Shown: positions 1-64,000 of the stretch, one piece after another
Position numbering within the stretch: the stretch's first letter is position 1
Layout of the letters: each line of letters starts with the position of its first letter
From: Prolixibacter sp. SD074
Lineage (GTDB): Bacteria > Bacteroidota > Bacteroidia > Bacteroidales > Prolixibacteraceae
Direction of reading: 5' to 3'
Length of the DNA stretch: 64,000 nt
Assembly (NCBI RefSeq): GCF_009617895.1
Contig: NZ_BLAW01000001.1
Span: 3,215,001-3,279,000, forward strand
Notes under the pieces: model-generated
What the model saw: the letters and a program-made list of their open reading frames with translations, nothing else
What the model was told of the DNA's origin: nothing
Database searches by the model: none
Translations under genes and position numbers: made by a program

Positions 1-1
1 T

Positions 2-100
2 AACCTGTTTGCCACCTATTACTTTACGCCGTTCTACGAAAGTGGACGCGGACCGGAAATGTATCCCTTCACCATTGGATTGGGGCTGATAAACTGGTAA
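2..100 (+). CDS. C-terminal end of an outer-membrane beta-barrel protein (partial)
   Basis: The reading frame is open from the window edge to a TAA at 98-100 and encodes 32 residues ending in ...GLGLINW. The tail resembles the end of the next gene: both have a Phe-Ala-x-Tyr strand, then PF(Y/F), a Gly-x-Gly/Gly-Pro turn, (M/L)YPF, and a short last strand. A terminal aromatic residue is typical of proteins inserted by the BAM machinery. The two genes therefore look like tandem duplicates. The rest of the gene lies outside the window. Confidence 0.6.
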   Translation, partial: NLFATYYFTPFYESGRGPEMYPFTIGLGLINW

Positions 101-198
101 TGAAATAACATAAAAACAACACAATGCTTGGGCCGGATTACGTCCGGCTCATTTTTTTTCTGCTGCTTTTTCGGTTAAATTTGTACAAACCTCGGTCC

Positions 199-1008
199 AT
201 GACTAGAAAATACCTGATATTCACAATAGCTATCCTGTTGTTCTCACAGATGGTTTGGGCACAACAAAACGATACCATAACCATTGTGCCGGCCAAACGT
301 CACCACGCTGTCTCCATAAATGATTTTATGGGGCACCAGGATGAGTACAAAAGTTTCTGGGACCGTGATTTTTCAGGTCACTGGAGCGGTTTTCACCTGG
401 GGGTTAATTTATTTCTGCAAAAGGACTATTCAGCTTATCCGCCTTCGCAGGACGGGTTCATGAACCTGAAAATCTGGCGTTCGTTCTCCTACCAGGTGAA
501 CTTTTGGCAAAAAAGCATTAGCCTGCAGCGTTATCACGATGCCATTGGCCTGGTTACTGGTTTGGGATTATGCTTCGACGATTATCGTTTTAATCCGGAA
601 TTGACCATTGAAACAGATGCAAACGGTGTTATTCAGCCCGTCTATCCCGGTTACGAGGAAATGCATAAATCCAAACTCAGTACGTTCTATGGAAGAATTC
701 CGCTGTTGTTGGAATTTCAGGTACCCATCGGGCATTTTCAGCGACGCTTCTGGATTTCGGGAGGTGTGGTGTTTGGTTATAAGTTGGGTAGCCATACCAT
801 ACTGAAATACCATCAGGATGGTATCGGTAAAAAAGTGAAGTTCCGTGATGAATTGTACCTGAATGATTTTCGTTACAGTTACACCGTTCGTATGGGATAC
901 CGTTGGTTCAACGTATTTGCCGAATATTCGCCGGTCCCGTTTTTCAAAGACGGCCATGGCCCGGTACTTTATCCTTTCTCTGCAGGCATGACATTGGTGA
1001 GTTTTTAA
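199..1008 (+). CDS. Outer-membrane beta-barrel protein, porin-like, unknown function
   Basis: The protein has 269 residues. I place the start at the ATG at 199 because a clear signal peptide follows at once (MTRKYLIFTIAILLFSQMVWA, cleaved before QQND); an upstream ATG at 124 would add a non-signal-like extension. The mature part alternates polar and hydrophobic residues and is rich in Tyr, Phe and Gly, as in 8- to 12-strand barrels, and it ends in Phe (LVSF). It has no ligand-binding motif I recognise. The preceding partial gene has a similar C-terminus, so this is probably one of a duplicated pair. The product should sit in the outer membrane; substrate and role are unknown. Confidence 0.7.
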   Translation: MTRKYLIFTIAILLFSQMVWAQQNDTITIVPAKRHHAVSINDFMGHQDEYKSFWDRDFSGHWSGFHLGVNLFLQKDYSAYPPSQDGFMNLKIWRSFSYQVNFWQKSISLQRYHDAIGLVTGLGLCFDDYRFNPELTIETDANGVIQPVYPGYEEMHKSKLSTFYGRIPLLLEFQVPIGHFQRRFWISGGVVFGYKLGSHTILKYHQDGIGKKVKFRDELYLNDFRYSYTVRMGYRWFNVFAEYSPVPFFKDGHGPVLYPFSAGMTLVSF

Positions 1009-1118
1009 GCGCGGTTTCCCCGGAAGAAATTGACAATGTTCCTGAAGTTCTTTCTTTTTCCATTCCCTGAATTTGACTTAATTGCAACCGGAAAAACATA
1101 AATCGAATTAATAAAGCT

Positions 1119-1829
1119 ATGCAACTTTTACTCATCAGTAATTCGACGATGGCCGGTGAGCCATATCTCGATTACCCTAAACATGAAATCAAAAAATTTC
1201 TTGGCGATAAACCCGTAAAAGCACTGTTTATTCCTTATGCGGCGGTTACGTTTTCATTCGATGATTACGAAGCGAAAGCAGGGCAACGTTTTGCCGAAAT
1301 CGGGCATCACGTGCGTGGAATTCATCATTACGACGACCCGGTAAAAGCGGTGGAAGAGGCCGAAGCCATTGTGGTGGGCGGCGGAAACACCTGGCAGCTG
1401 GTGCGCATGTTGCACGATAACAACCTGATGAACCCCATTGCTAAACGAGTAGCGAACGGAATGCCCTACATTGGATGGAGCGCCGGCTCGAACGTGGCTT
1501 GTCCCACACTGCGTACCACCAACGATATGCCCATTATCGATCCGCTGGGATTCGATTGTCTGAAGCTGGTCCCTTTCCAGATCAACCCGCATTACCAGGA
1601 TAAAAATCCGGATGGGCATGCCGGTGAAACCCGCGAGCAGCGCATCGAAGAGTTCCTGGAAGTAAATCCCGATACCTATGTGGTGGGCTTACGCGAAGGA
1701 ACCATGCTGAAGTACGATGACGGTAAGCTTTCGCTGATTGGAAACCTCATGGCCAGGATTTTCAAAAAGGACCAGAAACCACTCGAACTAAGTAGTGAAG
1801 ACAATTTCAACTTCCTGCTAAAGGATTAA
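1119..1829 (+). CDS. pepE: Dipeptidase E (alpha-aspartyl dipeptidase, peptidase family S51)
   Basis: The protein has 236 residues, the usual length for peptidase E, a cytoplasmic serine peptidase that hydrolyses dipeptides with N-terminal aspartate. The class-I glutamine amidotransferase-like fold shows as VVGGGNT (about residues 85-91), followed by the nucleophile elbow GWSAGSN with Ser121 as predicted nucleophile. A conserved His follows in NPHYQ near residue 158, and RIEEF near residue 173. The start at 1119 gives the canonical beta-strand MQLLLISNS. It stands alone, with a hairpin after the stop (1856-1895) that separates it from the convergent gene. Confidence 0.93.
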   Translation: MQLLLISNSTMAGEPYLDYPKHEIKKFLGDKPVKALFIPYAAVTFSFDDYEAKAGQRFAEIGHHVRGIHHYDDPVKAVEEAEAIVVGGGNTWQLVRMLHDNNLMNPIAKRVANGMPYIGWSAGSNVACPTLRTTNDMPIIDPLGFDCLKLVPFQINPHYQDKNPDGHAGETREQRIEEFLEVNPDTYVVGLREGTMLKYDDGKLSLIGNLMARIFKKDQKPLELSSEDNFNFLLKD

Positions 1830-1855
1830 TTTTGCATGTCGGTAACGCGTGAATG

Positions 1856-1895
1856 AACCTGTTAACGGGTCACTTTCACCCGTTTCCGGCAGGTT
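1856..1895. terminator. Inverted repeat between convergent genes, likely bidirectional terminator
   Basis: A 7-bp perfect stem (aacgggt at 1864-1870, acccgtt at 1878-1884) sits inside a second 6-bp stem (aacctg at 1856-1861, caggtt at 1890-1895). It lies between pepE (ends 1829) and the convergent gene ending at 1932. No long T-run follows, so termination is inferred from structure and position. Confidence 0.5.
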
Positions 1896-1931
1896 CCCGC
1901 TTATTCCCGGTCGGTCTGGTGCCTGCGGGTT

Positions 1932-2639
1932 TCAACTGGTTGGTTCGCCTGCAATAATCACCGAACCTAGCGCCCCGGTGCGTAATGAACGGGTTTTCAT
2001 CCGGCTTCGTACCTCAATGCTGTATTCACCAACCGCAAGCCCTTTCGGAATAAGAAAAAGCAGTTGGGAGAAGCTGTTTCGGTAAACCGTTTCCACCCGA
2101 TAACTGCGATTACCCTCACCCTTGAAAAAAATTCCTTCATCCGGAGAGTCTGCATCGAATTGCAGGTATCGTCCCCGGATAATCGCCGGTCCCCCCGTGG
2201 TGGCTTTCCCGTTGATGATGCCGCTGCTGGCATCGGTAAATTGATCGGGTTCGGGGCCTGGATGACCAGGGGAGACTTTGTGGGTATGTACCTTTTTAGG
2301 TACTTCTTTCAGTTGGCTTCCCGGCCTGATTTTTACGTTAATGGTATGACGTTGGCTTGAGAAGATGTCTGCCGGTCCGTCAAAATTGCCTTTTATGCTG
2401 CACTGTGCATGAAAAAGAGGAGTAGATACAACCCCTCCTTCGGCCAGTACATTCTCTACTTCTTCCATAAAAAGTGCCAGTACTGCTTGAATAGCGCCCG
2501 GAGAAATACCGGAATGCCGCTGAATCATATTTCTCTCGATGTCTTCCAGATTATACTTCCGGCGATTTTTGATGAGAGCCCTGAAGGTTTTCTTTCCTGT
2601 TATTACCGGATTCGGATATAAAGCATACGTAATTGCCAT
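1932..2639 (-). CDS. HU-like DNA-binding protein with C-terminal Ig-like domain (DUF4469 type)
   Basis: The protein has 235 residues. The N-terminal ~115 residues match the divergent HU/IHF-like proteins of Bacteroidetes: they begin AITYALYPNPV, then a helical segment with IERNMIQRHSGISPGAI, then VENVLAEGGVVSTPLF. A linker rich in Pro, His and Lys (about 112-130) leads to a C-terminal beta domain of about 95 residues (GIINGKATTGGPAIIRGRYL... to VIIAGEPTS), like the DUF4469 Ig-fold seen in this family. The protein probably binds DNA; its exact role is unknown in the family. The gene is monocistronic and follows a very AT-rich upstream region. Confidence 0.75.
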   Translation of the reverse strand: MAITYALYPNPVITGKKTFRALIKNRRKYNLEDIERNMIQRHSGISPGAIQAVLALFMEEVENVLAEGGVVSTPLFHAQCSIKGNFDGPADIFSSQRHTINVKIRPGSQLKEVPKKVHTHKVSPGHPGPEPDQFTDASSGIINGKATTGGPAIIRGRYLQFDADSPDEGIFFKGEGNRSYRVETVYRNSFSQLLFLIPKGLAVGEYSIEVRSRMKTRSLRTGALGSVIIAGEPTS

Positions 2640-2662
2640 CGCTTCTCCTTCTATCTAATTAG

Positions 2663-2733
2663 ATCATATTATATATATAATATTAATCAAATTAAATATA
2701 TAATAAAAGTAAAATCATATATATAATATGAAT
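2663..2733. repeat. AT-rich repeated palindromic segments upstream of the HU-like gene
   Basis: Two similar AT-only blocks, about 2663-2684 and 2714-2730, both begin atcatat and contain atatataatat, so they are direct copies and each is nearly self-complementary. They lie 25-95 bp upstream of the HU-like gene start (2639). HU/IHF-family proteins favour bendable AT-rich DNA, so this could be a promoter region with self-binding sites; that is inference. The rest of 2740-2918 shows nothing recognisable. Confidence 0.4.
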
Positions 2734-2918
2734 AGAGTAATAATTATAATTCAAACTGATATAACAGAAGGTAACAATGTGAGGGATGATAGTATGCCTG
2801 AAAAGGAAAGCCCGGGGTAGAAAAGCTTCCACCCCGGGCCTTGAACAGGTTATGGCATTGGTATGGGCAACATCAGCCGCCCCAATGCAGCATTTATCAG
2901 TTAAAAATCCTTTTGGTT

Positions 2919-3769
2919 TTATTCTTCTTTCAGCACCTCCACCGGGTTACGATTAGCGGCTTTATAACTTTGCCAGGTTACCGCAGCAACGGCAATAACG
3001 AGTGTGAACAGAGCTGCCGAAGCAAAAATCCACCAGCTTAAAGCGGTTTTCCATGCGAAATTTTCGAGCCATTTGTGCATGAGGTACCGTGGGAACACCG
3101 ATAATAAACGCTGAAATCACCCATTTCAGGATATCGGCATTGAGCATCGACATGATGGAACCGGCCGAAGCGCCATTTACTTTCCGCACGCCAATTTCCT
3201 TTCTGCGGGTTACTCCCGAATACATAGCCAGCGCCCATAATCCCAGGCAGGCGATGAATACGGCTAAAGCCGAGAAAAAGCCGAATACGGAACCAAAATG
3301 CTGATCGGACAGGAATACCAGTACGATGGGAACCCAAAACGTGGAATCTTTCCACAGTTGGAACGGAATATTCTTTCCGGTGAGTTGATTAAACCCTCCA
3401 ACCGAAACCCGCATGACACCAATGGCCAGAACGAGAGCGACACCATTCACCAGTAACGATTCCATCAGAAACTGAATGATGATATGTATTTTCGAAGCGC
3501 CCGAAACTTTGCGGACACTCACTTCCCGGGCACGGTCCAGCGCCCTCGCAGTCGTCGGTCATGGTTGAGCCCTCGAAAAAGCGCGATTCTACCCGGTAAA
3601 TGCGGTTGGCGTTGTGGTGCATGTTATCATAGCTGAACTCGAAATTCACGTAGTTCAGTATCAGCAGCGAAACCGTCATTCCGATGGCCAAGCCGAGGAT
3701 GTTGGTGGCCGTGAATAGTTTGTTTTTCAGCAGATGGCGGATAGCCGCCAGGAGGTAATTTCGTAGCAT
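2919..3769 (-). pseudogene. Decayed MacB/FtsX-type ABC transporter permease
   Basis: Start (MLRNYLLAAIRHLLKNKLF...) and end (...NPVEVLKEE, stop at 2919-2921) of a permease are both present, but only 851 bp separate them, against about 2.35 kb for the two intact permeases upstream. Three lesions are visible. After MTDD (near 3560) the frame breaks and sequence resumes at ALDRAREVSVRKVSGAS, the first FtsX repeat, so most of the first periplasmic domain is missing. After VPIVLVFL (near 3320) it jumps to FGSVFGFFSALAVFIACLG, so the second periplasmic domain is missing. Near 3075-3090 a one-base shift separates FIIGVP from HKWLENFAWKTALSW. It is the last gene of the efflux operon and cannot make a working permease. 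Confidence 0.88.
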
Positions 3770-3826
3770 CGTTTAGTTAAAGGTTTAGCACAAGTTCTCC
3801 AGTATAGGTGGCAAGTTTACAGGTGC

Positions 3827-4015
3827 TTAGTTTCTTATTATCTCTTCTTCCACTTCTCCGTCAACCAGCCGGATAATGCGTTTCCCGTATTGAGCAAACT
3901 CCTGGTTGTGCGTCACCTGGATGATGGTCATGCCTTCGTCGTTCAGCTTTTTCAGGATGTAGGTCCGTTCGTATTTGTTGTCGTAATACTTGTAAATTTT
4001 TTTCAGGCTGATCAT
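3827..4015 (-). pseudogene. Internally deleted ABC transporter ATPase
   Basis: This open frame of 62 codons joins the N-terminus of a MacB-type ATPase (MISLKKIYKYYDNKYERTYILK) directly to its C-terminus (KLNDEGMTIIQVTHNQEFAQYGKRII...). The Walker A, Q-loop, signature and Walker B motifs that should lie between are all absent, so roughly 150 residues were removed in frame. The switch histidine (VTH) survives. The fragment sits between an intact permease and a decayed one, as if a second ATPase-permease unit of the operon had been lost. It cannot bind ATP. Translation of the short product is possible but not shown. Confidence 0.85.
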
Positions 4016-4043
4016 GATAATGTATGTTTAATGCGTTCGTGTT

Positions 4044-6395
4044 TTATTCGTATCGAAGGGCATCTGCCGGGTTGCGGGTGGCAGCTTTCCAGCTTTGCCA
4101 GCCAACGGCAACGGTGGCCACCAGTAGGGCGAACAGACCGCTAAAAATGAAGTAGCCCGGATGCAACGAAACGCGGTTGGCGTAATTGCTGAGCCAGGTG
4201 TTCAGTGCGAAATAGTCAGCCGCAAAAGCCACCAGCATGGCAGCAACTACCCAGATGAGCATGTCGAGAAGCAACAGCTGCAATATTTCCCGTACCGAAC
4301 TTCCCATCACTTTGCGGACGCCAATTTCCTTGGTCCGGCGGGCAGTGGTAAAAATCGACAGCGCCATAATGCCCATGAAACTGATGATGATGGCGAGCAA
4401 GGTTCCGGCTGATACCAATCGCACCACCCGTTCTTCATTGGCAAATTTCGCATTGTACCGGTTGGTTATTTCGTACGAGTTGAAAATAAAGTTGAGGTCG
4501 TATTGCTTGAAGATTGATGCCACCTGTTTTTGGTCGGCTTTGGTAAATTGGCCCGGAACCCTGAGATAAAGGCAGTTCACGTTATCGCTGTAATTGGTCA
4601 GCATCAACGGGGCAATTTTTTTGCTGCTGCCGTAGTCATAGTAGAAATTGTTAACGACTCCGATAATCTTCATCGGGTCTTTGTACATGGTGACCAGTTT
4701 TCCGATAGGATTTTTCAACCCCAGCATTTTTACAGCGGCTTCGTTTAAAATCACCGCCTGACGATCGTCAAACCGATCGTCAAAGAACCGGCCTTGAAGG
4801 AGCTGCAATTGCATTGTTTTCCCGAATCCGGGGTGAATTCGAAGTTCATTAATAGGCTTAAGGTTGCCCGATGCATCGGCATACAACTTTAGTCCCTGAC
4901 CACTGGTACCTCCTCCCATGTTGTGCACAGAGGCTGCAGCACTCTCGACAAACGGAAGTTTGCTGAGCTCATCTTTTATGGCGTGTCTGTGAGCTTTGGT
5001 ATCCTTATTCAGTCCGGAAATTTCGATGACATGGGAAACATTGAAACCTAACGGAATATCTTTCAGATAATGAATCTGGGAACGAATAACCACCAACGAG
5101 GTAATCAGGAAAATAGCTACAGAAAACTGCACAACCACCGATGCGATTGACAAGGGACTTTTCTTGCGTTTGTTGTCGCGCTGACCTTTTAAGCCGGTAA
5201 CCAGATTAACGCCTGACAAGTGAAAGGAAGGGTAAGCGCCACTAATTAACACCAGCAAAACAAGAAAGCCTAATACAATGAGAATCCCGGCAGGAGAGAA
5301 CAATTCGGAAGCAGGTAGGGTGCGTTGCATCAGGTGGGCAAACCACGGTCGGGCCATTTCGGTTATCCAGACAGCCAGGAATAACGCAACAAAACTGATG
5401 ACTCCCGTTTCGGTATAAAACAGTTTGGCCAGCGTCCACTTATCTGCGCCCAACGCTTTGCGTGAAGCAATTTCTTTAATTCTTTTCTCTCCGTGAAGGA
5501 CATACAGGTTGATGTAATTGATCGTTGCGATCAGGAGAATGAAAAAGGCCAAACCGGCAATGAGGAATATACGGCCCATACTTCCTTTTTCCGAAAAATC
5601 GTAATCTGCTTTGGTGTGCAGGTGAATCCGGGTGAGTGGCTCAGTACCCGAAGTAACTTTTAAGCTGTAAGTATCGGCCCACGGCTTCATCAGTTCTGCA
5701 TTGACCCGGTTGATTTGCACCAGGGTTTGCGAGCGATTGGCGTGGGGATTCAACAGAAAGTAGGTGAAGAAATTGAGCCCGCCGAACTCTTCAGGATGGA
5801 CGGAAGACATGGAAGCCAGCAAATCGAATTGAAAATGTGTGGTAGAGGGCAGTTTGCGAATAATCCCGGTGACCGTGAATGGTTGGTCGGAAATGGAAAT
5901 GGCTTCCCCGGTGCAATCGGTCGTTCCGAAGAGTTGATTGGCCATTTGTGCTGTAAGTACAACGGTATTGATATCGCGAAGAGCCGTTTTTGAGTTTCCG
6001 GTAAGGAGGTTTAATCCGAAAACCTGAAAGAACCCCGGATCGGCGTACAGCAGTTCTTTCTTTTCAAACCGCTGTGTTTTGGTATCGACATTGACATCCC
6101 AGCCGCGATACAATTGCGTGGCTGCTTCAATGCCGGGTACCTTTGCGGGAATTTCGGTATAGGCCTTACGAAGACTTATCGGATAATTCTCTGTTGATTG
6201 CTTCTCTGCGACGTGGTTGATTAGTCGGACAACCCGGTCTTTGGTCGGGAATTGCTGGTCGTAGCTTAGTTCATGGCGGATATAAACCGAGAGCAGCAGA
6301 AAGGCCGCCAGTCCGAATGCCAGGCCGGGAAGGGTAACGAAAAGTAATAGTGGATTTCGTTTTAATATGCGGAAGGTGTAACGAAGTTGTTTCAT
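4044..6395 (-). CDS. MacB/FtsX-family ABC transporter permease
   Basis: The protein has 783 residues with the two-part architecture of Bacteroidota FtsX-like permeases: a first transmembrane helix (about 15-38, PLLLFVTLPGLAFGLAAFLL), a periplasmic MacB-type domain (about 45-260), and a first FtsX block of three helices with the landmark RIKEIASRKALGA near 310. A second single helix (about 415-440), a second periplasmic domain, and a final FtsX block with RRTKEIGVRKVMGSS near 690 complete it, ending NPADALRYE. It should pair with the ATPase at 6552-7229 and the adaptor at 9709-10968 in an inner-membrane complex that works from the periplasm. The substrate is unknown; peptides, lipids or toxic compounds are all possible. 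Confidence 0.87.
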   Translation of the reverse strand: MKQLRYTFRILKRNPLLLFVTLPGLAFGLAAFLLLSVYIRHELSYDQQFPTKDRVVRLINHVAEKQSTENYPISLRKAYTEIPAKVPGIEAATQLYRGWDVNVDTKTQRFEKKELLYADPGFFQVFGLNLLTGNSKTALRDINTVVLTAQMANQLFGTTDCTGEAISISDQPFTVTGIIRKLPSTTHFQFDLLASMSSVHPEEFGGLNFFTYFLLNPHANRSQTLVQINRVNAELMKPWADTYSLKVTSGTEPLTRIHLHTKADYDFSEKGSMGRIFLIAGLAFFILLIATINYINLYVLHGEKRIKEIASRKALGADKWTLAKLFYTETGVISFVALFLAVWITEMARPWFAHLMQRTLPASELFSPAGILIVLGFLVLLVLISGAYPSFHLSGVNLVTGLKGQRDNKRKKSPLSIASVVVQFSVAIFLITSLVVIRSQIHYLKDIPLGFNVSHVIEISGLNKDTKAHRHAIKDELSKLPFVESAAASVHNMGGGTSGQGLKLYADASGNLKPINELRIHPGFGKTMQLQLLQGRFFDDRFDDRQAVILNEAAVKMLGLKNPIGKLVTMYKDPMKIIGVVNNFYYDYGSSKKIAPLMLTNYSDNVNCLYLRVPGQFTKADQKQVASIFKQYDLNFIFNSYEITNRYNAKFANEERVVRLVSAGTLLAIIISFMGIMALSIFTTARRTKEIGVRKVMGSSVREILQLLLLDMLIWVVAAMLVAFAADYFALNTWLSNYANRVSLHPGYFIFSGLFALLVATVAVGWQSWKAATRNPADALRYE

Positions 6396-6551
6396 GGGAC
6401 AAGGTTTTATGTTCAGCTTTCCCTCTTCACGATTTCTCTCTGCTCTGGCTGTTCCACGTTAAGGCTAATTGAAAAACAGGAAACAGGATGGGCAAAATCT
6501 CAATGGAAGCTGCACCATCCTCGGTAGTTCGTCTTATGGATGAAAAAGAAC

Positions 6552-7229
6552 TTATCGGTTATGCTTTTCGGTAATAATCTGACCGTCGAACAGGTTGATG
6601 ATGCGATGGGCAAAATCGGCGTCGTGCTGCGAGTGGGTCACCATCACAATGGTGGTTCCCTCTTCATTCAGTTCCGACAGCAGGTTCATTACTTCCAACC
6701 CGTTATTGGAGTCGAGGTTACCGGTGGGCTCATCGGCAAGGATGAGGCCCGGATTGGCTGCCACAGCCCGCGCAATGGCCACACGCTGCTGCTGACCTCC
6801 TGATAATTGCCGTGGAAAGTGCTTCCGCCGGTGACTGATTTTCATCCGTCCCAGAATTTTCTCAACACGCTCTTTGCGTTCCGAAGCTTTCATCTTCAGG
6901 TAAATGAGTGGCATTTCAACATTTTCGAAAACCGTTAGCTCGTCAATCAGGTTAAAACTTTGGAAGACAAAGCCAATGTTTCCTTTACGCAGCCGGGTAC
7001 GATCCCGTTCCCGCATTTTCGAAACTTCCACACCGTCGAACAGATAGGTGCCTGCCGAAGGATTATCGAGCAACCCGACAATGTTCAGTAACGTTGATTT
7101 GCCGCAACCCGAAGGGCCCATAATGGCCACAAATTCGCCTTTCTTTACGTTGAAGTTGACCTCATTCAGGGCCGTTGTTTCCACCTCTTCGGTTTGGAAA
7201 ACTTTGGTCAGATTTTCAGTTTGTATCAT
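6552..7229 (-). CDS. ABC transporter ATP-binding protein (MacB/LolD type)
   Basis: The protein has 225 residues, the normal size. All motifs are intact: Walker A GPSGCGKST (about 39-47), Q-loop FVFQSFNL, signature LSGGQQQR, Walker B LILADEPTG, D-loop NLDS, and switch histidine in MVTHSQ. It would power the permeases encoded on each side. The gene lies 49 bp downstream of one permease and 156 bp upstream of the other. It is the only complete ATPase of this operon, so it may serve both intact permeases. Confidence 0.93.
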   Translation of the reverse strand: MIQTENLTKVFQTEEVETTALNEVNFNVKKGEFVAIMGPSGCGKSTLLNIVGLLDNPSAGTYLFDGVEVSKMRERDRTRLRKGNIGFVFQSFNLIDELTVFENVEMPLIYLKMKASERKERVEKILGRMKISHRRKHFPRQLSGGQQQRVAIARAVAANPGLILADEPTGNLDSNNGLEVMNLLSELNEEGTTIVMVTHSQHDADFAHRIINLFDGQIITEKHNR

Positions 7230-7277
7230 GATGCTAAGATTTTGTAGTCGATATATTTTGTGAAAATTTAATCAGAA

Positions 7278-9656
7278 TTATTCATTTCGTAAACTGTCAA
7301 CCGGGTTGGTATTGGCTGCTCTATAACTGAAATAGTTAATGACCGTCAGGCAAATACTAAGGACAATCATGGCAGCGCTAAAAAATACCCACCAGGGCAG
7401 GTTAGTCCGGTACGCAAAGTTTTGCAACCATTGGTTCATGAAATACCAGGCCAAAGGAACAGCTATCATCACTGCAATGCCAATCCATCGAATAAAGCTT
7501 TGATTCAATAGAATAAGTATCTGCAGGGTCGAAGCTCCGTTGGTTTTGCGCAGGGCAATTTCTTTCGAACGCTTTTGTGTCAGGTAAGTCACCAGGCCGA
7601 TGATACCAATCAGAGCAATCAGCAGTGACATAAGTGTCCCAAATTGAATGAAGTTGGCCAGCTTGTTTTCACGGCTGTACAATGCTTCATATTTCTGATC
7701 GAGAAATTTGATGGATGGTGCCGGTGCTGACGAAAATTTCGACCAGGTATCTTTTATGTATTGCTCTGTTTGTGTCAGGTTTCCGGGCTGTACTTTCAAG
7801 AGGATATACTGTTGCCATCCCGGATTATCGGTCAGCCAGAAGGCCATGGGTTGTAATTCCTCCCGCAAGGAAGAGAACGTAACGTTTTTGGCTACACCAA
7901 TCACATGGCCATCACCACCCAATGCCGGGAAAGATACATCCAGCGGATTTTTCCATCCAAAGTTCTGCACCGCTTTTTCGTTCACGATTAAATCATTCCG
8001 GTCTGCAGCTATATTTTGAGAGAAGGCACGGCCCTTATCGATTTTGATGTGAAAGAAACCGAGGAACCGTTCATCAACCGGCCAGGCCCAGAGTGTGACA
8101 TGCTGATCGCCTATGTCGCGCCCCCATGACATTTGTACCTGTCCGGGAACAAAGCCTGTGTACGTATAATTGGTAATTTGTTGATCCTTCATTAATTCTT
8201 CGGCGAAAGCCCGGCCATGCCGGGTGATGGAGCCATTGGCCTGCAGGTAAACTACGTTGTTGGGAGATAAACCGGTATCGAAGTTTTTCCAGAAATTCAG
8301 CTGCCGGTGAATGGTGAAAGCTCCAATAATGAGCGCAGTGGAAATGACCAGCTGTAACGTGGTCAATGTTCCTCTCAGGAATTTTCCGTTACCGGAAAAC
8401 TGAACTTCCCCATGCAGGATTTTGGCCGGTTCGGCCGATGAGAGGAGGTATGCCGGATACAGACCGGCAAAGAAACCGAACAGGATGGCCAGGCCGGTTG
8501 GAAGCAGGAATAAATCGGCGTTGTTCATCATGGACAAATCCTGGTAAGGAAGAATATCCTGCATATCGGTTCCCAGTAGTTCAACCGCTATAGTCGCCAG
8601 CAAGAAAGCTATCAAAGCGAGAGCAATGGCTTCGAAAATGATTTGTAACTGTACCTGGAAGCGTGTCGCCCCCAATGCCCGTTGAATTCCCAATTGGTGA
8701 ATCCGCTTGCCGGCCTGAACGGAAATCAGGTTGATATAATTGACAAAGGCCATGAGCAAAATCAAAAAAGCTACCGACCCGAATATTTTCAAGAACAGGG
8801 GATTAATAGAGTTGAGGAAGTCGGTGCTTCCGTCACTGTTGAGGTGAATATCCTTGAGTGGTTTTAGATAAAGTAGTCTATCCCAATGAACACTCTTTTT
8901 GAAAGCGTTGAAGTCCTTTGTCATACTTCCCGCATTGGCTTCAATTGTTTGGGCGGTTTCATCGGGGTTGGCACCTTGCTTTAACAGAAAAAACAACACA
9001 TAGCTATATTCCGAAGCCAAATTGGCACCGCTGTTCGGATTTTCCGTTTCGGTAGCCATCGAAAAGAAGCAATCAGTCTTAACAGACGAATTGGACGGAA
9101 TGTCCTTCATCACACCAGTAATGGTGAACGGGGTTCTTCCCCGTATGTACACAATCTGCTTACCAACCGGGTTCTCGCCGCCAAATATTTTGTGGGCGAG
9201 CGACTGGGATATGACAGCAGTAAGGGGTTTGCTCAATGCTGTTTCCGGGTTTCCCTGAAGCAATGGGAACGTGAATGTGCTGAAAACTTCCTTGCTGGCG
9301 AAAATAGGTGTTGCCAGGTAATTGTTTTCAGGTTTATCAGTGCGGTGAACATTGTTTAGGTTGGGCAATTGATGAAATACGGTGACGGCTTCTACCTCGG
9401 GAATGGAATTACCGATTTCTTTTTTCAGTAATGCCGGGAGCGTAGCCTGACGCTTTCCCTGGTCTATTTTGGCGGTCAACAGGTATATACGGTTGTAATT
9501 CTTGTTGAATTTATCGTAGCTCAGTTCATGTTGCAGGTAAATCATGATGAGCAGGAAACCAAAGAAAGCCAGCGTAAGGCCTAAAATGTTGAGCAAGGTC
9601 GTCAGTTTCTGCTTTAACAGGCTTTTCAGCGCAATTTTAAGTCCTTTAAATATCAT
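7278..9656 (-). CDS. MacB/FtsX-family ABC transporter permease
   Basis: The protein has 792 residues with the same layout as the permease at 4044-6395: an N-terminal helix (TTLLNILGLTLAFFGFLLI), a MacB-type periplasmic domain, an FtsX block with RIHQLGIQRALGA near 320, a second helix and periplasmic domain, and a final FtsX block with KRSKEIALRKTNGAS near 690, ending NPVDSLRNE. The start at 9656 lies 52 bp downstream of the adaptor gene's stop, so the two are probably cotranscribed. The substrate cannot be read from the sequence. Confidence 0.87.
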   Translation of the reverse strand: MIFKGLKIALKSLLKQKLTTLLNILGLTLAFFGFLLIMIYLQHELSYDKFNKNYNRIYLLTAKIDQGKRQATLPALLKKEIGNSIPEVEAVTVFHQLPNLNNVHRTDKPENNYLATPIFASKEVFSTFTFPLLQGNPETALSKPLTAVISQSLAHKIFGGENPVGKQIVYIRGRTPFTITGVMKDIPSNSSVKTDCFFSMATETENPNSGANLASEYSYVLFFLLKQGANPDETAQTIEANAGSMTKDFNAFKKSVHWDRLLYLKPLKDIHLNSDGSTDFLNSINPLFLKIFGSVAFLILLMAFVNYINLISVQAGKRIHQLGIQRALGATRFQVQLQIIFEAIALALIAFLLATIAVELLGTDMQDILPYQDLSMMNNADLFLLPTGLAILFGFFAGLYPAYLLSSAEPAKILHGEVQFSGNGKFLRGTLTTLQLVISTALIIGAFTIHRQLNFWKNFDTGLSPNNVVYLQANGSITRHGRAFAEELMKDQQITNYTYTGFVPGQVQMSWGRDIGDQHVTLWAWPVDERFLGFFHIKIDKGRAFSQNIAADRNDLIVNEKAVQNFGWKNPLDVSFPALGGDGHVIGVAKNVTFSSLREELQPMAFWLTDNPGWQQYILLKVQPGNLTQTEQYIKDTWSKFSSAPAPSIKFLDQKYEALYSRENKLANFIQFGTLMSLLIALIGIIGLVTYLTQKRSKEIALRKTNGASTLQILILLNQSFIRWIGIAVMIAVPLAWYFMNQWLQNFAYRTNLPWWVFFSAAMIVLSICLTVINYFSYRAANTNPVDSLRNE

Positions 9657-9708
9657 CGTTGTTCCAGTATTTCGTTTGATAGATTGTGATATGCTTTATC
9701 TCACAGGT

Positions 9709-10968
9709 TTATTTAAAAACCACCCATTGGTTATCTCCAAAGGTGTCGTACCCTGAAGTAATCACCTGTTCGCCCGGTTCCAGTCCTTCCAGCACTTCGT
9801 AGTACTGCGGGTTTTGCCGTCCAATCCGGATGTTGCGCCGCGTGGCTTCGCTACCGTCTTTGCTCAGGACGAAAATCCACTGGCCACCTGTCGACTGGAA
9901 GAATCCCCCACGCGGAATCAGAACCGATTTTTGCGCTTGCCCCAGTTGCAGTTCTACGTGATAGGTCTGTCCCGAGCGAATATTTTTCGGCACCTCGTTA
10001 TCGAAAACCATATCAATTTTGAAGGTCCCGTTGCGAACTTCCGGATAAACCTTCTTCACGGTCATATCATAGGCTTTATCCTGTCGGGTAAACGAGGCCT
10101 TCAAGCCTTTTTTAACCCGGTCAATGTAGTGCTCGTCAACCTGGGTGGTTACTTTGAACGCACTCAAATCGTTCACCTGACCGATGCGGCCCGCCTGCGG
10201 AATAGACTGCCCGATTTCGGCATCAAGCAAACCAATTTGCCCGTCAATCGGAGCCTTCACATCCAGATTATCCATGCGCTCTTTCACCAGGTCGAGGTTG
10301 GTTTTCATCCGGTCGAGGTTGTATTCCATTTGCTTGACCTGAACCGCACGGAAAGCAGAATCGGTCTTTTGCCGTTCGCCCAGGATTTTGCGGGTTTTTA
10401 TGGAATATTCATAATCTTCTTTCGATGCCAGATAATCATCTTCCGAAATCATATCTTTCTTGAAGAAGCGTTGATTTTGGGTGAACTTCCTTTTCTTTTT
10501 CAGAATATCGTAGTCCATCTCCAGGATACTGCGTTGCAGGGATAGTTTATCCTGCTCCATCTGGATTCGGGTGTTTCTGAGGAAGTTAATTTGTTCGGCC
10601 AAGCGCGCTTCAGCGGTCAAAATATTCAGTTTCAAATCGGGATTGGATAACTTCAGGATGATATCTCCCTTTTTCACCATGGCACCTTCGTCATTGATAA
10701 TCTCTTCCACACGCCCGCCTTCGGTTGCATCCAGGTAAATAAAACGAATGGGCTCCACGGTCCCGATAACCCGGATGTAGTCGTTGAAAAGGCCATCGGT
10801 AACCGGACTGACGGAAACTTTATCCCGTTCGGCCCGAATGGTTGATTCGTGATTTCCAAAAACCAACGACATCAGAAAAACGAGGAAGACCAGTCCTCCT
10901 CCAATCATCCAGAAATGCTTCTTCTTTAATCCTTTCTTTTGCTCTATTTGGCGATCCATCCCAGACAT
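9709..10968 (-). CDS. HlyD/MacA-type periplasmic adaptor of the ABC efflux system
   Basis: The protein has 419 residues. A short cytoplasmic N-terminus precedes one inner-membrane anchor (about 21-40, WMIGGGLVFLVFLMSLVFG). A barrel-sandwich (lipoyl-like) half follows at VEEIINDEGAMVKKGDIIL, then a long alpha-helical hairpin (about 120-235, with frequent Lys/Glu/Gln), the second lipoyl half DAPIDGQIGLL, and beta-barrel and membrane-proximal domains ending in GEQVITSGYDTFG. It is the first gene of the operon and would link the permeases to an outer-membrane channel, which is not encoded here. The upstream region carries the candidate sigma-54 promoter. An alternative start three codons downstream is possible. 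Confidence 0.88.
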   Translation of the reverse strand: MSGMDRQIEQKKGLKKKHFWMIGGGLVFLVFLMSLVFGNHESTIRAERDKVSVSPVTDGLFNDYIRVIGTVEPIRFIYLDATEGGRVEEIINDEGAMVKKGDIILKLSNPDLKLNILTAEARLAEQINFLRNTRIQMEQDKLSLQRSILEMDYDILKKKRKFTQNQRFFKKDMISEDDYLASKEDYEYSIKTRKILGERQKTDSAFRAVQVKQMEYNLDRMKTNLDLVKERMDNLDVKAPIDGQIGLLDAEIGQSIPQAGRIGQVNDLSAFKVTTQVDEHYIDRVKKGLKASFTRQDKAYDMTVKKVYPEVRNGTFKIDMVFDNEVPKNIRSGQTYHVELQLGQAQKSVLIPRGGFFQSTGGQWIFVLSKDGSEATRRNIRIGRQNPQYYEVLEGLEPGEQVITSGYDTFGDNQWVVFK

Positions 10969-11102
10969 AAGAACTCAAAAATTAGAAAGTCTTTACCGAC
11001 TTGTGTTTATAAATCTGAATTAAGCTCTTTGTATTTTTCTTTCCGGAAAAAGCTTTGTTTCGGCGCTTTCGCATACACTTTTCCGGCTTCGTACATCTCT
11101 TT

Positions 11103-11119
11103 TACCAATTCTGTGCCAA
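11103..11119 (-). promoter_or_regulatory. Candidate sigma-54 promoter of the efflux operon
   Basis: Read on the minus strand, the site is TTGGCACAGAATTGGTA. The -24 element TTGGCAC is perfect against the sigma-54 consensus. The -12 element is TGGTA where TTGC(A/T) is expected, so it is weaker (C to T in the usual GC). It lies about 135 bp upstream of the adaptor gene and is divergent from a sigma-54-type activator gene, which supports the call. Confidence 0.45.
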
Positions 11120-11183
11120 CAGATGTAATGGATACGTATTCAAATAAATAAGCATATACGCTCTGCGGGAATACTATCCGAAA

Positions 11184-11200
11184 TGTCAAGTTTCTTGACA
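11184..11200. promoter_or_regulatory. Perfect palindrome, candidate enhancer site for the response regulator
   Basis: The sequence TGTCAAG-ttt-CTTGACA is a perfect 7-bp inverted repeat, and a further half-like copy (TTCGACA) follows one helical turn away. It lies roughly 75 bp upstream of the candidate sigma-54 -24 element, which is the usual distance for an NtrC-type upstream activating site. It also lies 75 bp upstream of the regulator's own start codon, so it could serve both genes. Binding itself is inference. Confidence 0.5.
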
Positions 11201-11274
11201 AGTTCGACAAATGTTTTTACAACCCCTTGATTGTCGGGAATTGGCAGCTTATCTTTGATTATCAAATTGTGCCT

Positions 11275-12627
11275 ATGACTTCCGGAAATATCTTGATCGT
11301 CGACGACAACCGAACGGTATTACGTGCCCTGGAACTGGTGCTTCAGCCGGAATTCAATTCGGTTTCGACACTCTCCAACCCCAATCGGTTGCCATTTTTC
11401 CTGCAGACCAATTCGGTTGACGTGATTCTGCTGGACATGAATTTTGTGGCCGGGGTGAATACCGGAAATGAAGGAATTTACTGGTTGAACGAAATCAGAA
11501 AGATGAAGCCGGATATTCCTGTCGTGATGATCACGGCGTTTGGGGATGTAAACCTTGCCGTGAAGGCCCTGAAGATGGGAGCCTCGGATTTTGTGCTGAA
11601 ACCCTGGGACAATAACCGGTTGATCGAAACCCTGAAGTCGGCTGTCCGGGTACGGCAGTCGCAGGAAAAACTGGGAAAGTCGGCAGGTAATACAGAAAAG
11701 AGCGATCACAAGGAGGAAAATGTGGAGTTGCTCGGGCAATCCAGCGCGATGAAATATGTTTTCCGGTTGATCGAAAAAGTGGCGCCTACGAAAGCCAATG
11801 TACTAATCACCGGCGAAAACGGTACCGGCAAAGAGTTGATTGCACAAGCCATTCACCGGCACTCGGAGCGGGCAGATAAACCGTTGGTGAGTGTCGACAT
11901 GGGCGCTATCAGCGAAACGCTGTTCGAGAGCGAACTGTTTGGCCATGTGAAGGGCGCTTTTACCGATGCGCGTGCCGATCGTGAAGGAAAAGTTATTATT
12001 GCTAACGGCGGAACCCTTTTCCTCGACGAAATCGGGAACCTATCGTTGCCATTGCAGGCGAAATTGCTGGCAGTTTTGGAAAATCGGCAGGTTGTCCCGG
12101 TAGGAGCCAACCGCCCCGTTTCGGTAGACATTCGTTTGATTTGCGCTACGAACTGTAACCTGGAGGCCATGGTGGAAGAAGGGAAATTCAGGGAGGATTT
12201 ACTTTTCCGCATCAACACCATCCGTATCGAGGCGCCACCGTTGCGCGAGCGGGAGGAGGACATCGTGTTGCTGGCCAAACATTTTTTGCAGTTTTACGGA
12301 GAAAAATACCATAAGCAGCATCTCATCCTTTCGGGAATGGCGCGGGAAAAGTTCCGTCGTTATTCGTGGCCGGGAAACGTCAGGGAGTTGCGGCATGCCA
12401 TTGAAAAGGCAGTTATTTTGGCCGATGGTGAAGTGCTGCAACCCGAAGATTTTCATTTTCGTCCGGTCATCGAACAGGATGAAGCGCCCACTACGTTGGA
12501 AGAAATGGAGCGCAGCATGATTGAACAGGCGCTCGAAGAGAGCAGTGGAAACATGAGTTCGGCGGCCACACGTCTGGGTATCACGCGGCAAACGCTGTAC
12601 AACAAAGTGAAGAAATATGGGCTATAA
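11275..12627 (+). CDS. NtrC-family sigma-54-dependent response regulator
   Basis: I prefer the ATG at 11275 (450 residues), since MTSGNILIVDDNRT is the normal receiver start; an in-frame ATG at 11227 would add 16 residues. Receiver domain: acidic pair in VDDN and phospho-acceptor Asp in ILLDMNF, then VVMITAFG and the FVLKPW lysine. AAA+ domain: Walker A GENGTGKE, the sigma-54-contact loop as GAFTDA (a known variant of GAFTGA), Walker B GGTLFLDEIG, and arginine-finger region LLFRINTIRIEAPPLRERE. A Fis-type helix-turn-helix closes the protein (AATRLGITRQTLYNKVKKYG). It overlaps the kinase gene by 11 bp, so the two form a two-component pair that probably activates the divergent efflux operon. 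Confidence 0.93.
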   Translation: MTSGNILIVDDNRTVLRALELVLQPEFNSVSTLSNPNRLPFFLQTNSVDVILLDMNFVAGVNTGNEGIYWLNEIRKMKPDIPVVMITAFGDVNLAVKALKMGASDFVLKPWDNNRLIETLKSAVRVRQSQEKLGKSAGNTEKSDHKEENVELLGQSSAMKYVFRLIEKVAPTKANVLITGENGTGKELIAQAIHRHSERADKPLVSVDMGAISETLFESELFGHVKGAFTDARADREGKVIIANGGTLFLDEIGNLSLPLQAKLLAVLENRQVVPVGANRPVSVDIRLICATNCNLEAMVEEGKFREDLLFRINTIRIEAPPLREREEDIVLLAKHFLQFYGEKYHKQHLILSGMAREKFRRYSWPGNVRELRHAIEKAVILADGEVLQPEDFHFRPVIEQDEAPTTLEEMERSMIEQALEESSGNMSSAATRLGITRQTLYNKVKKYGL

Positions 12628-13963
12628 CCGATTCAACCGGAAACTGACGGGCTTTATCCTGTTGATGGGCGTGTTGGCCATTCTCGCCGCTTTTATGTGG
12701 TTTGCCAGCTGGTACCTTTGGAGTGGATTGTTGTTGTTTGCTTTTATAATCGTCACAGCCCGTTTGTACCGTTTCCTCGGGAAAACCAACCGCGATTTGA
12801 GCCTGTTTTTTGAAGGGATGCTCAACGAAGATTCGTCATTAAACCTTGAAAGGAACAGTGCCCCACCGGGATTTGACGAATTAAAACAGTCGTTGCTACG
12901 GTTGCGCGGTGCTATTCGGAAAGAGCGGGTACACAACCGTTTCCAGGAGCAGTTTTACGAAGAACTGATTGGCCATTCAGGAACCGGTTTGCTGGCTTAC
13001 GACGAGCAGGGGAAAGTCATCATCGCCAATTCGGCAGTGTTGCAGCTGCTCGATTTACATCATCTTACTTCCGTGAAAACGCTTGAACACCGTGTACCCA
13101 GCTTTTACCAGAAGCTTCAGCGACTGAAGCCCGGCAAGCCCTTGCTCTATAAATTCACCGTCAATGGGCAGGTGGTATTATTGCAGCTCCGCGCCACCGA
13201 GTTCATTTTCGGCGAGAAGCATTATCACTTGCTGGCATTACAAAACATCAAAGCAGAGCTGGAAGAGCGCGAAGTGGAATCGTGGCAAAAGCTTTTCCGC
13301 ATCATGTCGCACGAAATCATGAACTCCATTGCCCCCATTACTTCACTGGCACAATCCATTGGACGTTCGCTGCCCGAAGAAGTTTCGGACGTCTGTACCC
13401 AATCAGGAATCGATATCGGGCGCATCCGGAACAGTGCTGGCGCCATCGAGGAACAGGGCGACCTGATGATGTCGTTCGTGGAGCGTTACCGGAAGTTGTA
13501 TAAAATTCCTGAACCGGTGCTGAAACCCATCGCCATCGAGGACTGGCTGTCGCGTTTTCGTATTTTGTACCACCAGGAGATGCAGCAGCGGAACATTCAG
13601 TTCCACGTCAACGTATCGAACGGAATCACGGAATTCACGGCTGATGATAAACTGATTTCGCAGGTGGTGATCAACCTGCTGAAAAATGCAGTGGAGGCGG
13701 TTTCGGTAGTGGAAAATGCCGAGATCAACCTGAGCGTGCAAAAAGGCGAACAGGAATCCCGCATTGTGGTAGCCGACAATGGCGTGGGCATTTCCGAAGA
13801 GTATGCCGACCAGGTCTTCGTCCCGTTCTTCACCACCCGGCAGGGAGGTAGCGGCATCGGGCTGGCCCTTTCGCGGCAGATTGTGCACCGGCACAGCGGA
13901 ACCCTCTCATTCCATTCCATTCCCGGAATGGGCAGTACATTCACGGTCGTTTTACCCGGTTAG
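12617..13963 (+). CDS. Membrane-bound sensor histidine kinase
   Basis: The protein has 448 residues. Two N-terminal transmembrane helices (about 10-28 and 33-52) are joined by a very short loop, so it has almost no periplasmic sensor and probably senses within the membrane or cytoplasm. A PAS-like region follows (about 115-220, GTGLLAYDEQGKVIIANSAV). The H-box is IMSHEIMNSIAPI, the N-box NLLKNAVEAV, the G1 box ADNGVGIS, and the G2 box GGSGIGLALSRQIV, all intact. The H-box form is that of NtrB/NtrY-like kinases, in keeping with the sigma-54-type partner whose gene it overlaps. Confidence 0.92.
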   Translation: MGYNRFNRKLTGFILLMGVLAILAAFMWFASWYLWSGLLLFAFIIVTARLYRFLGKTNRDLSLFFEGMLNEDSSLNLERNSAPPGFDELKQSLLRLRGAIRKERVHNRFQEQFYEELIGHSGTGLLAYDEQGKVIIANSAVLQLLDLHHLTSVKTLEHRVPSFYQKLQRLKPGKPLLYKFTVNGQVVLLQLRATEFIFGEKHYHLLALQNIKAELEEREVESWQKLFRIMSHEIMNSIAPITSLAQSIGRSLPEEVSDVCTQSGIDIGRIRNSAGAIEEQGDLMMSFVERYRKLYKIPEPVLKPIAIEDWLSRFRILYHQEMQQRNIQFHVNVSNGITEFTADDKLISQVVINLLKNAVEAVSVVENAEINLSVQKGEQESRIVVADNGVGISEEYADQVFVPFFTTRQGGSGIGLALSRQIVHRHSGTLSFHSIPGMGSTFTVVLPG

Positions 13964-14030
13964 CCCGAAAAAAAAACGGGGTGCTGGTTTCCCGAATACT
14001 CCGTTCTGTCATTATTTGTAAGCAAAATGA

Positions 14031-16811
14031 TTATCCTTCGCTGAGGTATTGCCGCAGTACGTATTGCAAAATGCCGCCGTGGCGGTAATACTCGATTTCG
14101 ATTTTCGAATCGAGCCGGGCCAACGCTTTGAAATGAACCGTTTCCCCATTTTCTTTTTGTGCTTCCACATCCAGTTCCTTCAGCGGTTTCATGTCATCGC
14201 TGATGCCTTTCACACTGAAAATTTCTTTTCCGGTCAGGGCAAGCGATGCGGCGTTTTCGCCCTCTGTGAACTGCAGCGGCAGCACGCCCATGCCAATCAG
14301 GTTGCTGCGGTGGATGCGCTCGTAACTTTCGGCCAGCACTGCTTTGATGCCGAGCAGTGAGGTTCCTTTGGCGGCCCAGTCACGAGACGAACCACTACCG
14401 TACTCTTTCCCGGCCAGAACCATCAACGGCGTACCCTCGTCGTGATATTTCATGGCGGCATCGTACACCGGCATCTCTTCGCCGGAAGGCAGATAGGTCG
14501 TAAAACCACCTTCCTTTTTGGCCAGCTTGTTCTTGATCCGCACATTGGCAAACGTTCCGCGTACCATCACCTCATCGTTTCCCCGGCGCGAGCCGTATGA
14601 GTTGAAATTCTTCTGTTCAACATTTCGTTCGGTAAGATATTTCCCGGCAGGCGAATCGGCTTTGAACGAACCGGCCGGTGAAATGTGGTCGGTAGTAACG
14701 CTGTCGCCCAGTGAGAGCAGCACCCGGGCACCTTCAATTTCCTGAAGCTTTTCCGGTTCTTCCGGAAGATGGGTAAAGAACGGTGCTTCCTTGATGTAAG
14801 TGGAGGTTTTTTCCCACGAATATAGCTGTTCGTCGGGTGCCTGCAATTTTTGCCATATTTCGTTCCCGTCGGTAATCGTGCTGTAATCCTTGCGGAAATC
14901 GTCGGTGGAAAGCACGTTTTGCATGGTTTCGTAAATCTCTTCCGGCGACGGCCAGATATCCTTCAGGTAAACTGGTTGCTGATTGGTGTCGTAGCCTAGC
15001 GGTTCGTTGTTCAGGTCGATGTCCACGCGGCCGGCAATGGCAAAAGCGACCACCAGCATGGGCGACATCAGGAAGTTCATTTTCACCTGTGGGTGGACGC
15101 GGGCTTCGAAATTCCGGTTTCCCGAAAGGACAGAAGAAACAATCAGTTCGTTATCCTCAACCGCTTTTGCGATGTGCGGCGGGAGCGGACCGGAGTTTCC
15201 GATACAGGAAGTACAACCATAGCCCACCAGGTGGAAGCGCAGCGCTTCGAGGTCGGAGAGGAGACCGGCTCTTTCGAGGTAATCGGTGACCACCTTAGAG
15301 CCGGGCGCCAACGATGTTTTTACCCACGGACGGGAGGTCATTCCCAGCCTGCGGGCTTTGCGGGCAACCAGCCCGGCGCCAATCATCACCGAAGGGTTGG
15401 ACGTGTTGGTACAGGAGGTGATGGCTGCAATCACCACCGAACCATCCGAGAGTTGGAATTTTTCCTGTCCCAGCGTTATCTGCACCATCTTCAGGCCTTT
15501 GTCATTCCGGCTTTCCACTTCCACTTCGCGCTGACCGCCAGCATAGGTGTGCACGGGCTGGCTGCCCCCTTCTGCCGACCAACGCACGATTTCGCGGTCA
15601 TCCGGCTCGATGTATTTGCGGCCAAAGCTTTCCTGCAACAGGTCGACAAACTTCGGCTTGAACCCGCGCAGTAAAATCTTGTCTTGCGGCCGTTTCGGGC
15701 CGGCAACGGTTGGCTCGACGGTTGAGAGGTCGAGTTCCAGCACATCGGTGTAGGTGATCTCCTCGTTGCCGGTTCGCCACAGCATGTTGGCCTTGCAGTA
15801 ATCTTCTACCAGCTGCACCTGTTCCGCCGGACGGTTGGTTTTTCGCATGTAATCGAGCGTTTGCCCGTCGATAGGGAAGTAGCTGACGGTGCAGCCGAAC
15901 TCCGGCGACATGTTACTGATGGTAGCCCGGTCGGGGACGGTGAGATGGTCGAGGCCGGGACCGAACACTTCCACGAATTTTCCCACCACGCCGTAGTTGC
16001 GCAGCAGCTGTGTGATGGTCAGCACCATATCGGTAGCGGTGGTCCCGGGCGGCAACTGGCCGGTAAGTTTCAGTCCGATCACTTCCGGCATGATGAAATA
16101 GATGGGTTGTCCCAGCAGCGCTGCTTCGGCTTCGATACCGCCGACACCCCAGCCCACCACGCCGATTCCGTTCACCATCGGGGTGTGGCTGTCTGTTCCT
16201 ACCAGCGTGTCGGGGAAAACCCTTCCCTCGCGCTCGATGACGCCCTGGGCGAGGTATTCCAGGTTCACCTGGTGGCAAATGCCCATGCCGGGCGGTACCA
16301 CGCTGAAGTTTTTGAATGCCTTTTGCGCCCATTTCAGGAACTGGTAGCGCTCGCTATTGCGTTCGTACTCCACTTCCACGTTTCTCCGGTAGGAATATTC
16401 GGTACCGAAATAATCGACCTGTACCGAGTGGTCGATGATCAGGTCGACCGGAATTTGCGGGTTCAGTTTGTCCGGGTTTTTTCCTTTCCGGGCCAGTTCG
16501 GCGCGCAGCGAAGCAATGTCGACCACGGCCGGAACGCCGGTAAAATCCTGCATCAGCACGCGGGCGGGTTTGTAGGGAATGTCTTTATCGGAAGGTGCCG
16601 GCTTCCAGTTGAGCAGCGTCTCGATGTGCTCGCCGGTAACGGCAAAATCGTCATAATTGCGAAGGGCGTTCTCCAGCAAAATGCGGATGGAAAACGGCAG
16701 GTGAGAAATGTTATGTCCTTTGGCTTCCAGTTCGGGCAAACTGAAATACCGGAAGGAGCCTTTGGCGGTTTTCAATTCTTTTTCGAATCGATATGGTGAT
16801 TCAGACTTCAT
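14031..16811 (-). CDS. acnA: Aconitate hydratase (AcnA type)
   Basis: From the ATG at 16811 the protein has 926 residues, a normal length; a further in-frame upstream ATG at 16910 would add 33 residues that do not fit the family. Aconitase interconverts citrate and isocitrate in the TCA cycle using a [4Fe-4S] cluster. Cluster cysteines are seen in AAITSCTNTSNPSV and in GYGCTSCIGNSG. Early landmarks are LMQDFTGVPAVVDIAS and GVVGWGVGGIEAEAALLGQP. The C-terminal swivel domain has YGSGSSRDWAAKG. The gene is monocistronic and convergent with the histidine kinase gene, 67 bp away. Confidence 0.96.
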   Translation of the reverse strand: MKSESPYRFEKELKTAKGSFRYFSLPELEAKGHNISHLPFSIRILLENALRNYDDFAVTGEHIETLLNWKPAPSDKDIPYKPARVLMQDFTGVPAVVDIASLRAELARKGKNPDKLNPQIPVDLIIDHSVQVDYFGTEYSYRRNVEVEYERNSERYQFLKWAQKAFKNFSVVPPGMGICHQVNLEYLAQGVIEREGRVFPDTLVGTDSHTPMVNGIGVVGWGVGGIEAEAALLGQPIYFIMPEVIGLKLTGQLPPGTTATDMVLTITQLLRNYGVVGKFVEVFGPGLDHLTVPDRATISNMSPEFGCTVSYFPIDGQTLDYMRKTNRPAEQVQLVEDYCKANMLWRTGNEEITYTDVLELDLSTVEPTVAGPKRPQDKILLRGFKPKFVDLLQESFGRKYIEPDDREIVRWSAEGGSQPVHTYAGGQREVEVESRNDKGLKMVQITLGQEKFQLSDGSVVIAAITSCTNTSNPSVMIGAGLVARKARRLGMTSRPWVKTSLAPGSKVVTDYLERAGLLSDLEALRFHLVGYGCTSCIGNSGPLPPHIAKAVEDNELIVSSVLSGNRNFEARVHPQVKMNFLMSPMLVVAFAIAGRVDIDLNNEPLGYDTNQQPVYLKDIWPSPEEIYETMQNVLSTDDFRKDYSTITDGNEIWQKLQAPDEQLYSWEKTSTYIKEAPFFTHLPEEPEKLQEIEGARVLLSLGDSVTTDHISPAGSFKADSPAGKYLTERNVEQKNFNSYGSRRGNDEVMVRGTFANVRIKNKLAKKEGGFTTYLPSGEEMPVYDAAMKYHDEGTPLMVLAGKEYGSGSSRDWAAKGTSLLGIKAVLAESYERIHRSNLIGMGVLPLQFTEGENAASLALTGKEIFSVKGISDDMKPLKELDVEAQKENGETVHFKALARLDSKIEIEYYRHGGILQYVLRQYLSEG

Positions 16812-17194
16812 ACTAACAGGTATTTTATAGTTGTGAAACTCGATGTATGGCTCGGTCGGATGAGTCGGCGGCCGACACGCAATGCGAGCCTGCCAGTAGT
16901 TTTCTAACACTCAACGGGGAGGGAATGTTTGGGAAAGAGTGGGGGAATTGAGGTAGTTCGAATTGTGTCTACTTCAAAATCAGGAAACAGCTGCTGTTTG
17001 ATTAATTGGTCTGTTTTATTATTGGTTTAGTTAGATTAACTCTCGCGCCCCGTCCATCCCCTGCCGGGGTTTTTTTGTAAACATTTTGTATTGCAATTCT
17101 GTCGAAAACATGCAATTATTTCATCTATTGCATTTATGTATAGGCTGTTAACATGGTTTTGTAAACTTGTGTACAAATCGTAAACAGTCACATT
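16812..17194. other. Intergenic region between aconitase and the mobile island
   Basis: This 383-bp stretch holds no convincing gene. At 17058-17076 there is a short GC hairpin (CCCC, loop TGCC, GGGG) followed by seven T, oriented like a plus-strand terminator although no plus-strand gene ends nearby. It may mark the left part of the island. I looked for a copy of the tRNA-Arg 3' end here, expected if the island used that tRNA as its attachment site, and did not find one. Confidence 0.4.
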
Positions 17195-17542
17195 ATGAGT
17201 GAAAAAGAATTTTTTATAAAGCCGATTTTTACCGCCCGGCTTTCTCCCGAAGAGCAACAGCTTGTTCAGGAATCAATTATCGATATGTTTTACCGCTACA
17301 CAACCAAGCAGGAAACCGAACTCTTTTTCCCGTTCGTATTATCCACCCGCGACATTAAGGCCATTGCCGCCCAGGTACGCAAGCAAAACCAACCCGCCGC
17401 CGATGCTGACATACAACTCGAAGCCGAGCGGAAACGGACCGCCGAACTGGAACTGCAAATTAAGGAGCTGACAAAGCAAAAGGAAGTGAAGGAACTCGAA
17501 AACCAGGTGAAAAACTTATCGGACGATGGCAAGGCCAGCTAA
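17195..17542 (+). CDS. Small protein with C-terminal coiled coil, unknown function
   Basis: The protein has 115 residues. The first ~65 form a mixed, partly hydrophobic segment (ARLSPEEQQLVQESIIDMF, FPFVLSTRDIKAIAAQV). From about residue 72 to 110 it is very rich in Glu, Lys and Leu with heptad spacing (ERKRTAELELQIKELTKQK), a likely coiled coil. There is no signal peptide. The stop overlaps the start of the ATPase pseudogene by 17 bp, so the two were probably translated together. I do not recognise the family. Confidence 0.6.
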   Translation: MSEKEFFIKPIFTARLSPEEQQLVQESIIDMFYRYTTKQETELFFPFVLSTRDIKAIAAQVRKQNQPAADADIQLEAERKRTAELELQIKELTKQKEVKELENQVKNLSDDGKAS

Positions 17543-18058
17543 ACAAATTATCCTGCTAGGATTCAACGGGACCGGGAAAACTACACTGACCCGGAAGTTT
17601 GTAGAATCGGAAGTGAAACGCGGCGGAAAGGTACTGGTGATAACCCCCGACTTTGCGGAGTGGAACGACCTCCCTGAGACATTGCTGGAAAAGCCCACCG
17701 ATTTATATGGGAAGATGAAAGCATACTGGCAAAAATCAACGCATTCTGGTTCGACGGCCTGATTGTATTCGATGACTGCCGCGCCTACCTGACCAATGTC
17801 ACAAGTAAGGAACTGAAACGGCTGTACATCCGCCGCCGGCAAAAAATGAGTGACATTATTATGGTCGGCCATGGATTTACAGACGTTCCGCCAGCCGCGT
17901 TTACCAATGTTTCTGAATTCATCCTGTTCATGACAAAGGATAATGTTTATCGGAGGAAAAACGTCATCCTGAATTATGACCAGGTAGCGGAAGCCCAACA
18001 GCGGGTAAACCGCAATGCTGAAAAGGATATTCATTACTACGAAATAATTAAACCCTGA
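17526..18058 (+). pseudogene. Small P-loop ATPase, Zot/packaging type, with a -1 frameshift
   Basis: The first frame encodes MARPAKQIILLGFNGTGKTTL with a clear Walker A (GFNGTGKT). After PTDLYG near 17710 it goes out of frame and stops at 17762. In the next frame the protein continues as EDESILAKINAFWFDGLIVFDDCRAY, with a hydrophobic strand plus DD as Walker B, then MVGHGFTDVPPAAF and a basic end. One missing G in the run ggg at 17709-17711 would restore a single protein of about 177 residues. The motif order resembles the ATPases of small filamentous or membrane-containing phages (Zot/FtsK-HerA). Genuine mutation, sequencing error, or programmed slippage cannot be told apart here. Confidence 0.65.
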
Positions 18059-18076
18059 TTTTAAAAACCCGGAACT

Positions 18077-18211
18077 ATGCCGAAAAGCCGCAACCGGAAA
18101 AAGCACAAAAAAAAAGTCCGGAACTACAAACAACAGTGTTCCGGAACAACCGCAACGCATCACCCTGTAACCAGTTTAATGCAACGAATTAAGCACCAAT
18201 TTGGATTCTAA
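18077..18211 (+). CDS. Small basic protein of 44 residues, hypothetical
   Basis: An ATG at 18077 opens a 44-codon frame beginning MPKSRNRKKHKKKVRNYKQ, with at least twelve Lys or Arg in its first twenty residues. Such short, highly basic proteins occur in small phages and mobile elements as nucleic-acid-binding proteins, but I recognise no family. It starts 18 bp after the ATPase remnant and overlaps the next reading frame by 11 bp, which suits a compact element. Whether it is translated is uncertain. Confidence 0.4.
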   Translation: MPKSRNRKKHKKKVRNYKQQCSGTTATHHPVTSLMQRIKHQFGF

Positions 18212-18419
18212 CCAGCAAAACAACCGTTTCGAATGCCTGACAAAAAGCCAGCTGGCCGGCTTATGTAATGTTTCCATGACCACGATGCGCACCTGGTTAA
18301 ATGTTCGGTATTACCCGGAATTGAAAAAGCTGGGTTACCACCGAAGGCAAAAGATCCTGTTACCTCCACAAGTAAAGTTTCTGGTTGAAACGCTGGCTAT
18401 TGTAATTGACGATGAATGA
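18201..18419 (+). CDS. Small helix-turn-helix protein of a mobile element
   Basis: The frame encodes 72 residues and has no ATG upstream within it; the only plausible start is TTG at 18201, so the start is uncertain. Residues about 13-60 (LTKSQLAGLCNVSMTTMRTWL... then HRRQKILLPPQVKFLVE) read as a helix-turn-helix with a wing-like extension, as in small DNA-binding proteins of Bacteroidota phages and conjugative elements. It probably regulates or initiates replication of the island, which is inference from neighbours. Confidence 0.55.
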   Translation: MDSNQQNNRFECLTKSQLAGLCNVSMTTMRTWLNVRYYPELKKLGYHRRQKILLPPQVKFLVETLAIVIDDE

Positions 18420-18469
18420 TTAAGGCATAAAGTTTGTAACTTTGCTGTGAAAGTAAAAAAGACAATGTT

Positions 18470-18667
18470 ATGGCAACCGTAATTATTAACGAACGAACAA
18501 AAGCGGGGAAAGCACTGCTGGAATATCTGAAAAATACCGGCCATGCTACTGTTGTAGAAAAATCACCGGCCACCGAAAGTGTTACCAAAGGGCTTTCAGA
18601 GTTAGGCGATGTACTGAAAGGAAAAAGGAAGGGAACCTCCGCCAGAAAATTTTTATCGGAATTATGA
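18470..18667 (+). CDS. Antitoxin of a RelE/ParE-type toxin-antitoxin pair
   Basis: The protein has 65 residues, acidic and basic in turn, beginning MATVIINERTKAGKALLEYL. Its length, position immediately before a RelE-like toxin and 4-bp ATGA overlap with that toxin identify it by context. The N-terminal strand plus helix could be the DNA-binding part; the C-terminal half (KGLSELGDVLKGKRKGTSARKFL) would wrap the toxin. I do not assign a named antitoxin family. Antitoxin-toxin complexes of this type usually repress their own promoter. Confidence 0.75.
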   Translation: MATVIINERTKAGKALLEYLKNTGHATVVEKSPATESVTKGLSELGDVLKGKRKGTSARKFLSEL

Positions 18668-19005
18668 CTGATGTAATTGTATTAGATAATTTTAAACATG
18701 ACGCTAAGCGGCTTGTGAAGAAATACAAAAGCCTGAAAAGCGAACTGAAAGTTTTTATTGAAAAAACCGAAAAGAACGGACCACAGGGAACGTCGATCGG
18801 AGGCGGTTTGTACAAAGCACGGTTAGCAGTTAAATCGAAAGGAAGAGGGAAAAGCGGGGGGATGCGTATTATTTCTTATCATGAAATTATTGTGTCGGCC
18901 GAAAATAATACGGTTTACCTGGTAGCAATGTACGACAAGAGCGAACTTTCTACCCTTGGTAACAAACAGATTAATGAGATTCTTAAAAACTTCGGGATAA
19001 AATGA
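18664..19005 (+). CDS. RelE/ParE-type toxin
   Basis: The protein has 113 residues. The fold signature is DNFKHDAKRLVKKYKSL, then SIGGGLYKARLAVKSKGRGKSGGMRIISY, which is the core strand region of RelE/HigB-like toxins with conserved Lys and Arg, and finally VYLVAMYDKSEL with NEILKNFGIK. RelE-type toxins cut mRNA on the ribosome and ParE-type toxins poison gyrase; the sequence does not say which applies. The ATG overlaps the antitoxin stop, so the pair is translationally coupled. The frame is intact, so the pair may persist by addiction while the rest of the island decays. Confidence 0.85.
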   Translation: MTDVIVLDNFKHDAKRLVKKYKSLKSELKVFIEKTEKNGPQGTSIGGGLYKARLAVKSKGRGKSGGMRIISYHEIIVSAENNTVYLVAMYDKSELSTLGNKQINEILKNFGIK

Positions 19006-19115
19006 GTACGCATAAAATGCCTCGTGTCGATAACTGGCTTTACAACCTACTGAAACAAGCCAGAACAGGAAAAAAGGTTCCCAGAAAGGTTATCATGAGA
19101 AAACTAAAGAAGTAA
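19002..19115 (+). CDS. Very small basic protein, 37 residues, hypothetical
   Basis: An ATG at 19002 overlaps the toxin stop codon (ATGA) and opens 37 codons, MSTHKMPRVDNWLYNLLKQA..., ending KVIMRKLKK. It is strongly basic. The overlapping start suggests translation as part of the toxin-antitoxin operon. A terminator follows 26 bp after the stop. No family is recognised. Confidence 0.4.
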   Translation: MSTHKMPRVDNWLYNLLKQARTGKKVPRKVIMRKLKK

Positions 19116-19141
19116 AATATTATCCTCAATCATTCCCTATA

Positions 19142-19175
19142 AAAACCCCGGTCAATCGCCGGGGTTTTCTTTTTT
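19142..19175 (+). terminator. Rho-independent terminator of the toxin-antitoxin operon
   Basis: A perfect 10-bp stem (AAAACCCCGG, loop tcaatcg, CCGGGGTTTT) is followed by cttttttc. It ends the plus-strand run 17195-19115. On the other strand, the same sequence overlaps the end of a small ORF at 19152-19268. Confidence 0.85.
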
Positions 19176-19268
19176 CTTAATCTCTTCTAAATATCGAATC
19201 AAAACGACCTCAATAAAATTATTTATAGGTCGGTGTTCTTTTTTGGCCTGCTCTTTTACTTCATCCAT
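19152..19268 (-). CDS. Arc/ribbon-helix-helix-type antitoxin remnant, 38 residues
   Basis: On the minus strand an ATG at 19268 opens 38 codons: MDEVKEQAKKEHRPINNFIE, then VVLIRYLEEIKKKENPGD. This is the helical core of an Arc-like ribbon-helix-helix protein (EQAKKEHR.INNFIE is the typical pattern). Just upstream in the same frame, Ser-Asp-Leu precedes this Met, as in the family, but a TAA stop lies before it, so the N-terminal DNA-binding strand is cut off. It is probably a broken copy of an antitoxin or regulator of the island. It is too short to be picked up by ordinary gene finding. Confidence 0.5.
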   Translation of the reverse strand: MDEVKEQAKKEHRPINNFIEVVLIRYLEEIKKKENPGD

Positions 19269-19318
19269 TAAATCTGATTAAAAGCATTTAAAAAATAAAT
19301 CCTCATTCCATACTTCAA

Positions 19319-19345
19319 AGCTCACCTCCCCGGTGGGCTTTTTTT
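19319..19345 (+). terminator. Terminator-like hairpin just before the truncated group II intron
   Basis: AGCTCACC, loop tcccc, GGTGGGCT (one G-T wobble) and seven T form a typical terminator in plus orientation. Intron-related sequence (GTGTG...) begins right after it, so this may mark the deletion or insertion junction. Confidence 0.5.
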
Positions 19346-20439
19346 GGTGTGCCGTGCATGGCAGCAGGCTTGAGATACCTAAAGATGCCCACTCAAAGCG
19401 TCCATTGGGTATTCCGACAGTAGTTGACAGGGTTATTCAACAAGCGATACATCAAATTTTATCACCAGTTTACGAGCGGCAGTTTTCTGACAACAGCTTT
19501 GGTTTCCGGCCTAAACGAAGTACGCACAAAGCTTTATTCCGATGCAAGCGTTATATATCAGAAGGATATAAATACGCTATCGACATGGATATGGCAAAGT
19601 TCTTCGATACGGTCAGCCACAGCAAACTGATAGAAATACTGTCACGAACAGTAAAAGATGGCCGTGTAATCTCACTGGTACACAAATACCTGAATGCAGG
19701 TGTTGTAGTGAACCATAAATTCGAGAGAACGGAATCAGGCGTTCCACAGGGTGGGCCGTTAAGTCCGTTGCTGGGCAACATCATGCTAAATGAACTTGAT
19801 AAAGAGCTTCATAAGCGGGGGCACAAGTTTGTTCGCTACGCCGATGATTTAGTCATTTTGTGTAAGAGCAAGAGGGCAGGAGAGCGGATAATGAACAGCG
19901 TAATTAAGTTCATTGAAGACCATCTTTTTCTGAAAGTGAACAGGGATAAAACCTCGGTTGCCTACTTTAACCGCATCAGGTTTCTGGGATATTCCTTTTA
20001 TCAAATCAAGGGAGAAATCCGGTTTCGCATTCATCCCCAAAGTGTTGTAAAACTGAAAGCAAAATTAAAAGAGCTTACCAGCAGGAGCAACGGTTGGGGA
20101 AATGAAAAGCGTAAAAGTAAATTATCATCCTTTATTAAAGGGTGGCTAAATTATTACAAATATGCTGATATGCTGAAACTAATGGAACGGGTTGATGCAT
20201 GGTACCGCCGAAGGTTGCGAATGGTAACCTGGAAACAGTGGAAGAAGATAAAGACGAAATGGCGTAATCTCATTAAGTTGGGTATTAATAAATACAAAGC
20301 CTGGGAATTTGCCAATACCCGAAAGTCATATTGGCGGACGGCCAAGAGTCCCATTCTCTCCAGAAGTATAACCAACGCCCGTTTACAACAGGCAGGTTAT
20401 ATTTTCCTTACCGATTATTATAAGCAAGTAAGAGTGTGA
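19333..20439 (+). pseudogene. ltrA: Group II intron reverse transcriptase/maturase, N-terminally truncated
   Basis: Recognisable protein starts near 19366 (RLEIPKDAHSKRPLGIPTVV) and runs to the stop at 20439. Present: VIQQAIHQILSPVYE, FGFRPKRSTHKAL, DMDMAKFFDTV (RT3 Asp), ESGVPQGGPLSPLLGN, the catalytic YADD in KFVRYADDLVILC, FLGYSF, and a maturase X domain (FIKGWLNYYKYAD). There is no HNH endonuclease domain. About 90 N-terminal residues (RT0 and part of RT1) are missing, and no intron RNA domains I-III are found upstream, so the element lost its 5' part. It should be unable to splice or move on its own. Confidence 0.85.
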
Positions 20440-20444
20440 TTAAA

Positions 20445-20535
20445 GAACCGCCGTATACCGAACGGTACGTACGGTGGTGTGGGAGGTGTATCAGTGAGAT
20501 AGTAAAATTATCTCACTGACCATCTACCCGATTGA
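20445..20535 (+). ncRNA. 3' end of the group II intron (domains V and VI)
   Basis: Just after the maturase stop, GAACCGCCGTATACC... to ...GTACGGTGGTGT (20445-20480) folds as the domain V hairpin (ACCGCCGTA with TACGGTGGT). Domain VI follows: an 11-bp perfect stem (tcagtgagata at 20491-20501, tatctcactga at 20509-20519). The intron 3' end is near 20530-20534 (ctacccgat), where the integrase reading frame on the other strand begins to make sense. Confidence 0.75.
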
Positions 20536-21381
20536 GCGGAATTTTCGTTGTTTCCTTTTTCCGGGACATGGTTTTTTCCCGTACAAAAACCAGCGTTTCA
20601 CCAAATAGATTATCAAACTGGGCCGATTCGCGAACACTGTGGTAATCCATCCCAGTGAAGCACATAAACAGGAAGTGCCGTAAAACGGTATGTTTGGACG
20701 GGCTGTCGGTGTACTTTCCTTCCTGGTAACTCTTCCATAACTCTTGCAGCTCGTTTTCTTCCAGAAATACCCGATCCATTTTCTGCTTCTTCACGCGAAT
20801 AGACACAAAAGGATTTTCTTTGATGATGCCCTTCCGCTTGGCGATGTTCAGGTAAAGCCGGAAAATCTTTAATTGCTTGTGCAAGGTATTTGTTTCGTTG
20901 TGGTATTTCTGTTTCAACCAGCGGCGGAACAATTCAATAAATTCGGCGTCAATCTCGGAGAACGCTATTTCCTTGCGAAATTCTTTTATTCGGCGTTGAA
21001 TACCTGGTCGCGGGCAATGGTCCGCGGTGCGCTTTCTCCTTTCCGTTCCTTTATGGCCTCCGTCATGAAGGCGTGAAAATCAACGCGCAATGATGGGTTT
21101 TTGTACTCATTTTTAACCAGTGTAGGGGTGAGGGCCTTATTTTGCAACCGGTACCGGACAAATATTTCATTCAACCGGTTCCGGCTGTTCTCAATTATTA
21201 GGTTTTGGTCCTTTGCCGCCTTGCTCGAACCTTTCACCGCTCCTTTTTCCACAACGAACCGGCCGGGCTCACAAAATACTTTTGTGTGAAACTGGACACG
21301 CTCCCCATTCACGTAAACGACCATGTAAACAGGTGCCGTTCCGTCATTCTTGACCTTCCCCAGGGTAGTAATGATGCTCAT
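20513..21381 (-). pseudogene. Tyrosine recombinase (integrase), frameshifted and 3'-truncated
   Basis: The N-terminal part (20986-21381) is an arm-type DNA-binding domain (MSIITTLGKVKNDGTAPVYM...) running into the SAM-like core-binding domain, then the frame is lost near 20995. It resumes in another frame as RIKEFRKEIAFSEIDAEFIE and continues to 20534. The catalytic domain stops at KIPLN, and the last residues (RVDGQ) are read from the intron. The boxes with the catalytic His, Arg and Tyr are all missing, and the first catalytic Arg (usually TGxR) appears as TGMD. The group II intron lies antisense within the gene, so splicing could not repair it. The gene faces the 3' end of tRNA-Arg, a usual attachment site. 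Confidence 0.85.
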
Positions 21382-21488
21382 TTTTTTACGGTAATTTTGC
21401 GGTAAAAATCTTTTTGCGGTAAATCCAGAACGCTGAATCTTTGTAAACGCCCTGAAAATAGGGAGAGCAGTATAAATATACTGCTCTC

Positions 21489-21563
21489 TGGTAGCCTCAC
21501 CAGGACTCGAACCTGGATCTACAGTTTAGGAAACTGTCGTTCTATCCCTTGAACTATGGGGCC
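21489..21563 (-). tRNA. tRNA-Arg (anticodon CCT)
   Basis: The cloverleaf is clear on the minus strand: acceptor GGCCCCA from 21563, D arm GTTC...GAAC, anticodon arm ACAGT-TTCCTAA-ACTGT with anticodon CCT, T arm CCAGG-TTCGAGT-CCTGG, discriminator A and encoded CCA (21489-21491). The 3' acceptor strand is TGAGGCT rather than TGGGGCC, giving one C-A mismatch and a G-U first pair. Since the decayed integrase faces this 3' end, the 3' part may have been replaced by an element-borne copy. Confidence 0.93.
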
Positions 21564-21636
21564 ATAAAAAAACACTGCGATCGGGCAGTGCAAAAATAGA
21601 TAAAAATCAGTTACCGACAAGCCGGGCTGTTGGCAA

Positions 21637-22797
21637 TTACCTGTCCGGATCCAACACCGGAACCGCGCACAAACGTTTGGCTGCTTCTTCCAGCACGTCG
21701 TTGTTGCGGGCAAAGCAAATGCGCAACATCCGCGACTTGGTTTTCTCGTGCTGAAAAGCCGAGAGCGGCAACACGGAAACACCGTATTCCCTGACCAGCC
21801 GTATGGCAAATTCCACATCGGTTTCGTCCGATATTTTACTGTAATCGATTACCTGGTAATAGGTGCCGGCAGCTGGAATCACGTCAAAATTGCTTTCATT
21901 CATCAGGCGGTTGAAATAGTTTCGGCATCCCTGGTAGAAATCGGCAATCTCTTCATATTTATTGTCTTTCTGCAGAAATTCGGCCAGCGCATACTGTCCG
22001 GGCGTGTTGACGCTGTAGCCCTGGAACATTTGAATATTCCGGAACTCGTTCATTAGTTTTTCCGGGCCGACCACATAGGCGATTCCCCAGCCACTGATTT
22101 TATACACCGGTCCGAAGGACGAAACCACCAGGCTGCGTTCGGCCAGTTCGGGTACCGACGACATACTGCGGTGTTTCTCTTCGTCGAAGACAATGTGCTC
22201 GAAAATCTCGTTGGCGAGAATTACAATTCGCGTTCCATTGGTCAGCCTTTTCAACTGGTTGATGTCCTCTTCGTTCATCACCCGTCCGGTGGGGTTCTGC
22301 GGGTTGTTGATGATGATCATCCGGGTTTTGGCATTCATCAGCTTCTTCACATCATCCCAGTCGATGTGAAAATCGGGATTTTTCAGGTTAACGTAAACCG
22401 GACGTCCGCCATTCAGCTCGATCGCCGAGATGTACGATTCCGAAACGGGCTCGAATACCAGCACTTCCTCACCTTCTTTAATAAAGGCGCTGATAGTGGT
22501 TGCCATGGCTTGTGTAGAACCGGCGGTAATGGTGATTTCGCTATTCGGATTATATTCTTTTTGATGCAATTGCTTAATGCGGTTGACGATCACTTGTCGC
22601 AGCGGCTCAATCCCTTCCATGGGCGCATAGTTGTTATATCCTTCCGATACGTACTTATGCATCAGATCAACGAGGGGTTCGGGGCTGGGTAGATCAGAAA
22701 CCGACAGGGCCAGGTCAATTGCATGATGTTTTTTGGCCAATTCGGTCATCGTCGCAATGATACTTCTTCTTGTTGTTGGCAATTTTGATGAAACCAT
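21637..22797 (-). CDS. PLP-aminotransferase-fold protein lacking the catalytic lysine
   Basis: The protein has 386 residues and aligns along its length with class I aminotransferases of the methionine/kynurenine type (E. coli YbdL family): NNYAPMEGIEPLRQ, ITAGSTQAM, INNPQNPTG, SVNTPGQYALA, and the substrate-binding Arg359 in MLRICFAR. Key residues differ. Where the family has SFGKTYxxTGW with the PLP-binding Lys, this protein has SSFGPVYKISGW, so Lys becomes Pro230 and the nearest Lys is three residues on. The PLP-nitrogen Asp of (S/A)DEVYEH is Asn196 (ANEIFEH), and its Tyr is Phe199. The frame is intact and a good promoter precedes it, so it is more likely a repurposed homologue than a dying gene. 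Ordinary transaminase activity is unlikely. Confidence 0.8.
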   Translation of the reverse strand: MVSSKLPTTRRSIIATMTELAKKHHAIDLALSVSDLPSPEPLVDLMHKYVSEGYNNYAPMEGIEPLRQVIVNRIKQLHQKEYNPNSEITITAGSTQAMATTISAFIKEGEEVLVFEPVSESYISAIELNGGRPVYVNLKNPDFHIDWDDVKKLMNAKTRMIIINNPQNPTGRVMNEEDINQLKRLTNGTRIVILANEIFEHIVFDEEKHRSMSSVPELAERSLVVSSFGPVYKISGWGIAYVVGPEKLMNEFRNIQMFQGYSVNTPGQYALAEFLQKDNKYEEIADFYQGCRNYFNRLMNESNFDVIPAAGTYYQVIDYSKISDETDVEFAIRLVREYGVSVLPLSAFQHEKTKSRMLRICFARNNDVLEEAAKRLCAVPVLDPDR

Positions 22798-22820
22798 AGA
22801 TTATTTTAGAAGATGGAGGT

Positions 22821-22849
22821 CAAAAGTAGTAATTATTTGGCTGGCACAA
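22821..22849 (-). promoter_or_regulatory. Bacteroidota-type promoter of the aminotransferase-like gene
   Basis: On the minus strand, TTG, 18 bp, then TACTTTTG fits the -33/-7 consensus of the Bacteroidota primary sigma factor (TTG and TAnnTTTG). The -7 box (22821-22828) ends 24 bp before the ATG, giving a short leader. Confidence 0.6.
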
Positions 22850-22915
22850 CAGCCTTTTTCCACCTACAATTTACTTGATTTTTCGGGAAGAGAAAACGCT
22901 TGTGGCAACTTTGTC

Positions 22916-23641
22916 CTACAAAAATAATTCCCGCAGGATCGACAGGGATTTAATGTGGATGGTAGTTTCAAGATGCAAACTGAAATAATTCAGCAAGGCC
23001 TCCAGGTAGCGGTCCCGCAGTTTGTGATCGAGCTTCAGTGTTGCGAGGGAATCGAAGTTAACGTGAATCAACTTCGCAAATATCCGGCTTTCCTCTTTCA
23101 TCAGGTAGTCGGGATGGGGAGGGGGCATGGTCACAAACACACCGTTGCGAAGGTCGAAATAGGGCTTTTCGCCTGAATAATTGTCCCGTGGACCAAATCC
23201 CAGGTAACGGGCAAGCTGTAGCAAAAAAACCAGGTGAAAATTGGCGGTCCCTTCCGTAGCTAAATCGAGATATTGTACCGAATGAAACAGGAATTCAAAA
23301 AGTTCCGGACGAGGTTCCTCTTCCCGCAACACTTTGTACAGGATTTCCGCCAGGAACATGGCTTGCGTGGATTTCCCGATTTCGAAAGGAATGGTGGTAT
23401 AAGGGAGAGTGTTTCGCATCTCTTTCACCCGTTGTAACTCCCGTCCCGGCTTGTACGATACTTCCATGTCGAGCAAAAAGAGCGGCTGCAACAGGTTGGC
23501 TTTGCTGCGCGACTTCTTTCCGTGTATGCCCTGCATCATGAACGACATTCGGCCAAACGCTTCGGTGTACAGCGTGACAATCATACTGGTTTCGCCATAG
23601 CGAAGGTAATGCAGGACGATGGCGCGAGTTTTTTGTTGCAT
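22916..23641 (-). CDS. recO: DNA repair protein RecO
   Basis: The protein has 241 residues, the usual length. The N-terminal OB-fold is plain (TRAIVLHYLRYGETSMIVTLYTEAFGRMSFMMQGIHGKKS), followed by PLFLLDMEVSYKPGRELQRVKE and the helical C-terminal domain with LARYLGFGPRDNY. RecO works with RecR to load RecA at gaps and anneals single strands. The zinc-binding cysteines of some RecO proteins are not seen, which is usual for Bacteroidota. Its start lies 3 bp after the stop of porZ, so it is probably the last gene of that operon. Confidence 0.93.
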   Translation of the reverse strand: MQQKTRAIVLHYLRYGETSMIVTLYTEAFGRMSFMMQGIHGKKSRSKANLLQPLFLLDMEVSYKPGRELQRVKEMRNTLPYTTIPFEIGKSTQAMFLAEILYKVLREEEPRPELFEFLFHSVQYLDLATEGTANFHLVFLLQLARYLGFGPRDNYSGEKPYFDLRNGVFVTMPPPHPDYLMKEESRIFAKLIHVNFDSLATLKLDHKLRDRYLEALLNYFSLHLETTIHIKSLSILRELFL

Positions 23642-23644
23642 GGT

Positions 23645-25957
23645 TTACCGGATAAAAAGCAGTTTGGCCACAAAACTCTGGTCGCCGTTTTGGTCGGAGC
23701 AGAAGACCAGGTAAACACCGGTGTTCACCCGACGTCCGTACGAATCTTTTCCGTTCCAGATAGCCCGGCCACCATTCGAAGTGGTCTGAAAAACCAGGTT
23801 CCCGGCAATGTCCGTTATTTTCACGGTCGACTGCTCCATCAGGCCGTCGATGGTAATGTCGCCGTGGTAGGTTTCCCTGACCGGATTGGGAAACACGTAT
23901 ACGTTGGCAAACGTTTGATTGCCGCCCGAGGCATCACTCATGTACGACTGGATGCCATAATCGGTGGCAAAGAACACTTCACCGTTTTTCGCATTGATGG
24001 TTATCGACTTGATATTGTTGGAGAGAAGCGGTGAATTATCGGTATTAAACTGACGAATGAGTGTTTGCCCGTCATCCGAGAAGAGAAAGGCCCCGGAGTT
24101 TTTTGTTCCGAACCATTTGCGGTTGCCGCCATCCACGGCAATCGAGGTGACCACTTCTTTTCCCAGCAGCGGGTGATAGAGGCCGTCGCCCAAATCAACA
24201 CCGGGCTGGATGCCGTAAAAGTCGGACGTGTCGAAAACCTTACCGGGATTGTAATATTCCACCACGCCTTTTCCGGTTCCCACCCACAAGGCGCCGTCCT
24301 GGTCTTCGTCCATGCACTGGATGTTGGAATAGAGTTTGGTAATGGTGGTTTCGTTGTTTGAGAAAACGCTTTTCACCGTCAGCTTCCGGTATTTGTCATC
24401 GGTCTGGTCCTCAATAGTGCGATTGTCATCGAAAGCAAACAGTCCCACGTTGGTGATGATGGCCCACTTGATGCCTGATTTTGTAGCCAGAATATCGCCC
24501 ACAAAATTGTCGGTGCTTTCCAGTCCCGGGTATTTCAGGCTGGCCCAGCTGCCATCTTCTTTCAGCACCTTCACCTGATGTTCGACCAAAGCATTGGTCA
24601 TCCAGAGATTGTTATTCCGGTCGAACGACAGGCCGCCAATCCAGCACAGGTTTTCGCCATACGCTTCCAAAGGCGAGTTAGGCGCATCGTAATGTGCAGT
24701 TGCCTGCAGATTTTCGAAGGCAATCAACCCTTTTCCCCACGAAGCACCGTAAAACCTATCGGGGTTTCCGGGTACGGAAGCCACGCGGACCAAATCGTTT
24801 ACATTGTCGAGATTCGTGGAAGTATTTGCGTTAACCGTGTGCCATTCGCCATTACTTAAAAGATGAACTTCAGCGGGCACGAAAACATCGCCGCTTTTGG
24901 AACCAGTGGCGGCAAAAACGGTCCCGTCGCCGGACGAGAGTGATGCCCCCAGGTTATCAGCCGGGCCATCGGGAATGATTTGCTGAAAACTGCCACCCGC
25001 GGTTCGTTCAATCATGCCGAATTTGCTGTCGCCAATCCAGAGGCTCCCGTCATTCCCGGCGAAAGCACCGGTGGGAGATATGGTTTGCCACTGCACAATT
25101 TCAGGGCTGTAGGTAGTGATGGACGAAAGCGAAGAGCCGTTGTATACATCCACCGATTCACTTCGGGTAATGACCAACCGATTGTTGTTGCCGGTCAGGT
25201 TCAGACAGTCGTTAACGCCGGTTAAAGCTGTTTGCCAGTAATTTCTGTTCCACCGATATAGTTGTTTTGCTGTATTATCGAAAGCATACAGTTCGTTCTG
25301 AAAAGAAGCGATGGAAGTAAAGTCGTCGGTGGCTCCCGGAACCGTGGTTTGCTGTTCCCAGTTGGCGTAATCCTGCAGGTTGGGTTCGTCTTTTCGGGCC
25401 CGGTAAATTCCGTTGGCGGTGGCTGCCCAGTAATATTGGTCATCGATGGCCAACGCGTTTACCATCACCGAAGCGCCGCCATTTCCAATCAACCACGTTT
25501 CGCTGATTTCCCGTTTCTCCACGTTCAGTTTCACGATGCCGAATCCGCAGCTGAGATAAGCATCGTTGCCATCGGTGACGATTTGGTTGATAGATTTCCG
25601 TGTAAGGTTCGTCTTCCGCTTGATAGCAGAAATGTTGTGCACATTCTCTCCCTCCAGTAAATCGATGTTGCCGTTGGAGTATCCGATAACCAGCACGCCT
25701 GCTCCGTCCGACCAGCCGATGGCCGAAATGCCGGCGTCCGACAAACCTTCCACGCGGGTGAAGGCCTCCACACTGTTATCGCTTTGGTTATAACTAAAAA
25801 GTCCCTGTGTGGTAGCAGCGAAAATTTTCCCGCCCGCTTCGGCCACGGCCATCACATCGTTGAACGAAAGATGTGAACGCCAGTGGTACAGCGGCACCTG
25901 GGCATGTGTAATTCCGGTAACCAGTAAAAGGAGGAGAAGGTAAATTCGTTTGTGCAT
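23645..25957 (-). CDS. porZ: Type IX secretion system component PorZ (beta-propeller protein)
   Basis: From the ATG at 25957 the protein has 770 residues with a signal peptide (MHKRIYLLLLLLVTGITHA); a start nine codons upstream would spoil the signal. The mature N-terminus QVPLYHWRSHLSFNDVMAVA is characteristic of PorZ. Two propellers follow, built of blades such as GLFSYNQSDNSVEAFTRVEGL and ALWVGTGKGVVEYYNP. The last ~85 residues are a T9SS-type C-terminal domain (VYVFPNPVRETYHGDI... to FVAKLLFIR). PorZ is a surface part of the attachment complex that supplies A-LPS to T9SS cargo. It implies that the organism secretes proteins by T9SS. Confidence 0.9.
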   Translation of the reverse strand: MHKRIYLLLLLLVTGITHAQVPLYHWRSHLSFNDVMAVAEAGGKIFAATTQGLFSYNQSDNSVEAFTRVEGLSDAGISAIGWSDGAGVLVIGYSNGNIDLLEGENVHNISAIKRKTNLTRKSINQIVTDGNDAYLSCGFGIVKLNVEKREISETWLIGNGGASVMVNALAIDDQYYWAATANGIYRARKDEPNLQDYANWEQQTTVPGATDDFTSIASFQNELYAFDNTAKQLYRWNRNYWQTALTGVNDCLNLTGNNNRLVITRSESVDVYNGSSLSSITTYSPEIVQWQTISPTGAFAGNDGSLWIGDSKFGMIERTAGGSFQQIIPDGPADNLGASLSSGDGTVFAATGSKSGDVFVPAEVHLLSNGEWHTVNANTSTNLDNVNDLVRVASVPGNPDRFYGASWGKGLIAFENLQATAHYDAPNSPLEAYGENLCWIGGLSFDRNNNLWMTNALVEHQVKVLKEDGSWASLKYPGLESTDNFVGDILATKSGIKWAIITNVGLFAFDDNRTIEDQTDDKYRKLTVKSVFSNNETTITKLYSNIQCMDEDQDGALWVGTGKGVVEYYNPGKVFDTSDFYGIQPGVDLGDGLYHPLLGKEVVTSIAVDGGNRKWFGTKNSGAFLFSDDGQTLIRQFNTDNSPLLSNNIKSITINAKNGEVFFATDYGIQSYMSDASGGNQTFANVYVFPNPVRETYHGDITIDGLMEQSTVKITDIAGNLVFQTTSNGGRAIWNGKDSYGRRVNTGVYLVFCSDQNGDQSFVAKLLFIR

Positions 25958-25999
25958 TCCGTCAGGTTTGTTTTCTTGCCACAAGTTAAAAAAATCGCG

Positions 26000-28009
26000 T
26001 CAGGCAACCGTTTTCTTTCTTCGCTTCCGCAGAAAAGTGTCCCAAAGGAGCCACAGCACGAGCAGGAAAAAGCTGATGGCTGATACAGCCAACGCGATTA
26101 AAACCTTCGCCGGATGGTACCGGAACCGCACATGGTGTTCGCCGGACGGTACCGGTACCTTCATTAAGGCCCGGCAGGCCGGCTGGATGGTTGTTGCTTT
26201 TCCATCGATGAAAGCCTGCCAGCCGTTTTTGAAATTCTGCAGATACACCAGTTCCGAAGGTTCATTCAGCGAAACATCGGCTTCGATGTAATTGGCGCCA
26301 AATCCGGTGATGGCAATTCGGGTAGAATCATCACCGTTTTCCTTCCGGAAGAAGAGTAACGGATGGTCGATGACTTCCCGAAAAACGGACGAATCTTCCA
26401 AAGCCAGCCAATTGCGGTACTGATAAGGCGAATATCCGTCGAAACTGATTTGCTTGTAGAACGTCGGGACATTCCGCCACAGTGGACGAATATCGGGCGT
26501 TCGCTGACGAACGGTGGCAATTCGTTGGTTCAAATCGGGGACCGGGAAACCTTTGGGCAACCGGTTTAGTCCGGCTTGCGTTTGGGACGGCCGGAAATCG
26601 TCGATGACTGACATGTGAAGGTTGCCCTGAACAGCGAACAACATGTCGATGAAAATAAGGCCAGGCAGCACCAGTCGCCAGTTCGCTTTTTTCATCCGGA
26701 GGACGAAATACCAGAAGACGAACAGAAGAACTTCCTCCAGAGCTGCCTGCCGGAAGATGGCATGCAGCGCCTTGTCTTCCAGTTTTCCCGTTAGGAAAAA
26801 GAGCAGAAGGGAGGCGAACAGCGGGAAAACAAAGAGTGCAACGGCTGTTATTATTCGTAACCTGCGCTTATGGTGTGCGATCATCCGGTTAAGGAATGTT
26901 CCGGCTAACAGCAGGCTGAAAAACACGAAGAAGAGCCGGAAAAGGGCCGGGATGCGGAAATAGTTGAACAAGGGCAGCGCATAATAAAGCCAGGCCCGTA
27001 GCGGAAGGCTCTGTCCAAGCGATACCGCCAGGAAAAACAGGGCGCCGGCAAAATACCACCACTCGGCGCTTTTCTTTCCTTTTGAAAACAACCAGCTGAC
27101 GAACAACATGAGCGGCAGTATGCCAAAGAAGACGTTGATCATCGACTGGTCACCGATCCAGAAGGCGCGGTTGAAGTTTTGAGCGGCCGGGAAAAAGAGC
27201 GAGAGCAGGTCGACCGGATAGAACGGAACGGAGAGTGCCCGCTCCAGCGGGATGCCGTTTCCGCGGTGCATCACCGGTACCAGGTCGATCAGCGAGGCCC
27301 ACACGACGGCACTGACGGCGGCGAAGATAACGCCGAGCAACAGGTGGCTTTTCCACTGGCGGGCCAGCCGCGCAAATTTCTTGTTTCGGATTTCCCGGTA
27401 GGTATGCCACAGGAATATTCCGAAAAGAATATAAACAGTTGTGACAAAAAAGGCCAGGTAACCACCGGTGAAGAGGAAAAACAGGTAGAGGACCGTTAAA
27501 GCGAGATGGCGAAATTTTCCTTTTTCCAGGAAACGGAGATACGCTTCGAGCACGAACGGGAGCCAGGCACCGCTGACAATCCATCCCAGGTGTTGGGCAT
27601 TCCCCACGAAAAAGCCCGAAAACATGTACCCGATGGCACAGAAGAGGGCCGCCTCCGAAATTAACCCACGGCTTCGCGACAAGCGAAACATGCCCCAACC
27701 GGCCAGAAAAATGTGGAGTAAGAACTCAAGGCTCAGGGAGTAGAGGGTGTATTTCCCGGCAAGGGCAAAAAGCCAGAAGACAGGATACCACGTTTGCGGG
27801 TCGCTGTGCTGCGAAAATCCCAAAAACTGGAACGGATTCCACAAAGGTAACTCACCGTGCCAGGCGGTTGCCGTGACGATGAACCGCCACGGAAAGGAGA
27901 TGTCGAGGGCATCCCATTTGAGCGTATTGCGAAAAAAGGCAACCTGCCAGAAAGCGGCCAGTACCGCCACCAGCATAATGAGCAAAATCTTTTTTGGCGT
28001 TAGCTTCAT
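26000..28009 (-). CDS. YfhO-like polytopic membrane protein
   Basis: The protein has 669 residues with about twelve hydrophobic helices, starting MKLTPKKILLIMLVAVLAAF. An acidic residue after the first helix (LKWDALDISFPW) and the WNPFQFLGFSQHSDPQTWYP loop match the YfhO/GT-C-like family, thought to transfer sugars from lipid carriers in the envelope. The C-terminal ~180 residues form an extracytoplasmic domain (VYLQNFKNGWQAFIDGKAT, VPVPSGEHHVRFRYHP) closed by a last helix and a basic tail. It starts 9 bp after rdgB and is followed by porZ after 42 bp. Its acceptor is unknown. Confidence 0.8.
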   Translation of the reverse strand: MKLTPKKILLIMLVAVLAAFWQVAFFRNTLKWDALDISFPWRFIVTATAWHGELPLWNPFQFLGFSQHSDPQTWYPVFWLFALAGKYTLYSLSLEFLLHIFLAGWGMFRLSRSRGLISEAALFCAIGYMFSGFFVGNAQHLGWIVSGAWLPFVLEAYLRFLEKGKFRHLALTVLYLFFLFTGGYLAFFVTTVYILFGIFLWHTYREIRNKKFARLARQWKSHLLLGVIFAAVSAVVWASLIDLVPVMHRGNGIPLERALSVPFYPVDLLSLFFPAAQNFNRAFWIGDQSMINVFFGILPLMLFVSWLFSKGKKSAEWWYFAGALFFLAVSLGQSLPLRAWLYYALPLFNYFRIPALFRLFFVFFSLLLAGTFLNRMIAHHKRRLRIITAVALFVFPLFASLLLFFLTGKLEDKALHAIFRQAALEEVLLFVFWYFVLRMKKANWRLVLPGLIFIDMLFAVQGNLHMSVIDDFRPSQTQAGLNRLPKGFPVPDLNQRIATVRQRTPDIRPLWRNVPTFYKQISFDGYSPYQYRNWLALEDSSVFREVIDHPLLFFRKENGDDSTRIAITGFGANYIEADVSLNEPSELVYLQNFKNGWQAFIDGKATTIQPACRALMKVPVPSGEHHVRFRYHPAKVLIALAVSAISFFLLVLWLLWDTFLRKRRKKTVA

Positions 28010-28018
28010 AACGGAGGT

Positions 28019-28597
28019 TTAGCTTTTCTTCAGGTAGTCGACCAGCTTAGCAACAGCGCGGCCCCGGTGACTGATTTCGTTCTTTTCACCGGCTTCCATC
28101 TCGGCGAACGATTTTTCTTTTCCTTCCGGAAGGAAAACCGGGTCGTAGCCAAAGCCGGCTTCGCCACGTGTATCCGCGAGGATTTCGCCTTCGGCCACAC
28201 CTTCGAACTGCATTTCTTTTCCATTGATGATGAGGGAGATGACAGTTCGGAAACGGGCTGTACGCGTTGTTTTGCCATTCATCAGGCGCAATACCTTCTT
28301 CACATTTTCGCGGGCATCTTTGGCCCCGCCGGCATAACGGGCCGAGTAAACCCCCGGTTCGCCGTTCAGCGCATCGATTTCGAGGCCCGTATCATCGGCA
28401 AAGCAGTTGATGTGGTAACGGTCCCATATGTAAAATGATTTCTGTGCGGCATTGTCTTCCAGCGTGTCACCCGTTTCCGGGATGTCGTCGGTGCAGCCGA
28501 TGTCGTTCAGGCTGAGCAGCTCGAATTGTTCACCCAGTATTTCGCGAAGTTCTCTCAGTTTGTGTGGATTGTTGGTGGCAAAAACCAGTTTTTTCAT
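28019..28597 (-). CDS. rdgB: XTP/dITP diphosphatase (RdgB/HAM1 family)
   Basis: From the ATG at 28597 the protein has 192 residues, the usual length; [20 protein letters not shown] is the canonical start, so the ATG nine codons upstream is rejected. The family motifs [23 protein letters not shown] and GFGYDPVF are intact, as is the end [10 protein letters not shown]. The enzyme removes deaminated purine nucleotides (ITP, XTP) from the pool. It heads a close-packed run with the YfhO-like gene, porZ and recO. Confidence 0.95.
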
Positions 28598-28635
28598 AAA
28601 TAATCTTAAATGCGTTTCGGACAAATGTAAAGCAT

Positions 28636-28863
28636 TTAAGGCGAATCGTCGTTTTCATGGGGAAGGTTCTGTTGTTTTTTCGGGCGGGAATTGAAGGACA
28701 AACGGATGGTGATGCAAAGCGAAATACCGATGAAGAGCCCGGACAGAAACAGCAACGAAGGGCCGTAGTGGGAAATTACCATAAACAACAATCCGGCAAT
28801 TGCAGCCAGAACAGCCAGGCCGAGCCAGGTGGTTCGCCGGATATTTCTTCCTGATGTATTCAT
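28636..28863 (-). CDS. Small membrane protein with two transmembrane helices, unknown
   Basis: The protein has 75 residues: a basic N-terminus ([12 protein letters not shown]), helix one (about 13-31), a short loop, helix two (about 34-53), and a polar tail. There is no known motif. It ends 38 bp before the rdgB start and could be the first gene of that operon. Confidence 0.55.
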
Positions 28864-29100
28864 GACCAGCGGTTTTAGCAGGAATAAGGTACGAAAAAAG
28901 GCGAAGCAGGGAAAGGGAGAAAAGAAGAGGAGAAAGGGAGACGTGGAGAATGGGTGAACGGGCCCTGAAGGCCCGGATTAATTCAGTCCGGTGGTGACGC
29001 CCCGGGGCTGAAGGATGGCACAGTTACTCCACAGCTGAGTGAATAGATTCTTTAAATCTGGTTCAGGGACCCGGCCGTTTCGGTGTTTTTATGAGAAAAT

Positions 29101-29129
29101 CTTTTCCAAAGTTTTGAACTTTGGAAAAG
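29101..29129 (-). terminator. Perfect 13-bp inverted repeat, likely terminator of the nuclease gene
   Basis: CTTTTCCAAAGTT, loop ttg, AACTTTGGAAAAG is perfectly self-complementary. It lies 15 bp after the nuclease stop and, on the minus strand, is followed by attttc. The rest of 28864-29100 holds no gene. Confidence 0.6.
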
Positions 29130-29144
29130 CTGGTTCCTTAACGG

Positions 29145-30626
29145 TTAGTTGGCCGAATACGTTTTTGTTTCGATGGCGTCCTGCACCGATTTCGGCAATT
29201 CCGATAGGAAATTGTAACCAGTTGCCTGTTCGATATCCCTTACGGTGACGATGTACTTGGTCCAATCCGCATCGATATTGTTCGTGTTGGGTGTATTCAC
29301 CGCCAATACGATGGTGGTTGAATCAATGCGGCCCACATCATTGTCGCCGGTTTTCAGCATAACGGCAATTTTCCAGATATGGGCCGGTACGGTAATATTC
29401 CCGTTATCAATGGTATTGACTGTGGTCCCGTAATAGCCACTTCCACCTTCGCCGTAAGAACCCATAATGATGTAGATTTCGTATCCCTTGTTCACCTCAT
29501 CGCGCAGGTAATTTTCCAGGTCGGCCCAGGTGTGCTGATTGTTGTTGGGCGCCTGGGGAATTATGTTGGTCATCAGGAAGGTGGATGAATTGGCATCTGC
29601 TGAACTGGTCCGGTCCGCCGAAGGGCAGTTATGTCCCCGGTCGAAACCGCTTCCGCTGTAACTGTTGTCCTGTACCTGGAACCAATCGGAAGGCAGGCTG
29701 GCCCATGCTGCAAAATTGTCCTGCCGGCTCACGGCATGGGTAATGTTCGACGCATCGAGGTGCCAGCTGACCCAATTCGGCTCTGCACGACTGGCACTAT
29801 ACGACTCGGTGTAATAGCCCATGTCGATGAGGTAGTTGTCTTTTGAGACGATGGAATTTACAGCATCAGAGGGATTTCCCAACAGGAGGTTGCTGTTGTC
29901 GCCCGATGCCGGAGGCGCGTCGGTTCCGACGGTTACATTTCTCGGTTCAGCAGCATCCGATGTCGAACCTCCGCCACCGCCTGTTGAGGTAGTGTCGGGT
30001 TCAGGGACAGTAATCCCCGGATCACCAATCCCTTTGAAGGTAATGTCGTCCAGGTTCACCCGGTTATCGCCTGATTTCGTGATTTTAAACCGTACGGCCA
30101 GCGTGTCGCTAATGGCGAACGAATCGGTTTTCAGGGTGGTGGACGTTTCGGAAATATCACTTCCGATTTGGGTGTACGTGGAGCCGCTGTCGTCCGACAT
30201 CAGCAACTGCCAGGTGGAATTACCGTCATTTCCAAATTTTGCATGCTTTACATATAGCATTTTCACACCGTTGATGTCAAAATTCATCGCAATGTTTCCG
30301 TTACGCAACCGCACCGATTGATAACCATCTTTGGCATCGCCGGAAAGATTTCCGATGAGCGCGTCATCAAAGTACCAGCTACCGGTATTTAAGGTAACGT
30401 TAGCCGCAGCATAGGCTGTTTTCTGGCCACTTTCGAAGTTTTCGGTTATCGAAAAAGGATCGGTATTCGTTCCGGCTTGTGTTCCTGGGCCGGAACCTGT
30501 ATCAGTTCCGGTTTGGCTGCTATCGGTAGGGGCGATCGCATTGTCATTTTTCGAACAGCTGGCGATGGCCAGTATCATGAAAGCCAGCAACAGCCATCGG
30601 TTGAAATTCTCTGGTAATCTCTTCAT
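29145..30626 (-). CDS. Secreted DNA/RNA non-specific endonuclease lipoprotein
   Basis: From the ATG at 30626 the protein has 493 residues. A lipoprotein signal ends in AIASC (lipobox). A Thr/Gly/Asp-rich spacer follows, then a beta domain of about 140 residues (FSITENFESGQKTAYAAANV to RVNLDDITFKGIG), like the choice-of-anchor/galactose-binding-like domains of Bacteroidota surface proteins. The C-terminal ~240 residues are a beta-beta-alpha-metal nuclease of the NucA/endonuclease G family: DRGHNCPSADRT with the catalytic His, then TNIIPQAPNNNQHTWADLE with the metal-binding Asn. It probably degrades extracellular nucleic acids for nutrition. It is monocistronic. Confidence 0.88.
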   Translation of the reverse strand: MKRLPENFNRWLLLAFMILAIASCSKNDNAIAPTDSSQTGTDTGSGPGTQAGTNTDPFSITENFESGQKTAYAAANVTLNTGSWYFDDALIGNLSGDAKDGYQSVRLRNGNIAMNFDINGVKMLYVKHAKFGNDGNSTWQLLMSDDSGSTYTQIGSDISETSTTLKTDSFAISDTLAVRFKITKSGDNRVNLDDITFKGIGDPGITVPEPDTTSTGGGGGSTSDAAEPRNVTVGTDAPPASGDNSNLLLGNPSDAVNSIVSKDNYLIDMGYYTESYSASRAEPNWVSWHLDASNITHAVSRQDNFAAWASLPSDWFQVQDNSYSGSGFDRGHNCPSADRTSSADANSSTFLMTNIIPQAPNNNQHTWADLENYLRDEVNKGYEIYIIMGSYGEGGSGYYGTTVNTIDNGNITVPAHIWKIAVMLKTGDNDVGRIDSTTIVLAVNTPNTNNIDADWTKYIVTVRDIEQATGYNFLSELPKSVQDAIETKTYSAN

Positions 30627-30852
30627 AATTTCTGAATATCCCACAATGTTAGTTGAGTGTGGAGGTTTGTCTTTTCAGGTCGATTTTATTTTGTGGCCTA
30701 AACATAGAAAAATTGAGATGGATACATATTAAGACATCATTAGAATTCGATCGCATTTTTGTTACAAAGAGGGTGTGATGCCTGTACATTTCAGAAAAAG
30801 AGACGATTTAGTGTGTGAGGAGAAGGCGTATAAATTATTTGTCAGGACAAAA

Positions 30853-30885
30853 AAAGAGGCAGTGCATTTGAAATACTGCCTCTTT
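30853..30885 (-). terminator. Rho-independent terminator of the PadR/PspC operon
   Basis: AAAGAGGCAGT (30853-30863) pairs with ACTGCCTCTTT (30875-30885); on the minus strand the stem is followed by a run of T. It ends transcription coming from 30933-33214. The remaining sequence between 30627 and 30852 shows nothing further. Confidence 0.8.
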
Positions 30886-30932
30886 GTGCTAGTGCCCGGG
30901 AACTGGACTAATAGCCGCTGTGATAACGATAG

Positions 30933-31247
30933 TCAGGTTCCTGCTTTTTTGTAGCGCATCCGCGAAAGCTTATAGTTCATCATCCGGTAGAAATTCTTGT
31001 GCAGTTGTGCTTTTTCAGGATTATAAAACATGATGCGGATCTCTTTCAAATCGCCGGTCACTTTTTTGTTCTCGTCGTCGAGTGTCAGGTCCACTACATC
31101 GAGCATGCTTTTCGACACAGAAAACCAGGAAAAGCCGTCTTGTTGATCAAACTCGTTGTAAATCCGGTACGATTTACTTTGGGCGTTGGAAACCAGCGAC
31201 GCCAGTAACAGCGCCATCACGATTCCGATTCTGTAGATGATACTCAT
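30933..31247 (-). CDS. Small secreted protein, DUF4252-like, possibly frameshifted at the end
   Basis: The protein has 104 residues with a signal peptide (MSIIYRIGIVMALLLASLVSNA, cleaved before QSKS). The body (FSWFSVSKSMLDVVDLTLDD... EIRIMFYNP) resembles the start of DUF4252 proteins. The frame ends in YKKAGT just after a run of six A. In the next frame the sequence would read KKQEPDYRYHSGY before a stop, a plausible alternative end, so a slip in the A-run is possible. It is the third gene of the PadR/PspC operon. Confidence 0.6.
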   Translation of the reverse strand: MSIIYRIGIVMALLLASLVSNAQSKSYRIYNEFDQQDGFSWFSVSKSMLDVVDLTLDDENKKVTGDLKEIRIMFYNPEKAQLHKNFYRMMNYKLSRMRYKKAGT

Positions 31248-31292
31248 ATCCGTTCAGTTTTTATGGATAAATTACGGTTTCCGGCAAACGGA

Positions 31293-32855
31293 TTATTTTG
31301 CCAGTGAGAGTCCCTGGGGTGTCATGGTCCAGAATTTTCCGACCATGTCGCCATCCCAGGTATTTGTCGTGTTTTCGATGTCGTTAATAATTTTGATCAT
31401 TCTGTCACCGAGGTAAACCGTTTTTCCTACCGGAAGACGAAGAATGACATGCACTTCCTGGTCGCGCCATTGCTTTCCTTCGGCAATTTCGAACCACGGC
31501 GAGAAGTTGACCAGTGAGTCTTTGATGATAATCTTGTAGTTAGCACTTTCCGCGTTGTCCTGCGCCAAGTCGATGGTTTTTCCACGCGCTTTTGACCGGA
31601 TGATCAGTTCCGGTCCGCTTCCCGAAGTTGATTCGATGTCAAAAGAAGGATGGCCAACCAGGACATCACGTTCGTTGAGTGTGGCGATACGCATGTCATC
31701 CAGTTGGATGTTATCATTGATATAATCGCGGTAGCCATCCGGAGCCAGTTTCAGGTAAAGCGTATCGGCCCTGGTGGTGATTTCACGCCGTTGCGTATAA
31801 GTTCCCTGGCGTTTGAAGTAGTTGACTTTGCTGATACCCGTGCCCAGTAAAATCATCAGGGCAATAATCCAGAGCGCAAAGGCGGTGAGGCCAACAGCTG
31901 CGTTATTCGATTTGTACCGGAAAACCAGTTTGGTTCCCAGGTAAATCAAGGCCAACAGTGGAATTCCGACCAATGCGGCAACCGAGATCATTAACCAGTT
32001 TAAGGTGTCAGTTCCTACATAGAAATGGAAGAATTGCGGAATCATATGGCTGTCCCAGGGAACAATTCCCAGGAAAGTATTCGAGATGAATAACGAACCG
32101 ACTAGTCCAATAATGGTGAGCAATCCGCCGACAATCAGGGCAACGCCAATAATAATGACGATGACTTTGAGTATCACGCGCAGGACGGAACCCAACACAC
32201 TACCTGCTTCATTTACTTTTTCCCGTCCCCGCTCGTACGAAGGGGAATTTCGGAACTTTTGATAATTTTTTTTTACGTCCTGAAATTCATCTTTAATGGT
32301 CTTCTTTATATTGTCGATGTTGACATCCTCACCCCGCATCTCCAGTCGTTGCGAAGTGGTGATGGCCTTTGGGACAACGATCCAGAATATCAGGTAAAGC
32401 AACAGTATGATTCCGTGCGAGACAAGGAAAAGCAAAACGAAAGCCAGGCGGAAAATCACCGGGTCAAGATTGAAATAGGCCCCCAATCCGCCGCAGACAC
32501 CTCCGAGCACTGTATGTTCCGGATCGCGGTAAAGCCGTTTTCCTGTCCGGAAAGTCCGTTTTTTGTGTGTTGCAGGTTCTTCTTCCTCCTCCTCAACAGC
32601 AAAATCAGAAGGCCGTCCCATTACCTCAATCACTTCTTCGACATGCAGTATGGTGACCACGTTGCCGTCGGATTTTGTTTTTTCCTGGAAGAGTTCAGCA
32701 ATACGGGATTCAATGTCCATAATGATTTCTCGTCCTTCCGGATCGGAACCGAAATACCGGTTAATATCGAGAAGATAAGCCTGCAACTTTTCGTAAGCAT
32801 CTTCATCGATGTGAAAAACGGTTCCGCTGATATTAATGGTTAGTGTTCTTTTCAT
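31293..32855 (-). CDS. PspC-domain membrane protein
   Basis: The protein has 520 residues from the ATG at 32855 (an alternative lies two codons upstream). The N-terminal ~85 residues form a small soluble domain (KRTLTINISGTVFHIDEDAYEKL) with an acidic stretch. A PspC domain follows (about 107-165: LYRDPEHTVLGGVCGGLGAYF, then a helix and FWIVVPKA). Three or four further helices and a C-terminal beta region of about 150 residues complete it. PspC proteins respond to envelope stress; this longer form is common in Bacteroidota, next to a PadR regulator as here. Confidence 0.87.
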   Translation of the reverse strand: MKRTLTINISGTVFHIDEDAYEKLQAYLLDINRYFGSDPEGREIIMDIESRIAELFQEKTKSDGNVVTILHVEEVIEVMGRPSDFAVEEEEEEPATHKKRTFRTGKRLYRDPEHTVLGGVCGGLGAYFNLDPVIFRLAFVLLFLVSHGIILLLYLIFWIVVPKAITTSQRLEMRGEDVNIDNIKKTIKDEFQDVKKNYQKFRNSPSYERGREKVNEAGSVLGSVLRVILKVIVIIIGVALIVGGLLTIIGLVGSLFISNTFLGIVPWDSHMIPQFFHFYVGTDTLNWLMISVAALVGIPLLALIYLGTKLVFRYKSNNAAVGLTAFALWIIALMILLGTGISKVNYFKRQGTYTQRREITTRADTLYLKLAPDGYRDYINDNIQLDDMRIATLNERDVLVGHPSFDIESTSGSGPELIIRSKARGKTIDLAQDNAESANYKIIIKDSLVNFSPWFEIAEGKQWRDQEVHVILRLPVGKTVYLGDRMIKIINDIENTTNTWDGDMVGKFWTMTPQGLSLAK

Positions 32856-32887
32856 GTCCAATATTTTTGTGATTCGGTCGAATGCAG

Positions 32888-33214
32888 TTAACTGTTTTTG
32901 ATTTCAGCGACAGCTCCGACCAATTCCTGCCACGAGCCTTCCAGTTCGGAGAGAAATTGGCTGCCGTTTTCGGTTAATTCGTAGTATTTCCGGGGTGGTC
33001 CCTGTGATGACTCCTCCCAGCGGTATCCGAGCAGGCCAGCGTTTTTCAGCCGGGTGAGCAGCGGATAAAGCGTGCCTTCCACCACAATCATGCGAGCCGA
33101 CTTCATCTCCCCGATGATGTCGGAAGCATAGGATGGGCGCTTGGAGAGTATCAGGAGTATGCAGTACTCCAGAACTCCTTTACGCATTTGTGCTTTTGTA
33201 TTTTCCAGTTTCAT
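32888..33214 (-). CDS. PadR-family transcriptional regulator
   Basis: The protein has 108 residues: a winged helix-turn-helix starting MKLENTKAQMRKGVLEYCIL, with the family-typical RPSYASDIIGEM, EGTLYPLLTRLKNAGLL, and GPPRKYYELTENG wing, then a short C-terminal helix. PadR proteins are mostly ligand-responsive repressors. It is the first gene of an operon with the PspC protein (32 bp apart), and an imperfect palindrome in its promoter is the likely self-operator. Confidence 0.93.
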   Translation of the reverse strand: MKLENTKAQMRKGVLEYCILLILSKRPSYASDIIGEMKSARMIVVEGTLYPLLTRLKNAGLLGYRWEESSQGPPRKYYELTENGSQFLSELEGSWQELVGAVAEIKNS

Positions 33215-33351
33215 CGCTTTCCCTTTCTTTATCTACATCAGCTGGCAATAAATCGGGTTGTCCCGGGCCTTGATATCCGAATTCGATTTGGAGTCTTTTT
33301 CCAGCCTTACATTTTTCAAGAATACCTTTTCAGGCATTGAAGTATGTAATG

Positions 33352-33396
33352 CAAATATATGGATAAAAGATATTACTATGCAATACATGGTAGTAT
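33352..33396 (-). promoter_or_regulatory. Promoter and candidate PadR operator
   Basis: On the minus strand, TATATTTG (33352-33359) is a consensus -7 box, and TTG lies 21 bp upstream as -33. The -33 TTG is the centre of an imperfect palindrome (atattactatg-caata-catggtagtat, 33370-33396) with the ATG...CAT form seen in PadR operators. A repressor bound there would cover the -33 region. The leader to the padR ATG would be about 130 bases. The rest of 33215-33574 shows no gene. Confidence 0.5.
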
Positions 33397-33574
33397 ATTT
33401 TGTCAAGAATCGTATATTTTTTCAGAATGCTGGAATGATTGTTCGCCTGAAATCCTTTAAATAGATAGAGAAACACTTGGTTTATCGGATGGCAAAAAAG
33501 TGGACAGGGCAGGGTTTGTCAGGTTGATATTATTGAGAAATAAATTTCTTTTTTGAAAACTGATGACATAAAAA

Positions 33575-33600
33575 AACCACCCCAATGATCAGGAGTGGTT
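33575..33600 (-). terminator. Rho-independent terminator of typA
   Basis: Read on the minus strand, AACCACTCC, a short loop and GGGGTGGTT are followed by seven T. The hairpin lies 21 bp after the typA stop. Confidence 0.8.
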
Positions 33601-33621
33601 TAATCAAAATGGATGGATATA

Positions 33622-35421
33622 TTAATTCTTCGAAGCGCGTTTGCGCTGATTTTCGTCGAGAATAATTTTACGCAGGCGGATGGATTTTGGCGTTACCTCC
33701 ACATATTCATCCTTCTGAATGTATTCGAGGGCTTCTTCCAGGCTGAAGCGGATGGGCGGTGCCAGGCGCACTTTGTCGTCGGAACCTGAAGCGCGCATGT
33801 TGGTCAGCTTTTTCGATTTGGTTACGTTGAGGACCAAATCACCTTCGCGGCTGTTCTCGCCCACCACCTGACCGGCATAAATCTCTTCCTGCGGGTCGAT
33901 AAAGAAACGCCCGCGATCCTGCAGCTTATTCAACGCGTAAGCGAAAGCAGTTCCGGTTTCCATGGCAATCAATGAACCGTTGAGGCGCGTTTCAATCGGT
34001 CCTTTATGCAAACCATATTTGAGGAAACGGTGTGATATGACTGCTTCACCTTGCGTTGCCGTCAGCATATTGGTACGAAGGCCGATGATACCGCGCGAAG
34101 GAATTTCGAATTCGAGGTGAATGCGTTCGCCTTTCCGCTCCATATTCAGCATTTCACCTTTTCTCCGGGTAACCATGTCTACAGCTGTCCCGCTCATTTT
34201 TTCCGGAAGGTCGATGTGTAACAGCTCAATTGGCTCATGTTTTTCACCTCCAATTTCGCGGAAGAGAACCTGTGGCTGGCCAACCTGCATTTCATAACCT
34301 TCGCGGCGCATGGTTTCGATTAATACTGATAAGTGCAGGACTCCGCGTCCGTGCACGTTCCATGCATCAGCCGATTCGGTGGTTTCGACACGCAGTGCCA
34401 AATTCTTTTCCAGTTCCTGCATCAACCGGTCGTGGATGTGGCGGCTGGTGACAAATTTTCCTTCTTTACCAAAGAAAGGAGAGTTGTTGATGGTAAATAA
34501 CATACTCATGGTGGGCTCGTCGACTGCAATCGGGTCGAGAGGCTCGGGGTTTTCGTAATCGCAAACCGTGTCGCCAATATCGAACCCGTCAATCCCGACC
34601 AGGGCACAAATGTCGCCGTTTTGAACAGAACTAACTTTTTCACGACCGAGGCCGGTGAACGTTTGCAATTCTTTGACTTTGGTCCGGATGACTTTTCCAT
34701 CACGTTTTACCATCGAAACGTTCATACCTTCTTTCAGCTCTCCGCGGTTGACCCGGCCAATGGCAATTCGTCCGACATATTTTGAGTAGTCGAGCGAGGT
34801 GATGAGCATTTGCGGTGTTCCCTTGTTCTCGACGGGAGCAGGGATATGCTCTACAATCGCGTCAAGCAAAGGAATGATATCGTCGGTTTTCTCTTTCCAG
34901 TCAGCACTCATCCAGCCTTGTTTGGCCGAACCGTATATGGTTGGGAAGTCCAGTTGTTTTTCTGTGGCATCAAGTGAAAACATCAGGTCGAAAACCTCTT
35001 CCTGCACCTCTTCAGGGCGGCAGTTTGGTTTATCGACCTTATTGATGACAACAATGGGTTTCAGCCCCAGCTGGATAGCTTTTTGCAGCACAAATCGTGT
35101 TTGAGGCATGGTCCCTTCAAAAGCGTCGACCAGCAGCAGTACACCATCAGCCATGTTTAGCACACGTTCGACTTCACCCCCGAAGTCAGAGTGACCGGGT
35201 GTATCGATGATGTTAATTTTGATATCCTTGTAAACTACGGACACGTTTTTTGACAGGATGGTAATCCCGCGCTCCCGCTCCAGATCGTTACTATCGAGGA
35301 TCAGTTCGCCCGGCTTTTGGTTGTCGCGGAAGAGGTTCGAATGAAGGATCATCTTGTCAACCAGGGTGGTTTTTCCGTGGTCGACGTGGGCAATAATGGC
35401 AATATTGCGAATGTTCTGCAT
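33622..35421 (-). CDS. typA: Ribosome-associated GTPase TypA/BipA
   Basis: From the ATG at 35421 the protein has 599 residues (MQNIRNIAIIAHVDHGKTTL); the in-frame ATG seven codons upstream is less likely. GTPase motifs: AHVDHGKT (G1), RGITI (G2), DTPGHSDFGGEV (G3), NKVDKP (G4). Domain II, EF-G-like domains (GRGVLHLSVLIETMRREGYE) and the BipA-specific C-terminus (GQVVGENSREGDLVLNVTKSKKLTNMRASG) follow. It helps ribosome assembly and growth under stress such as cold. It is monocistronic. Confidence 0.97.
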   Translation of the reverse strand: MQNIRNIAIIAHVDHGKTTLVDKMILHSNLFRDNQKPGELILDSNDLERERGITILSKNVSVVYKDIKINIIDTPGHSDFGGEVERVLNMADGVLLLVDAFEGTMPQTRFVLQKAIQLGLKPIVVINKVDKPNCRPEEVQEEVFDLMFSLDATEKQLDFPTIYGSAKQGWMSADWKEKTDDIIPLLDAIVEHIPAPVENKGTPQMLITSLDYSKYVGRIAIGRVNRGELKEGMNVSMVKRDGKVIRTKVKELQTFTGLGREKVSSVQNGDICALVGIDGFDIGDTVCDYENPEPLDPIAVDEPTMSMLFTINNSPFFGKEGKFVTSRHIHDRLMQELEKNLALRVETTESADAWNVHGRGVLHLSVLIETMRREGYEMQVGQPQVLFREIGGEKHEPIELLHIDLPEKMSGTAVDMVTRRKGEMLNMERKGERIHLEFEIPSRGIIGLRTNMLTATQGEAVISHRFLKYGLHKGPIETRLNGSLIAMETGTAFAYALNKLQDRGRFFIDPQEEIYAGQVVGENSREGDLVLNVTKSKKLTNMRASGSDDKVRLAPPIRFSLEEALEYIQKDEYVEVTPKSIRLRKIILDENQRKRASKN

Positions 35422-35439
35422 CTTCAAAAATTTAGTCGG

Positions 35440-35447
35440 CAAATATA
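35440..35447 (-). promoter_or_regulatory. -7 box of the typA promoter
   Basis: On the minus strand TATATTTG matches TAnnTTTG and lies about 19 bp before the preferred ATG (35421), which supports that start. No clear TTG is seen at the -33 spacing, so the promoter call is moderate. Confidence 0.45.
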
Positions 35448-35537
35448 TGAATTATATCCGTGTAGTCATTTGGGTTTGAAAGATTAAACCAAACGATAAC
35501 ATTGGCTTAAACCGGTTTGGTGTTATGGGTATAAAAA

Positions 35538-35555
35538 AGGGGGCATTTGCCCCCT
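35538..35555 (-). terminator. Terminator of the lipoprotein/receptor operon
   Basis: AGGGGGC, loop attt, GCCCCCT is a perfect 7-bp GC stem, and on the minus strand it is followed by TTTTTTAT. It lies 25 bp after the lipoprotein stop. Confidence 0.8.
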
Positions 35556-35580
35556 AATCAAAAAGATATAAATGTATCTG

Positions 35581-37461
35581 TTATTGCTTTGTCGGTCCCT
35601 CTTTCAGCGTGAATTCCGGATTTGGACCAGACTTGGTACACTGGAAGGTAACCACGTAGGTACCGTAACTTCCGTCATTTTCGTATGTACTGACAGTTAC
35701 TTCATACATCACGTCCACACCACTCACCTGAGCTACTGCATTGGGGAATTTGGCTTTCAGCATGACACCCACTCCTTCAGCCATTCGATCAATGATTAAA
35801 GCATTTCCCTCATCTTCTGTGAGATCACTGTATTCTGCCTGGGCAAAATCACCTGTCGTGCGTTTCACAAGACGAATATCGAAGTTGTTGTAATGAGAGC
35901 TGGCACCGTAATAGAATTCAGCAGTTCCGTAACTATCGGCCAATGATTTTTTCTCTGGATCAGCTTTTACAGCATCAACAATCAACTGGTAGTCGGCCGA
36001 AGCCATGGTGAACTTAACTGTCGGGTCAAAAATCCATTTACTACCAACATTGATGAACTGGTCGGTTTTTACTTCAACCGGATTGTACTTGGTCCATGCA
36101 TTCATGTTGAAACTGTATTCATCAGCACGGGTTGTGGCAGATCCGGAGTAGTATTTGTAAACAACAGCCAGTACATCTCCATCCTGTGCATATGGATATT
36201 TCATTGACAGGAATTGAGGCAGATAGTTGTCCGGGTTGTCTGAGCTGGAGAAATTATTGTATTTACCCGGAGAACCCATCGAGTCATAATCTTGTGAGCT
36301 AAGAGCGTAAACACCATCTGACTCCATCGTCCAGGCAGTTCCATCTAAACGATAGAAATCACTTTTGGTGATTACCTCCGGATCAGTTGTACCACTTCCG
36401 CTTCCTTCAATAGTTCCGTAAACTTTCAACCAGTTTACCTCCCAGGTAGCGGCATTGGTTGTCGATGAATTGTATTTGAACGCGACATAAACGCTTTGTC
36501 CTTCATATGCCGAAAGATCGATACGCTCTGAGGTTACGAAATTATAATCGCTTCCTGTAGGAAGTGTGGTAATATTGACAGGAGTCCAGGTCGCTGTCGC
36601 TACATCTGTACCATCAAAATCCGTTGAAATATATATCCCAATTTGATCCCACTGATCATTCAGGTAATTGATGGCCTGATTAATTTGCATGACGGGAGCG
36701 GTAAAACCGTTTAAATCGATGGCAGGAGATACAAGCCAGTCTTCATTATCATAAGAAGCTTTATCCGCAGAAACGTATCCTGAAATTTTTGCAAAATTAT
36801 CCTGACTATAAGATGATGCATACCAGGTCTGATCCCCTGCGACGCTGAATGTCTTGAAGTTATTCAATGTGGCAAAATCTTCGGAATAGACTTCAACTTC
36901 ACCTCCGGCAGGATCGGTTGTAGCGTATTTATAAGTTACCATTTTTAAAGTACCGTCGGCTGCATCCGGATATTTAGCTGCCAGTAAATCGGGCAGGTAG
37001 GTTTCAGGCGCATTGGACGGAGAGAAGTATTTGTATACTTTCACGGCACCACCAATCGACTCATAGTCAGACGAGCTAATGTAATATTCACCAGCGTCAG
37101 TATATTCAGTCAAATAGGTTTTGGGACCGTTGTTGAAGTTATAAGCAACTTTTGCTACTGAATTTTTGCCCAGGGCAGGATAAGCATCTGTTAAGATACT
37201 TGGTACATAAGCGGCGGCAAAACCTTCAGGAATAGAAAGACTGGATTTGATGTATGAAGCCGTTGTTGAATCTTCTTTGCTGGCAGCAATTGCGAGAGCT
37301 TCAGATGAGATCGTTGAATAATCAGCGTCTGTAAGTGTGTATTCAAATTCTGCCGTAGGAGCTTTTTTCTGCTGCTCCATCTGGCTGTTGATATCTTCCA
37401 TTGGGTTACACGCTGTAAGTGCAACGGCAAGTAAGATTAAGAGTCTATATAACTTATTCAT
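35581..37461 (-). CDS. Surface lipoprotein built of repeated modules around a choice-of-anchor domain
   Basis: The protein has 626 residues with a lipoprotein signal ending in ALTAC. Similar units recur: DYESIGG..YFSPSNAPETYLPDLLAAKYPDA..V.YKY and DYDSMGS..NFSSSDNPDNYLPQFLSMKYPYA..VVYKYY are clear copies, with weaker ones near the N-terminus (DYSTISS... AYVPSILTDAYPAL) and the C-terminus (DYQLIVD...). Between the second and third lies a domain of about 150 residues (VEVYSEDFATLNNFKTFSVAG to VNWLKVYGTI) like the DUF5017/choice-of-anchor J domains. The gene begins 40 bp after the TonB-dependent receptor gene, so the product is probably its outer-membrane partner, though it is not a SusD homologue by sequence. 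The ligand is unknown. Confidence 0.75.
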   Translation of the reverse strand: MNKLYRLLILLAVALTACNPMEDINSQMEQQKKAPTAEFEYTLTDADYSTISSEALAIAASKEDSTTASYIKSSLSIPEGFAAAYVPSILTDAYPALGKNSVAKVAYNFNNGPKTYLTEYTDAGEYYISSSDYESIGGAVKVYKYFSPSNAPETYLPDLLAAKYPDAADGTLKMVTYKYATTDPAGGEVEVYSEDFATLNNFKTFSVAGDQTWYASSYSQDNFAKISGYVSADKASYDNEDWLVSPAIDLNGFTAPVMQINQAINYLNDQWDQIGIYISTDFDGTDVATATWTPVNITTLPTGSDYNFVTSERIDLSAYEGQSVYVAFKYNSSTTNAATWEVNWLKVYGTIEGSGSGTTDPEVITKSDFYRLDGTAWTMESDGVYALSSQDYDSMGSPGKYNNFSSSDNPDNYLPQFLSMKYPYAQDGDVLAVVYKYYSGSATTRADEYSFNMNAWTKYNPVEVKTDQFINVGSKWIFDPTVKFTMASADYQLIVDAVKADPEKKSLADSYGTAEFYYGASSHYNNFDIRLVKRTTGDFAQAEYSDLTEDEGNALIIDRMAEGVGVMLKAKFPNAVAQVSGVDVMYEVTVSTYENDGSYGTYVVTFQCTKSGPNPEFTLKEGPTKQ

Positions 37462-37501
37462 CCTTATCAGATTTTTTTCGGTTAAGTATTCGAATCATGG
37501 A

Positions 37502-40084
37502 TTAGAACCTGACTTTTAAACCGGTAGACCAGGTACGGCCAAATCCGTACCAAACCAGTGCAGATGCTGCATCATGATTGGTTCCGTCGGTTGCATCAGA
37601 AATATACACAGTATTAAACAGGTTGTTCACGTTTCCATATATAGTTGCATCGAAGGGGCCCATTTTGAATTTATAATTCAGGTTGAAATCAACAAGTCCG
37701 ACATCAGGCATTTTCCATGCATCAGAAGTATCGGTTGCTTTGGTCCGGTTCGACGGATCGAAATCAGCATAGTTACGACCGTAATAGGTGTAATCGAAAC
37801 CTAATTTCAGATCGTTGAGAACTTCCATTTCGGCACTCAGCGAAGCGGTGGTTTGAGCCGAATTTCCTACGTGGATATTTTTCAGGTAAGCGTTGTAAGT
37901 TCCCTGGTATACATTGTTGTTGTCAAATACATCGAATGATACGTCGTTTTGCCATTTCCAGTCACCTACGGAAACCATACCCTTGATATTTAATTTTGGA
38001 ATCGGTTTGTAAGTACCTTCAAATTCGACACCCTGATGCAGAGCATTCAAACCACTGATGTTCGAACTGACCTGTCCGAGCGTAACCCGAAGTCCTTTAT
38101 CCATCCAGTTGGTTCGGTACAAACCGATTTTAATGTTCAGTTTACTGCTTGTATAACCATATCCAATTTCGGTAGAGAGAATACGCTCATATTTTGCATC
38201 TTTATTGGCATCGTTGGTATAAAGCGGGTATACAATATTGAAATAAGGTGAACGGGTAAAATAACCGCCGTTTACATACACATTGTGGTGTTTATTGATG
38301 TTGTAGTTCGCACCACCCTTTACGCTGTATGGAAGGAAGTTGGTCCATCCGGCGTATTGGTTTCCCGGGGTGTAGATGAATTTATCCTGGCGGTTATACC
38401 CCTGAGAAGAGATCGATGCAGAGAGGAAGGCCGAGAAGTTATCAGTTACATATTCTCCCTGACCGAACAGACCTAACCAACGAACAATACCGTAGTCAAA
38501 GTAAGAATAGTAATCGCCTTTTTTCAAGGGGGTATTGTCCGGACGGTTGATATCTGAGTTATCAATGAAGTAAGCGCCTCCCAGCAGGTCATCAACTTGT
38601 TTGGTATGTTTTCCTTTGTAATAACGTGCATCCAAACCTGCAGTAATCTTGAAATTGTTGACTTTTGTATTTAAGGTCGACAATAATCCATACCATTGGT
38701 GTGAGTTAACACTATTACCGATGATGGCCTGTGAGCCAGTCAGCGAAGTTGCATTGATTTTTTCAACCGCATCGTAGTCATAATGACCGTCCGGGGTAAG
38801 CAGGGTATTGCTGTAAGGCTGGTCATTGCGGTAATCCCATTTTAACATGTTGCCATTTGGACCATCAACGCGACGTCCTCCTCCGCTGGCAATCGATGCA
38901 TAAAGGGCAGTTGAGAGGGTTGTTTCTTCGTTAATTTTCCAGTAGTGGTTCAGCGAAGCTTGCGGTTTGTGGTAGTAGTTGTAACCGTAATCGCCACCGT
39001 AAGCCTGACCATTCCTGTAACCATAGTCACTGTTGTATTTGTATCTGTCCTGAATGGGGAAAGGAATATTAGGATTTTCTCCACGGTAGGTAGAAATTAA
39101 GTGTTTGGTTCCACGTTGATTATGCCATTGGGGCGCTCCAAAGATGGTGAAAGATAGGCGATTCGCCTCATTGATTTGTTTGGAAACATTCAGGAAGTAA
39201 GAATAACCATCATAGTTGGTTCCCCGAATGTAACCGTCGCCATAACTGTGAGCACCGGACAATGTTACTGCCCAGCCATTTTCCATTAATCCGGTGGAAA
39301 CTGTAAACATGTATTTATGCATGCCGTCGTTTCCGATTCCGGCATAAACCGAACCACCTTTTTCAGCATCGGTACTGCGGGTAATGATGTTGATGGTCCC
39401 ACCAACCGAAGACAATGCCAGTTTGGAAGCACCCAAACCACGCTGTACCTGCATCGTTTGTGTTACATCGGAAAGGCCGGCCCAGTTCGACCAGTATACG
39501 TGACCGTTTTCCATGTCGTTTACGGGCACACCGTTAATCAACACGCCGATGTTATTGGAATCGAAACCACGGAGGTTGATGCGGGCATCACCGTAGCCAC
39601 CACCAGCTTTTGTTGCATAAACCGATGGAGTGGTTTTTAAAATTTCAGGAAATTCCTGGTTCCCCAGTTTCTCCTGGATAATCTGAGGCTGAATGGTGGA
39701 GAGGGCAACTGGTGTTTGACGGTCGCGGGCAAAAGAGCTGACAACCAATACTTCATCAAGACCAACGGTATTCGATTTCAGTTGTACTTTGCCCAGGTCA
39801 AGTGTTTGACCATCTTTTACGGTTATCTCTTTTTCGGAAGGAATGTAGCCGATGTAAGAAAATAACAATGTTTGTTTCCCAGCCGGAACTTTGAGTGAAA
39901 AAGTCCCATCGAAAAGAGAGGCTGTACCAATTGAGGTGCCTTTCACAACTGCAGCGGCACCTACCAGGTTTTCACCTGTTGATGAATCGACTAATACACC
40001 GGTTACGGTACCTTGTCCAAAGGCCGTAACGGAGAATAGCGATAGAAAAGCGAAAAGGAAAACCCTAATAAATCGTGCTTTCAT
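37502..40084 (-). CDS. TonB-dependent outer-membrane receptor
   Basis: The protein has 860 residues. A signal peptide ends in TAFGQ. A carboxypeptidase-regulatory-like domain follows (about 24-103: GTVTGVLVDSSTGENLVGAA). The plug is at about 115-225 with PSVYATKAGGGYGDARINLRGF and LSSVGGTINIITRS. The barrel ends in GLKVRF, a terminal Phe signature. It lacks the SusC-type TonB-box signature and SusD partner, so it is closer to siderophore/peptide-type receptors. The lipoprotein gene follows it. It is about 50 percent similar by eye to the divergent receptor at 40863-43556, a likely duplication. Confidence 0.9.
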   Translation of the reverse strand: MKARFIRVFLFAFLSLFSVTAFGQGTVTGVLVDSSTGENLVGAAAVVKGTSIGTASLFDGTFSLKVPAGKQTLLFSYIGYIPSEKEITVKDGQTLDLGKVQLKSNTVGLDEVLVVSSFARDRQTPVALSTIQPQIIQEKLGNQEFPEILKTTPSVYATKAGGGYGDARINLRGFDSNNIGVLINGVPVNDMENGHVYWSNWAGLSDVTQTMQVQRGLGASKLALSSVGGTINIITRSTDAEKGGSVYAGIGNDGMHKYMFTVSTGLMENGWAVTLSGAHSYGDGYIRGTNYDGYSYFLNVSKQINEANRLSFTIFGAPQWHNQRGTKHLISTYRGENPNIPFPIQDRYKYNSDYGYRNGQAYGGDYGYNYYHKPQASLNHYWKINEETTLSTALYASIASGGGRRVDGPNGNMLKWDYRNDQPYSNTLLTPDGHYDYDAVEKINATSLTGSQAIIGNSVNSHQWYGLLSTLNTKVNNFKITAGLDARYYKGKHTKQVDDLLGGAYFIDNSDINRPDNTPLKKGDYYSYFDYGIVRWLGLFGQGEYVTDNFSAFLSASISSQGYNRQDKFIYTPGNQYAGWTNFLPYSVKGGANYNINKHHNVYVNGGYFTRSPYFNIVYPLYTNDANKDAKYERILSTEIGYGYTSSKLNIKIGLYRTNWMDKGLRVTLGQVSSNISGLNALHQGVEFEGTYKPIPKLNIKGMVSVGDWKWQNDVSFDVFDNNNVYQGTYNAYLKNIHVGNSAQTTASLSAEMEVLNDLKLGFDYTYYGRNYADFDPSNRTKATDTSDAWKMPDVGLVDFNLNYKFKMGPFDATIYGNVNNLFNTVYISDATDGTNHDAASALVWYGFGRTWSTGLKVRF

Positions 40085-40862
40085 ACTTTCTAGGTTAGAT
40101 TACAAATTAACTTGTTGAATTACTAAATGATATTAATACTGAAATTAAAAATTCGGGTTATTCGGGATGAACTGAAAAGTGTTAAGGAATGTGCCAACTA
40201 ACAGATTTAAAAAATGCCTTTCCGCCCGGATGAGGCGGATTTCCATTGTTTAATGCAGGTTTAACAGTTCTAGTTGGTCTCATAATGCTGTCCCTAATAT
40301 ATTGAACTTTCCTCAATTGGTATAGCAATTATGTTGCATAATATCTCATTCATAAATTGAACATTGCAAAGATGTAATCGATTTGAGTCAGCAACATAAC
40401 TTAAATGTTAATAAATGTTTACCTGATTAGTAATGAGATAAACTGAATGGTGAATTTGAAGATTGATTCATAGTCGGTTAAGGAGCATGTTCATAAATGA
40501 GAAAAATGAGCCAATGCTATCCTTAAAAGCTAGGGAATAAATTTATTTTTACGTTTATGGGCCACTCATCCGTTGTCTTATGTTGATTAACGACACGAAT
40601 TTCGGGAGCACACGGTTCGTGTTTTCTTGTAATATCCTGGTTGCGTGATAAGTGGATGTAGGTTAATTTAATGTTGTAACATGTTTGTAATTTTTGATTA
40701 TCATTCACTTAACAAATCGTTAATGGCAGCTTTCGGTTCGCCGATGGGTAAGAATATAATTTTACAGCGCGTTCAGGAACAGGTATTCGAACATCAAATT
40801 GGCGTCTATAATACTAGCAACAAATACATAGTTTAACTGGAATTTTACTAATCAATAATTTT
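40085..40862. other. Long intergenic region between divergent receptor genes
   Basis: These 778 bp must hold the promoters of both receptor genes. On the minus strand CATCTTTG at about 40377-40384, with TTG 17 bp upstream, is a rough -33/-7 match for the 37502-40084 gene, which would leave a leader of nearly 300 bases. I see no clear promoter for the plus-strand gene and no convincing gene. The length suggests regulatory leaders, but no known riboswitch was recognised. Confidence 0.35.
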
Positions 40863-43556
40863 ATGAAAAAGTCAGTCTTTGCTGTCCTTCTCGGAATGAT
40901 AATGGGGTTCTACTCATTTACCGCTTTTGGACAGGGAACAATTACCGGACAGGTAGTTGATGCAGAAACAGGCGAAAGCCTGATTGGTGCCGCAGTTACT
41001 GTTAACGGCACGACCATTGGAACAGCAACAGATTTCAATGGAAGCTTTAAGTTACAGGTCCTTGCCGGAGAGCAAACCGTTAAATTTTCTTATATCGGCT
41101 ATGAGCAAAAAGAGCAAACCGTTACGGTGAAAAACGGTGCGACTGCCGATATGAAGAAAGTGCAGCTGAAGAATGACGCTGTTGGTCTTTCGGAAGTAAA
41201 CGTAATGGCCAACGTGGCAGTTTCGCGTAAAACTCCTGTTGCTGCTACTACCATTAACGCCAAAACTATCCAGTTGGAACTCGGTTCACAGGAATTTCCT
41301 GCAATCATGAAAATGACGCCGAGTGTATACACCAGTAATTTAGGTGGTGGTTACGGTGATTCACGTATCAACGTTCGTGGTTTCGACCAGAAAAACGTTG
41401 CTGTAATGATCAACGGTATTCCGGTGAACGATATGGAAAACGGCTGGGTGTACTGGTCAAACTGGGCCGGTCTGTCTGATGCTACGCGCATGATGCAGGT
41501 TCAGCGTGGTTTGGGAGCTTCAAAGTTGGCTATCAGCTCTGTTGGAGGTACCCTGAACATTATCACCAAAACAACGGATGCGAAAAAAGGTGGTTTTGCA
41601 CAGTACGGAATGACTGATTATGGTCGTAAGAAGTACATGCTGGGACTTTCTACCGGTTTGATGGAAAACGGCTGGGCTGTTTCTTTCATTGGTAGCCGCA
41701 CCGAAGGAACCGGATACATTGAATCTACCTGGGTAGATGCATGGTCATACTTCCTTTCGATTTCGAAGCAACTGAACGACAAAAACCTGCTGCAGTTCAC
41801 GGCTATAGGTGCTCCTCAGAAACACGGACAGCGTCCGAATGATGAGTTTTCTGCTATGACAGAATCCGTTCACGATGCGATGGGAACCAAATACAACATG
41901 CGTTACGGTTACCTCGACGGTAAGAAAATGAATGAAAAAGTAAACTATTACCACAAACCTCAGTTTGCCCTGAACTGGTACTGGGATATCAGCGAAAATG
42001 CAAAACTGCAAACTTCGCTGTATGCTTCTGTCGGCCGTGGTGGGGGTTCCGGCCTGCTGGGACGTTACTATGATTCTTTCCAGTACATGGGCGAAACCGT
42101 TCCCGGATTCTACTACAAGTATGACGTACCGAAAGTAGGTTTTGGTACCGCCGGATACGATATGAAAAACCCATTGGCTCACGAAGATTTCAATATTTCA
42201 CGTGCAGCCAACATCAATGCTGCTGGTAACGGCGAAGGTGCTGTTCAGATTCTCCGTAACTCGGTTAACGAGCACAACTGGGAAGGTATTCTTTCTTCCT
42301 TGAATGCACACCTGGGTGAGAACCTGAACCTGGTTGCTGGTATCGACGGTCGTATATATAAAGGTATCCACTACCGTGAAGTACGTGACTTGTTAGGTGC
42401 TAACTACTGGGACGATTCTTATGCCGGATACAAATCGGGTAACGCGATGGCCAAAGTTGGTGACAAAATTGACTACTACAATGATGGTCTGGTTAACTAC
42501 TTTGGTGGTTTCGGCCAGTTGGAGTACTCAAACGATATTTGGTCAGCTTTCGTTGCTGCAACACTCTCGAACACATGGTACAAGCGTGTCGACTATTTCA
42601 CCTACGACAACAACAAGTATAATACCAACGGTTACAACGGTGAGCCGAACTATAAAGGCGTTAATAGTCCGACTGAAAACCAGATGGGTTATAGCGTAAA
42701 AGGTGGCGTTAACTGGAACGTTAGCCCGCGTTCAAACTTCTTCGTGAATGCAGGTTACTATGCTCGTGCACCTTACTTCGACTATGTATTCATTAACTAT
42801 GCGAACGATGTTAATCCGGACTATACGACCGAGAAAATTTCATCGATTGAAGCTGGTTACGGATACAAGTCGAAAAAATTCGATGCCCGCATCAACGCAT
42901 ACTACACGCAGTGGGACGACCGGTGGACCGACGGTTCATATCGCTACACTTTGCCTGACGGAACTTCTGCCAACCAGACTGTATATTTCAAAGGTTTGAA
43001 CGAGTCGCACAAAGGTGTTGAGGCTGAGTTGAAATACAACCCGACTCACTGGTTGCGTTTGGCTGCCAACGGTTCGGTTAACGACTGGCACTATACCAAA
43101 GATGTGAACGTTGACATTTTCGACGACAGTCACGCAAAAGTAGGTTCTGCTACGCTGTATACGAAGGATCTGAAAGTAGCTGATGCACCGCAGACTCAGT
43201 TTGGTTTGGCTGCTAAAGCAAACGTGACCAAGCAGATTGACTTGGGCCTGAACTGGTTGTATAACGCTGATTTCTACGCGAAGTTTTCTCCGGAAAACCG
43301 TACCGATCCAAACGATCGTCAGCAGTCTTGGAAAATTCCGAACTACAACACATTGGATGCCCGTATCGGATATGCATTCAAAATCGGAGATCTTGATTCT
43401 TATTTCAATGCCAACTGCTATAATGTATTTAATACGTCGTACATTGCCGATGCATGGGATCGTGGTTCAGGCGTTGGTAGCCATACCCGCGACAACATGG
43501 TTGGTTTCTGGGGATTCGGACGTAACTTCAACTTCTCACTCCGTGTGAACTTCTAA
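40863..43556 (+). CDS. TonB-dependent outer-membrane receptor, paralogue of the divergent one
   Basis: The protein has 897 residues: signal peptide ending FTAFGQ, carboxypeptidase-regulatory-like domain (GTITGQVVDAETGESLIGAAV), plug (PSVYTSNLGGGYGDSRINVRGF, DMENGWVYWSNWAGLSDATRMM, ISSVGGTLNIITK), and a barrel ending in FSLRVNF. The plug is nearly the same as in the 37502-40084 receptor, while the barrel loops differ, as expected of receptors that diverged in ligand. It has no lipoprotein partner gene and is followed by its own terminator. The codon choice (many -ac, -gt endings) looks more biased than that of its neighbours, which may mean high expression. Confidence 0.9.
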   Translation: MKKSVFAVLLGMIMGFYSFTAFGQGTITGQVVDAETGESLIGAAVTVNGTTIGTATDFNGSFKLQVLAGEQTVKFSYIGYEQKEQTVTVKNGATADMKKVQLKNDAVGLSEVNVMANVAVSRKTPVAATTINAKTIQLELGSQEFPAIMKMTPSVYTSNLGGGYGDSRINVRGFDQKNVAVMINGIPVNDMENGWVYWSNWAGLSDATRMMQVQRGLGASKLAISSVGGTLNIITKTTDAKKGGFAQYGMTDYGRKKYMLGLSTGLMENGWAVSFIGSRTEGTGYIESTWVDAWSYFLSISKQLNDKNLLQFTAIGAPQKHGQRPNDEFSAMTESVHDAMGTKYNMRYGYLDGKKMNEKVNYYHKPQFALNWYWDISENAKLQTSLYASVGRGGGSGLLGRYYDSFQYMGETVPGFYYKYDVPKVGFGTAGYDMKNPLAHEDFNISRAANINAAGNGEGAVQILRNSVNEHNWEGILSSLNAHLGENLNLVAGIDGRIYKGIHYREVRDLLGANYWDDSYAGYKSGNAMAKVGDKIDYYNDGLVNYFGGFGQLEYSNDIWSAFVAATLSNTWYKRVDYFTYDNNKYNTNGYNGEPNYKGVNSPTENQMGYSVKGGVNWNVSPRSNFFVNAGYYARAPYFDYVFINYANDVNPDYTTEKISSIEAGYGYKSKKFDARINAYYTQWDDRWTDGSYRYTLPDGTSANQTVYFKGLNESHKGVEAELKYNPTHWLRLAANGSVNDWHYTKDVNVDIFDDSHAKVGSATLYTKDLKVADAPQTQFGLAAKANVTKQIDLGLNWLYNADFYAKFSPENRTDPNDRQQSWKIPNYNTLDARIGYAFKIGDLDSYFNANCYNVFNTSYIADAWDRGSGVGSHTRDNMVGFWGFGRNFNFSLRVNF

Positions 43557-43583
43557 GAGTTACCGAAATACCATATAATCCGC

Positions 43584-43618
43584 AAAAGGGTTGTCTTTTT
43601 AGGCAGCCCTTTTTCTTT
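43584..43618 (+). terminator. Terminator of the plus-strand receptor gene
   Basis: AAAAGGGTTG, loop tctttttagg, CAGCCCTTTT, followed by tcttt. The stem has one G-T wobble. It lies 28 bp after the stop codon. Confidence 0.8.
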
Positions 43619-43716
43619 GTCTCTGTTTTTTCAATGCTGCTAATCATTACATTTACTTAACAGGAAGAGATGTTGTTTGAACCAGTGGGAAAATTGATTG
43701 TATTAGTGATATATAA

Positions 43717-44637
43717 ATGAGTCATATGAAACAAAAAGTCGCTTTGGTATTGGGCAGCGGTGGTGCCCGGGGCTTAGCCCATATTGGGGTAATCGAAGAG
43801 CTGGAAGCCCGTGGTTATGAAATCAGTTCGGTTGCCGGCACATCGATGGGGGCCATGATTGGCGGATTTTACGCTGCCGGGGTTTTGGAACCGTTTGCCA
43901 AACGAATGTGTTCGCTCACCACGCGCGACCTCTGGCATTACATGGACTTGACCATCAGCAGTCGCGGATTTGTAAAGGGTGACCGGATTTTCAAAATCAT
44001 TCACGAAGAGTTTACCCACGATGTGAACATCGAAAAGTTACGTATCCCGTTTACGGCGGTAGCTACCGATTTGGTAAGCCACGAGCTGGAGGTATTCGAC
44101 AAAGGTTCGCTCTTTACCGCTGTTCGCGCTTCCATTTCGGTGCCCGATGTGTTTACCCCGGTTGAGCTGGATAAGAAAAGGCTGGTTGATGGTGGCGTTA
44201 TTTCGCCCATTCCCATTCCTTACGTAAAGCGACGGAATGATGATATCCTGGTGGTTGTTAACCTGTCTGGAGATGATCGTGGATACGAATCGCATTCGAA
44301 GAAAACACCCCGGAAGTTTGGTCATGAAGCAAGAAAGAAAGAGGAAGAGAAACATACCCTGCACCAGAAGCTGGCGCAATTTTTTACTTTCCAGATGCCC
44401 GGGATTAAGTTTGATTACCTCGAAACCATTGGGGAAACCTTTGAACTGATGCAGCGGGAAATTGCCGCCTTGACGATTCAAAATCACCAACCCGACATTG
44501 TCATCAACATACCTTTCCAATTGGCCACACCCTGGGAATTCGATCGCTCAGCTGAAATCAGGGCAACCGGAAGGGAAATTGCCATTTCAGCGCTGGATGC
44601 CTGGGAAGAAAAACGCCTGATTAAATCGGCCGGATAA
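43717..44637 (+). CDS. Patatin-like phospholipase (RssA/YchK type)
   Basis: The protein has 306 residues (or 303 if the ATG at 43726 is used; MKQKVALVLGSGGARG is the usual start). The oxyanion hole GSGGARG, the nucleophile elbow GTSMG and the catalytic Asp motif DGG (LVDGGVISPIP) are all intact. The C-terminal ~120 residues include a basic insertion (HSKKTPRKFGHEARKKEEEK). The family comprises cytoplasmic or membrane-associated serine lipases with the Ser-Asp dyad; the physiological lipid is not known. It is not linked to neighbours by overlap. Confidence 0.88.
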   Translation: MSHMKQKVALVLGSGGARGLAHIGVIEELEARGYEISSVAGTSMGAMIGGFYAAGVLEPFAKRMCSLTTRDLWHYMDLTISSRGFVKGDRIFKIIHEEFTHDVNIEKLRIPFTAVATDLVSHELEVFDKGSLFTAVRASISVPDVFTPVELDKKRLVDGGVISPIPIPYVKRRNDDILVVVNLSGDDRGYESHSKKTPRKFGHEARKKEEEKHTLHQKLAQFFTFQMPGIKFDYLETIGETFELMQREIAALTIQNHQPDIVINIPFQLATPWEFDRSAEIRATGREIAISALDAWEEKRLIKSAG

Positions 44638-44763
44638 TATTCTATTTCCCTCCGGTTTTGACATATTGGCCGGCACTGTTGCATTTACATTTCATTTGCC
44701 GATAAATTCTTACCTTTACCTCCGTTATTTTGCCTTGTGGCATCCAAATATAACCGTTAAAGA

Positions 44764-45765
44764 TTGAGCAGAGGAATGGAAGAAGTAGCAATCCGGCATA
44801 TGCTGGAGGATAAAGGGTTTATTGACGGGCCCATTTCCCCGCAGGTGAACCTGATTGAAGAGATTCAACGACTGAAGCGGGAAAAGAATGCGGTCATTCT
44901 GGGACATTTCTATATCACTCCTGAGTTGCAGGATATTTCCGATTTTTTAGGTGATTCGTTGGCTTTGGCCAGAAAAGCGCAGGAAACCGATGCCGACGTC
45001 ATTGTTTTCCTGGGCGTTCATTTCATGGCCGAAACCGCCAAAATTCTGAATCCTGATAAGAAAGTCATTATACCGGATTTAAAAGCCGGTTGTTCATTGG
45101 CCGAATCGGCGCCGAAAGAAGCTTTTGCCAAATTCAAAGCCGAACATCCCGGCCACAAGGTCATCTCCTACATCAACTGCACCGCTGATATTAAAACGCT
45201 TTCCGATGTGATTGTCACTTCCTCGAACGCGAAGAAGATTGTTGATTCGTTCCCGGAAGATGCAAAACTGATTTTTGCCCCGGACAAGAACCTGGGTAAT
45301 TACCTGAATTCGCAAACCGGACGTGACATGGTGTTGTGGGACGGCGCCTGCATGGTGCACGAAAAATATTCGCTGGAACGGATTGTGGAATTGATGGATG
45401 CGGACCCTGATGCCGAATTCATTGCTCATCCCGAGTGTGAAAGGCCGGTGCTGATGGTGGCCAAATATGTGGGGTCAACCACTGCATTACTGAACTACGT
45501 GCAGCAGAATGCTGCGAAGAAGTTCATCGTGGCCACCGAAAGCGGAATTTTGCACCAGATGCAGAAGGCTTGTCCCGAAAAGATGTTTATTCCCGCCCCG
45601 TCCATCGATTCGACCTGTGGTTGCAACGATTGCACCTACATGAAGTTGAATACGGTCCAGAAATTGTACCTGGCGCTGAAACACGAGCGTCCCGAGATTA
45701 AACTGGATGCCGAAACCATCGAAAAAGCCAAAGCGCCTATTCTGCGGATGCTGGAACTTTCGTAA
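44764..45765 (+). CDS. nadA: Quinolinate synthase A
   Basis: The protein has 333 residues, typical of the family. NadA condenses iminoaspartate with dihydroxyacetone phosphate in NAD biosynthesis, using a [4Fe-4S] cluster. Motifs: [48 protein letters not shown] (first cluster Cys), [30 protein letters not shown] (second Cys) and [12 protein letters not shown] (third Cys). The family usually has HYYQ where this one has HFYI, a modest change. The start is uncertain by a few codons (ATG at 44776 is another choice). No nadB or nadC lies in the window. Confidence 0.94.
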
Positions 45766-45923
45766 TAGGTTCCCGCCGCGAAGAAAGAGCGGTCTGCGGG
45801 CGGCAGATTGTTGCCGGCACAACGCAGGAAGTAAGAAGAACTTCGCATAATTGAATTCCGACAACCGATTAATGAGGTTATTGCTGTCCATGGCATTACC
45901 AGATGGGAATTTTTGTATAAAAA

Positions 45924-45951
45924 AACCGTCTTCCCGGTAGGGAAAACGGTT
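45924..45951 (-). terminator. Terminator of ilvE
   Basis: On the minus strand AACCGT, then CCC...GGG pairing, then ACGGTT and seven T. It lies 22 bp after the ilvE stop. Confidence 0.8.
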
Positions 45952-45973
45952 GAAAGTCAATTTTAGCTGGCTC

Positions 45974-46987
45974 TTATTCGATCACTTCAGTCCATCCGTA
46001 AGGATCCGGTTCGGTTCCGTACTGAATAGCGCGAAGTTTATTGTACAATTTCTGGCTGATGGCGCCGGGTTCTTTTCCGTACAGGTACTCTTTGTCGAGA
46101 TCGGCATCATAAACCCGTTTGATGGGCGAAATAACAGCTGCAGTGCCGCAGGCGCCTACCTCTTCAAATTCGGCCAGTTCTTCTACCGGAATTTTCCGTT
46201 CTTCCACGGTCATTCCCATGTCGGCAGCCAACTGGCGCAGGCTCATGTTGGTGATGGACGGCAAAATGGATGTCGACTTCGGTGTTACATAGATATTGTT
46301 CTTAATTCCAAAGAAGTTAGCCGGTCCGCATTCGTCGAGGTATTTCTTCTCTTTGGCATCGAGAAACAGTACGGCAGAATATCCTTCGGCGTGTGCCCGG
46401 GTCCCCGCTCGAAGACTGGCAGCATAGTTACCGCCAACTTTGTAAATACCAGTCCCACGCGGAGCGGCGCGGTCGTATTCGCGGTAGATAACCAGGTCGG
46501 TTGGTTTGAAGCCTTCTTTAAAATAAGGGCCTACCGGCATAACAAACACCATGAACAGAAATTCATCTGCAGGTTTCACGCCAATTTGCGGCCCGGTACC
46601 AATCAATAACGGGCGAATATAAAGCGATGCTCCCGATTCGAACGGCGGAACATGTTCTTCGTTCATTTTAACTGCTTTCCGGATAGCGTCCATGAAAAGG
46701 TCTTCCGGAACCGGGGCCATCATGATTCCATTAGCGGAATTGCGCATACGTTTGGCGTTTTCGTCCATGCGGAAAACACGTACTTTGTTGTCTTTTCCAC
46801 GAAAAGCTTTCAACCCTTCAAATGCTTCCTGGCCGTAATGGAGTGCGGTGGCTGCCATGTGCATGGTTACCTGTTCCGAACCGGATACTTCCAATTCGCC
46901 CCATTTTCCATTGCGGTACCAGCACCGGATATTATAATCGGCTTTCCGGTAGCCAAACCCTAAATTTTTCCAGTCGATAGTTTCCAT
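45974..46987 (-). CDS. ilvE: Branched-chain amino acid aminotransferase
   Basis: The protein has 337 residues, as in the eukaryote-like class of bacterial BCATs (fold type IV). Landmarks: HYGQEAFEGLKAFRG, RMRNSANGIMMAPVP, LYIRPLLIGTGPQIGV, the PLP lysine in GTGIYKVGGNYAASL, LDECGPANFFGIK, and SILPSITNMSLRQLAADMG. It makes or breaks down leucine, isoleucine and valine. It is monocistronic with a strong palindrome 23 bp upstream of the start. Confidence 0.96.
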   Translation of the reverse strand: METIDWKNLGFGYRKADYNIRCWYRNGKWGELEVSGSEQVTMHMAATALHYGQEAFEGLKAFRGKDNKVRVFRMDENAKRMRNSANGIMMAPVPEDLFMDAIRKAVKMNEEHVPPFESGASLYIRPLLIGTGPQIGVKPADEFLFMVFVMPVGPYFKEGFKPTDLVIYREYDRAAPRGTGIYKVGGNYAASLRAGTRAHAEGYSAVLFLDAKEKKYLDECGPANFFGIKNNIYVTPKSTSILPSITNMSLRQLAADMGMTVEERKIPVEELAEFEEVGACGTAAVISPIKRVYDADLDKEYLYGKEPGAISQKLYNKLRAIQYGTEPDPYGWTEVIE

Positions 46988-47009
46988 ATGATATTATATT
47001 ATTCAAATG

Positions 47010-47036
47010 ATCATTCACTTTGCAGGAGTGAATGAT
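47010..47036. promoter_or_regulatory. Perfect 10-bp palindrome upstream of ilvE
   Basis: ATCATTCACT, 7 bases, AGTGAATGAT is perfect. It lies 23 bp before the ilvE ATG, so it is either an operator over the transcription start or a hairpin in the leader that affects translation. No T-run follows, so it is not a standard terminator. The rest of 47037-47420 holds no gene that I can support. Confidence 0.5.
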
Positions 47037-47420
47037 AAACTAAGGTAAATTTACAGGAAAATAAAATGATTTTCTTCCGTATACCCGAGTCATAGATCTT
47101 AATCTCAGACCAGATGCGAAGATAGCTATTTTTAGATGGATGCACGCCTGAAATCAATTATTCATTGCAAGAGCTCTCCGGGTTTGAAATTCATATTCGG
47201 AGGGAAATATTCGTGATAATTTTATAAGAATAATTCATAATATTATATTTACCTGCCCTTCATCAAAACGGTTTATAGGCCGTGACGAAATCGGATTTAA
47301 TGTTGAATAACATGTCTGTTTAGCCTGAAAATCAGGAAACCTGTAAGAATTAAGGGACCATTTTATTTTACTGGTGGTTATACTTTCGCTGCGGTTTATA
47401 TTTCGTTTGAGTTTTTGCAA

Positions 47421-48218
47421 TCAGGTTTGCAATTCGACGAAGTAGCCATTGTGCGCGCGGACATTGAAAACCCGTCCGTCTTCGAAAATAAGGTACTGCC
47501 CCTTGATGCCGCTGAGTATACCTTCCACTTCAGGGGTCTTATCGAGTGAAATGCTTTTAATCTTATCAGGAAATTTCTTTACCGGGTAGGTAAGCGACAT
47601 GATTTCGTGTTCGTTGCTCAGGTATTTTTTCAGCTCGTCGGGAAGTAGCGTTGCCACACGTTCCTTTTCGACGGCCAAATCGATGGATAGATCGACTTCG
47701 TTCCGCAACATGGCCCGCCAGTTGGTTTTGTCGTTCATGTAGTTCTTCAGGAACGATTCAATCACGCCGGCAATGTGCCGGTTGGGCGTTTTCGCCAGTT
47801 TGATGGCATAACTGGCGCCCTGGTCAATCCAACGGGTAGGCACCTGGTGATAGCGGGTCACACCCACTTTGAGTGCATCGGTTACGGCCAGATAAACGTA
47901 ATGATCAATCAGGTCGTGCTTACGTGCCCATTCCAAATCGCGGGCAATGCCCAGGTGAGAGCGGGATAGCTCCGGTCGCATTACGCTGGGATCGGCTTCC
48001 GGGGCCGTTTGGAAACACTGGTAACAAAACCCCTGTCCGAAAGAACGTTTCGTTTTTTTTCCGCAATGGATACAGTTAATCTGGCCGGAGAAGTTGATTG
48101 ACAGTTTGTTTCCAATCAAGTCGTTCATGGTAATTTCATCACTGCCAAGGGGTAAAAAATAGCGAACGGGACTGTTGGCTTCCGTTCTCATCTTAATCAG
48201 GTTTCCTTCGTGTTGCAT
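47421..48218 (-). CDS. DUF2797 protein with zinc-ribbon and GIY-YIG-like fold
   Basis: The protein has 265 residues. Four cysteines in two CxxC pairs (INCIHCGKK and GFCYQCF) form a zinc ribbon at about 48-70. HYVYLAVTDALKVGVTR with QVPTRWIDQGAS (about 105-135) resembles the core of GIY-YIG-type folds. These features define DUF2797, a family without known function. The start may be the ATG at 48218 or nine codons later. It is monocistronic. Confidence 0.8.
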   Translation of the reverse strand: MQHEGNLIKMRTEANSPVRYFLPLGSDEITMNDLIGNKLSINFSGQINCIHCGKKTKRSFGQGFCYQCFQTAPEADPSVMRPELSRSHLGIARDLEWARKHDLIDHYVYLAVTDALKVGVTRYHQVPTRWIDQGASYAIKLAKTPNRHIAGVIESFLKNYMNDKTNWRAMLRNEVDLSIDLAVEKERVATLLPDELKKYLSNEHEIMSLTYPVKKFPDKIKSISLDKTPEVEGILSGIKGQYLIFEDGRVFNVRAHNGYFVELQT

Positions 48219-48242
48219 GGTATTTTTCGCTACAATTTTGTG

Positions 48243-48386
48243 ATGTTAAAAGTAACGGAAATTTCGGTCAAGGGTTTAAGCAATAACTTTGCTAAAGATG
48301 TCCGGTTCGATCCCTTTGTCACCGGACTGAAGCGCGAACCGGTCGTAAATATGCGAGATGATCTTATTTTACGTATGAAGAGCTAA
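48243..48386 (+). CDS. Small hypothetical protein, 47 residues
   Basis: An ATG at 48243 opens MLKVTEISVKGLSNNFAKDV, then RFDPFVTGLKREPVVNMRDD and LILRMKS before TAA. The composition is balanced and protein-like, with no rare codons, which suggests a real or formerly real gene. The stop lies 85 bp before mrpA. I do not recognise the family; it may be a remnant of a longer gene. Confidence 0.4.
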   Translation: MLKVTEISVKGLSNNFAKDVRFDPFVTGLKREPVVNMRDDLILRMKS

Positions 48387-48471
48387 ACAAAACCACAATT
48401 TAGTTGTATTCTTAAGAGACAATTAAGCAACAACTTCGAACGATGTCTGAGCCTGGTTAAACCTTTTACTT

Positions 48472-50787
48472 ATGCTGCTAATCCGGATTGTCGGTGTGGT
48501 TTTTTTCCTGGCATTTCTAACCCCGTTTATTGACAAACGACTGGGGCAGATTTCCGGTTACCTGTATGCTCTAATGCCGGCTTTACTATTTGTGCTGCTG
48601 CTTAAGCAGCTTCCGGATATTATCGATCGTCATTTTATCATTCAGTCAGTTGATTGGTTTCCGCTGTTGAATGTCCGCTTATCCTTTTATCTGGACGGAC
48701 TGAGCCTGCTTTTCGCCTTGCTGATAACCGGAATGGGAACGCTGGTTTTTATCTATTCAGGTTACTACATGCAGCATTATCCCATGCGGGGAAGATTTTA
48801 TTTCTATATCCTTCTGTTCATGGGGGCTATGCTGGGACTGGTCCTCGCCAATAACCTGATCACACTGTTCGTATTTTGGGAAATCACCAGTTTCTCGTCG
48901 TTTCTCCTCATTGGTTTTAATCACGAACGTCCGGAAGCGCGGGCGGCAGCTCTTCAGTCATTGTTGGTTACCGGCTTTGGAGGTTTGGCCATGCTGGCTG
49001 GATTTGTTCTGTTGGGGAACGTTGCAGGAAGTTATGAGTTGACCGACTTGTTGCAGGATGGCGCCGTGGTGAAAGGCAGCAAAATGTACATGCCGCTGGT
49101 GTTATTGATCCTGGTGGGAGCATTCACTAAGTCGGCGCAGTTTCCTTTTCATTTTTGGCTTCCCGGTGCTATGGAAGCACCCACGCCGGTAAGCGCTTAC
49201 CTGCATTCGGCGACAATGGTAAAAGCCGGGATATACCTGTTGGCAAGGCTTCATCCTATTTTGGGCGGAACAGATCTCTGGCAATTTTCGTTGGGATTAG
49301 CCGGCGCCATGACGATGTTGGTAGGGGCCTACTTCGCATTTACGCAATTCGATTTGAAGAAAATACTGGCCTATACGACCATTAGCGCGCTGGGAATGTT
49401 GGTGCTGCTGGTTGGTATAGGTACCGGGTTGGCTATCATGGCCATGGTGATCTTTCTGATTGTCCATTCCTTGTATAAAGGCGCACTGTTTATGATTGCA
49501 GGAGCGATTGATAAAACAGTGGGTACCCGCGATATAAGGCGCCTGGGCGGCATGTGGCCGGTGATGCCGGTAGCAGCCGTGGCAACATTTCTGACGCTTT
49601 TTTCCATGGCAGGGCTTCCGCCTTTTCTCGGATTTATCGGGAAAGAAGTTATCTACGATGCGAAAGTACAGGCCCCCGAAATTGCTGTTTATCTGGCCAT
49701 ACTGGCGGTTGCGGCCAATATATTTATGGTAGCTGTGGCATTCTTGTTTGGGTATGGTGTTTTCTTTGGCAAGAAAAAAGACCCGCCCAAAATTCCGCGC
49801 GAACCAGCTATTCCGTTGCTCATTGGCCCGGTGGTGCTTTCGGTGACCAGTCTGTTCATGGGAATTTATCCGGCCATACTAACACAACCGCTGGTGATGC
49901 CGGCCGTTGATGCGGTGAATGCCAGTCCGGTTAAACTTCACATTCAATTGTGGCACGGGCTGAATCTGGTATTCCTGCTAAGTGTAATTACGGTTACGCT
50001 GGGCCTAACGCTCTTTTTCTTTCGGAAACCGGCGATAAAAGCCCTGCGAAAATTTAATCAACGTTATTTCAAGATTGAGTTTACCGACCTTTTCGGGAAA
50101 CTGGTTGAGAGCTTCCTGTCGTTTACAAAAGGGCATACTAAAGTGGTTCAACATGGCTATCACCGCTTTTACCTGATGTTGATTTTTATTGTTTCGTCAT
50201 TGCTGGTTTGGTACCAACTTTATAATACCCGCGGCTGGGGCTTTCAGGCCAACTGGGAAGAAATTCCGTTTTACCTTATCGGGATAAGTCTGCTTATTAT
50301 TACGTCCGCATTGGGCGCTGTGTTTACGCGCTCCCGTTTGGTTGCCATCATTTTGTTGGGGGTTATCGGTTATGCCATGGCTTTCATATTCATTTTGTAT
50401 GGAGCGGTGGATGTGGCGATTACCCTTATTCTGGTAGAAACGCTGGTGCTGGTCCTTTTCGTGATGGTGGTGTATCATTTGCCGTCGTATATGCCCAGGT
50501 ATTCACGGCCGACAAGCCGAATCAGGGATGGAATTATTGCATTGGTTTTCGGTGGTTTTATGACAGCCCTGGTTTTAAAAGCCGAGTTCATCAAAATCAG
50601 TCCGCCCATCAGCGATTATTTCCTGAAAGAGGCATTTACCAAAGGCCATGGGCGCAACATCGTGAATGTCATTCTGGTCGATTTCCGGGGACTGGATACC
50701 ATGGGTGAGGCCGTTGTGCTGATGATTGCTGCCATAGGAGTGATTTCGCTGTTAAAGTTAAAACCGAAAAAGAAGGGGGAGGAATGA
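48472..50787 (+). CDS. mrpA: Mrp cation/proton antiporter, subunit A
   Basis: The protein has 771 residues with about 20 transmembrane helices. The first ~500 residues are related to complex I NuoL: FYLDGLSLLFALLITGMG, FWEITSFSSFLLIGF with the key Glu, AFTKSAQFPFHFWLPGAMEAPTPVSAYLHSATMVKAG with the conserved Lys and His. The C-terminal third (about 590-770) is the MrpA-specific extension with the MrpB-like/DUF4040 helices (GAVDVAITLILVETLVL). It lies at the head of a complete mrp operon; MrpA and MrpD carry proton paths for Na+ or other cation exchange. Confidence 0.95.
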   Translation: MLLIRIVGVVFFLAFLTPFIDKRLGQISGYLYALMPALLFVLLLKQLPDIIDRHFIIQSVDWFPLLNVRLSFYLDGLSLLFALLITGMGTLVFIYSGYYMQHYPMRGRFYFYILLFMGAMLGLVLANNLITLFVFWEITSFSSFLLIGFNHERPEARAAALQSLLVTGFGGLAMLAGFVLLGNVAGSYELTDLLQDGAVVKGSKMYMPLVLLILVGAFTKSAQFPFHFWLPGAMEAPTPVSAYLHSATMVKAGIYLLARLHPILGGTDLWQFSLGLAGAMTMLVGAYFAFTQFDLKKILAYTTISALGMLVLLVGIGTGLAIMAMVIFLIVHSLYKGALFMIAGAIDKTVGTRDIRRLGGMWPVMPVAAVATFLTLFSMAGLPPFLGFIGKEVIYDAKVQAPEIAVYLAILAVAANIFMVAVAFLFGYGVFFGKKKDPPKIPREPAIPLLIGPVVLSVTSLFMGIYPAILTQPLVMPAVDAVNASPVKLHIQLWHGLNLVFLLSVITVTLGLTLFFFRKPAIKALRKFNQRYFKIEFTDLFGKLVESFLSFTKGHTKVVQHGYHRFYLMLIFIVSSLLVWYQLYNTRGWGFQANWEEIPFYLIGISLLIITSALGAVFTRSRLVAIILLGVIGYAMAFIFILYGAVDVAITLILVETLVLVLFVMVVYHLPSYMPRYSRPTSRIRDGIIALVFGGFMTALVLKAEFIKISPPISDYFLKEAFTKGHGRNIVNVILVDFRGLDTMGEAVVLMIAAIGVISLLKLKPKKKGEE

Positions 50788-51209
50788 GCAATCCGTATTC
50801 CAATATCTTTCGCATTGTGGCAACTAAGTTGAGGCCGCTGTTGCTGATTCTTTCATTGGTGGTGCTTTATCGGGGGCATCAGCAGCCTGGTGGGGGCTTT
50901 ATTGGCGGCTTAATGGCCGCTTCAGCTTACATTCTTTATGCCTTGGCCTTCAATTCTGCGGAAGCAAGAAAGAAATTACCACTTTCCACTTCAGCTTTGC
51001 TGGGAACCGGTTTGACGGTTATTGTCGTTTCAGCTTTGCTGAGTGTTATGGCTGGCGAACCTTTCATGACCGGCATGTGGACAACCTTACATCTGCCTTT
51101 CGGGCAAGAGCTTCATTTAGGAACCCCGGTACTTTTCGATGCGGGAGTGTATCTGGCGGTCATCGGGGTGTTATTGACCATCATGTTTGATATAATCGAA
51201 ATAGAATAA
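50784..51209 (+). CDS. mrpB: Mrp antiporter subunit B
   Basis: The protein has 141 residues with four helices. The MrpB signature GHQQPGGGFIGGLMAASAYIL lies in the first loop and second helix, and FDAGVYLAVIGVLLTIMFDI near the end. Its ATG overlaps the mrpA stop by 4 bp, and its stop overlaps the next start by one base. Confidence 0.95.
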   Translation: MSNPYSNIFRIVATKLRPLLLILSLVVLYRGHQQPGGGFIGGLMAASAYILYALAFNSAEARKKLPLSTSALLGTGLTVIVVSALLSVMAGEPFMTGMWTTLHLPFGQELHLGTPVLFDAGVYLAVIGVLLTIMFDIIEIE

Positions 51210-51550
51210 TGGAAATCATACTGGCTATTGTCATCGGTGTTTTGTATGCGGCGGGCGTTTACCTCCTGTTGCGGCGAAGTATTGTGAAGTTAATTCTCGG
51301 GCTGATTTTCTTTAGTCATGCCACCAATCTGTTGGTTTTCCTGGCGGGAAGCCTGTCGAAAGTGAGCCCCCCGTTTGTGCAGGAAGGACAGGAAGTGGCG
51401 CAGGCGAGTGTGGCCGATCCATTACCACAGGCGTTGGTATTGACTTCACTGGTGATTGGCTTCGGGATTACAGCGTTTGCGCTGGTATTGATTTATCGTT
51501 TTTATCAATCGTCGGGAACAGTTGATTTTGACCAACTAAAAGAAGATTAG
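51209..51550 (+). CDS. mrpC: Mrp antiporter subunit C (NuoK-like)
   Basis: The protein has 113 residues with three helices, related to NuoK of complex I: YLLLRRSIVKLILGLIFFSHATNLLVF and ADPLPQALVLTSLVIGFGITAFALVL, the latter the typical MrpC/NuoK helix. It shares one base with mrpB and ends 3 bp before mrpD. Confidence 0.94.
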   Translation: MEIILAIVIGVLYAAGVYLLLRRSIVKLILGLIFFSHATNLLVFLAGSLSKVSPPFVQEGQEVAQASVADPLPQALVLTSLVIGFGITAFALVLIYRFYQSSGTVDFDQLKED

Positions 51551-51553
51551 CGG

Positions 51554-53050
51554 ATGGAAAACCTGCTCATGTTACCTTTGGTCCTTCCTGTTTTGGCGGC
51601 CATTGTTAGTTTGTTTGCTAAAAACAGCCTGAACTTTCGAAAGGTTTCGGGAGTATTTTTCACGTTGGCCCAGTTTGTGGTTGCCATCATGATTCTGGTC
51701 AAGGTCTATCGCGATGGTATTCAGGTGTTGCAGGTGGGAAGCTGGGCGGCACCATTTGGCATTACGCTGGTGGCTGATATGTTCAGCGCTATCATGCTGT
51801 TCTTTGCCGGGCTTATTGGCTTTACGGTTTCGGTGTATGCGCTGGGGATGATGGACGAGCGGCGCCTTAAGTTTCATTTCTACCTGCTGTTCAATATTCT
51901 CCTGCTGGGAGTCAACGGTGCATTCATCACCGGCGATGTATTCAATCTCTATGTCTGGTTCGAGGTGATGCTCATTTCGTCTTTTGTGCTGGTTACCCTT
52001 GGCGGTGAGCGCAAACAGCTGGAGGGGGCCGTGAAATATGTGACCATCAACATGGTTTCGTCGATGCTTTTTCTGGCGGCAGCCGGATTGTTATACGGAA
52101 AGATGGGGACACTGAATATGGCCGATTTGGCAGTAAAACTCCAAAACACTTCATCATCGAACCTGGTGAATAGCTCGGCTATGTTGTTCTTTATCGCTTT
52201 TGGTATCAAGGCGGCTGTTTTCCCGTTCTTCTTCTGGTTGCCGGCATCCTATCACACACCGCCGGTGGCCGTTACGGCACTTTTTGCCGGCCTGTTGACC
52301 AAGGTGGGCGTGTATGCCATGATTCGGTTCTTCACCTTGTTTTTTATCCCGCTTGGCGGAATTTGGAAAGAGCTTTTCCTTGTAACAGGTGGATTGACAA
52401 TGCTGATTGGTGTATTCACCGCGGCATCGCAATATGATATCCGGCGGATCTTGTCGTTCCACATCATCTCCCAAATCGGTTACATGATTATGGGACTTGG
52501 TTTTTTCACGCCGTTAGGGATTGCCGGTGCCATTTATTACATGGGGCATAACATTGTGGCCAAAACCAACACGTTTATGGTTGGAGGCATGGTAAGTAAG
52601 CTAAAAGGTACCTTCGAGTTAAAAAGCATTGGAGGTTTGTACAAAACACATCCTTATTTGGCGCTGTTGTTTGTGGTTCCGGCATTCGCACTGGCCGGAG
52701 TCCCGCCGTTATCAGGTTTCTTTGGGAAATTCATCCTGGTAAAAGCCGGTTTCGATTCGCACCATTTCCTGGTGACAGCCATCTCGTTGTTTGTGGGGCT
52801 TATTACCCTCTTTTCGATGATTAAAATCTGGAATGAAGGATTTTGGAAGAAACAACCGGAAGATGCAGAAGAGGTCATCACTTACCAGGAGAAGAAATTG
52901 GGATTTGCCATGATATTTCCATCAGTGGTGCTGGCGCTCTTTTCTATCGGGATGGGGGTTGCCGTCGGTTTCTTCTTCGATTTATGCATGACGGCAGCTC
53001 ACCAGTTGCTCGAACCGTCATCTTATATAAAAGCCGTTTTGGGAAACTAA
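51554..53050 (+). CDS. mrpD: Mrp antiporter subunit D (NuoN-like)
   Basis: The protein has 498 residues with about 14 helices. NuoM/N-type features: FNLYVWFEVMLISSFVLVTLGG with the Glu, AAVFPFFFWLPASYHTPPVAVTALFAGLLTKVGVYA with Lys and His, and a broken-helix segment HIISQIGYMIMGLG. It should form the second proton path with MrpA. It is followed after 12 bp by mrpE. Confidence 0.95.
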   Translation: MENLLMLPLVLPVLAAIVSLFAKNSLNFRKVSGVFFTLAQFVVAIMILVKVYRDGIQVLQVGSWAAPFGITLVADMFSAIMLFFAGLIGFTVSVYALGMMDERRLKFHFYLLFNILLLGVNGAFITGDVFNLYVWFEVMLISSFVLVTLGGERKQLEGAVKYVTINMVSSMLFLAAAGLLYGKMGTLNMADLAVKLQNTSSSNLVNSSAMLFFIAFGIKAAVFPFFFWLPASYHTPPVAVTALFAGLLTKVGVYAMIRFFTLFFIPLGGIWKELFLVTGGLTMLIGVFTAASQYDIRRILSFHIISQIGYMIMGLGFFTPLGIAGAIYYMGHNIVAKTNTFMVGGMVSKLKGTFELKSIGGLYKTHPYLALLFVVPAFALAGVPPLSGFFGKFILVKAGFDSHHFLVTAISLFVGLITLFSMIKIWNEGFWKKQPEDAEEVITYQEKKLGFAMIFPSVVLALFSIGMGVAVGFFFDLCMTAAHQLLEPSSYIKAVLGN

Positions 53051-53062
53051 TACCGGAAAACA

Positions 53063-53401
53063 ATGAAGTACATCTTTGTGAAAATCGTTCAGGTCATCGT
53101 GTTCGCCGGTTTCTATCTATGGGAGCTGCTCAAGGCCAACCTGGTATTGGCATACGATATTTTAACCCCGGTCCATCACATGAAACCCGGCATTGTGGAA
53201 ATTCCGCTGGATCTAAAAAGTGATTCGGAAATTATCACGTTGGTGAACCTGATCACCATGACTCCGGGGAGTTTGAGCCTCGATGTGTCGGAAGACAGGA
53301 AAAGGCTGTATGTACATGTTTTGTATCTGAAAGACCCTGAAGCCTACCGGGAAGAGGTGAAAACAGGGCTTGAAAAAAGAGTAAAGGAGGTTTGGTCATG
53401 A
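53063..53401 (+). CDS. mrpE: Mrp antiporter subunit E, short form
   Basis: The protein has 112 residues. The core VFAGFYLWELLKANLVLAYDIL and GIVEIPLDLKSDSEIITLVNLITMTPGSLSLDVSED matches MrpE. It is shorter than many MrpE proteins (about 160) because the N-terminal helices before this core are missing. Since the start codon follows mrpD by 12 bp there is no room for more. Its stop overlaps the mrpF start (ATGA). Confidence 0.92.
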   Translation: MKYIFVKIVQVIVFAGFYLWELLKANLVLAYDILTPVHHMKPGIVEIPLDLKSDSEIITLVNLITMTPGSLSLDVSEDRKRLYVHVLYLKDPEAYREEVKTGLEKRVKEVWS

Positions 53402-53685
53402 TAATTCTTTCAACAGTTATCACCAATGCGGCCAATGTGGCTATGGGCATGTTGCTGCTCGCATTTTTCCTGGCTTTCTGGCGTTTAGTCAAAGGTCCCA
53501 GTTTACCCGATAGAGTGGTTGTGCTCGATCTGATTGCTTCTCTGGTGATTGGAATTACGTTGGCCATTACCTTTTTAAGCGGAGAAAAAGTGTACCTGAA
53601 CGTTGCTGTGATGATTGCGCTCATCACATTTATGGGAACGGTGGCCTTCGCCATCTATCTAAAAAAGCAATACTATGATAAGTGA
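53398..53685 (+). CDS. mrpF: Mrp antiporter subunit F
   Basis: The protein has 95 residues with three helices. I choose the ATG at 53398, which overlaps the mrpE stop (ATGA), rather than an upstream TTG. The signature RLVKGPSLPDRVVVLDLIASLVIG is intact. It overlaps the next gene by 11 bp. Confidence 0.93.
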   Translation: MIILSTVITNAANVAMGMLLLAFFLAFWRLVKGPSLPDRVVVLDLIASLVIGITLAITFLSGEKVYLNVAVMIALITFMGTVAFAIYLKKQYYDK

Positions 53686-54034
53686 ATGGATTTCGGCGGT
53701 ATTACTGGTTTTGGGCGCCTTCTTTATGTTACTGGCTGCCATTGGCGTGTTACGTCTTCCCGATTTGTACATTCGGATGCATGCCGCCACCAAAGCCTCC
53801 TCGTTTGGCGCCCTGCTTATGCTGGTGGCGGTATCCATCCATTTTCCCGTTGCTTATGTAATCACCGAAGCAATACTGGTCATTATCTTCATTTTCCTAA
53901 CAGCGCCGGTTGCCTCGCACATGATTGGTCGGATTGCCCACTTGTTAAAAGTGCCAAAATGGGAAAAAACAACTGTCGACGAACTGGAAGATCGAATTAA
54001 TTATGATGAAAAGAAGGGTAAAATTAAAGATTAA
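53675..54034 (+). CDS. mrpG: Mrp antiporter subunit G
   Basis: The protein has 119 residues with three helices: LVLGAFFMLLAAIGVLRLPDLYIRMHAATKASSFG is the MrpG signature, followed by TAPVASHMIGRIAH and a soluble charged tail. It is the last gene of the mrp operon. The 142-bp inverted-repeat element follows 9 bp later and may terminate the operon. Confidence 0.94.
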   Translation: MISEWISAVLLVLGAFFMLLAAIGVLRLPDLYIRMHAATKASSFGALLMLVAVSIHFPVAYVITEAILVIIFIFLTAPVASHMIGRIAHLLKVPKWEKTTVDELEDRINYDEKKGKIKD

Positions 54035-54043
54035 TGTAATACT

Positions 54044-54185
54044 TGAGTCTGGCCTAAAAGCCTTAGAACTGCTGATTGTTACCATTTTTACCCCTAACCC
54101 CTAAAGGGGAATTGCTAAAAATCAGCAGTTTGAAAAAGTCCCCTTTAGGGATTTAGGGGTCATAAGGCTTTTTAGACCAGGCTCA
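54044..54185. repeat. 142-bp nested inverted-repeat element
   Basis: Outer arms: tgag(t/c)ctgg(c/t)ctaaaagcctta at the left matches the reverse complement of the right end (...aaggctttttagaccaggctca). Inner arms: ccctaaccccta-aagggga pairs with tccccttt-agggatttagggg. The left insert aactgctgatt (54068-54078 region) pairs with aatcagcagtt in the centre. It sits between mrpG and a minus-strand ORF, and carries the cccctaaa...aaagggga motif I associate with dispersed repeats in Bacteroidota. It may also terminate both transcripts. Confidence 0.7.
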
Positions 54186-54189
54186 TACT

Positions 54190-54366
54190 TTAATATATTT
54201 CATGTAGATCTACTTTGATTTTTTCGGCGAAAGGCTGCTGAATAAATTCGTGCACCTTCTTGATTTTTCCGCTGTTATAAAAATCTTCGTTTTCTGCCAT
54301 GACAGACGAAAGTATTTGTTGTCCGCGTGAATTAGGCAGATCGAACAACAGGGAAACCAATTCCAT
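54190..54366 (-). CDS. Small hypothetical protein of 58 residues, possible gene remnant
   Basis: On the minus strand the ATG at 54366 opens MELVSLLFDLPNSRGQQILS, then SVMAENEDFYNSGKIKKVHE and FIQQPFAEKIKVDLHEIY. The frame stays open 30 codons or so further upstream (RRKGWAHKSSIDAL) until a TAG, so this may be the C-terminal end of a truncated gene. The composition looks like real protein. It lies 61 bp downstream of the symporter gene on the same strand. No family is recognised. Confidence 0.4.
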   Translation of the reverse strand: MELVSLLFDLPNSRGQQILSSVMAENEDFYNSGKIKKVHEFIQQPFAEKIKVDLHEIY

Positions 54367-54426
54367 CAAGGCATCGATACTGCTTTTGTGGGCCCACCCT
54401 TTTCGTCTAAACGTCTAATCACATAT

Positions 54427-55854
54427 TTAAGCAGGCTTTGGCGTTTTTATTCGGTTAACCAGAATAAAAACGAATGAAGCAGCGATGATACCAAAGAATA
54501 TGGGATCAAGGCCGTAGGGCAAATCTTTTTTGATGAGTGTAAGTGTAATTGTTAACGTTCCGCCGGTAATCATTGACCAGAAAGCGGCGCCGGGGTCTTT
54601 TCGTTTGAAATACAGAATTCCGAGAACGGGAATCAGCAAACCGGAAACCATGAAGGCGTATGAATAAAGCATTAGCTCCAGCACATTCTGCATACCGGAG
54701 GCCAGCAGGATGGCAAAAACACCCACGATAATGGTCATTATCTGAGGGGCGGACATTTTACCCCGTCCCGGTTTGCCTTTGAATTTGAAGATATCAGTCA
54801 GAATGTTTCCGGAAGCGGCCATCAAACAACTGTCGGCGGTGGACATGACGGCCGAAAAGTAAGCAGCCAGCATGAGTCCCATTACACCGGCAGGGAGTAC
54901 ATATTTCAGTAGCAGCGGAAGTCCCAGTTCAGCATCGATGCTGTTGACATCGGCAAATCCGGCATCAGCAAACATTCCCTGTATGGTGGCCACACGAGAA
55001 AACATTCCGAGTAAAACGCCCATGAACGACATCAATGGATATTCGAACAAACCGGCAATGTACCAGGCACGTTTTGCCGTTTTCTCATCCTTACAGGCAT
55101 AAATCCGCTGGTAAAGCGTCATCCCGATAAACCAGATGGGAATAATGGTAATGCTCCAGTTGATAATTTGTGCAACGGAAATGCTGTGCAGCGAGAAAAA
55201 GCGATCGGGCAGGGCAGCTTCAATGCCATCCATTCCTCCAATGCCCATGAAACCCAGCGGAATTCCAATAAATACCAGTCCGAACATCAGGATGGCCCAC
55301 TGAAAACTGTCGGTATAAATTACCGCCTTTAGTCCGCCCAGGCCGGTGTAGGCAACGGCAATCACGCCCATTACAATTAGTGCAACATTGGTATCAATTT
55401 CGGGGAATGTTGCGGTGGCCAGTTTGGCTCCGGCCAGAAGCTGCGAACTGGTAAAACCGATGTACCCAATGGCTGAGATGATTCCGGCTGCAAAAGCGAC
55501 TCGTTTATCGTAATGAATACCCAGAAGTTGAGGGAAAGTAAGCAGATTTTGATCGCGTGCCGATTGAAAAATATTTGGAATGAGGATGACGGCACTTAGC
55601 CAGGCACCAATCAAACCGGTAAACAACATCCAGCTTCCCGAAAGGCCCATCACAAAACCCAATCCGCCAAGTCCAATGGAGAATCCTCCCCCCACATCGG
55701 TAGCGACAACTGACAAGCCAATATGAAAGCTTCCCATCTGGCGTCCACCTACATAATAATCTTCTTCACTTTCGTTTTTCCGGTGGTGGTAAATACCGAT
55801 GGCTAAAACAACAATGAAATAAATAATCAGAACGACGGCATCAATAAGTGTCAT
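54427..55854 (-). CDS. Sodium:solute symporter (SSS family)
   Basis: The protein has 475 residues with about 13 helices. Landmarks are the N-terminal helix IDAVVLIIYFIVVLAIGIYHH, DYYVGGRQMGSFHIGLSVVATDVGGGFSIGLGG with sodium-site residues, SAIGYIGFTSSQLLAGAKL, YTGLGGLKAVIYTDSFQWAIL (the family signature), and LMLAAYFSAVMSTADSCLMAASGN with the conserved Ser/Thr. The solute (sugar, amino acid or organic acid) cannot be read from the sequence. Confidence 0.9.
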   Translation of the reverse strand: MTLIDAVVLIIYFIVVLAIGIYHHRKNESEEDYYVGGRQMGSFHIGLSVVATDVGGGFSIGLGGLGFVMGLSGSWMLFTGLIGAWLSAVILIPNIFQSARDQNLLTFPQLLGIHYDKRVAFAAGIISAIGYIGFTSSQLLAGAKLATATFPEIDTNVALIVMGVIAVAYTGLGGLKAVIYTDSFQWAILMFGLVFIGIPLGFMGIGGMDGIEAALPDRFFSLHSISVAQIINWSITIIPIWFIGMTLYQRIYACKDEKTAKRAWYIAGLFEYPLMSFMGVLLGMFSRVATIQGMFADAGFADVNSIDAELGLPLLLKYVLPAGVMGLMLAAYFSAVMSTADSCLMAASGNILTDIFKFKGKPGRGKMSAPQIMTIIVGVFAILLASGMQNVLELMLYSYAFMVSGLLIPVLGILYFKRKDPGAAFWSMITGGTLTITLTLIKKDLPYGLDPIFFGIIAASFVFILVNRIKTPKPA

Positions 55855-56281
55855 AACAATTCAATATTTTGATTAGGCTAACAAAGGTTTCGGCATGAAT
55901 ATTTTTTTTGACAATACCCGGATGTATTTCCCTGAAAAGGGTAGGCGGAATGAGGCTTATGATTTGCCCCGGGTCCCGTCGGCAGGTATCGGTTGTTCAC
56001 CTGTTTCAGCGATGAACATAAAAAAGGGAGAGTCATACCGAACTGGCTCACCCTTCTGTGAAATTTCCCCAAAATTAATCAATCGAAGGCAGGTGACCAA
56101 AAGCGGCTCAGCCGCCTGACGACGTCCCGAGAGGCTATGTTTCTTACATTAAAAGCTTTACAGCAGAAATAAGAGCGGTCTGAAAATCGGAGAATATCTT
56201 TATTTTTTCCCGCAAAATGAACGAAATTTAACTTTTTAAGGTTATTATGAGCAACAGGCTTAAATTGAACAGACAGCAATT
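55855..56281. other. Intergenic region with a minus-strand terminator-like hairpin
   Basis: This 427-bp stretch separates divergent symporter and AI-2E genes. At about 56020-56053 on the minus strand, AAGGGTGAG ... CTCTCCCTT followed by TTTTTTA makes a terminator-like hairpin about 165 bases upstream of the symporter ATG. A second GC-rich hairpin (ggcggctgagccgc) lies near 56105-56119. Together they could be a leader that ends transcription early, but I recognise no known riboswitch. No gene is supported. Confidence 0.35.
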
Positions 56282-57382
56282 ATGGAGAAAGACATCAAAC
56301 CGAATATTCCTTCGTATTTTTATTGGAGCGCCACCATCGCCCTGATAATTGTATTCCTGATTGTAGGGCGCAGTATACTGGTGCCGCTGGCGTGGGCTAT
56401 CTTGTTTTCCTTTCTTTTGGTCCCACTGGTCATTTTCCTGGAAAAGCACGGATGGAAACGGCCGTTGGCTATCCTTACATCACTCGTATTGTTTCTCATC
56501 ATTATTGGGGCAATCTTTTACTTTCTTGCTTCACAGGTAGTGGCCATTAGCAGCGAATTGCCCTCCATTACGGGGAAGTTGTCGGTGTACATTAACGATG
56601 TAAAAGATTTTTTGGAGTCGCATTTTAGTATCATTCCGCAGTCAGGCGATTTGCAAAAGCTCCTGGTCGGCCAGGCTGAGAAGGTGGGGTCTTACTTTTT
56701 GAAACACGTAACCACCATTGGGCAAACGCTCATGTATGTTTTCCTGATGCCGGTATTTGTCTATTTCCTTTTGTACTATCGTGAATTACCCGCCAAATTT
56801 GTAAAGGGACGCTATCGCGACCGGGGAAACCGAGAGTCGGTCAGTAAAATCTTCTTTAAAATACAGAAGATGATTAGAAAGTACCTGGTAGGTGTGCTTT
56901 GGCTGACTATGACTACCGCCGTGATGGATTTTATTGTCCTGATCAGTTTGGGTGTTAATTCTGCCCTTTTCTTCGCGGCAATGATTGCCCTGCTGAACCT
57001 GATTCCGTACGTGGGAAACCTGATTGCCATGATTGTGGTGGTGGGGTACGCGTTACTCACTTCCGATTCGTTACTCGTACCGTTGCTCACACTCGGGCTG
57101 CTCTGGGCAGCCAATATCCTGCAGGAAAATCTGGTACGTCCATGGTTGGTGGGCTCTTCCACGAAAATTAATGCGTTTGTGGTTCTTATCTCGGTCATCG
57201 TAGGTGGCATGGTTTGGGGCGTATCGGGCATGGTGTTGTTCATCCCGATGGTTGGTGTGGTAAAAATTATCCTGGAAGAAGTTCCCACCTTACGACCTTT
57301 CGCTGTTTTCCTGAGTGATACCAGCAACGTGGCAGAGGAAGAGGAACCGGAGAACCTTGACACGGAAACCGGAGAATCATAG
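56282..57382 (+). CDS. AI-2E family transporter (PerM/TqsA-like)
   Basis: The protein has 366 residues. Two helices lie near 17-60, followed by another near 65-90, then a soluble segment (ISSELPSITGKLSVYINDVKD), then further helices including FLMPVFVYFLLYYRELPAKFV and AMIALLNLIPYVGNLIAMIVVVGYALL, the family-typical PYVGN region. The C-terminus has an acidic tail (VAEEEEPENLDTETGES). Members export signals or ions (AI-2, Na+/H+), and the substrate here is unknown. Confidence 0.9.
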   Translation: MEKDIKPNIPSYFYWSATIALIIVFLIVGRSILVPLAWAILFSFLLVPLVIFLEKHGWKRPLAILTSLVLFLIIIGAIFYFLASQVVAISSELPSITGKLSVYINDVKDFLESHFSIIPQSGDLQKLLVGQAEKVGSYFLKHVTTIGQTLMYVFLMPVFVYFLLYYRELPAKFVKGRYRDRGNRESVSKIFFKIQKMIRKYLVGVLWLTMTTAVMDFIVLISLGVNSALFFAAMIALLNLIPYVGNLIAMIVVVGYALLTSDSLLVPLLTLGLLWAANILQENLVRPWLVGSSTKINAFVVLISVIVGGMVWGVSGMVLFIPMVGVVKIILEEVPTLRPFAVFLSDTSNVAEEEEPENLDTETGES

Positions 57383-57475
57383 TATTTTGTCGTTCACGTC
57401 TTTGATTTCACGTCGGCGGATTGCCGAAAATGCTTTATCTTGCCGGCTGAATCAAAATTAAAACCAAATTGAACG

Positions 57476-57940
57476 ATGAGTAAAATAGTTATCGGCAGTT
57501 TTGACGAATTCAAGGCGTATGACGGGAAGGAGATGGGTGTTTCCGAATACCTGAAAATTACCCAGGAACAAATCAACCTTTTTGCAGATGCGACACTCGA
57601 TCACCAGTGGATTCATACCGATCCCGAAAGGGCAAAAACGGAAAGCCCCTTTCAGACAACCATTGCCCACGGCTATCTGACACTTTCTGTTCTGCCTTAC
57701 CTTTGGGAGCAGATTGCTGAGTTTAATAATGTGAAAATGCTGGTCAACTACGGAATCGATAAACTGAAGTTTAGCGAGGCGGTACGCGTCGAAGATGAGA
57801 TTCGTTTGCGGGCCAAACTGAAGTCGGTGGTAGATCTTCGTGGCACGACCAAGGCAGAACTTAATGTGGAACTGGAAATCAAAGACAGGAAAAAGCCGGC
57901 ATTTACGGCTACGCTGATTTTCCTTTACCACTTCGAATAA
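57476..57940 (+). CDS. MaoC-like hydratase
   Basis: The protein has 154 residues, a single hot-dog fold. The active-site motif appears as FADATLDHQWIHTDPERAKTESPF with the Asp/His pair, and IAHGYLTLSVLPYLW after it. The family hydrates enoyl-CoA thioesters, and small stand-alone members like this one resemble R-specific enoyl-CoA hydratases. It is not part of a clear operon; a terminator follows at 58041-58070. Confidence 0.9.
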   Translation: MSKIVIGSFDEFKAYDGKEMGVSEYLKITQEQINLFADATLDHQWIHTDPERAKTESPFQTTIAHGYLTLSVLPYLWEQIAEFNNVKMLVNYGIDKLKFSEAVRVEDEIRLRAKLKSVVDLRGTTKAELNVELEIKDRKKPAFTATLIFLYHFE

Positions 57941-58040
57941 ACCGTTTGGTTTCCTGGTAAGCCGGGTGTTAGGGAATTCATTGTGAAGCATGTTTTCCAC
58001 ACATACCGGCAATTATCGCAGGATTGATAATATCAACAAT

Positions 58041-58070
58041 CGTCGCCGGGTTACCGGCGGCGTTTTTGTT
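58041..58070 (+). terminator. Terminator of the MaoC-like gene
   Basis: CGTCGCCGG, loop gtta, CCGGCGGCG, then tttttgtttt. The 9-bp stem has one G-T pair. Confidence 0.85.
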
Positions 58071-58124
58071 TTATCAGTACTCTTATTCAGTGCTTCCGGT
58101 TTGCCGGGGAAAGCGGAAATAAAA

Positions 58125-58148
58125 AACCCCTGGCCTTAGTCAGAGGTT
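58125..58148 (-). terminator. Terminator of trpS
   Basis: On the minus strand AACCTCTG, loop of eight, CAGGGGTT and TTTTATTT. It lies about 115 bp after the trpS stop; a short possible frame of 23 codons in between is not supported as a gene. Confidence 0.65.
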
Positions 58149-58262
58149 TCTTTAATACGTTCAATTCTTTTTGCCTGGTGCCTGTTTTCCATCCCAAAGC
58201 CTGCCGCCGGTTTGTTTCATGGTTTCCCGCATCGGGGAAAGGTTACCGACGGGGAAGTGGTA

Positions 58263-59270
58263 TCAATAAAACTTCCGGAATCCGATGATTTCCCGCACCT
58301 CCTTCAGCGTTTGCGAAGCCGATTCACGGGCTTTTTCAGCGCCCATTTTGGCCACTTTGCACAGATAGGCATCATCCTTCACAATCTCCTCAATTCGTTC
58401 GCGTATGGGCGTTGTAAAGTTGATAATGTCCTCGGCCAGCTGCTTTTTCAAATCGCCGTAGCGAATGGAGCAGTTGTTATACGCATCGTCGAAATGTTTC
58501 ACGGTATCTGGCGTCGAAACTACGTCGAGTAGTGTGAACAGGTTTTGAATCGGTGCCGGCTTTTCCTGGTTCATCTCGGTCGGGCCGGCGTCGGTTACGG
58601 CGCGCATCACCTTCTTGCGGATGCTTTTCGGATCCTCGGCCAAACCAATGGCGTTTCCCTCCGATTTACCCATTTTCCCTGAACCATCCAGGCCGGGGAT
58701 TTTAATCATATCCTTGCCATCGAAGGTGAAAGGCCTGGGAATCGGGAATTCTTCCACCCGGTATATCCGGTTGAACCGGCGGGCGAACGTGCGGGCCATC
58801 TCCAGGTTTTGTTCCTGGTCTTTCCCTACCGGGACAAAATGTGCCTTGTGGATGATAATGTCGGTCGCCATCAGTACCGGGTAGGTCAACAGTCCGGCAT
58901 TTACATTATCGGGTTGCTTCCGGGCTTTATCCTTGAACGAAGTCGTTCTTTCCAGCTCGCCCAGGTACGCATTCATATTCAGGAAGGTGTACATTTCAGT
59001 AATCTCCGGCACATCACTCTGTATGAAGAGGGTAGCTTTTCCCGGATCCAGGCCGCAGGCAAGGTATTCCGAAAGTACCTGTCGTACATTTTGGTACAGG
59101 TGATCGGGGTGCGGGTGCGTGGTCAGCGAGTGAATATCGGCAATGAAAAAGTAGCAGTTCATGTCATGCTGCATCTGCACGAAATTCTTCACCGCACCGA
59201 AATAGTTTCCCAGGTGAAGGTTCCCGGTTGAGCGGATTCCGCTGACGACTGTAGGTACATTGGAGTTCAT
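58263..59270 (-). CDS. trpS: Tryptophanyl-tRNA synthetase
   Basis: The protein has 335 residues, the usual length of the bacterial class I enzyme. The HIGH-like motif is GNLHLGNYFGA after TVVSGIRST, the KMSKS-like loop is GKMGKSEGN, and VPVGKDQEQNLEMARTFARRF is the family signature. It charges tRNA-Trp. It is monocistronic. No T-box-like leader is visible, as expected outside Firmicutes. Confidence 0.96.
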   Translation of the reverse strand: MNSNVPTVVSGIRSTGNLHLGNYFGAVKNFVQMQHDMNCYFFIADIHSLTTHPHPDHLYQNVRQVLSEYLACGLDPGKATLFIQSDVPEITEMYTFLNMNAYLGELERTTSFKDKARKQPDNVNAGLLTYPVLMATDIIIHKAHFVPVGKDQEQNLEMARTFARRFNRIYRVEEFPIPRPFTFDGKDMIKIPGLDGSGKMGKSEGNAIGLAEDPKSIRKKVMRAVTDAGPTEMNQEKPAPIQNLFTLLDVVSTPDTVKHFDDAYNNCSIRYGDLKKQLAEDIINFTTPIRERIEEIVKDDAYLCKVAKMGAEKARESASQTLKEVREIIGFRKFY

Positions 59271-59523
59271 ATCGTTGTGTTGTTATGGTTTACGGATAAA
59301 CAAAAACAGATGCAAAAATAGCAAATGTTCGCGAAAGGGGAAGGATTAATCCGCTCCGGCTAAAGCGGATATCTCCCGTTTTCTTCATCTACGATGAATC
59401 AGAATGAAGTATGGAATATGGAACGAAACCGATTTACTTTCGTAATTATTAGTCTATTCTGGAACTTTAGGTATTTTTAACTGGTGAATTTTATCCTAAT
59501 TGTAAACAAAACTTTTATAACCA

Positions 59524-61734
59524 ATGAGTCGAAACATTCTTCCTTTCCTTACCGGAATATTGTTGTTGGCAGTTGCCTGCCAACCAACAACGAAAACGGT
59601 TCAGAAACCGGAGCTACTGACGGATTTTGTCAATCCGTTTATTGGAACGGCTGGTCACGGACACACCTATCCGGGAGCGGCTTACCCGTTCGGACAGATA
59701 CAGTTAAGCCCCGATAACGGTGTGTCGGGGTGGGACTGGTGCTCCGGCTACCATTATTCCGACAGCATCATATCCGGATTTTCGCATCTGCACCTGAGCG
59801 GAACAGGCATCGGCGACCTGGCCGATATCTCTTTCCTTCCGGTAAACGAGCCTGTAACCTTTAAACCTGATGAAAAAAACATCGATTTTACCAAACGGTA
59901 TGCGGCCACTTTCTCGCACGACGAAGAGATGGCCTCGCCGGGATATTACGCGGTAACGTTACTCGACCGTGATGTGCGGGCTGAAATGACGGTAACCAAA
60001 CGCACCGGCTGGCAACGTTACACTTTTCCCGACGAAGGAGGGCACAATATTATATTGAACCTGGGTTTTGCTATCAACTGGGACAAACCCTACGAATCGG
60101 CCATCACGGTAGTGGATGATCACACCATCACCGGAAAGCGCTTTTCGCATGGCTGGGCTGCCGATCAACATGTGTTTTTCTCAGCCAAATTCAGCGCGCC
60201 CATCATTGCATCGAAGATACTTGATGCGCCTTCTGCCGCTGAGAAAGTTGGTGTATTCACCTTCGGTGAAAACCAGGTGATGCTGAAAGTGGCAGTCTCG
60301 TCCGTTTCGGTGGACAATGCCCTGGCAAATCTCGCATCGGCACCGGATAACCGGGATTTCGATGCGGTACATCAGGCCGCCAGTGATGCCTGGGAAAAAG
60401 AGTTGGAAAAAATTCGGATCAAGTCGGATAGCCCCGGCCAAAAAACAACTTTCTATACAGCATTGTACCATACCATGGTGGCACCCGCACTCTTTTCGGA
60501 CAAAAACGGCGATTTTAAAGGCGTCGACGGCAGTACCCTGAAGGCAAAGGGTTATAACCGCTATACAGTGTTCTCGCTATGGGATACCTATCGCGCATTG
60601 CATCCGCTGTTTACGGTAATGCATCACGACCGGGTGAACGATATGGTGAAAACCATGCTCGGCCATTACAAACAGACCGGCCTGCTACCCGTTTGGGAAC
60701 TGGAAGGCAATGAGACCTTCTGTATGGTGGGTAATAGCGGCGTACCCGTTGTGGGAGAAGCCATCCTGAAAAACATAGGCGATTTTGATCGGGAAGAAGC
60801 CTACGAAGCGATGAAGAATACCATGATGTTGGATCGCGACGGACTGGATTACTACAAAAAACTAGGTTACATTCCGGCGGATAAAGTAAACGAATCGGTT
60901 TCGAAACTGCTCGAATATGCCATCGACGATTACAGCGTGGCATTGGTAGCAAAGAAATTGGGCAAGACCGATGATTACAATTACTTCCTAAAACGCTCGC
61001 GGAATTTCAGGAACGTTTTCGATCCGAAAACCGGTTTCTTCCGGGGAAAGAACCTCGACGGAAGCTGGACGGGCGATTTCGATCCGGCTTATTCCAAACA
61101 CCGCCTGAGCGATTACACCGAAGGAAATGCATGGCAGTATTTATGGGAAGTTCCGCAGGATGTTCCCGGGTTGATTGATTTGCTCGGTGGTAAAGATGCC
61201 TTCGCCAATAAGCTCGACACCTTGTTTGCTTTGAAGCAGGGGGTAAAAGGCGCCGAAGCTTCGCCGGACATTTCCGGCCTGATTGGTGGTTATGCACAAG
61301 GGAACGAACCCGGCCACCATATTACCTACCTGTTCAACTATGCCGGTCGTCCCTGGCGCACGCAGGAACTGAACCGTCAGGTTCAAACCGAGATGTACTA
61401 CAATGCGCCCGACGGCCTTTGCGGAAACGAGGACTGCGGCCAGATGTCGGCCTGGTACGTTTTCAGTGCCATGGGATTCTACCCGGTCAGTCCGTCTGAT
61501 CAGCAGTACCAGTTAGGTTCGCCCATTGTGCAGGAAGCGCAGATTACGGTGGCTCCCGGCAAGGTTTTCACCATGAAGGCGCCTGATGCTTCGGAGGAGA
61601 ACCTGTATGTGCAGTCGGTAAAACTGAACGGACAGGAACTACATCGTTCGTACATCACGCAGGATGAAATCATGAACGGCGATACGCTGGTCTTCGATAT
61701 GGGATCCGAACCGAATAAGCAACTGTTTCAGTAA
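59524..61734 (+). CDS. GH92 family alpha-1,2-mannosidase lipoprotein
   Basis: The protein has 736 residues. A lipoprotein signal ends in LLAVAC. The GH92 N-terminal beta domain begins TDFVNPFIGTAGHGHTYPGA and contains SGFSHLHLSGTG. The (alpha/alpha)6 catalytic domain includes SLWDTYRALHPLFTV, WELEGNETFCMVGNSGVPV, TEGNAWQYLWEVPQD and GNEDCGQMSAWYVFSAMGFYPV with the catalytic acidic residues of the family. It would trim mannose from N-glycans or mannans at the cell surface or in the periplasm. It stands alone rather than in a polysaccharide-utilisation locus. Confidence 0.93.
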   Translation: MSRNILPFLTGILLLAVACQPTTKTVQKPELLTDFVNPFIGTAGHGHTYPGAAYPFGQIQLSPDNGVSGWDWCSGYHYSDSIISGFSHLHLSGTGIGDLADISFLPVNEPVTFKPDEKNIDFTKRYAATFSHDEEMASPGYYAVTLLDRDVRAEMTVTKRTGWQRYTFPDEGGHNIILNLGFAINWDKPYESAITVVDDHTITGKRFSHGWAADQHVFFSAKFSAPIIASKILDAPSAAEKVGVFTFGENQVMLKVAVSSVSVDNALANLASAPDNRDFDAVHQAASDAWEKELEKIRIKSDSPGQKTTFYTALYHTMVAPALFSDKNGDFKGVDGSTLKAKGYNRYTVFSLWDTYRALHPLFTVMHHDRVNDMVKTMLGHYKQTGLLPVWELEGNETFCMVGNSGVPVVGEAILKNIGDFDREEAYEAMKNTMMLDRDGLDYYKKLGYIPADKVNESVSKLLEYAIDDYSVALVAKKLGKTDDYNYFLKRSRNFRNVFDPKTGFFRGKNLDGSWTGDFDPAYSKHRLSDYTEGNAWQYLWEVPQDVPGLIDLLGGKDAFANKLDTLFALKQGVKGAEASPDISGLIGGYAQGNEPGHHITYLFNYAGRPWRTQELNRQVQTEMYYNAPDGLCGNEDCGQMSAWYVFSAMGFYPVSPSDQQYQLGSPIVQEAQITVAPGKVFTMKAPDASEENLYVQSVKLNGQELHRSYITQDEIMNGDTLVFDMGSEPNKQLFQ

Positions 61735-61766
61735 AGATATTATAAGGGAATTCGTTCCCGGAGCTC

Positions 61767-61797
61767 AACCCGCCAGGTTTCCAAAACCTGGCGGGTT
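61767..61797. terminator. Perfect 14-bp inverted repeat after the mannosidase gene
   Basis: AACCCGCCAGGTTT, loop cca, AAACCTGGCGGGTT, followed by tcttttg. It lies 33 bp after the stop and works as a terminator in plus direction; the same motif is also known to me as a widespread Bacteroidota repeat. Confidence 0.75.
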
Positions 61798-61916
61798 TCT
61801 TTTGAGCGTAAAGGCACCGGGCAGGAAACTATTCAGCCGGAATCTTGTTCTCTATTCTAATTTGGACAAAAGTCTTAACCTACTTAACCCGAATTATTCA
61901 TCTCGAGTACAATAAA

Positions 61917-61980
61917 ATGGGTGCAAAGTGTTATCTTTAAGTAGATTAAACGAAACAACAACACTTTTAAACGCACCCAT
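61917..61980 (+). promoter_or_regulatory. Hairpin in front of the IS transposase start
   Basis: ATGGGTGC-AAAGTGTT at 61917-61932 pairs with AACACTTT...GCACCCAT at 61960-61980, which ends 2 bp before the ATG at 61983. Such 5' hairpins limit transposase translation when an outside promoter reads into an insertion sequence. The role is inferred from position. Confidence 0.5.
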
Positions 61981-61982
61981 TT

Positions 61983-63098
61983 ATGAGCAATAAAGATACC
62001 GTTTTTTACCGAGGCAGGACAGCAATAAACATGGATTTTTCAGCAGATGCAGTCAGTTCTGACGGGGCCGTACTACTGCTGGAAAAACTCGAAAGGAAAC
62101 ATCGCATATTGCACTATTTTAGCCAGGTGATTCCCGATTGTCGTGATCCATTTCGTATAGTCCACCCCATTGATAAGCTTTTAAAGCAGCGCGTGTTCAC
62201 CATGGTACAGGGCTACGAAGATGCCAACGATGTCCAGTACCTGAAAAACGACCCGCTGTTAAAGGACATCCTTGAAGGGGGACTGGCCTCACAGCCCACC
62301 ATGTCAAGGTTCGAGAACGGTTTTGACAAGCATTCCGTATTTGCTTTGTGCAATGCGTGGGTTGACCGCTATGTACTCACACTGGCGGGCAGGGAACAAC
62401 TTGTGATCGATATTGACGGCACCGACGACCCCACCCATGGCGAACAGCAACTGTCGATGTTCAATGGCTATTACGGCCAGTTCATGTACAACGAACTGTT
62501 TTTCCACGATGGCGACACGGGGCAGATCATCCTCCCGGTACTACGCCCGGGTAACAGCCACTCCAACAAATGGTACGTTGCCATTTTAAAGCGGATATTG
62601 AAAAAGATAAGGGCCGCCTATCCCGGACTGAAGATCATTGTGCGGGCCGACAGCGGCTTCAGTTGCCCCGCTTTTTACCAACTGGCCGATGATTTTGGCC
62701 TCAAGTTCGCCGTTGGCATCGCCGCAAACGAAACACTGAAGAAAAAAACCGCAAGGGCGGAGAAAGCCGTGCGCCATTTGTTCGTTTCCAACAACACCAA
62801 GCACCAACATTTTATAAGCTATACCTATCAAGCAGGCACCTGGCACAAACCACAACAATGCTACTCGAAGATAGAAAGCACGGGAAAGGGGCTGAACGTC
62901 AGGCATATTGTCAGCAATATGGAAGAAGCAATAAAGAAAACAGGCTTCGAAGCGGCCAAAAAATGGCAGGTTGATACTATTAGGGCATCATTGTTGAAAA
63001 TTGGGGCAACAATAAAAACGACAAAGCGAAAGGTGTACTACCGCTTTTCCAAGGCGTTCGTACACCAGGAACTGTTCAGGCAACTGGTCTTTCAATAA
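61983..63098 (+). pseudogene. IS1380-family transposase with internal deletion
   Basis: The frame encodes 371 residues, against about 430-450 in the family. The start (MSNKDTVFYRGRTAINMDFS), first catalytic Asp in VIDIDGTDDPTHGEQ, second in IIVRADSGFSCPAFY, and the end (VDTIRASLLKIGATIKTTKR) are clear. Between RHIVSNMEE and AIKKTGFE about 70 residues are missing, which in this family hold the ENxIKE segment with the catalytic Glu and the DRTS box. The deletion is in frame but should abolish transposition. Candidate imperfect terminal repeats (about 61863-61876 and 63165-63180) suggest the element spans roughly 61860-63185. Confidence 0.85.
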
Positions 63099-63524
63099 AA
63101 TAAACAGCAGCGAACAACCAAGCAGGGCACAATGATGGGATTGCTATGCCCTGTTGTCAAAAAATGAGAGTTTTGGGACAAGAACAGCCGGACACGGCAT
63201 CGGTTGTCCCCAATATTTATATCGCCCGACCGGAATTTAGTGTAGTTTTCATCAAGCCCAGCTTTCAAAAATATGAACGCTATAGTTTTATGCACAATTC
63301 TCCGGCTGATGAATAATGCGGGCAAAGTTGAGTTTTTGTCGAAAAAAATTCATCCAACCAGGGAGTAGTTGATAAGATGACACTTGGTGAGATCACACTA
63401 AATTCACACTCAATGCACTGTATTTCTGCTTTTTAAATATATTAAAACTTAAAACCCTTCAATTTAAGATCATATTCTTTCGCTTTCCCCGTTTCCGATC
63501 ACGTAGAGTTAAAACAGCAGTAAT

Positions 63525-63565
63525 ATATGTTTTACAACATATGCTGTATAACATGTTTATATTTG
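63525..63565 (+). promoter_or_regulatory. Promoter with palindromic operator before the last gene
   Basis: TATATTTG at 63558-63565 is a consensus -7 box, 29 bp before the ATG at 63595. ATATGTT-ttac-AACATAT at 63525-63542 is a perfect palindrome lying on the -33 region, and a related sequence (tgtataaca) follows. A repressor site is likely but the regulator is unknown. The remaining part of 63099-63524 shows no supported gene. Confidence 0.5.
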
Positions 63566-63594
63566 CAGTGTAAAACCTCTTAATATTAGAAACT

Positions 63595-64000
63595 ATGAAG
63601 ACAACAAACTTTAAAACAATGATGAGCAAGAATTTAATGGTAGCAAGTTTGAGCGCGTTCTTCCTGGTTATTACAATTGGCCAGGCATTGGCAAGTGGAA
63701 AGACTTCAGTTTATACAAAAGATAATTCGGATCTCTCCATTGTTTCGGTCATCAACCCCGGAACAGAACCAATGAGTATCACAATTGAAAATGACTTGGG
63801 AAATGTAGTTTATTATAACCAAAGCAATGTTTCGGGAAGCCAGTATTTCAAGGCATTCGATTTCTCGAGACTGGAAGATGGTAACTACAACCTGCGCGTT
63901 CGTTCAGGCAACAAAACTTTGGTGCAATCTTTCAACGTAGTTGACGGCCGTGCCAATATGAATGACCAGCTCGCAAATAACAAGGACATTGCTCCTACTT
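63595..64000 (+). CDS. Secreted protein, start only (cut by window end)
   Basis: The ATG at 63595 opens a frame to the window edge (135 codons). A signal peptide (MVASLSAFFLVITIGQALA) follows a short basic N-terminus (KTTNFKTMMSKNL). The mature part, SVYTKDNSDLSIVSVINPGT..., has the strand pattern of a small Ig-like fold similar to T9SS sorting domains (SITIENDLGNVVYYNQSNVSG... FSRLEDGNYNLRVRSGNKTLVQSF). Similar small secreted proteins occur in this order of bacteria with no known function. The C-terminus is outside the window. Confidence 0.65.
   Translation, partial: MKTTNFKTMMSKNLMVASLSAFFLVITIGQALASGKTSVYTKDNSDLSIVSVINPGTEPMSITIENDLGNVVYYNQSNVSGSQYFKAFDFSRLEDGNYNLRVRSGNKTLVQSFNVVDGRANMNDQLANNKDIAPT

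Follow-up and report, generated by a model that had tools for sequence, protein, structure and literature searches.

The gene analysed here lies in a window of 64,000 nucleotides from Prolixibacter sp. SD074. Its 386-aa product is best explained, with moderate confidence and on the strength of sequence comparison, as a pseudoenzyme: a former YbdL-type methionine aminotransferase whose PLP chemistry was lost ancestrally and which would have been kept as a folded, probably PLP-free and perhaps carboxylate-sensing protein. The loss of normal aminotransferase catalysis, taken by itself, is well supported by the alignments, and the known mechanism should be impossible, since the lysine and most of the cofactor contacts are gone. 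The catalytic residue has been lost throughout the clade while purifying selection persists, the combination by which a pseudoenzyme is recognised.

The gene product and its cofactor site

The open reading frame starts with the ATG at 22797 on the minus strand and runs for 386 codons, without internal stops, to a stop codon ending at 21637; the first-pass annotation was therefore right in calling the gene intact. The protein matched Aminotran_1_2 in Pfam and the methionine aminotransferase model NF006569 in NCBIfam (442.7 bits, for a cut-off of 420), and its best solved relative was Escherichia coli YbdL (PDB 1u08; phmmer E 3.3e-87, residues 3–376). The AlphaFold2 model had a mean pLDDT of 91.2 and a pTM of 0.90, with residues 1–10 below 50, and was superposed on 1u08 with a Z of 54.0 and 1.5 Å across 379 residues. 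By both phmmer and the superposition, the fold-type I aminotransferase architecture is present from end to end, and the agreement of the model with 1u08 suggests that the YbdL fold is whole. No close Lys-bearing paralogue was found in the same genome, in which the next match was 27% identical.

The window protein thus shares its fold with YbdL (NF006569) and aligns with it end to end, but, unlike YbdL, it lacks the Schiff-base lysine, the ring-nitrogen Asp, the O3' Tyr and the phosphate Lys. In the 1u08 alignment, SDEVYEH and SSFGKTYHMTGWKVGY of YbdL correspond to ANEIFEH and SSFGPVYKISGWGIAY of the window protein. The Schiff-base lysine of SFGK is absent (Pro230), and the PLP ring contacts are now Asn196, Phe199 and, in place of the stacking Tyr119, Ser119. 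Of the phosphate cup, Lys238 has become Gly238, yet Tyr57 and Thr95 are present; five of ten key active-site residues are kept. The roles of these positions were taken from aspartate aminotransferase, in which the PLP and substrate contacts are established as Asn194, Asp222, Tyr225, Lys258, Arg266 and Arg386. The residue numbers given earlier for Pro230, Asn196, Phe199, Gly238 and Arg359 agree with the codons and with the 1u08 alignment (Table 1).

Table 1. Features of the pseudo-aminotransferase gene and its upstream region (window coordinates).
Feature	Position	Strand	Basis
YbdL-type pseudo-aminotransferase CDS, lysine-free, 386 aa	21637..22797	-	ORF, profile matches, AlphaFold2 model
Arg359 codon, kept; substrate carboxylate Arg of active relatives	21721..21723	-	Arg in 78/79, slow site
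Gly238 codon, site of GW[K/R] phosphate-binding residue	22084..22086	-	Gly in 71/79
Pro230 codon, site of PLP Schiff-base lysine	22108..22110	-	non-Lys in 79/80 distinct family sequences
Phe199 codon, site of Tyr binding PLP O3'	22201..22203	-	Phe in 74/79
Asn196 codon, site of Asp pairing with PLP ring nitrogen	22210..22212	-	1u08 alignment
Asn168 codon, kept, N-P-x-G motif	22294..22296	-	Asn in 78/79, slow site
Bacteroidota-type promoter candidate, TTG-N18-TAnnTTTG	22821..22849	-	TA starts 31 bases before ATG
recO, conserved upstream neighbour	22916..23641	-	Pfam RecO_N, RecO_C; synteny
porZ (type IX secretion), conserved second neighbour	23645..25984	-	Pfam PorZ_N_b_propeller, E 1e-45; synteny

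Distribution of lysine-free sequences in the Prolixibacteraceae

A match at E 1e-50 was found in 81 of 140 Prolixibacteraceae genomes, from 16 of 23 genera; 59 genomes had none, and the gene is dispensable in this family. The sequences come from 75 of the 81 genomes with a match and from extra loci found by similarity search, with identical sequences removed and the orthologues of six matching genomes (G019, G021, G022, G025, G027 and G029) outside the count. The lysine was absent from 79 of the 80 distinct YbdL-type sequences of the family. The lysine-free set was defined by the lack of this residue and a score above 300; the one family sequence above 300 with the lysine (L104) is the second copy in G094, the main copy of which (L039) lacks it. 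No other genome among the 81 had a second YbdL of more than 40% identity. Six distant aminotransferases (L002 and L106–L110; scores below 200, all with the lysine) were excluded, and some of the 79 sequences, from records labelled Bacteroidia or Bacteroidetes, were assigned to the Prolixibacteraceae by similarity. Every lysine-free sequence forms one uninterrupted reading frame, 384–436 codons long from stop to stop; the orthologue in Prolixibacter bellariivorans is 93% identical to the window protein, and all 34 representative proteins match NF006569 at E 1e-50 or better.

The lysine site is occupied by Pro (61), Ala (9), Thr (4), Ser (2), His (1), Asp (1) or Arg (1). The substitutions are thus not peculiar to one genome, a case that the first-pass annotation had considered. 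Its suggestion that a clade shares the Pro/Asn/Phe/Gly set held for Pro, Phe and Gly (61, 74 and 71 of the 79 sequences, respectively), but not for Asn196, which is found in 34 sequences, with Asp in 40 and another residue in five. Tyr57 is retained in 50 of the 79 and Thr95 in four. The possibility that the lysine had moved to a nearby position was rejected: the genus has K233, but site 233 is Asn in 64, His in seven, Lys in four and Arg in four of the 79 sequences. Five residues, G62, L66, R67, P266 and Q268, are invariant among the 34 representatives and, from known aminotransferase structures, presumably lie at or near the dimer interface.

Phylogeny and repeated loss of the lysine

In a tree built from 34 lysine-free proteins of the family, together with 29 Lys-bearing relatives and three outgroup rows, the lysine-free proteins formed a single clade (100/100) nested among the Lys-bearing relatives, so one old loss explains the data within the Prolixibacteraceae. 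Beyond the family, we considered 28 order-level loci, 60 further matches from other families of the order that were chosen rather than drawn at random, 29 class-level loci and some additional loci. The lysine was kept in all of the best 28 order-level and best 29 class-level loci that were read. It was absent from six of the 60 further matches, with Ile in L244, Glu in L255, L268 and L271, and Arg in L267 and L273, and from four f30 copies in as many genomes (L274–L277, Glu at this site), three of which lie directly behind recO.

A single origin of all lysine-free copies was rejected, since the 20 lysine-free rows constrained as one clade gave a p-AU of 2.1e-10. Families f1 and f30 as one clade were compatible with the data (p 0.29), and the Prolixibacteraceae clade and f30 could share one loss. 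For both tests, the constraint groups were named after the tree was seen, and f30 has long branches. L267 and L244 have Lys-bearing sisters (L278 and L285, respectively) at 100/100. The careful tree needed six lysine changes, four of them forced by starred branches, which suggests that the lysine has been lost four to six times in the order. A "divergent clade" uniting all lysine-free rows appeared only in a quick tree, was absent from the careful tree and was discarded as a possible product of long-branch attraction.

All ten key residues were kept in 25 of 26 other Lys-bearing relatives. Among the 20 rows of the divergent lineages, L282 also has all ten, whereas the partly eroded Lys-bearing rows L264 and L288 keep five and six, respectively. 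Because Lys-bearing relatives and such intermediates still exist, comparative work can test how an enzyme was turned, step by step, into a non-enzyme. Two cases may be mentioned separately: the genome G228 (f90) carries both the Lys-bearing L254 and the lysine-free L255, a possible enzyme/pseudoenzyme pair, and in the Lys-bearing, recO-linked L235 (G235, f97), the near-universal Arg359 aligns as Gly.

Selection and site rates

Pairwise dN/dS values were obtained by the NG86 and YN00 methods. Among four Prolixibacter sequences they ranged from 0.047 to 0.084 (NG86) and from 0.054 to 0.108 (YN00), and the 115 near pairs available within the lysine-free family set had a median of 0.044 (range 0.014–0.088). 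In the same Prolixibacter genomes, the NG86 values were 0.014–0.048 for recO and 0.035–0.062 for porZ; the Lys-bearing relatives offered only two usable pairs (0.050 and 0.078). The pseudo-aminotransferase gene is somewhat less constrained than recO and porZ, and it is far from neutral. A dN/dS calculation had been proposed as a check in the first-pass annotation, and the values found are low (about 0.01–0.09). Together with the clade-wide loss of the lysine, they support its view that selection kept a non-transaminase function. Random decay and sequencing error are disfavoured by the 79 distinct open sequences and the low dN/dS.

Site rates were compared between 31 family sequences (the 34 representatives without the long L096, L103 and L105) and 29 Lys-bearing sequences. 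The rate percentiles, lysine-free versus Lys-bearing, were 83 versus 16 for residue 57, 96 versus 47 for residue 94, 72 versus 4 for residue 95, 57 versus 16 for residue 119, 84 versus 8 for residue 230 and 67 versus 26 for residue 238. Asn164 and Asn168 (3 versus 5 each) and Arg359 (16 versus 9) were slow in both sets. Ser226 and Ser227 stood at percentiles 1 and 17 in the lysine-free set, and positions 196 and 199, at 25 and 30, were, like 227, still fairly slow. By this measure, the phosphate cup, the ring-stacking position and the Schiff-base site are released from constraint, whereas the floor of the cleft, which receives the substrate carboxylate in active enzymes, is kept. A structural role for Asn164, Asn168 and Arg359 would give the same rate pattern. 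The storage of PLP, suggested earlier as one possible function, is disfavoured, because the phosphate-binding and ring-stacking sites have lost constraint; ligand sensing, another function suggested there, is still plausible.

Promoter and gene neighbourhood

TAnnTTTG is the -7 element of Bacteroidota promoters. Apart from the TTG-N18-TAnnTTTG sequence at 22821–22849, the window contains no match to this pattern, but chance alone would give 1.2, so the earlier claim of a promoter is not significant on the full match alone; it is the conservation of TAnnTTTG in relatives that sustains it. Of 78 lysine-free genes of the family, 75 carry this element in the 150 bp upstream and 66 have it at -40 to -20, for expectations of 9.3 and 1.3 from shuffled sequences; upstream of recO, the counts were 3/82 and 0/82. 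The fuller pattern, with TTG 17–20 bases further upstream, was present in 23 of the 78 genes. TAnnTTTG also preceded 21 of 28 genes of Lys-bearing relatives (14 at -40 to -20), and a promoter of the gene's own therefore looks inherited rather than new.

Synteny was studied in 123 loci, a redundant set in which some loci end at contig edges and 28 are Lys-bearing loci from other families. RecO was directly upstream in 85 of the 123, including a single Lys-bearing locus (L121), while 72 had a PorZ-family gene and 68 a third gene family; from its sequence start, we take the third to be RdgB. In each of 17 gene-less family genomes, recO adjoins porZ, and no remnant of the missing gene was found near recO by tblastn with a threshold of E 1; the contigs end just after recO in L202 and L204, so 15 of these 17 genomes are informative. 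In nine gene-less loci (L195, L197–L199, L201, L206, L208, L209 and L211), a convergent gene of about 475 codons directly follows recO; the sequence starts of these genes are alike and resemble, by eye, Memo/AmmeMemoRadiSam proteins. In about ten other loci, a gene family of this kind comes after the pseudoenzyme.

Outside the family, ybdL follows recO in 15 of 120 genomes (recO was found in 116, and coordinates were compared by eye), spread over f18, f30, f82, f89, f97 and f115, with a gap of 1.36 kb in G156. Among the members read at the residue level, the lysine is present in f18, f89, f97, f115 and the recO-linked f82 copies, whereas those of f30 are without it; porZ and the RdgB-like gene also lie upstream of the f82 copies L278 and L279 and the f115 copy L289. 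The presence of lysine-bearing ybdL genes behind recO in related families makes conversion in place likely for the Prolixibacteraceae; judged from these comparisons, it is the simplest reading, although not a proven one. Inherited gene order may be all that lies behind the linkage to recO and porZ. In eight of the 28 Lys-bearing loci of other families, ybdL adjoins a gene that looks, by eye, like a carbon-nitrogen hydrolase; no such gene was seen in the flanks (1.5–8 kb) of the family's lysine-free loci.

Possible functions of the lysine-free protein

In the reading that we favour, PLP chemistry would have been lost in the ancestor of the Prolixibacteraceae lineages carrying the gene. The protein would still form the usual homodimer, and the Arg359/Asn168 floor of the old cleft might bind a small carboxylate without cofactor; methionine or the corresponding keto acid would be examples of such an amino or keto acid ligand. 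The dimer could then open or close and so signal to a partner, and gene linkage is the sole reason for proposing RecO and PorZ in this role. The main ground for a PLP-free protein with a cofactor-free carboxylate ligand is that the cofactor sites have been released while the carboxylate floor has been kept, and carboxylate sensing is ranked first because, within the family, it is the carboxylate residues of the site that persist. Weak non-covalent binding of PLP is still conceivable, given Asp196 in 40 of the 79 sequences and the fairly slow positions 196, 199 and 227.

A broader and tentative extension, to which we give a modest chance, is that YbdL-type proteins of the order repeatedly became cofactor-free amino- or keto-acid sensors, often behind recO/porZ, and that sensing came first, in Lys-bearing members. 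Sensing would then have made the lysine dispensable, so that it was lost four to six times independently. The 20 rows of other divergent lineages keep Arg359 in 19 cases and Asn168 in only 10; that half of them are without Asn168 counts against a ligand shared across lineages.

Arg359 and Asn168 may instead be kept for structure. A purely structural or scaffold protein, serving as a platform for protein-protein contact with no small-molecule ligand, would fit the free variation of much of the old cleft alongside invariant positions elsewhere in the fold, as well as the loss of Asn168 in those other lineages. However, this explanation appears unlikely, since 78 of the 79 family sequences retain Asn168 and as many retain Arg359, and Arg359 persists almost throughout the other lineages, which is more than an empty cleft would seem to need.

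A further possibility is that the protein is a non-catalytic heterodimer subunit that pairs with and tunes an active aminotransferase, as LCB1 does with LCB2. The fold type offers a precedent in LCB1/SPTLC1 of serine palmitoyltransferase, a homologue of PLP enzymes that persists although it lacks the PLP lysine (PMC3794620), and the five invariant residues that presumably lie at or near the dimer interface are in agreement with such a role. LCB1, however, works with an active paralogue, and the window genome has no close one; among the 81 family genomes, a second YbdL above 40% identity was seen only in G094. We consider the heterodimer quite unlikely, while noting that a more distant active partner is possible.

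There is only a slim chance that the protein is a new enzyme, either PMP- or PLP-dependent with another base or catalysing a PLP-free reaction in the old cleft. GDP-4-keto-6-deoxymannose 3-dehydratase has His in place of the Lys. The presence of Asp or Asn at position 196 in 74 of the 79 sequences and the slow evolution of Ser227 and Asn168 are compatible with catalysis, and Lys157 and Lys352 are more conserved in the lysine-free clade (77/79 and 76/79) than in the Lys-bearing relatives (7/29 and 13/29). Nevertheless, the old lysine site is Pro, Ala, Thr, Ser or Asp in 77 of the 79 sequences, the phosphate-contact sites 57, 95 and 238 evolve fast, and the seven lysines that are conserved in at least 85% of the clade all lie outside the old lysine loop. 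Slow decay under relaxed selection would account for the 59 family genomes without a match and for a dN/dS somewhat above those of recO and porZ, but it is highly improbable given clade-wide dN/dS values far below 1, single open frames, a conserved promoter element and the lack of remnants at the checkable gene-less loci.

Relation to known proteins

YbdL is a methionine aminotransferase, and related enzymes are coupled to omega-amidase, according to PMC9309667. Two other PLP-enzyme homologues bear comparison with the sensor-like pseudoenzyme proposed here. Rv3778c of Mycobacterium tuberculosis is presented as an expressed homologue without the PLP lysine, judged likely to be noncatalytic (PMC12910592), and the yeast aminotransferase paralogue Alt2 as having lost transaminase activity and being thought to have an undiscovered function (PMC5960717). 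Rv3778c is related to cysteine desulfurases, whereas the window protein is of the class I aminotransferase type. LCB1, Rv3778c and Alt2 show that PLP-enzyme homologues can persist without the ancestral catalysis. Rv3778c was the only lysine-free bacterial PLP-enzyme relative that we found described in the literature searched. No published lysine-free YbdL clade was found in a search of mostly non-subscription literature, based partly on the best-listed matches and on some phrases that were perhaps too exact. Pseudoenzymes are a known kind of protein, and the lysine-free YbdL-type family adds to them a family-wide clade that is nearly always single-copy, along with several losses of the lysine elsewhere in the order. 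The name "methionine aminotransferase" attached by NF006569 to lysine-free proteins is likely to be an annotation error; since this model matches them, automatic annotation would credit them with an activity that they probably lack.

Other features of the window

A tRNA-Arg gene (CCT) is located at 21489–21563 on the minus strand. Next comes a tyrosine-recombinase gene that is broken into two open frames (20986–21381, Arm-DNA-bind_5; 20513–20932, Phage_int_SAM_5), with a group II intron reverse transcriptase (19333–20439, plus strand) adjoining it. The region 19333–21563 looks like the broken end of an element integrated at the tRNA. A small gene at 18664–19005 (plus strand) encodes a RelE-type toxin domain (PF06296, E 8.1e-8).
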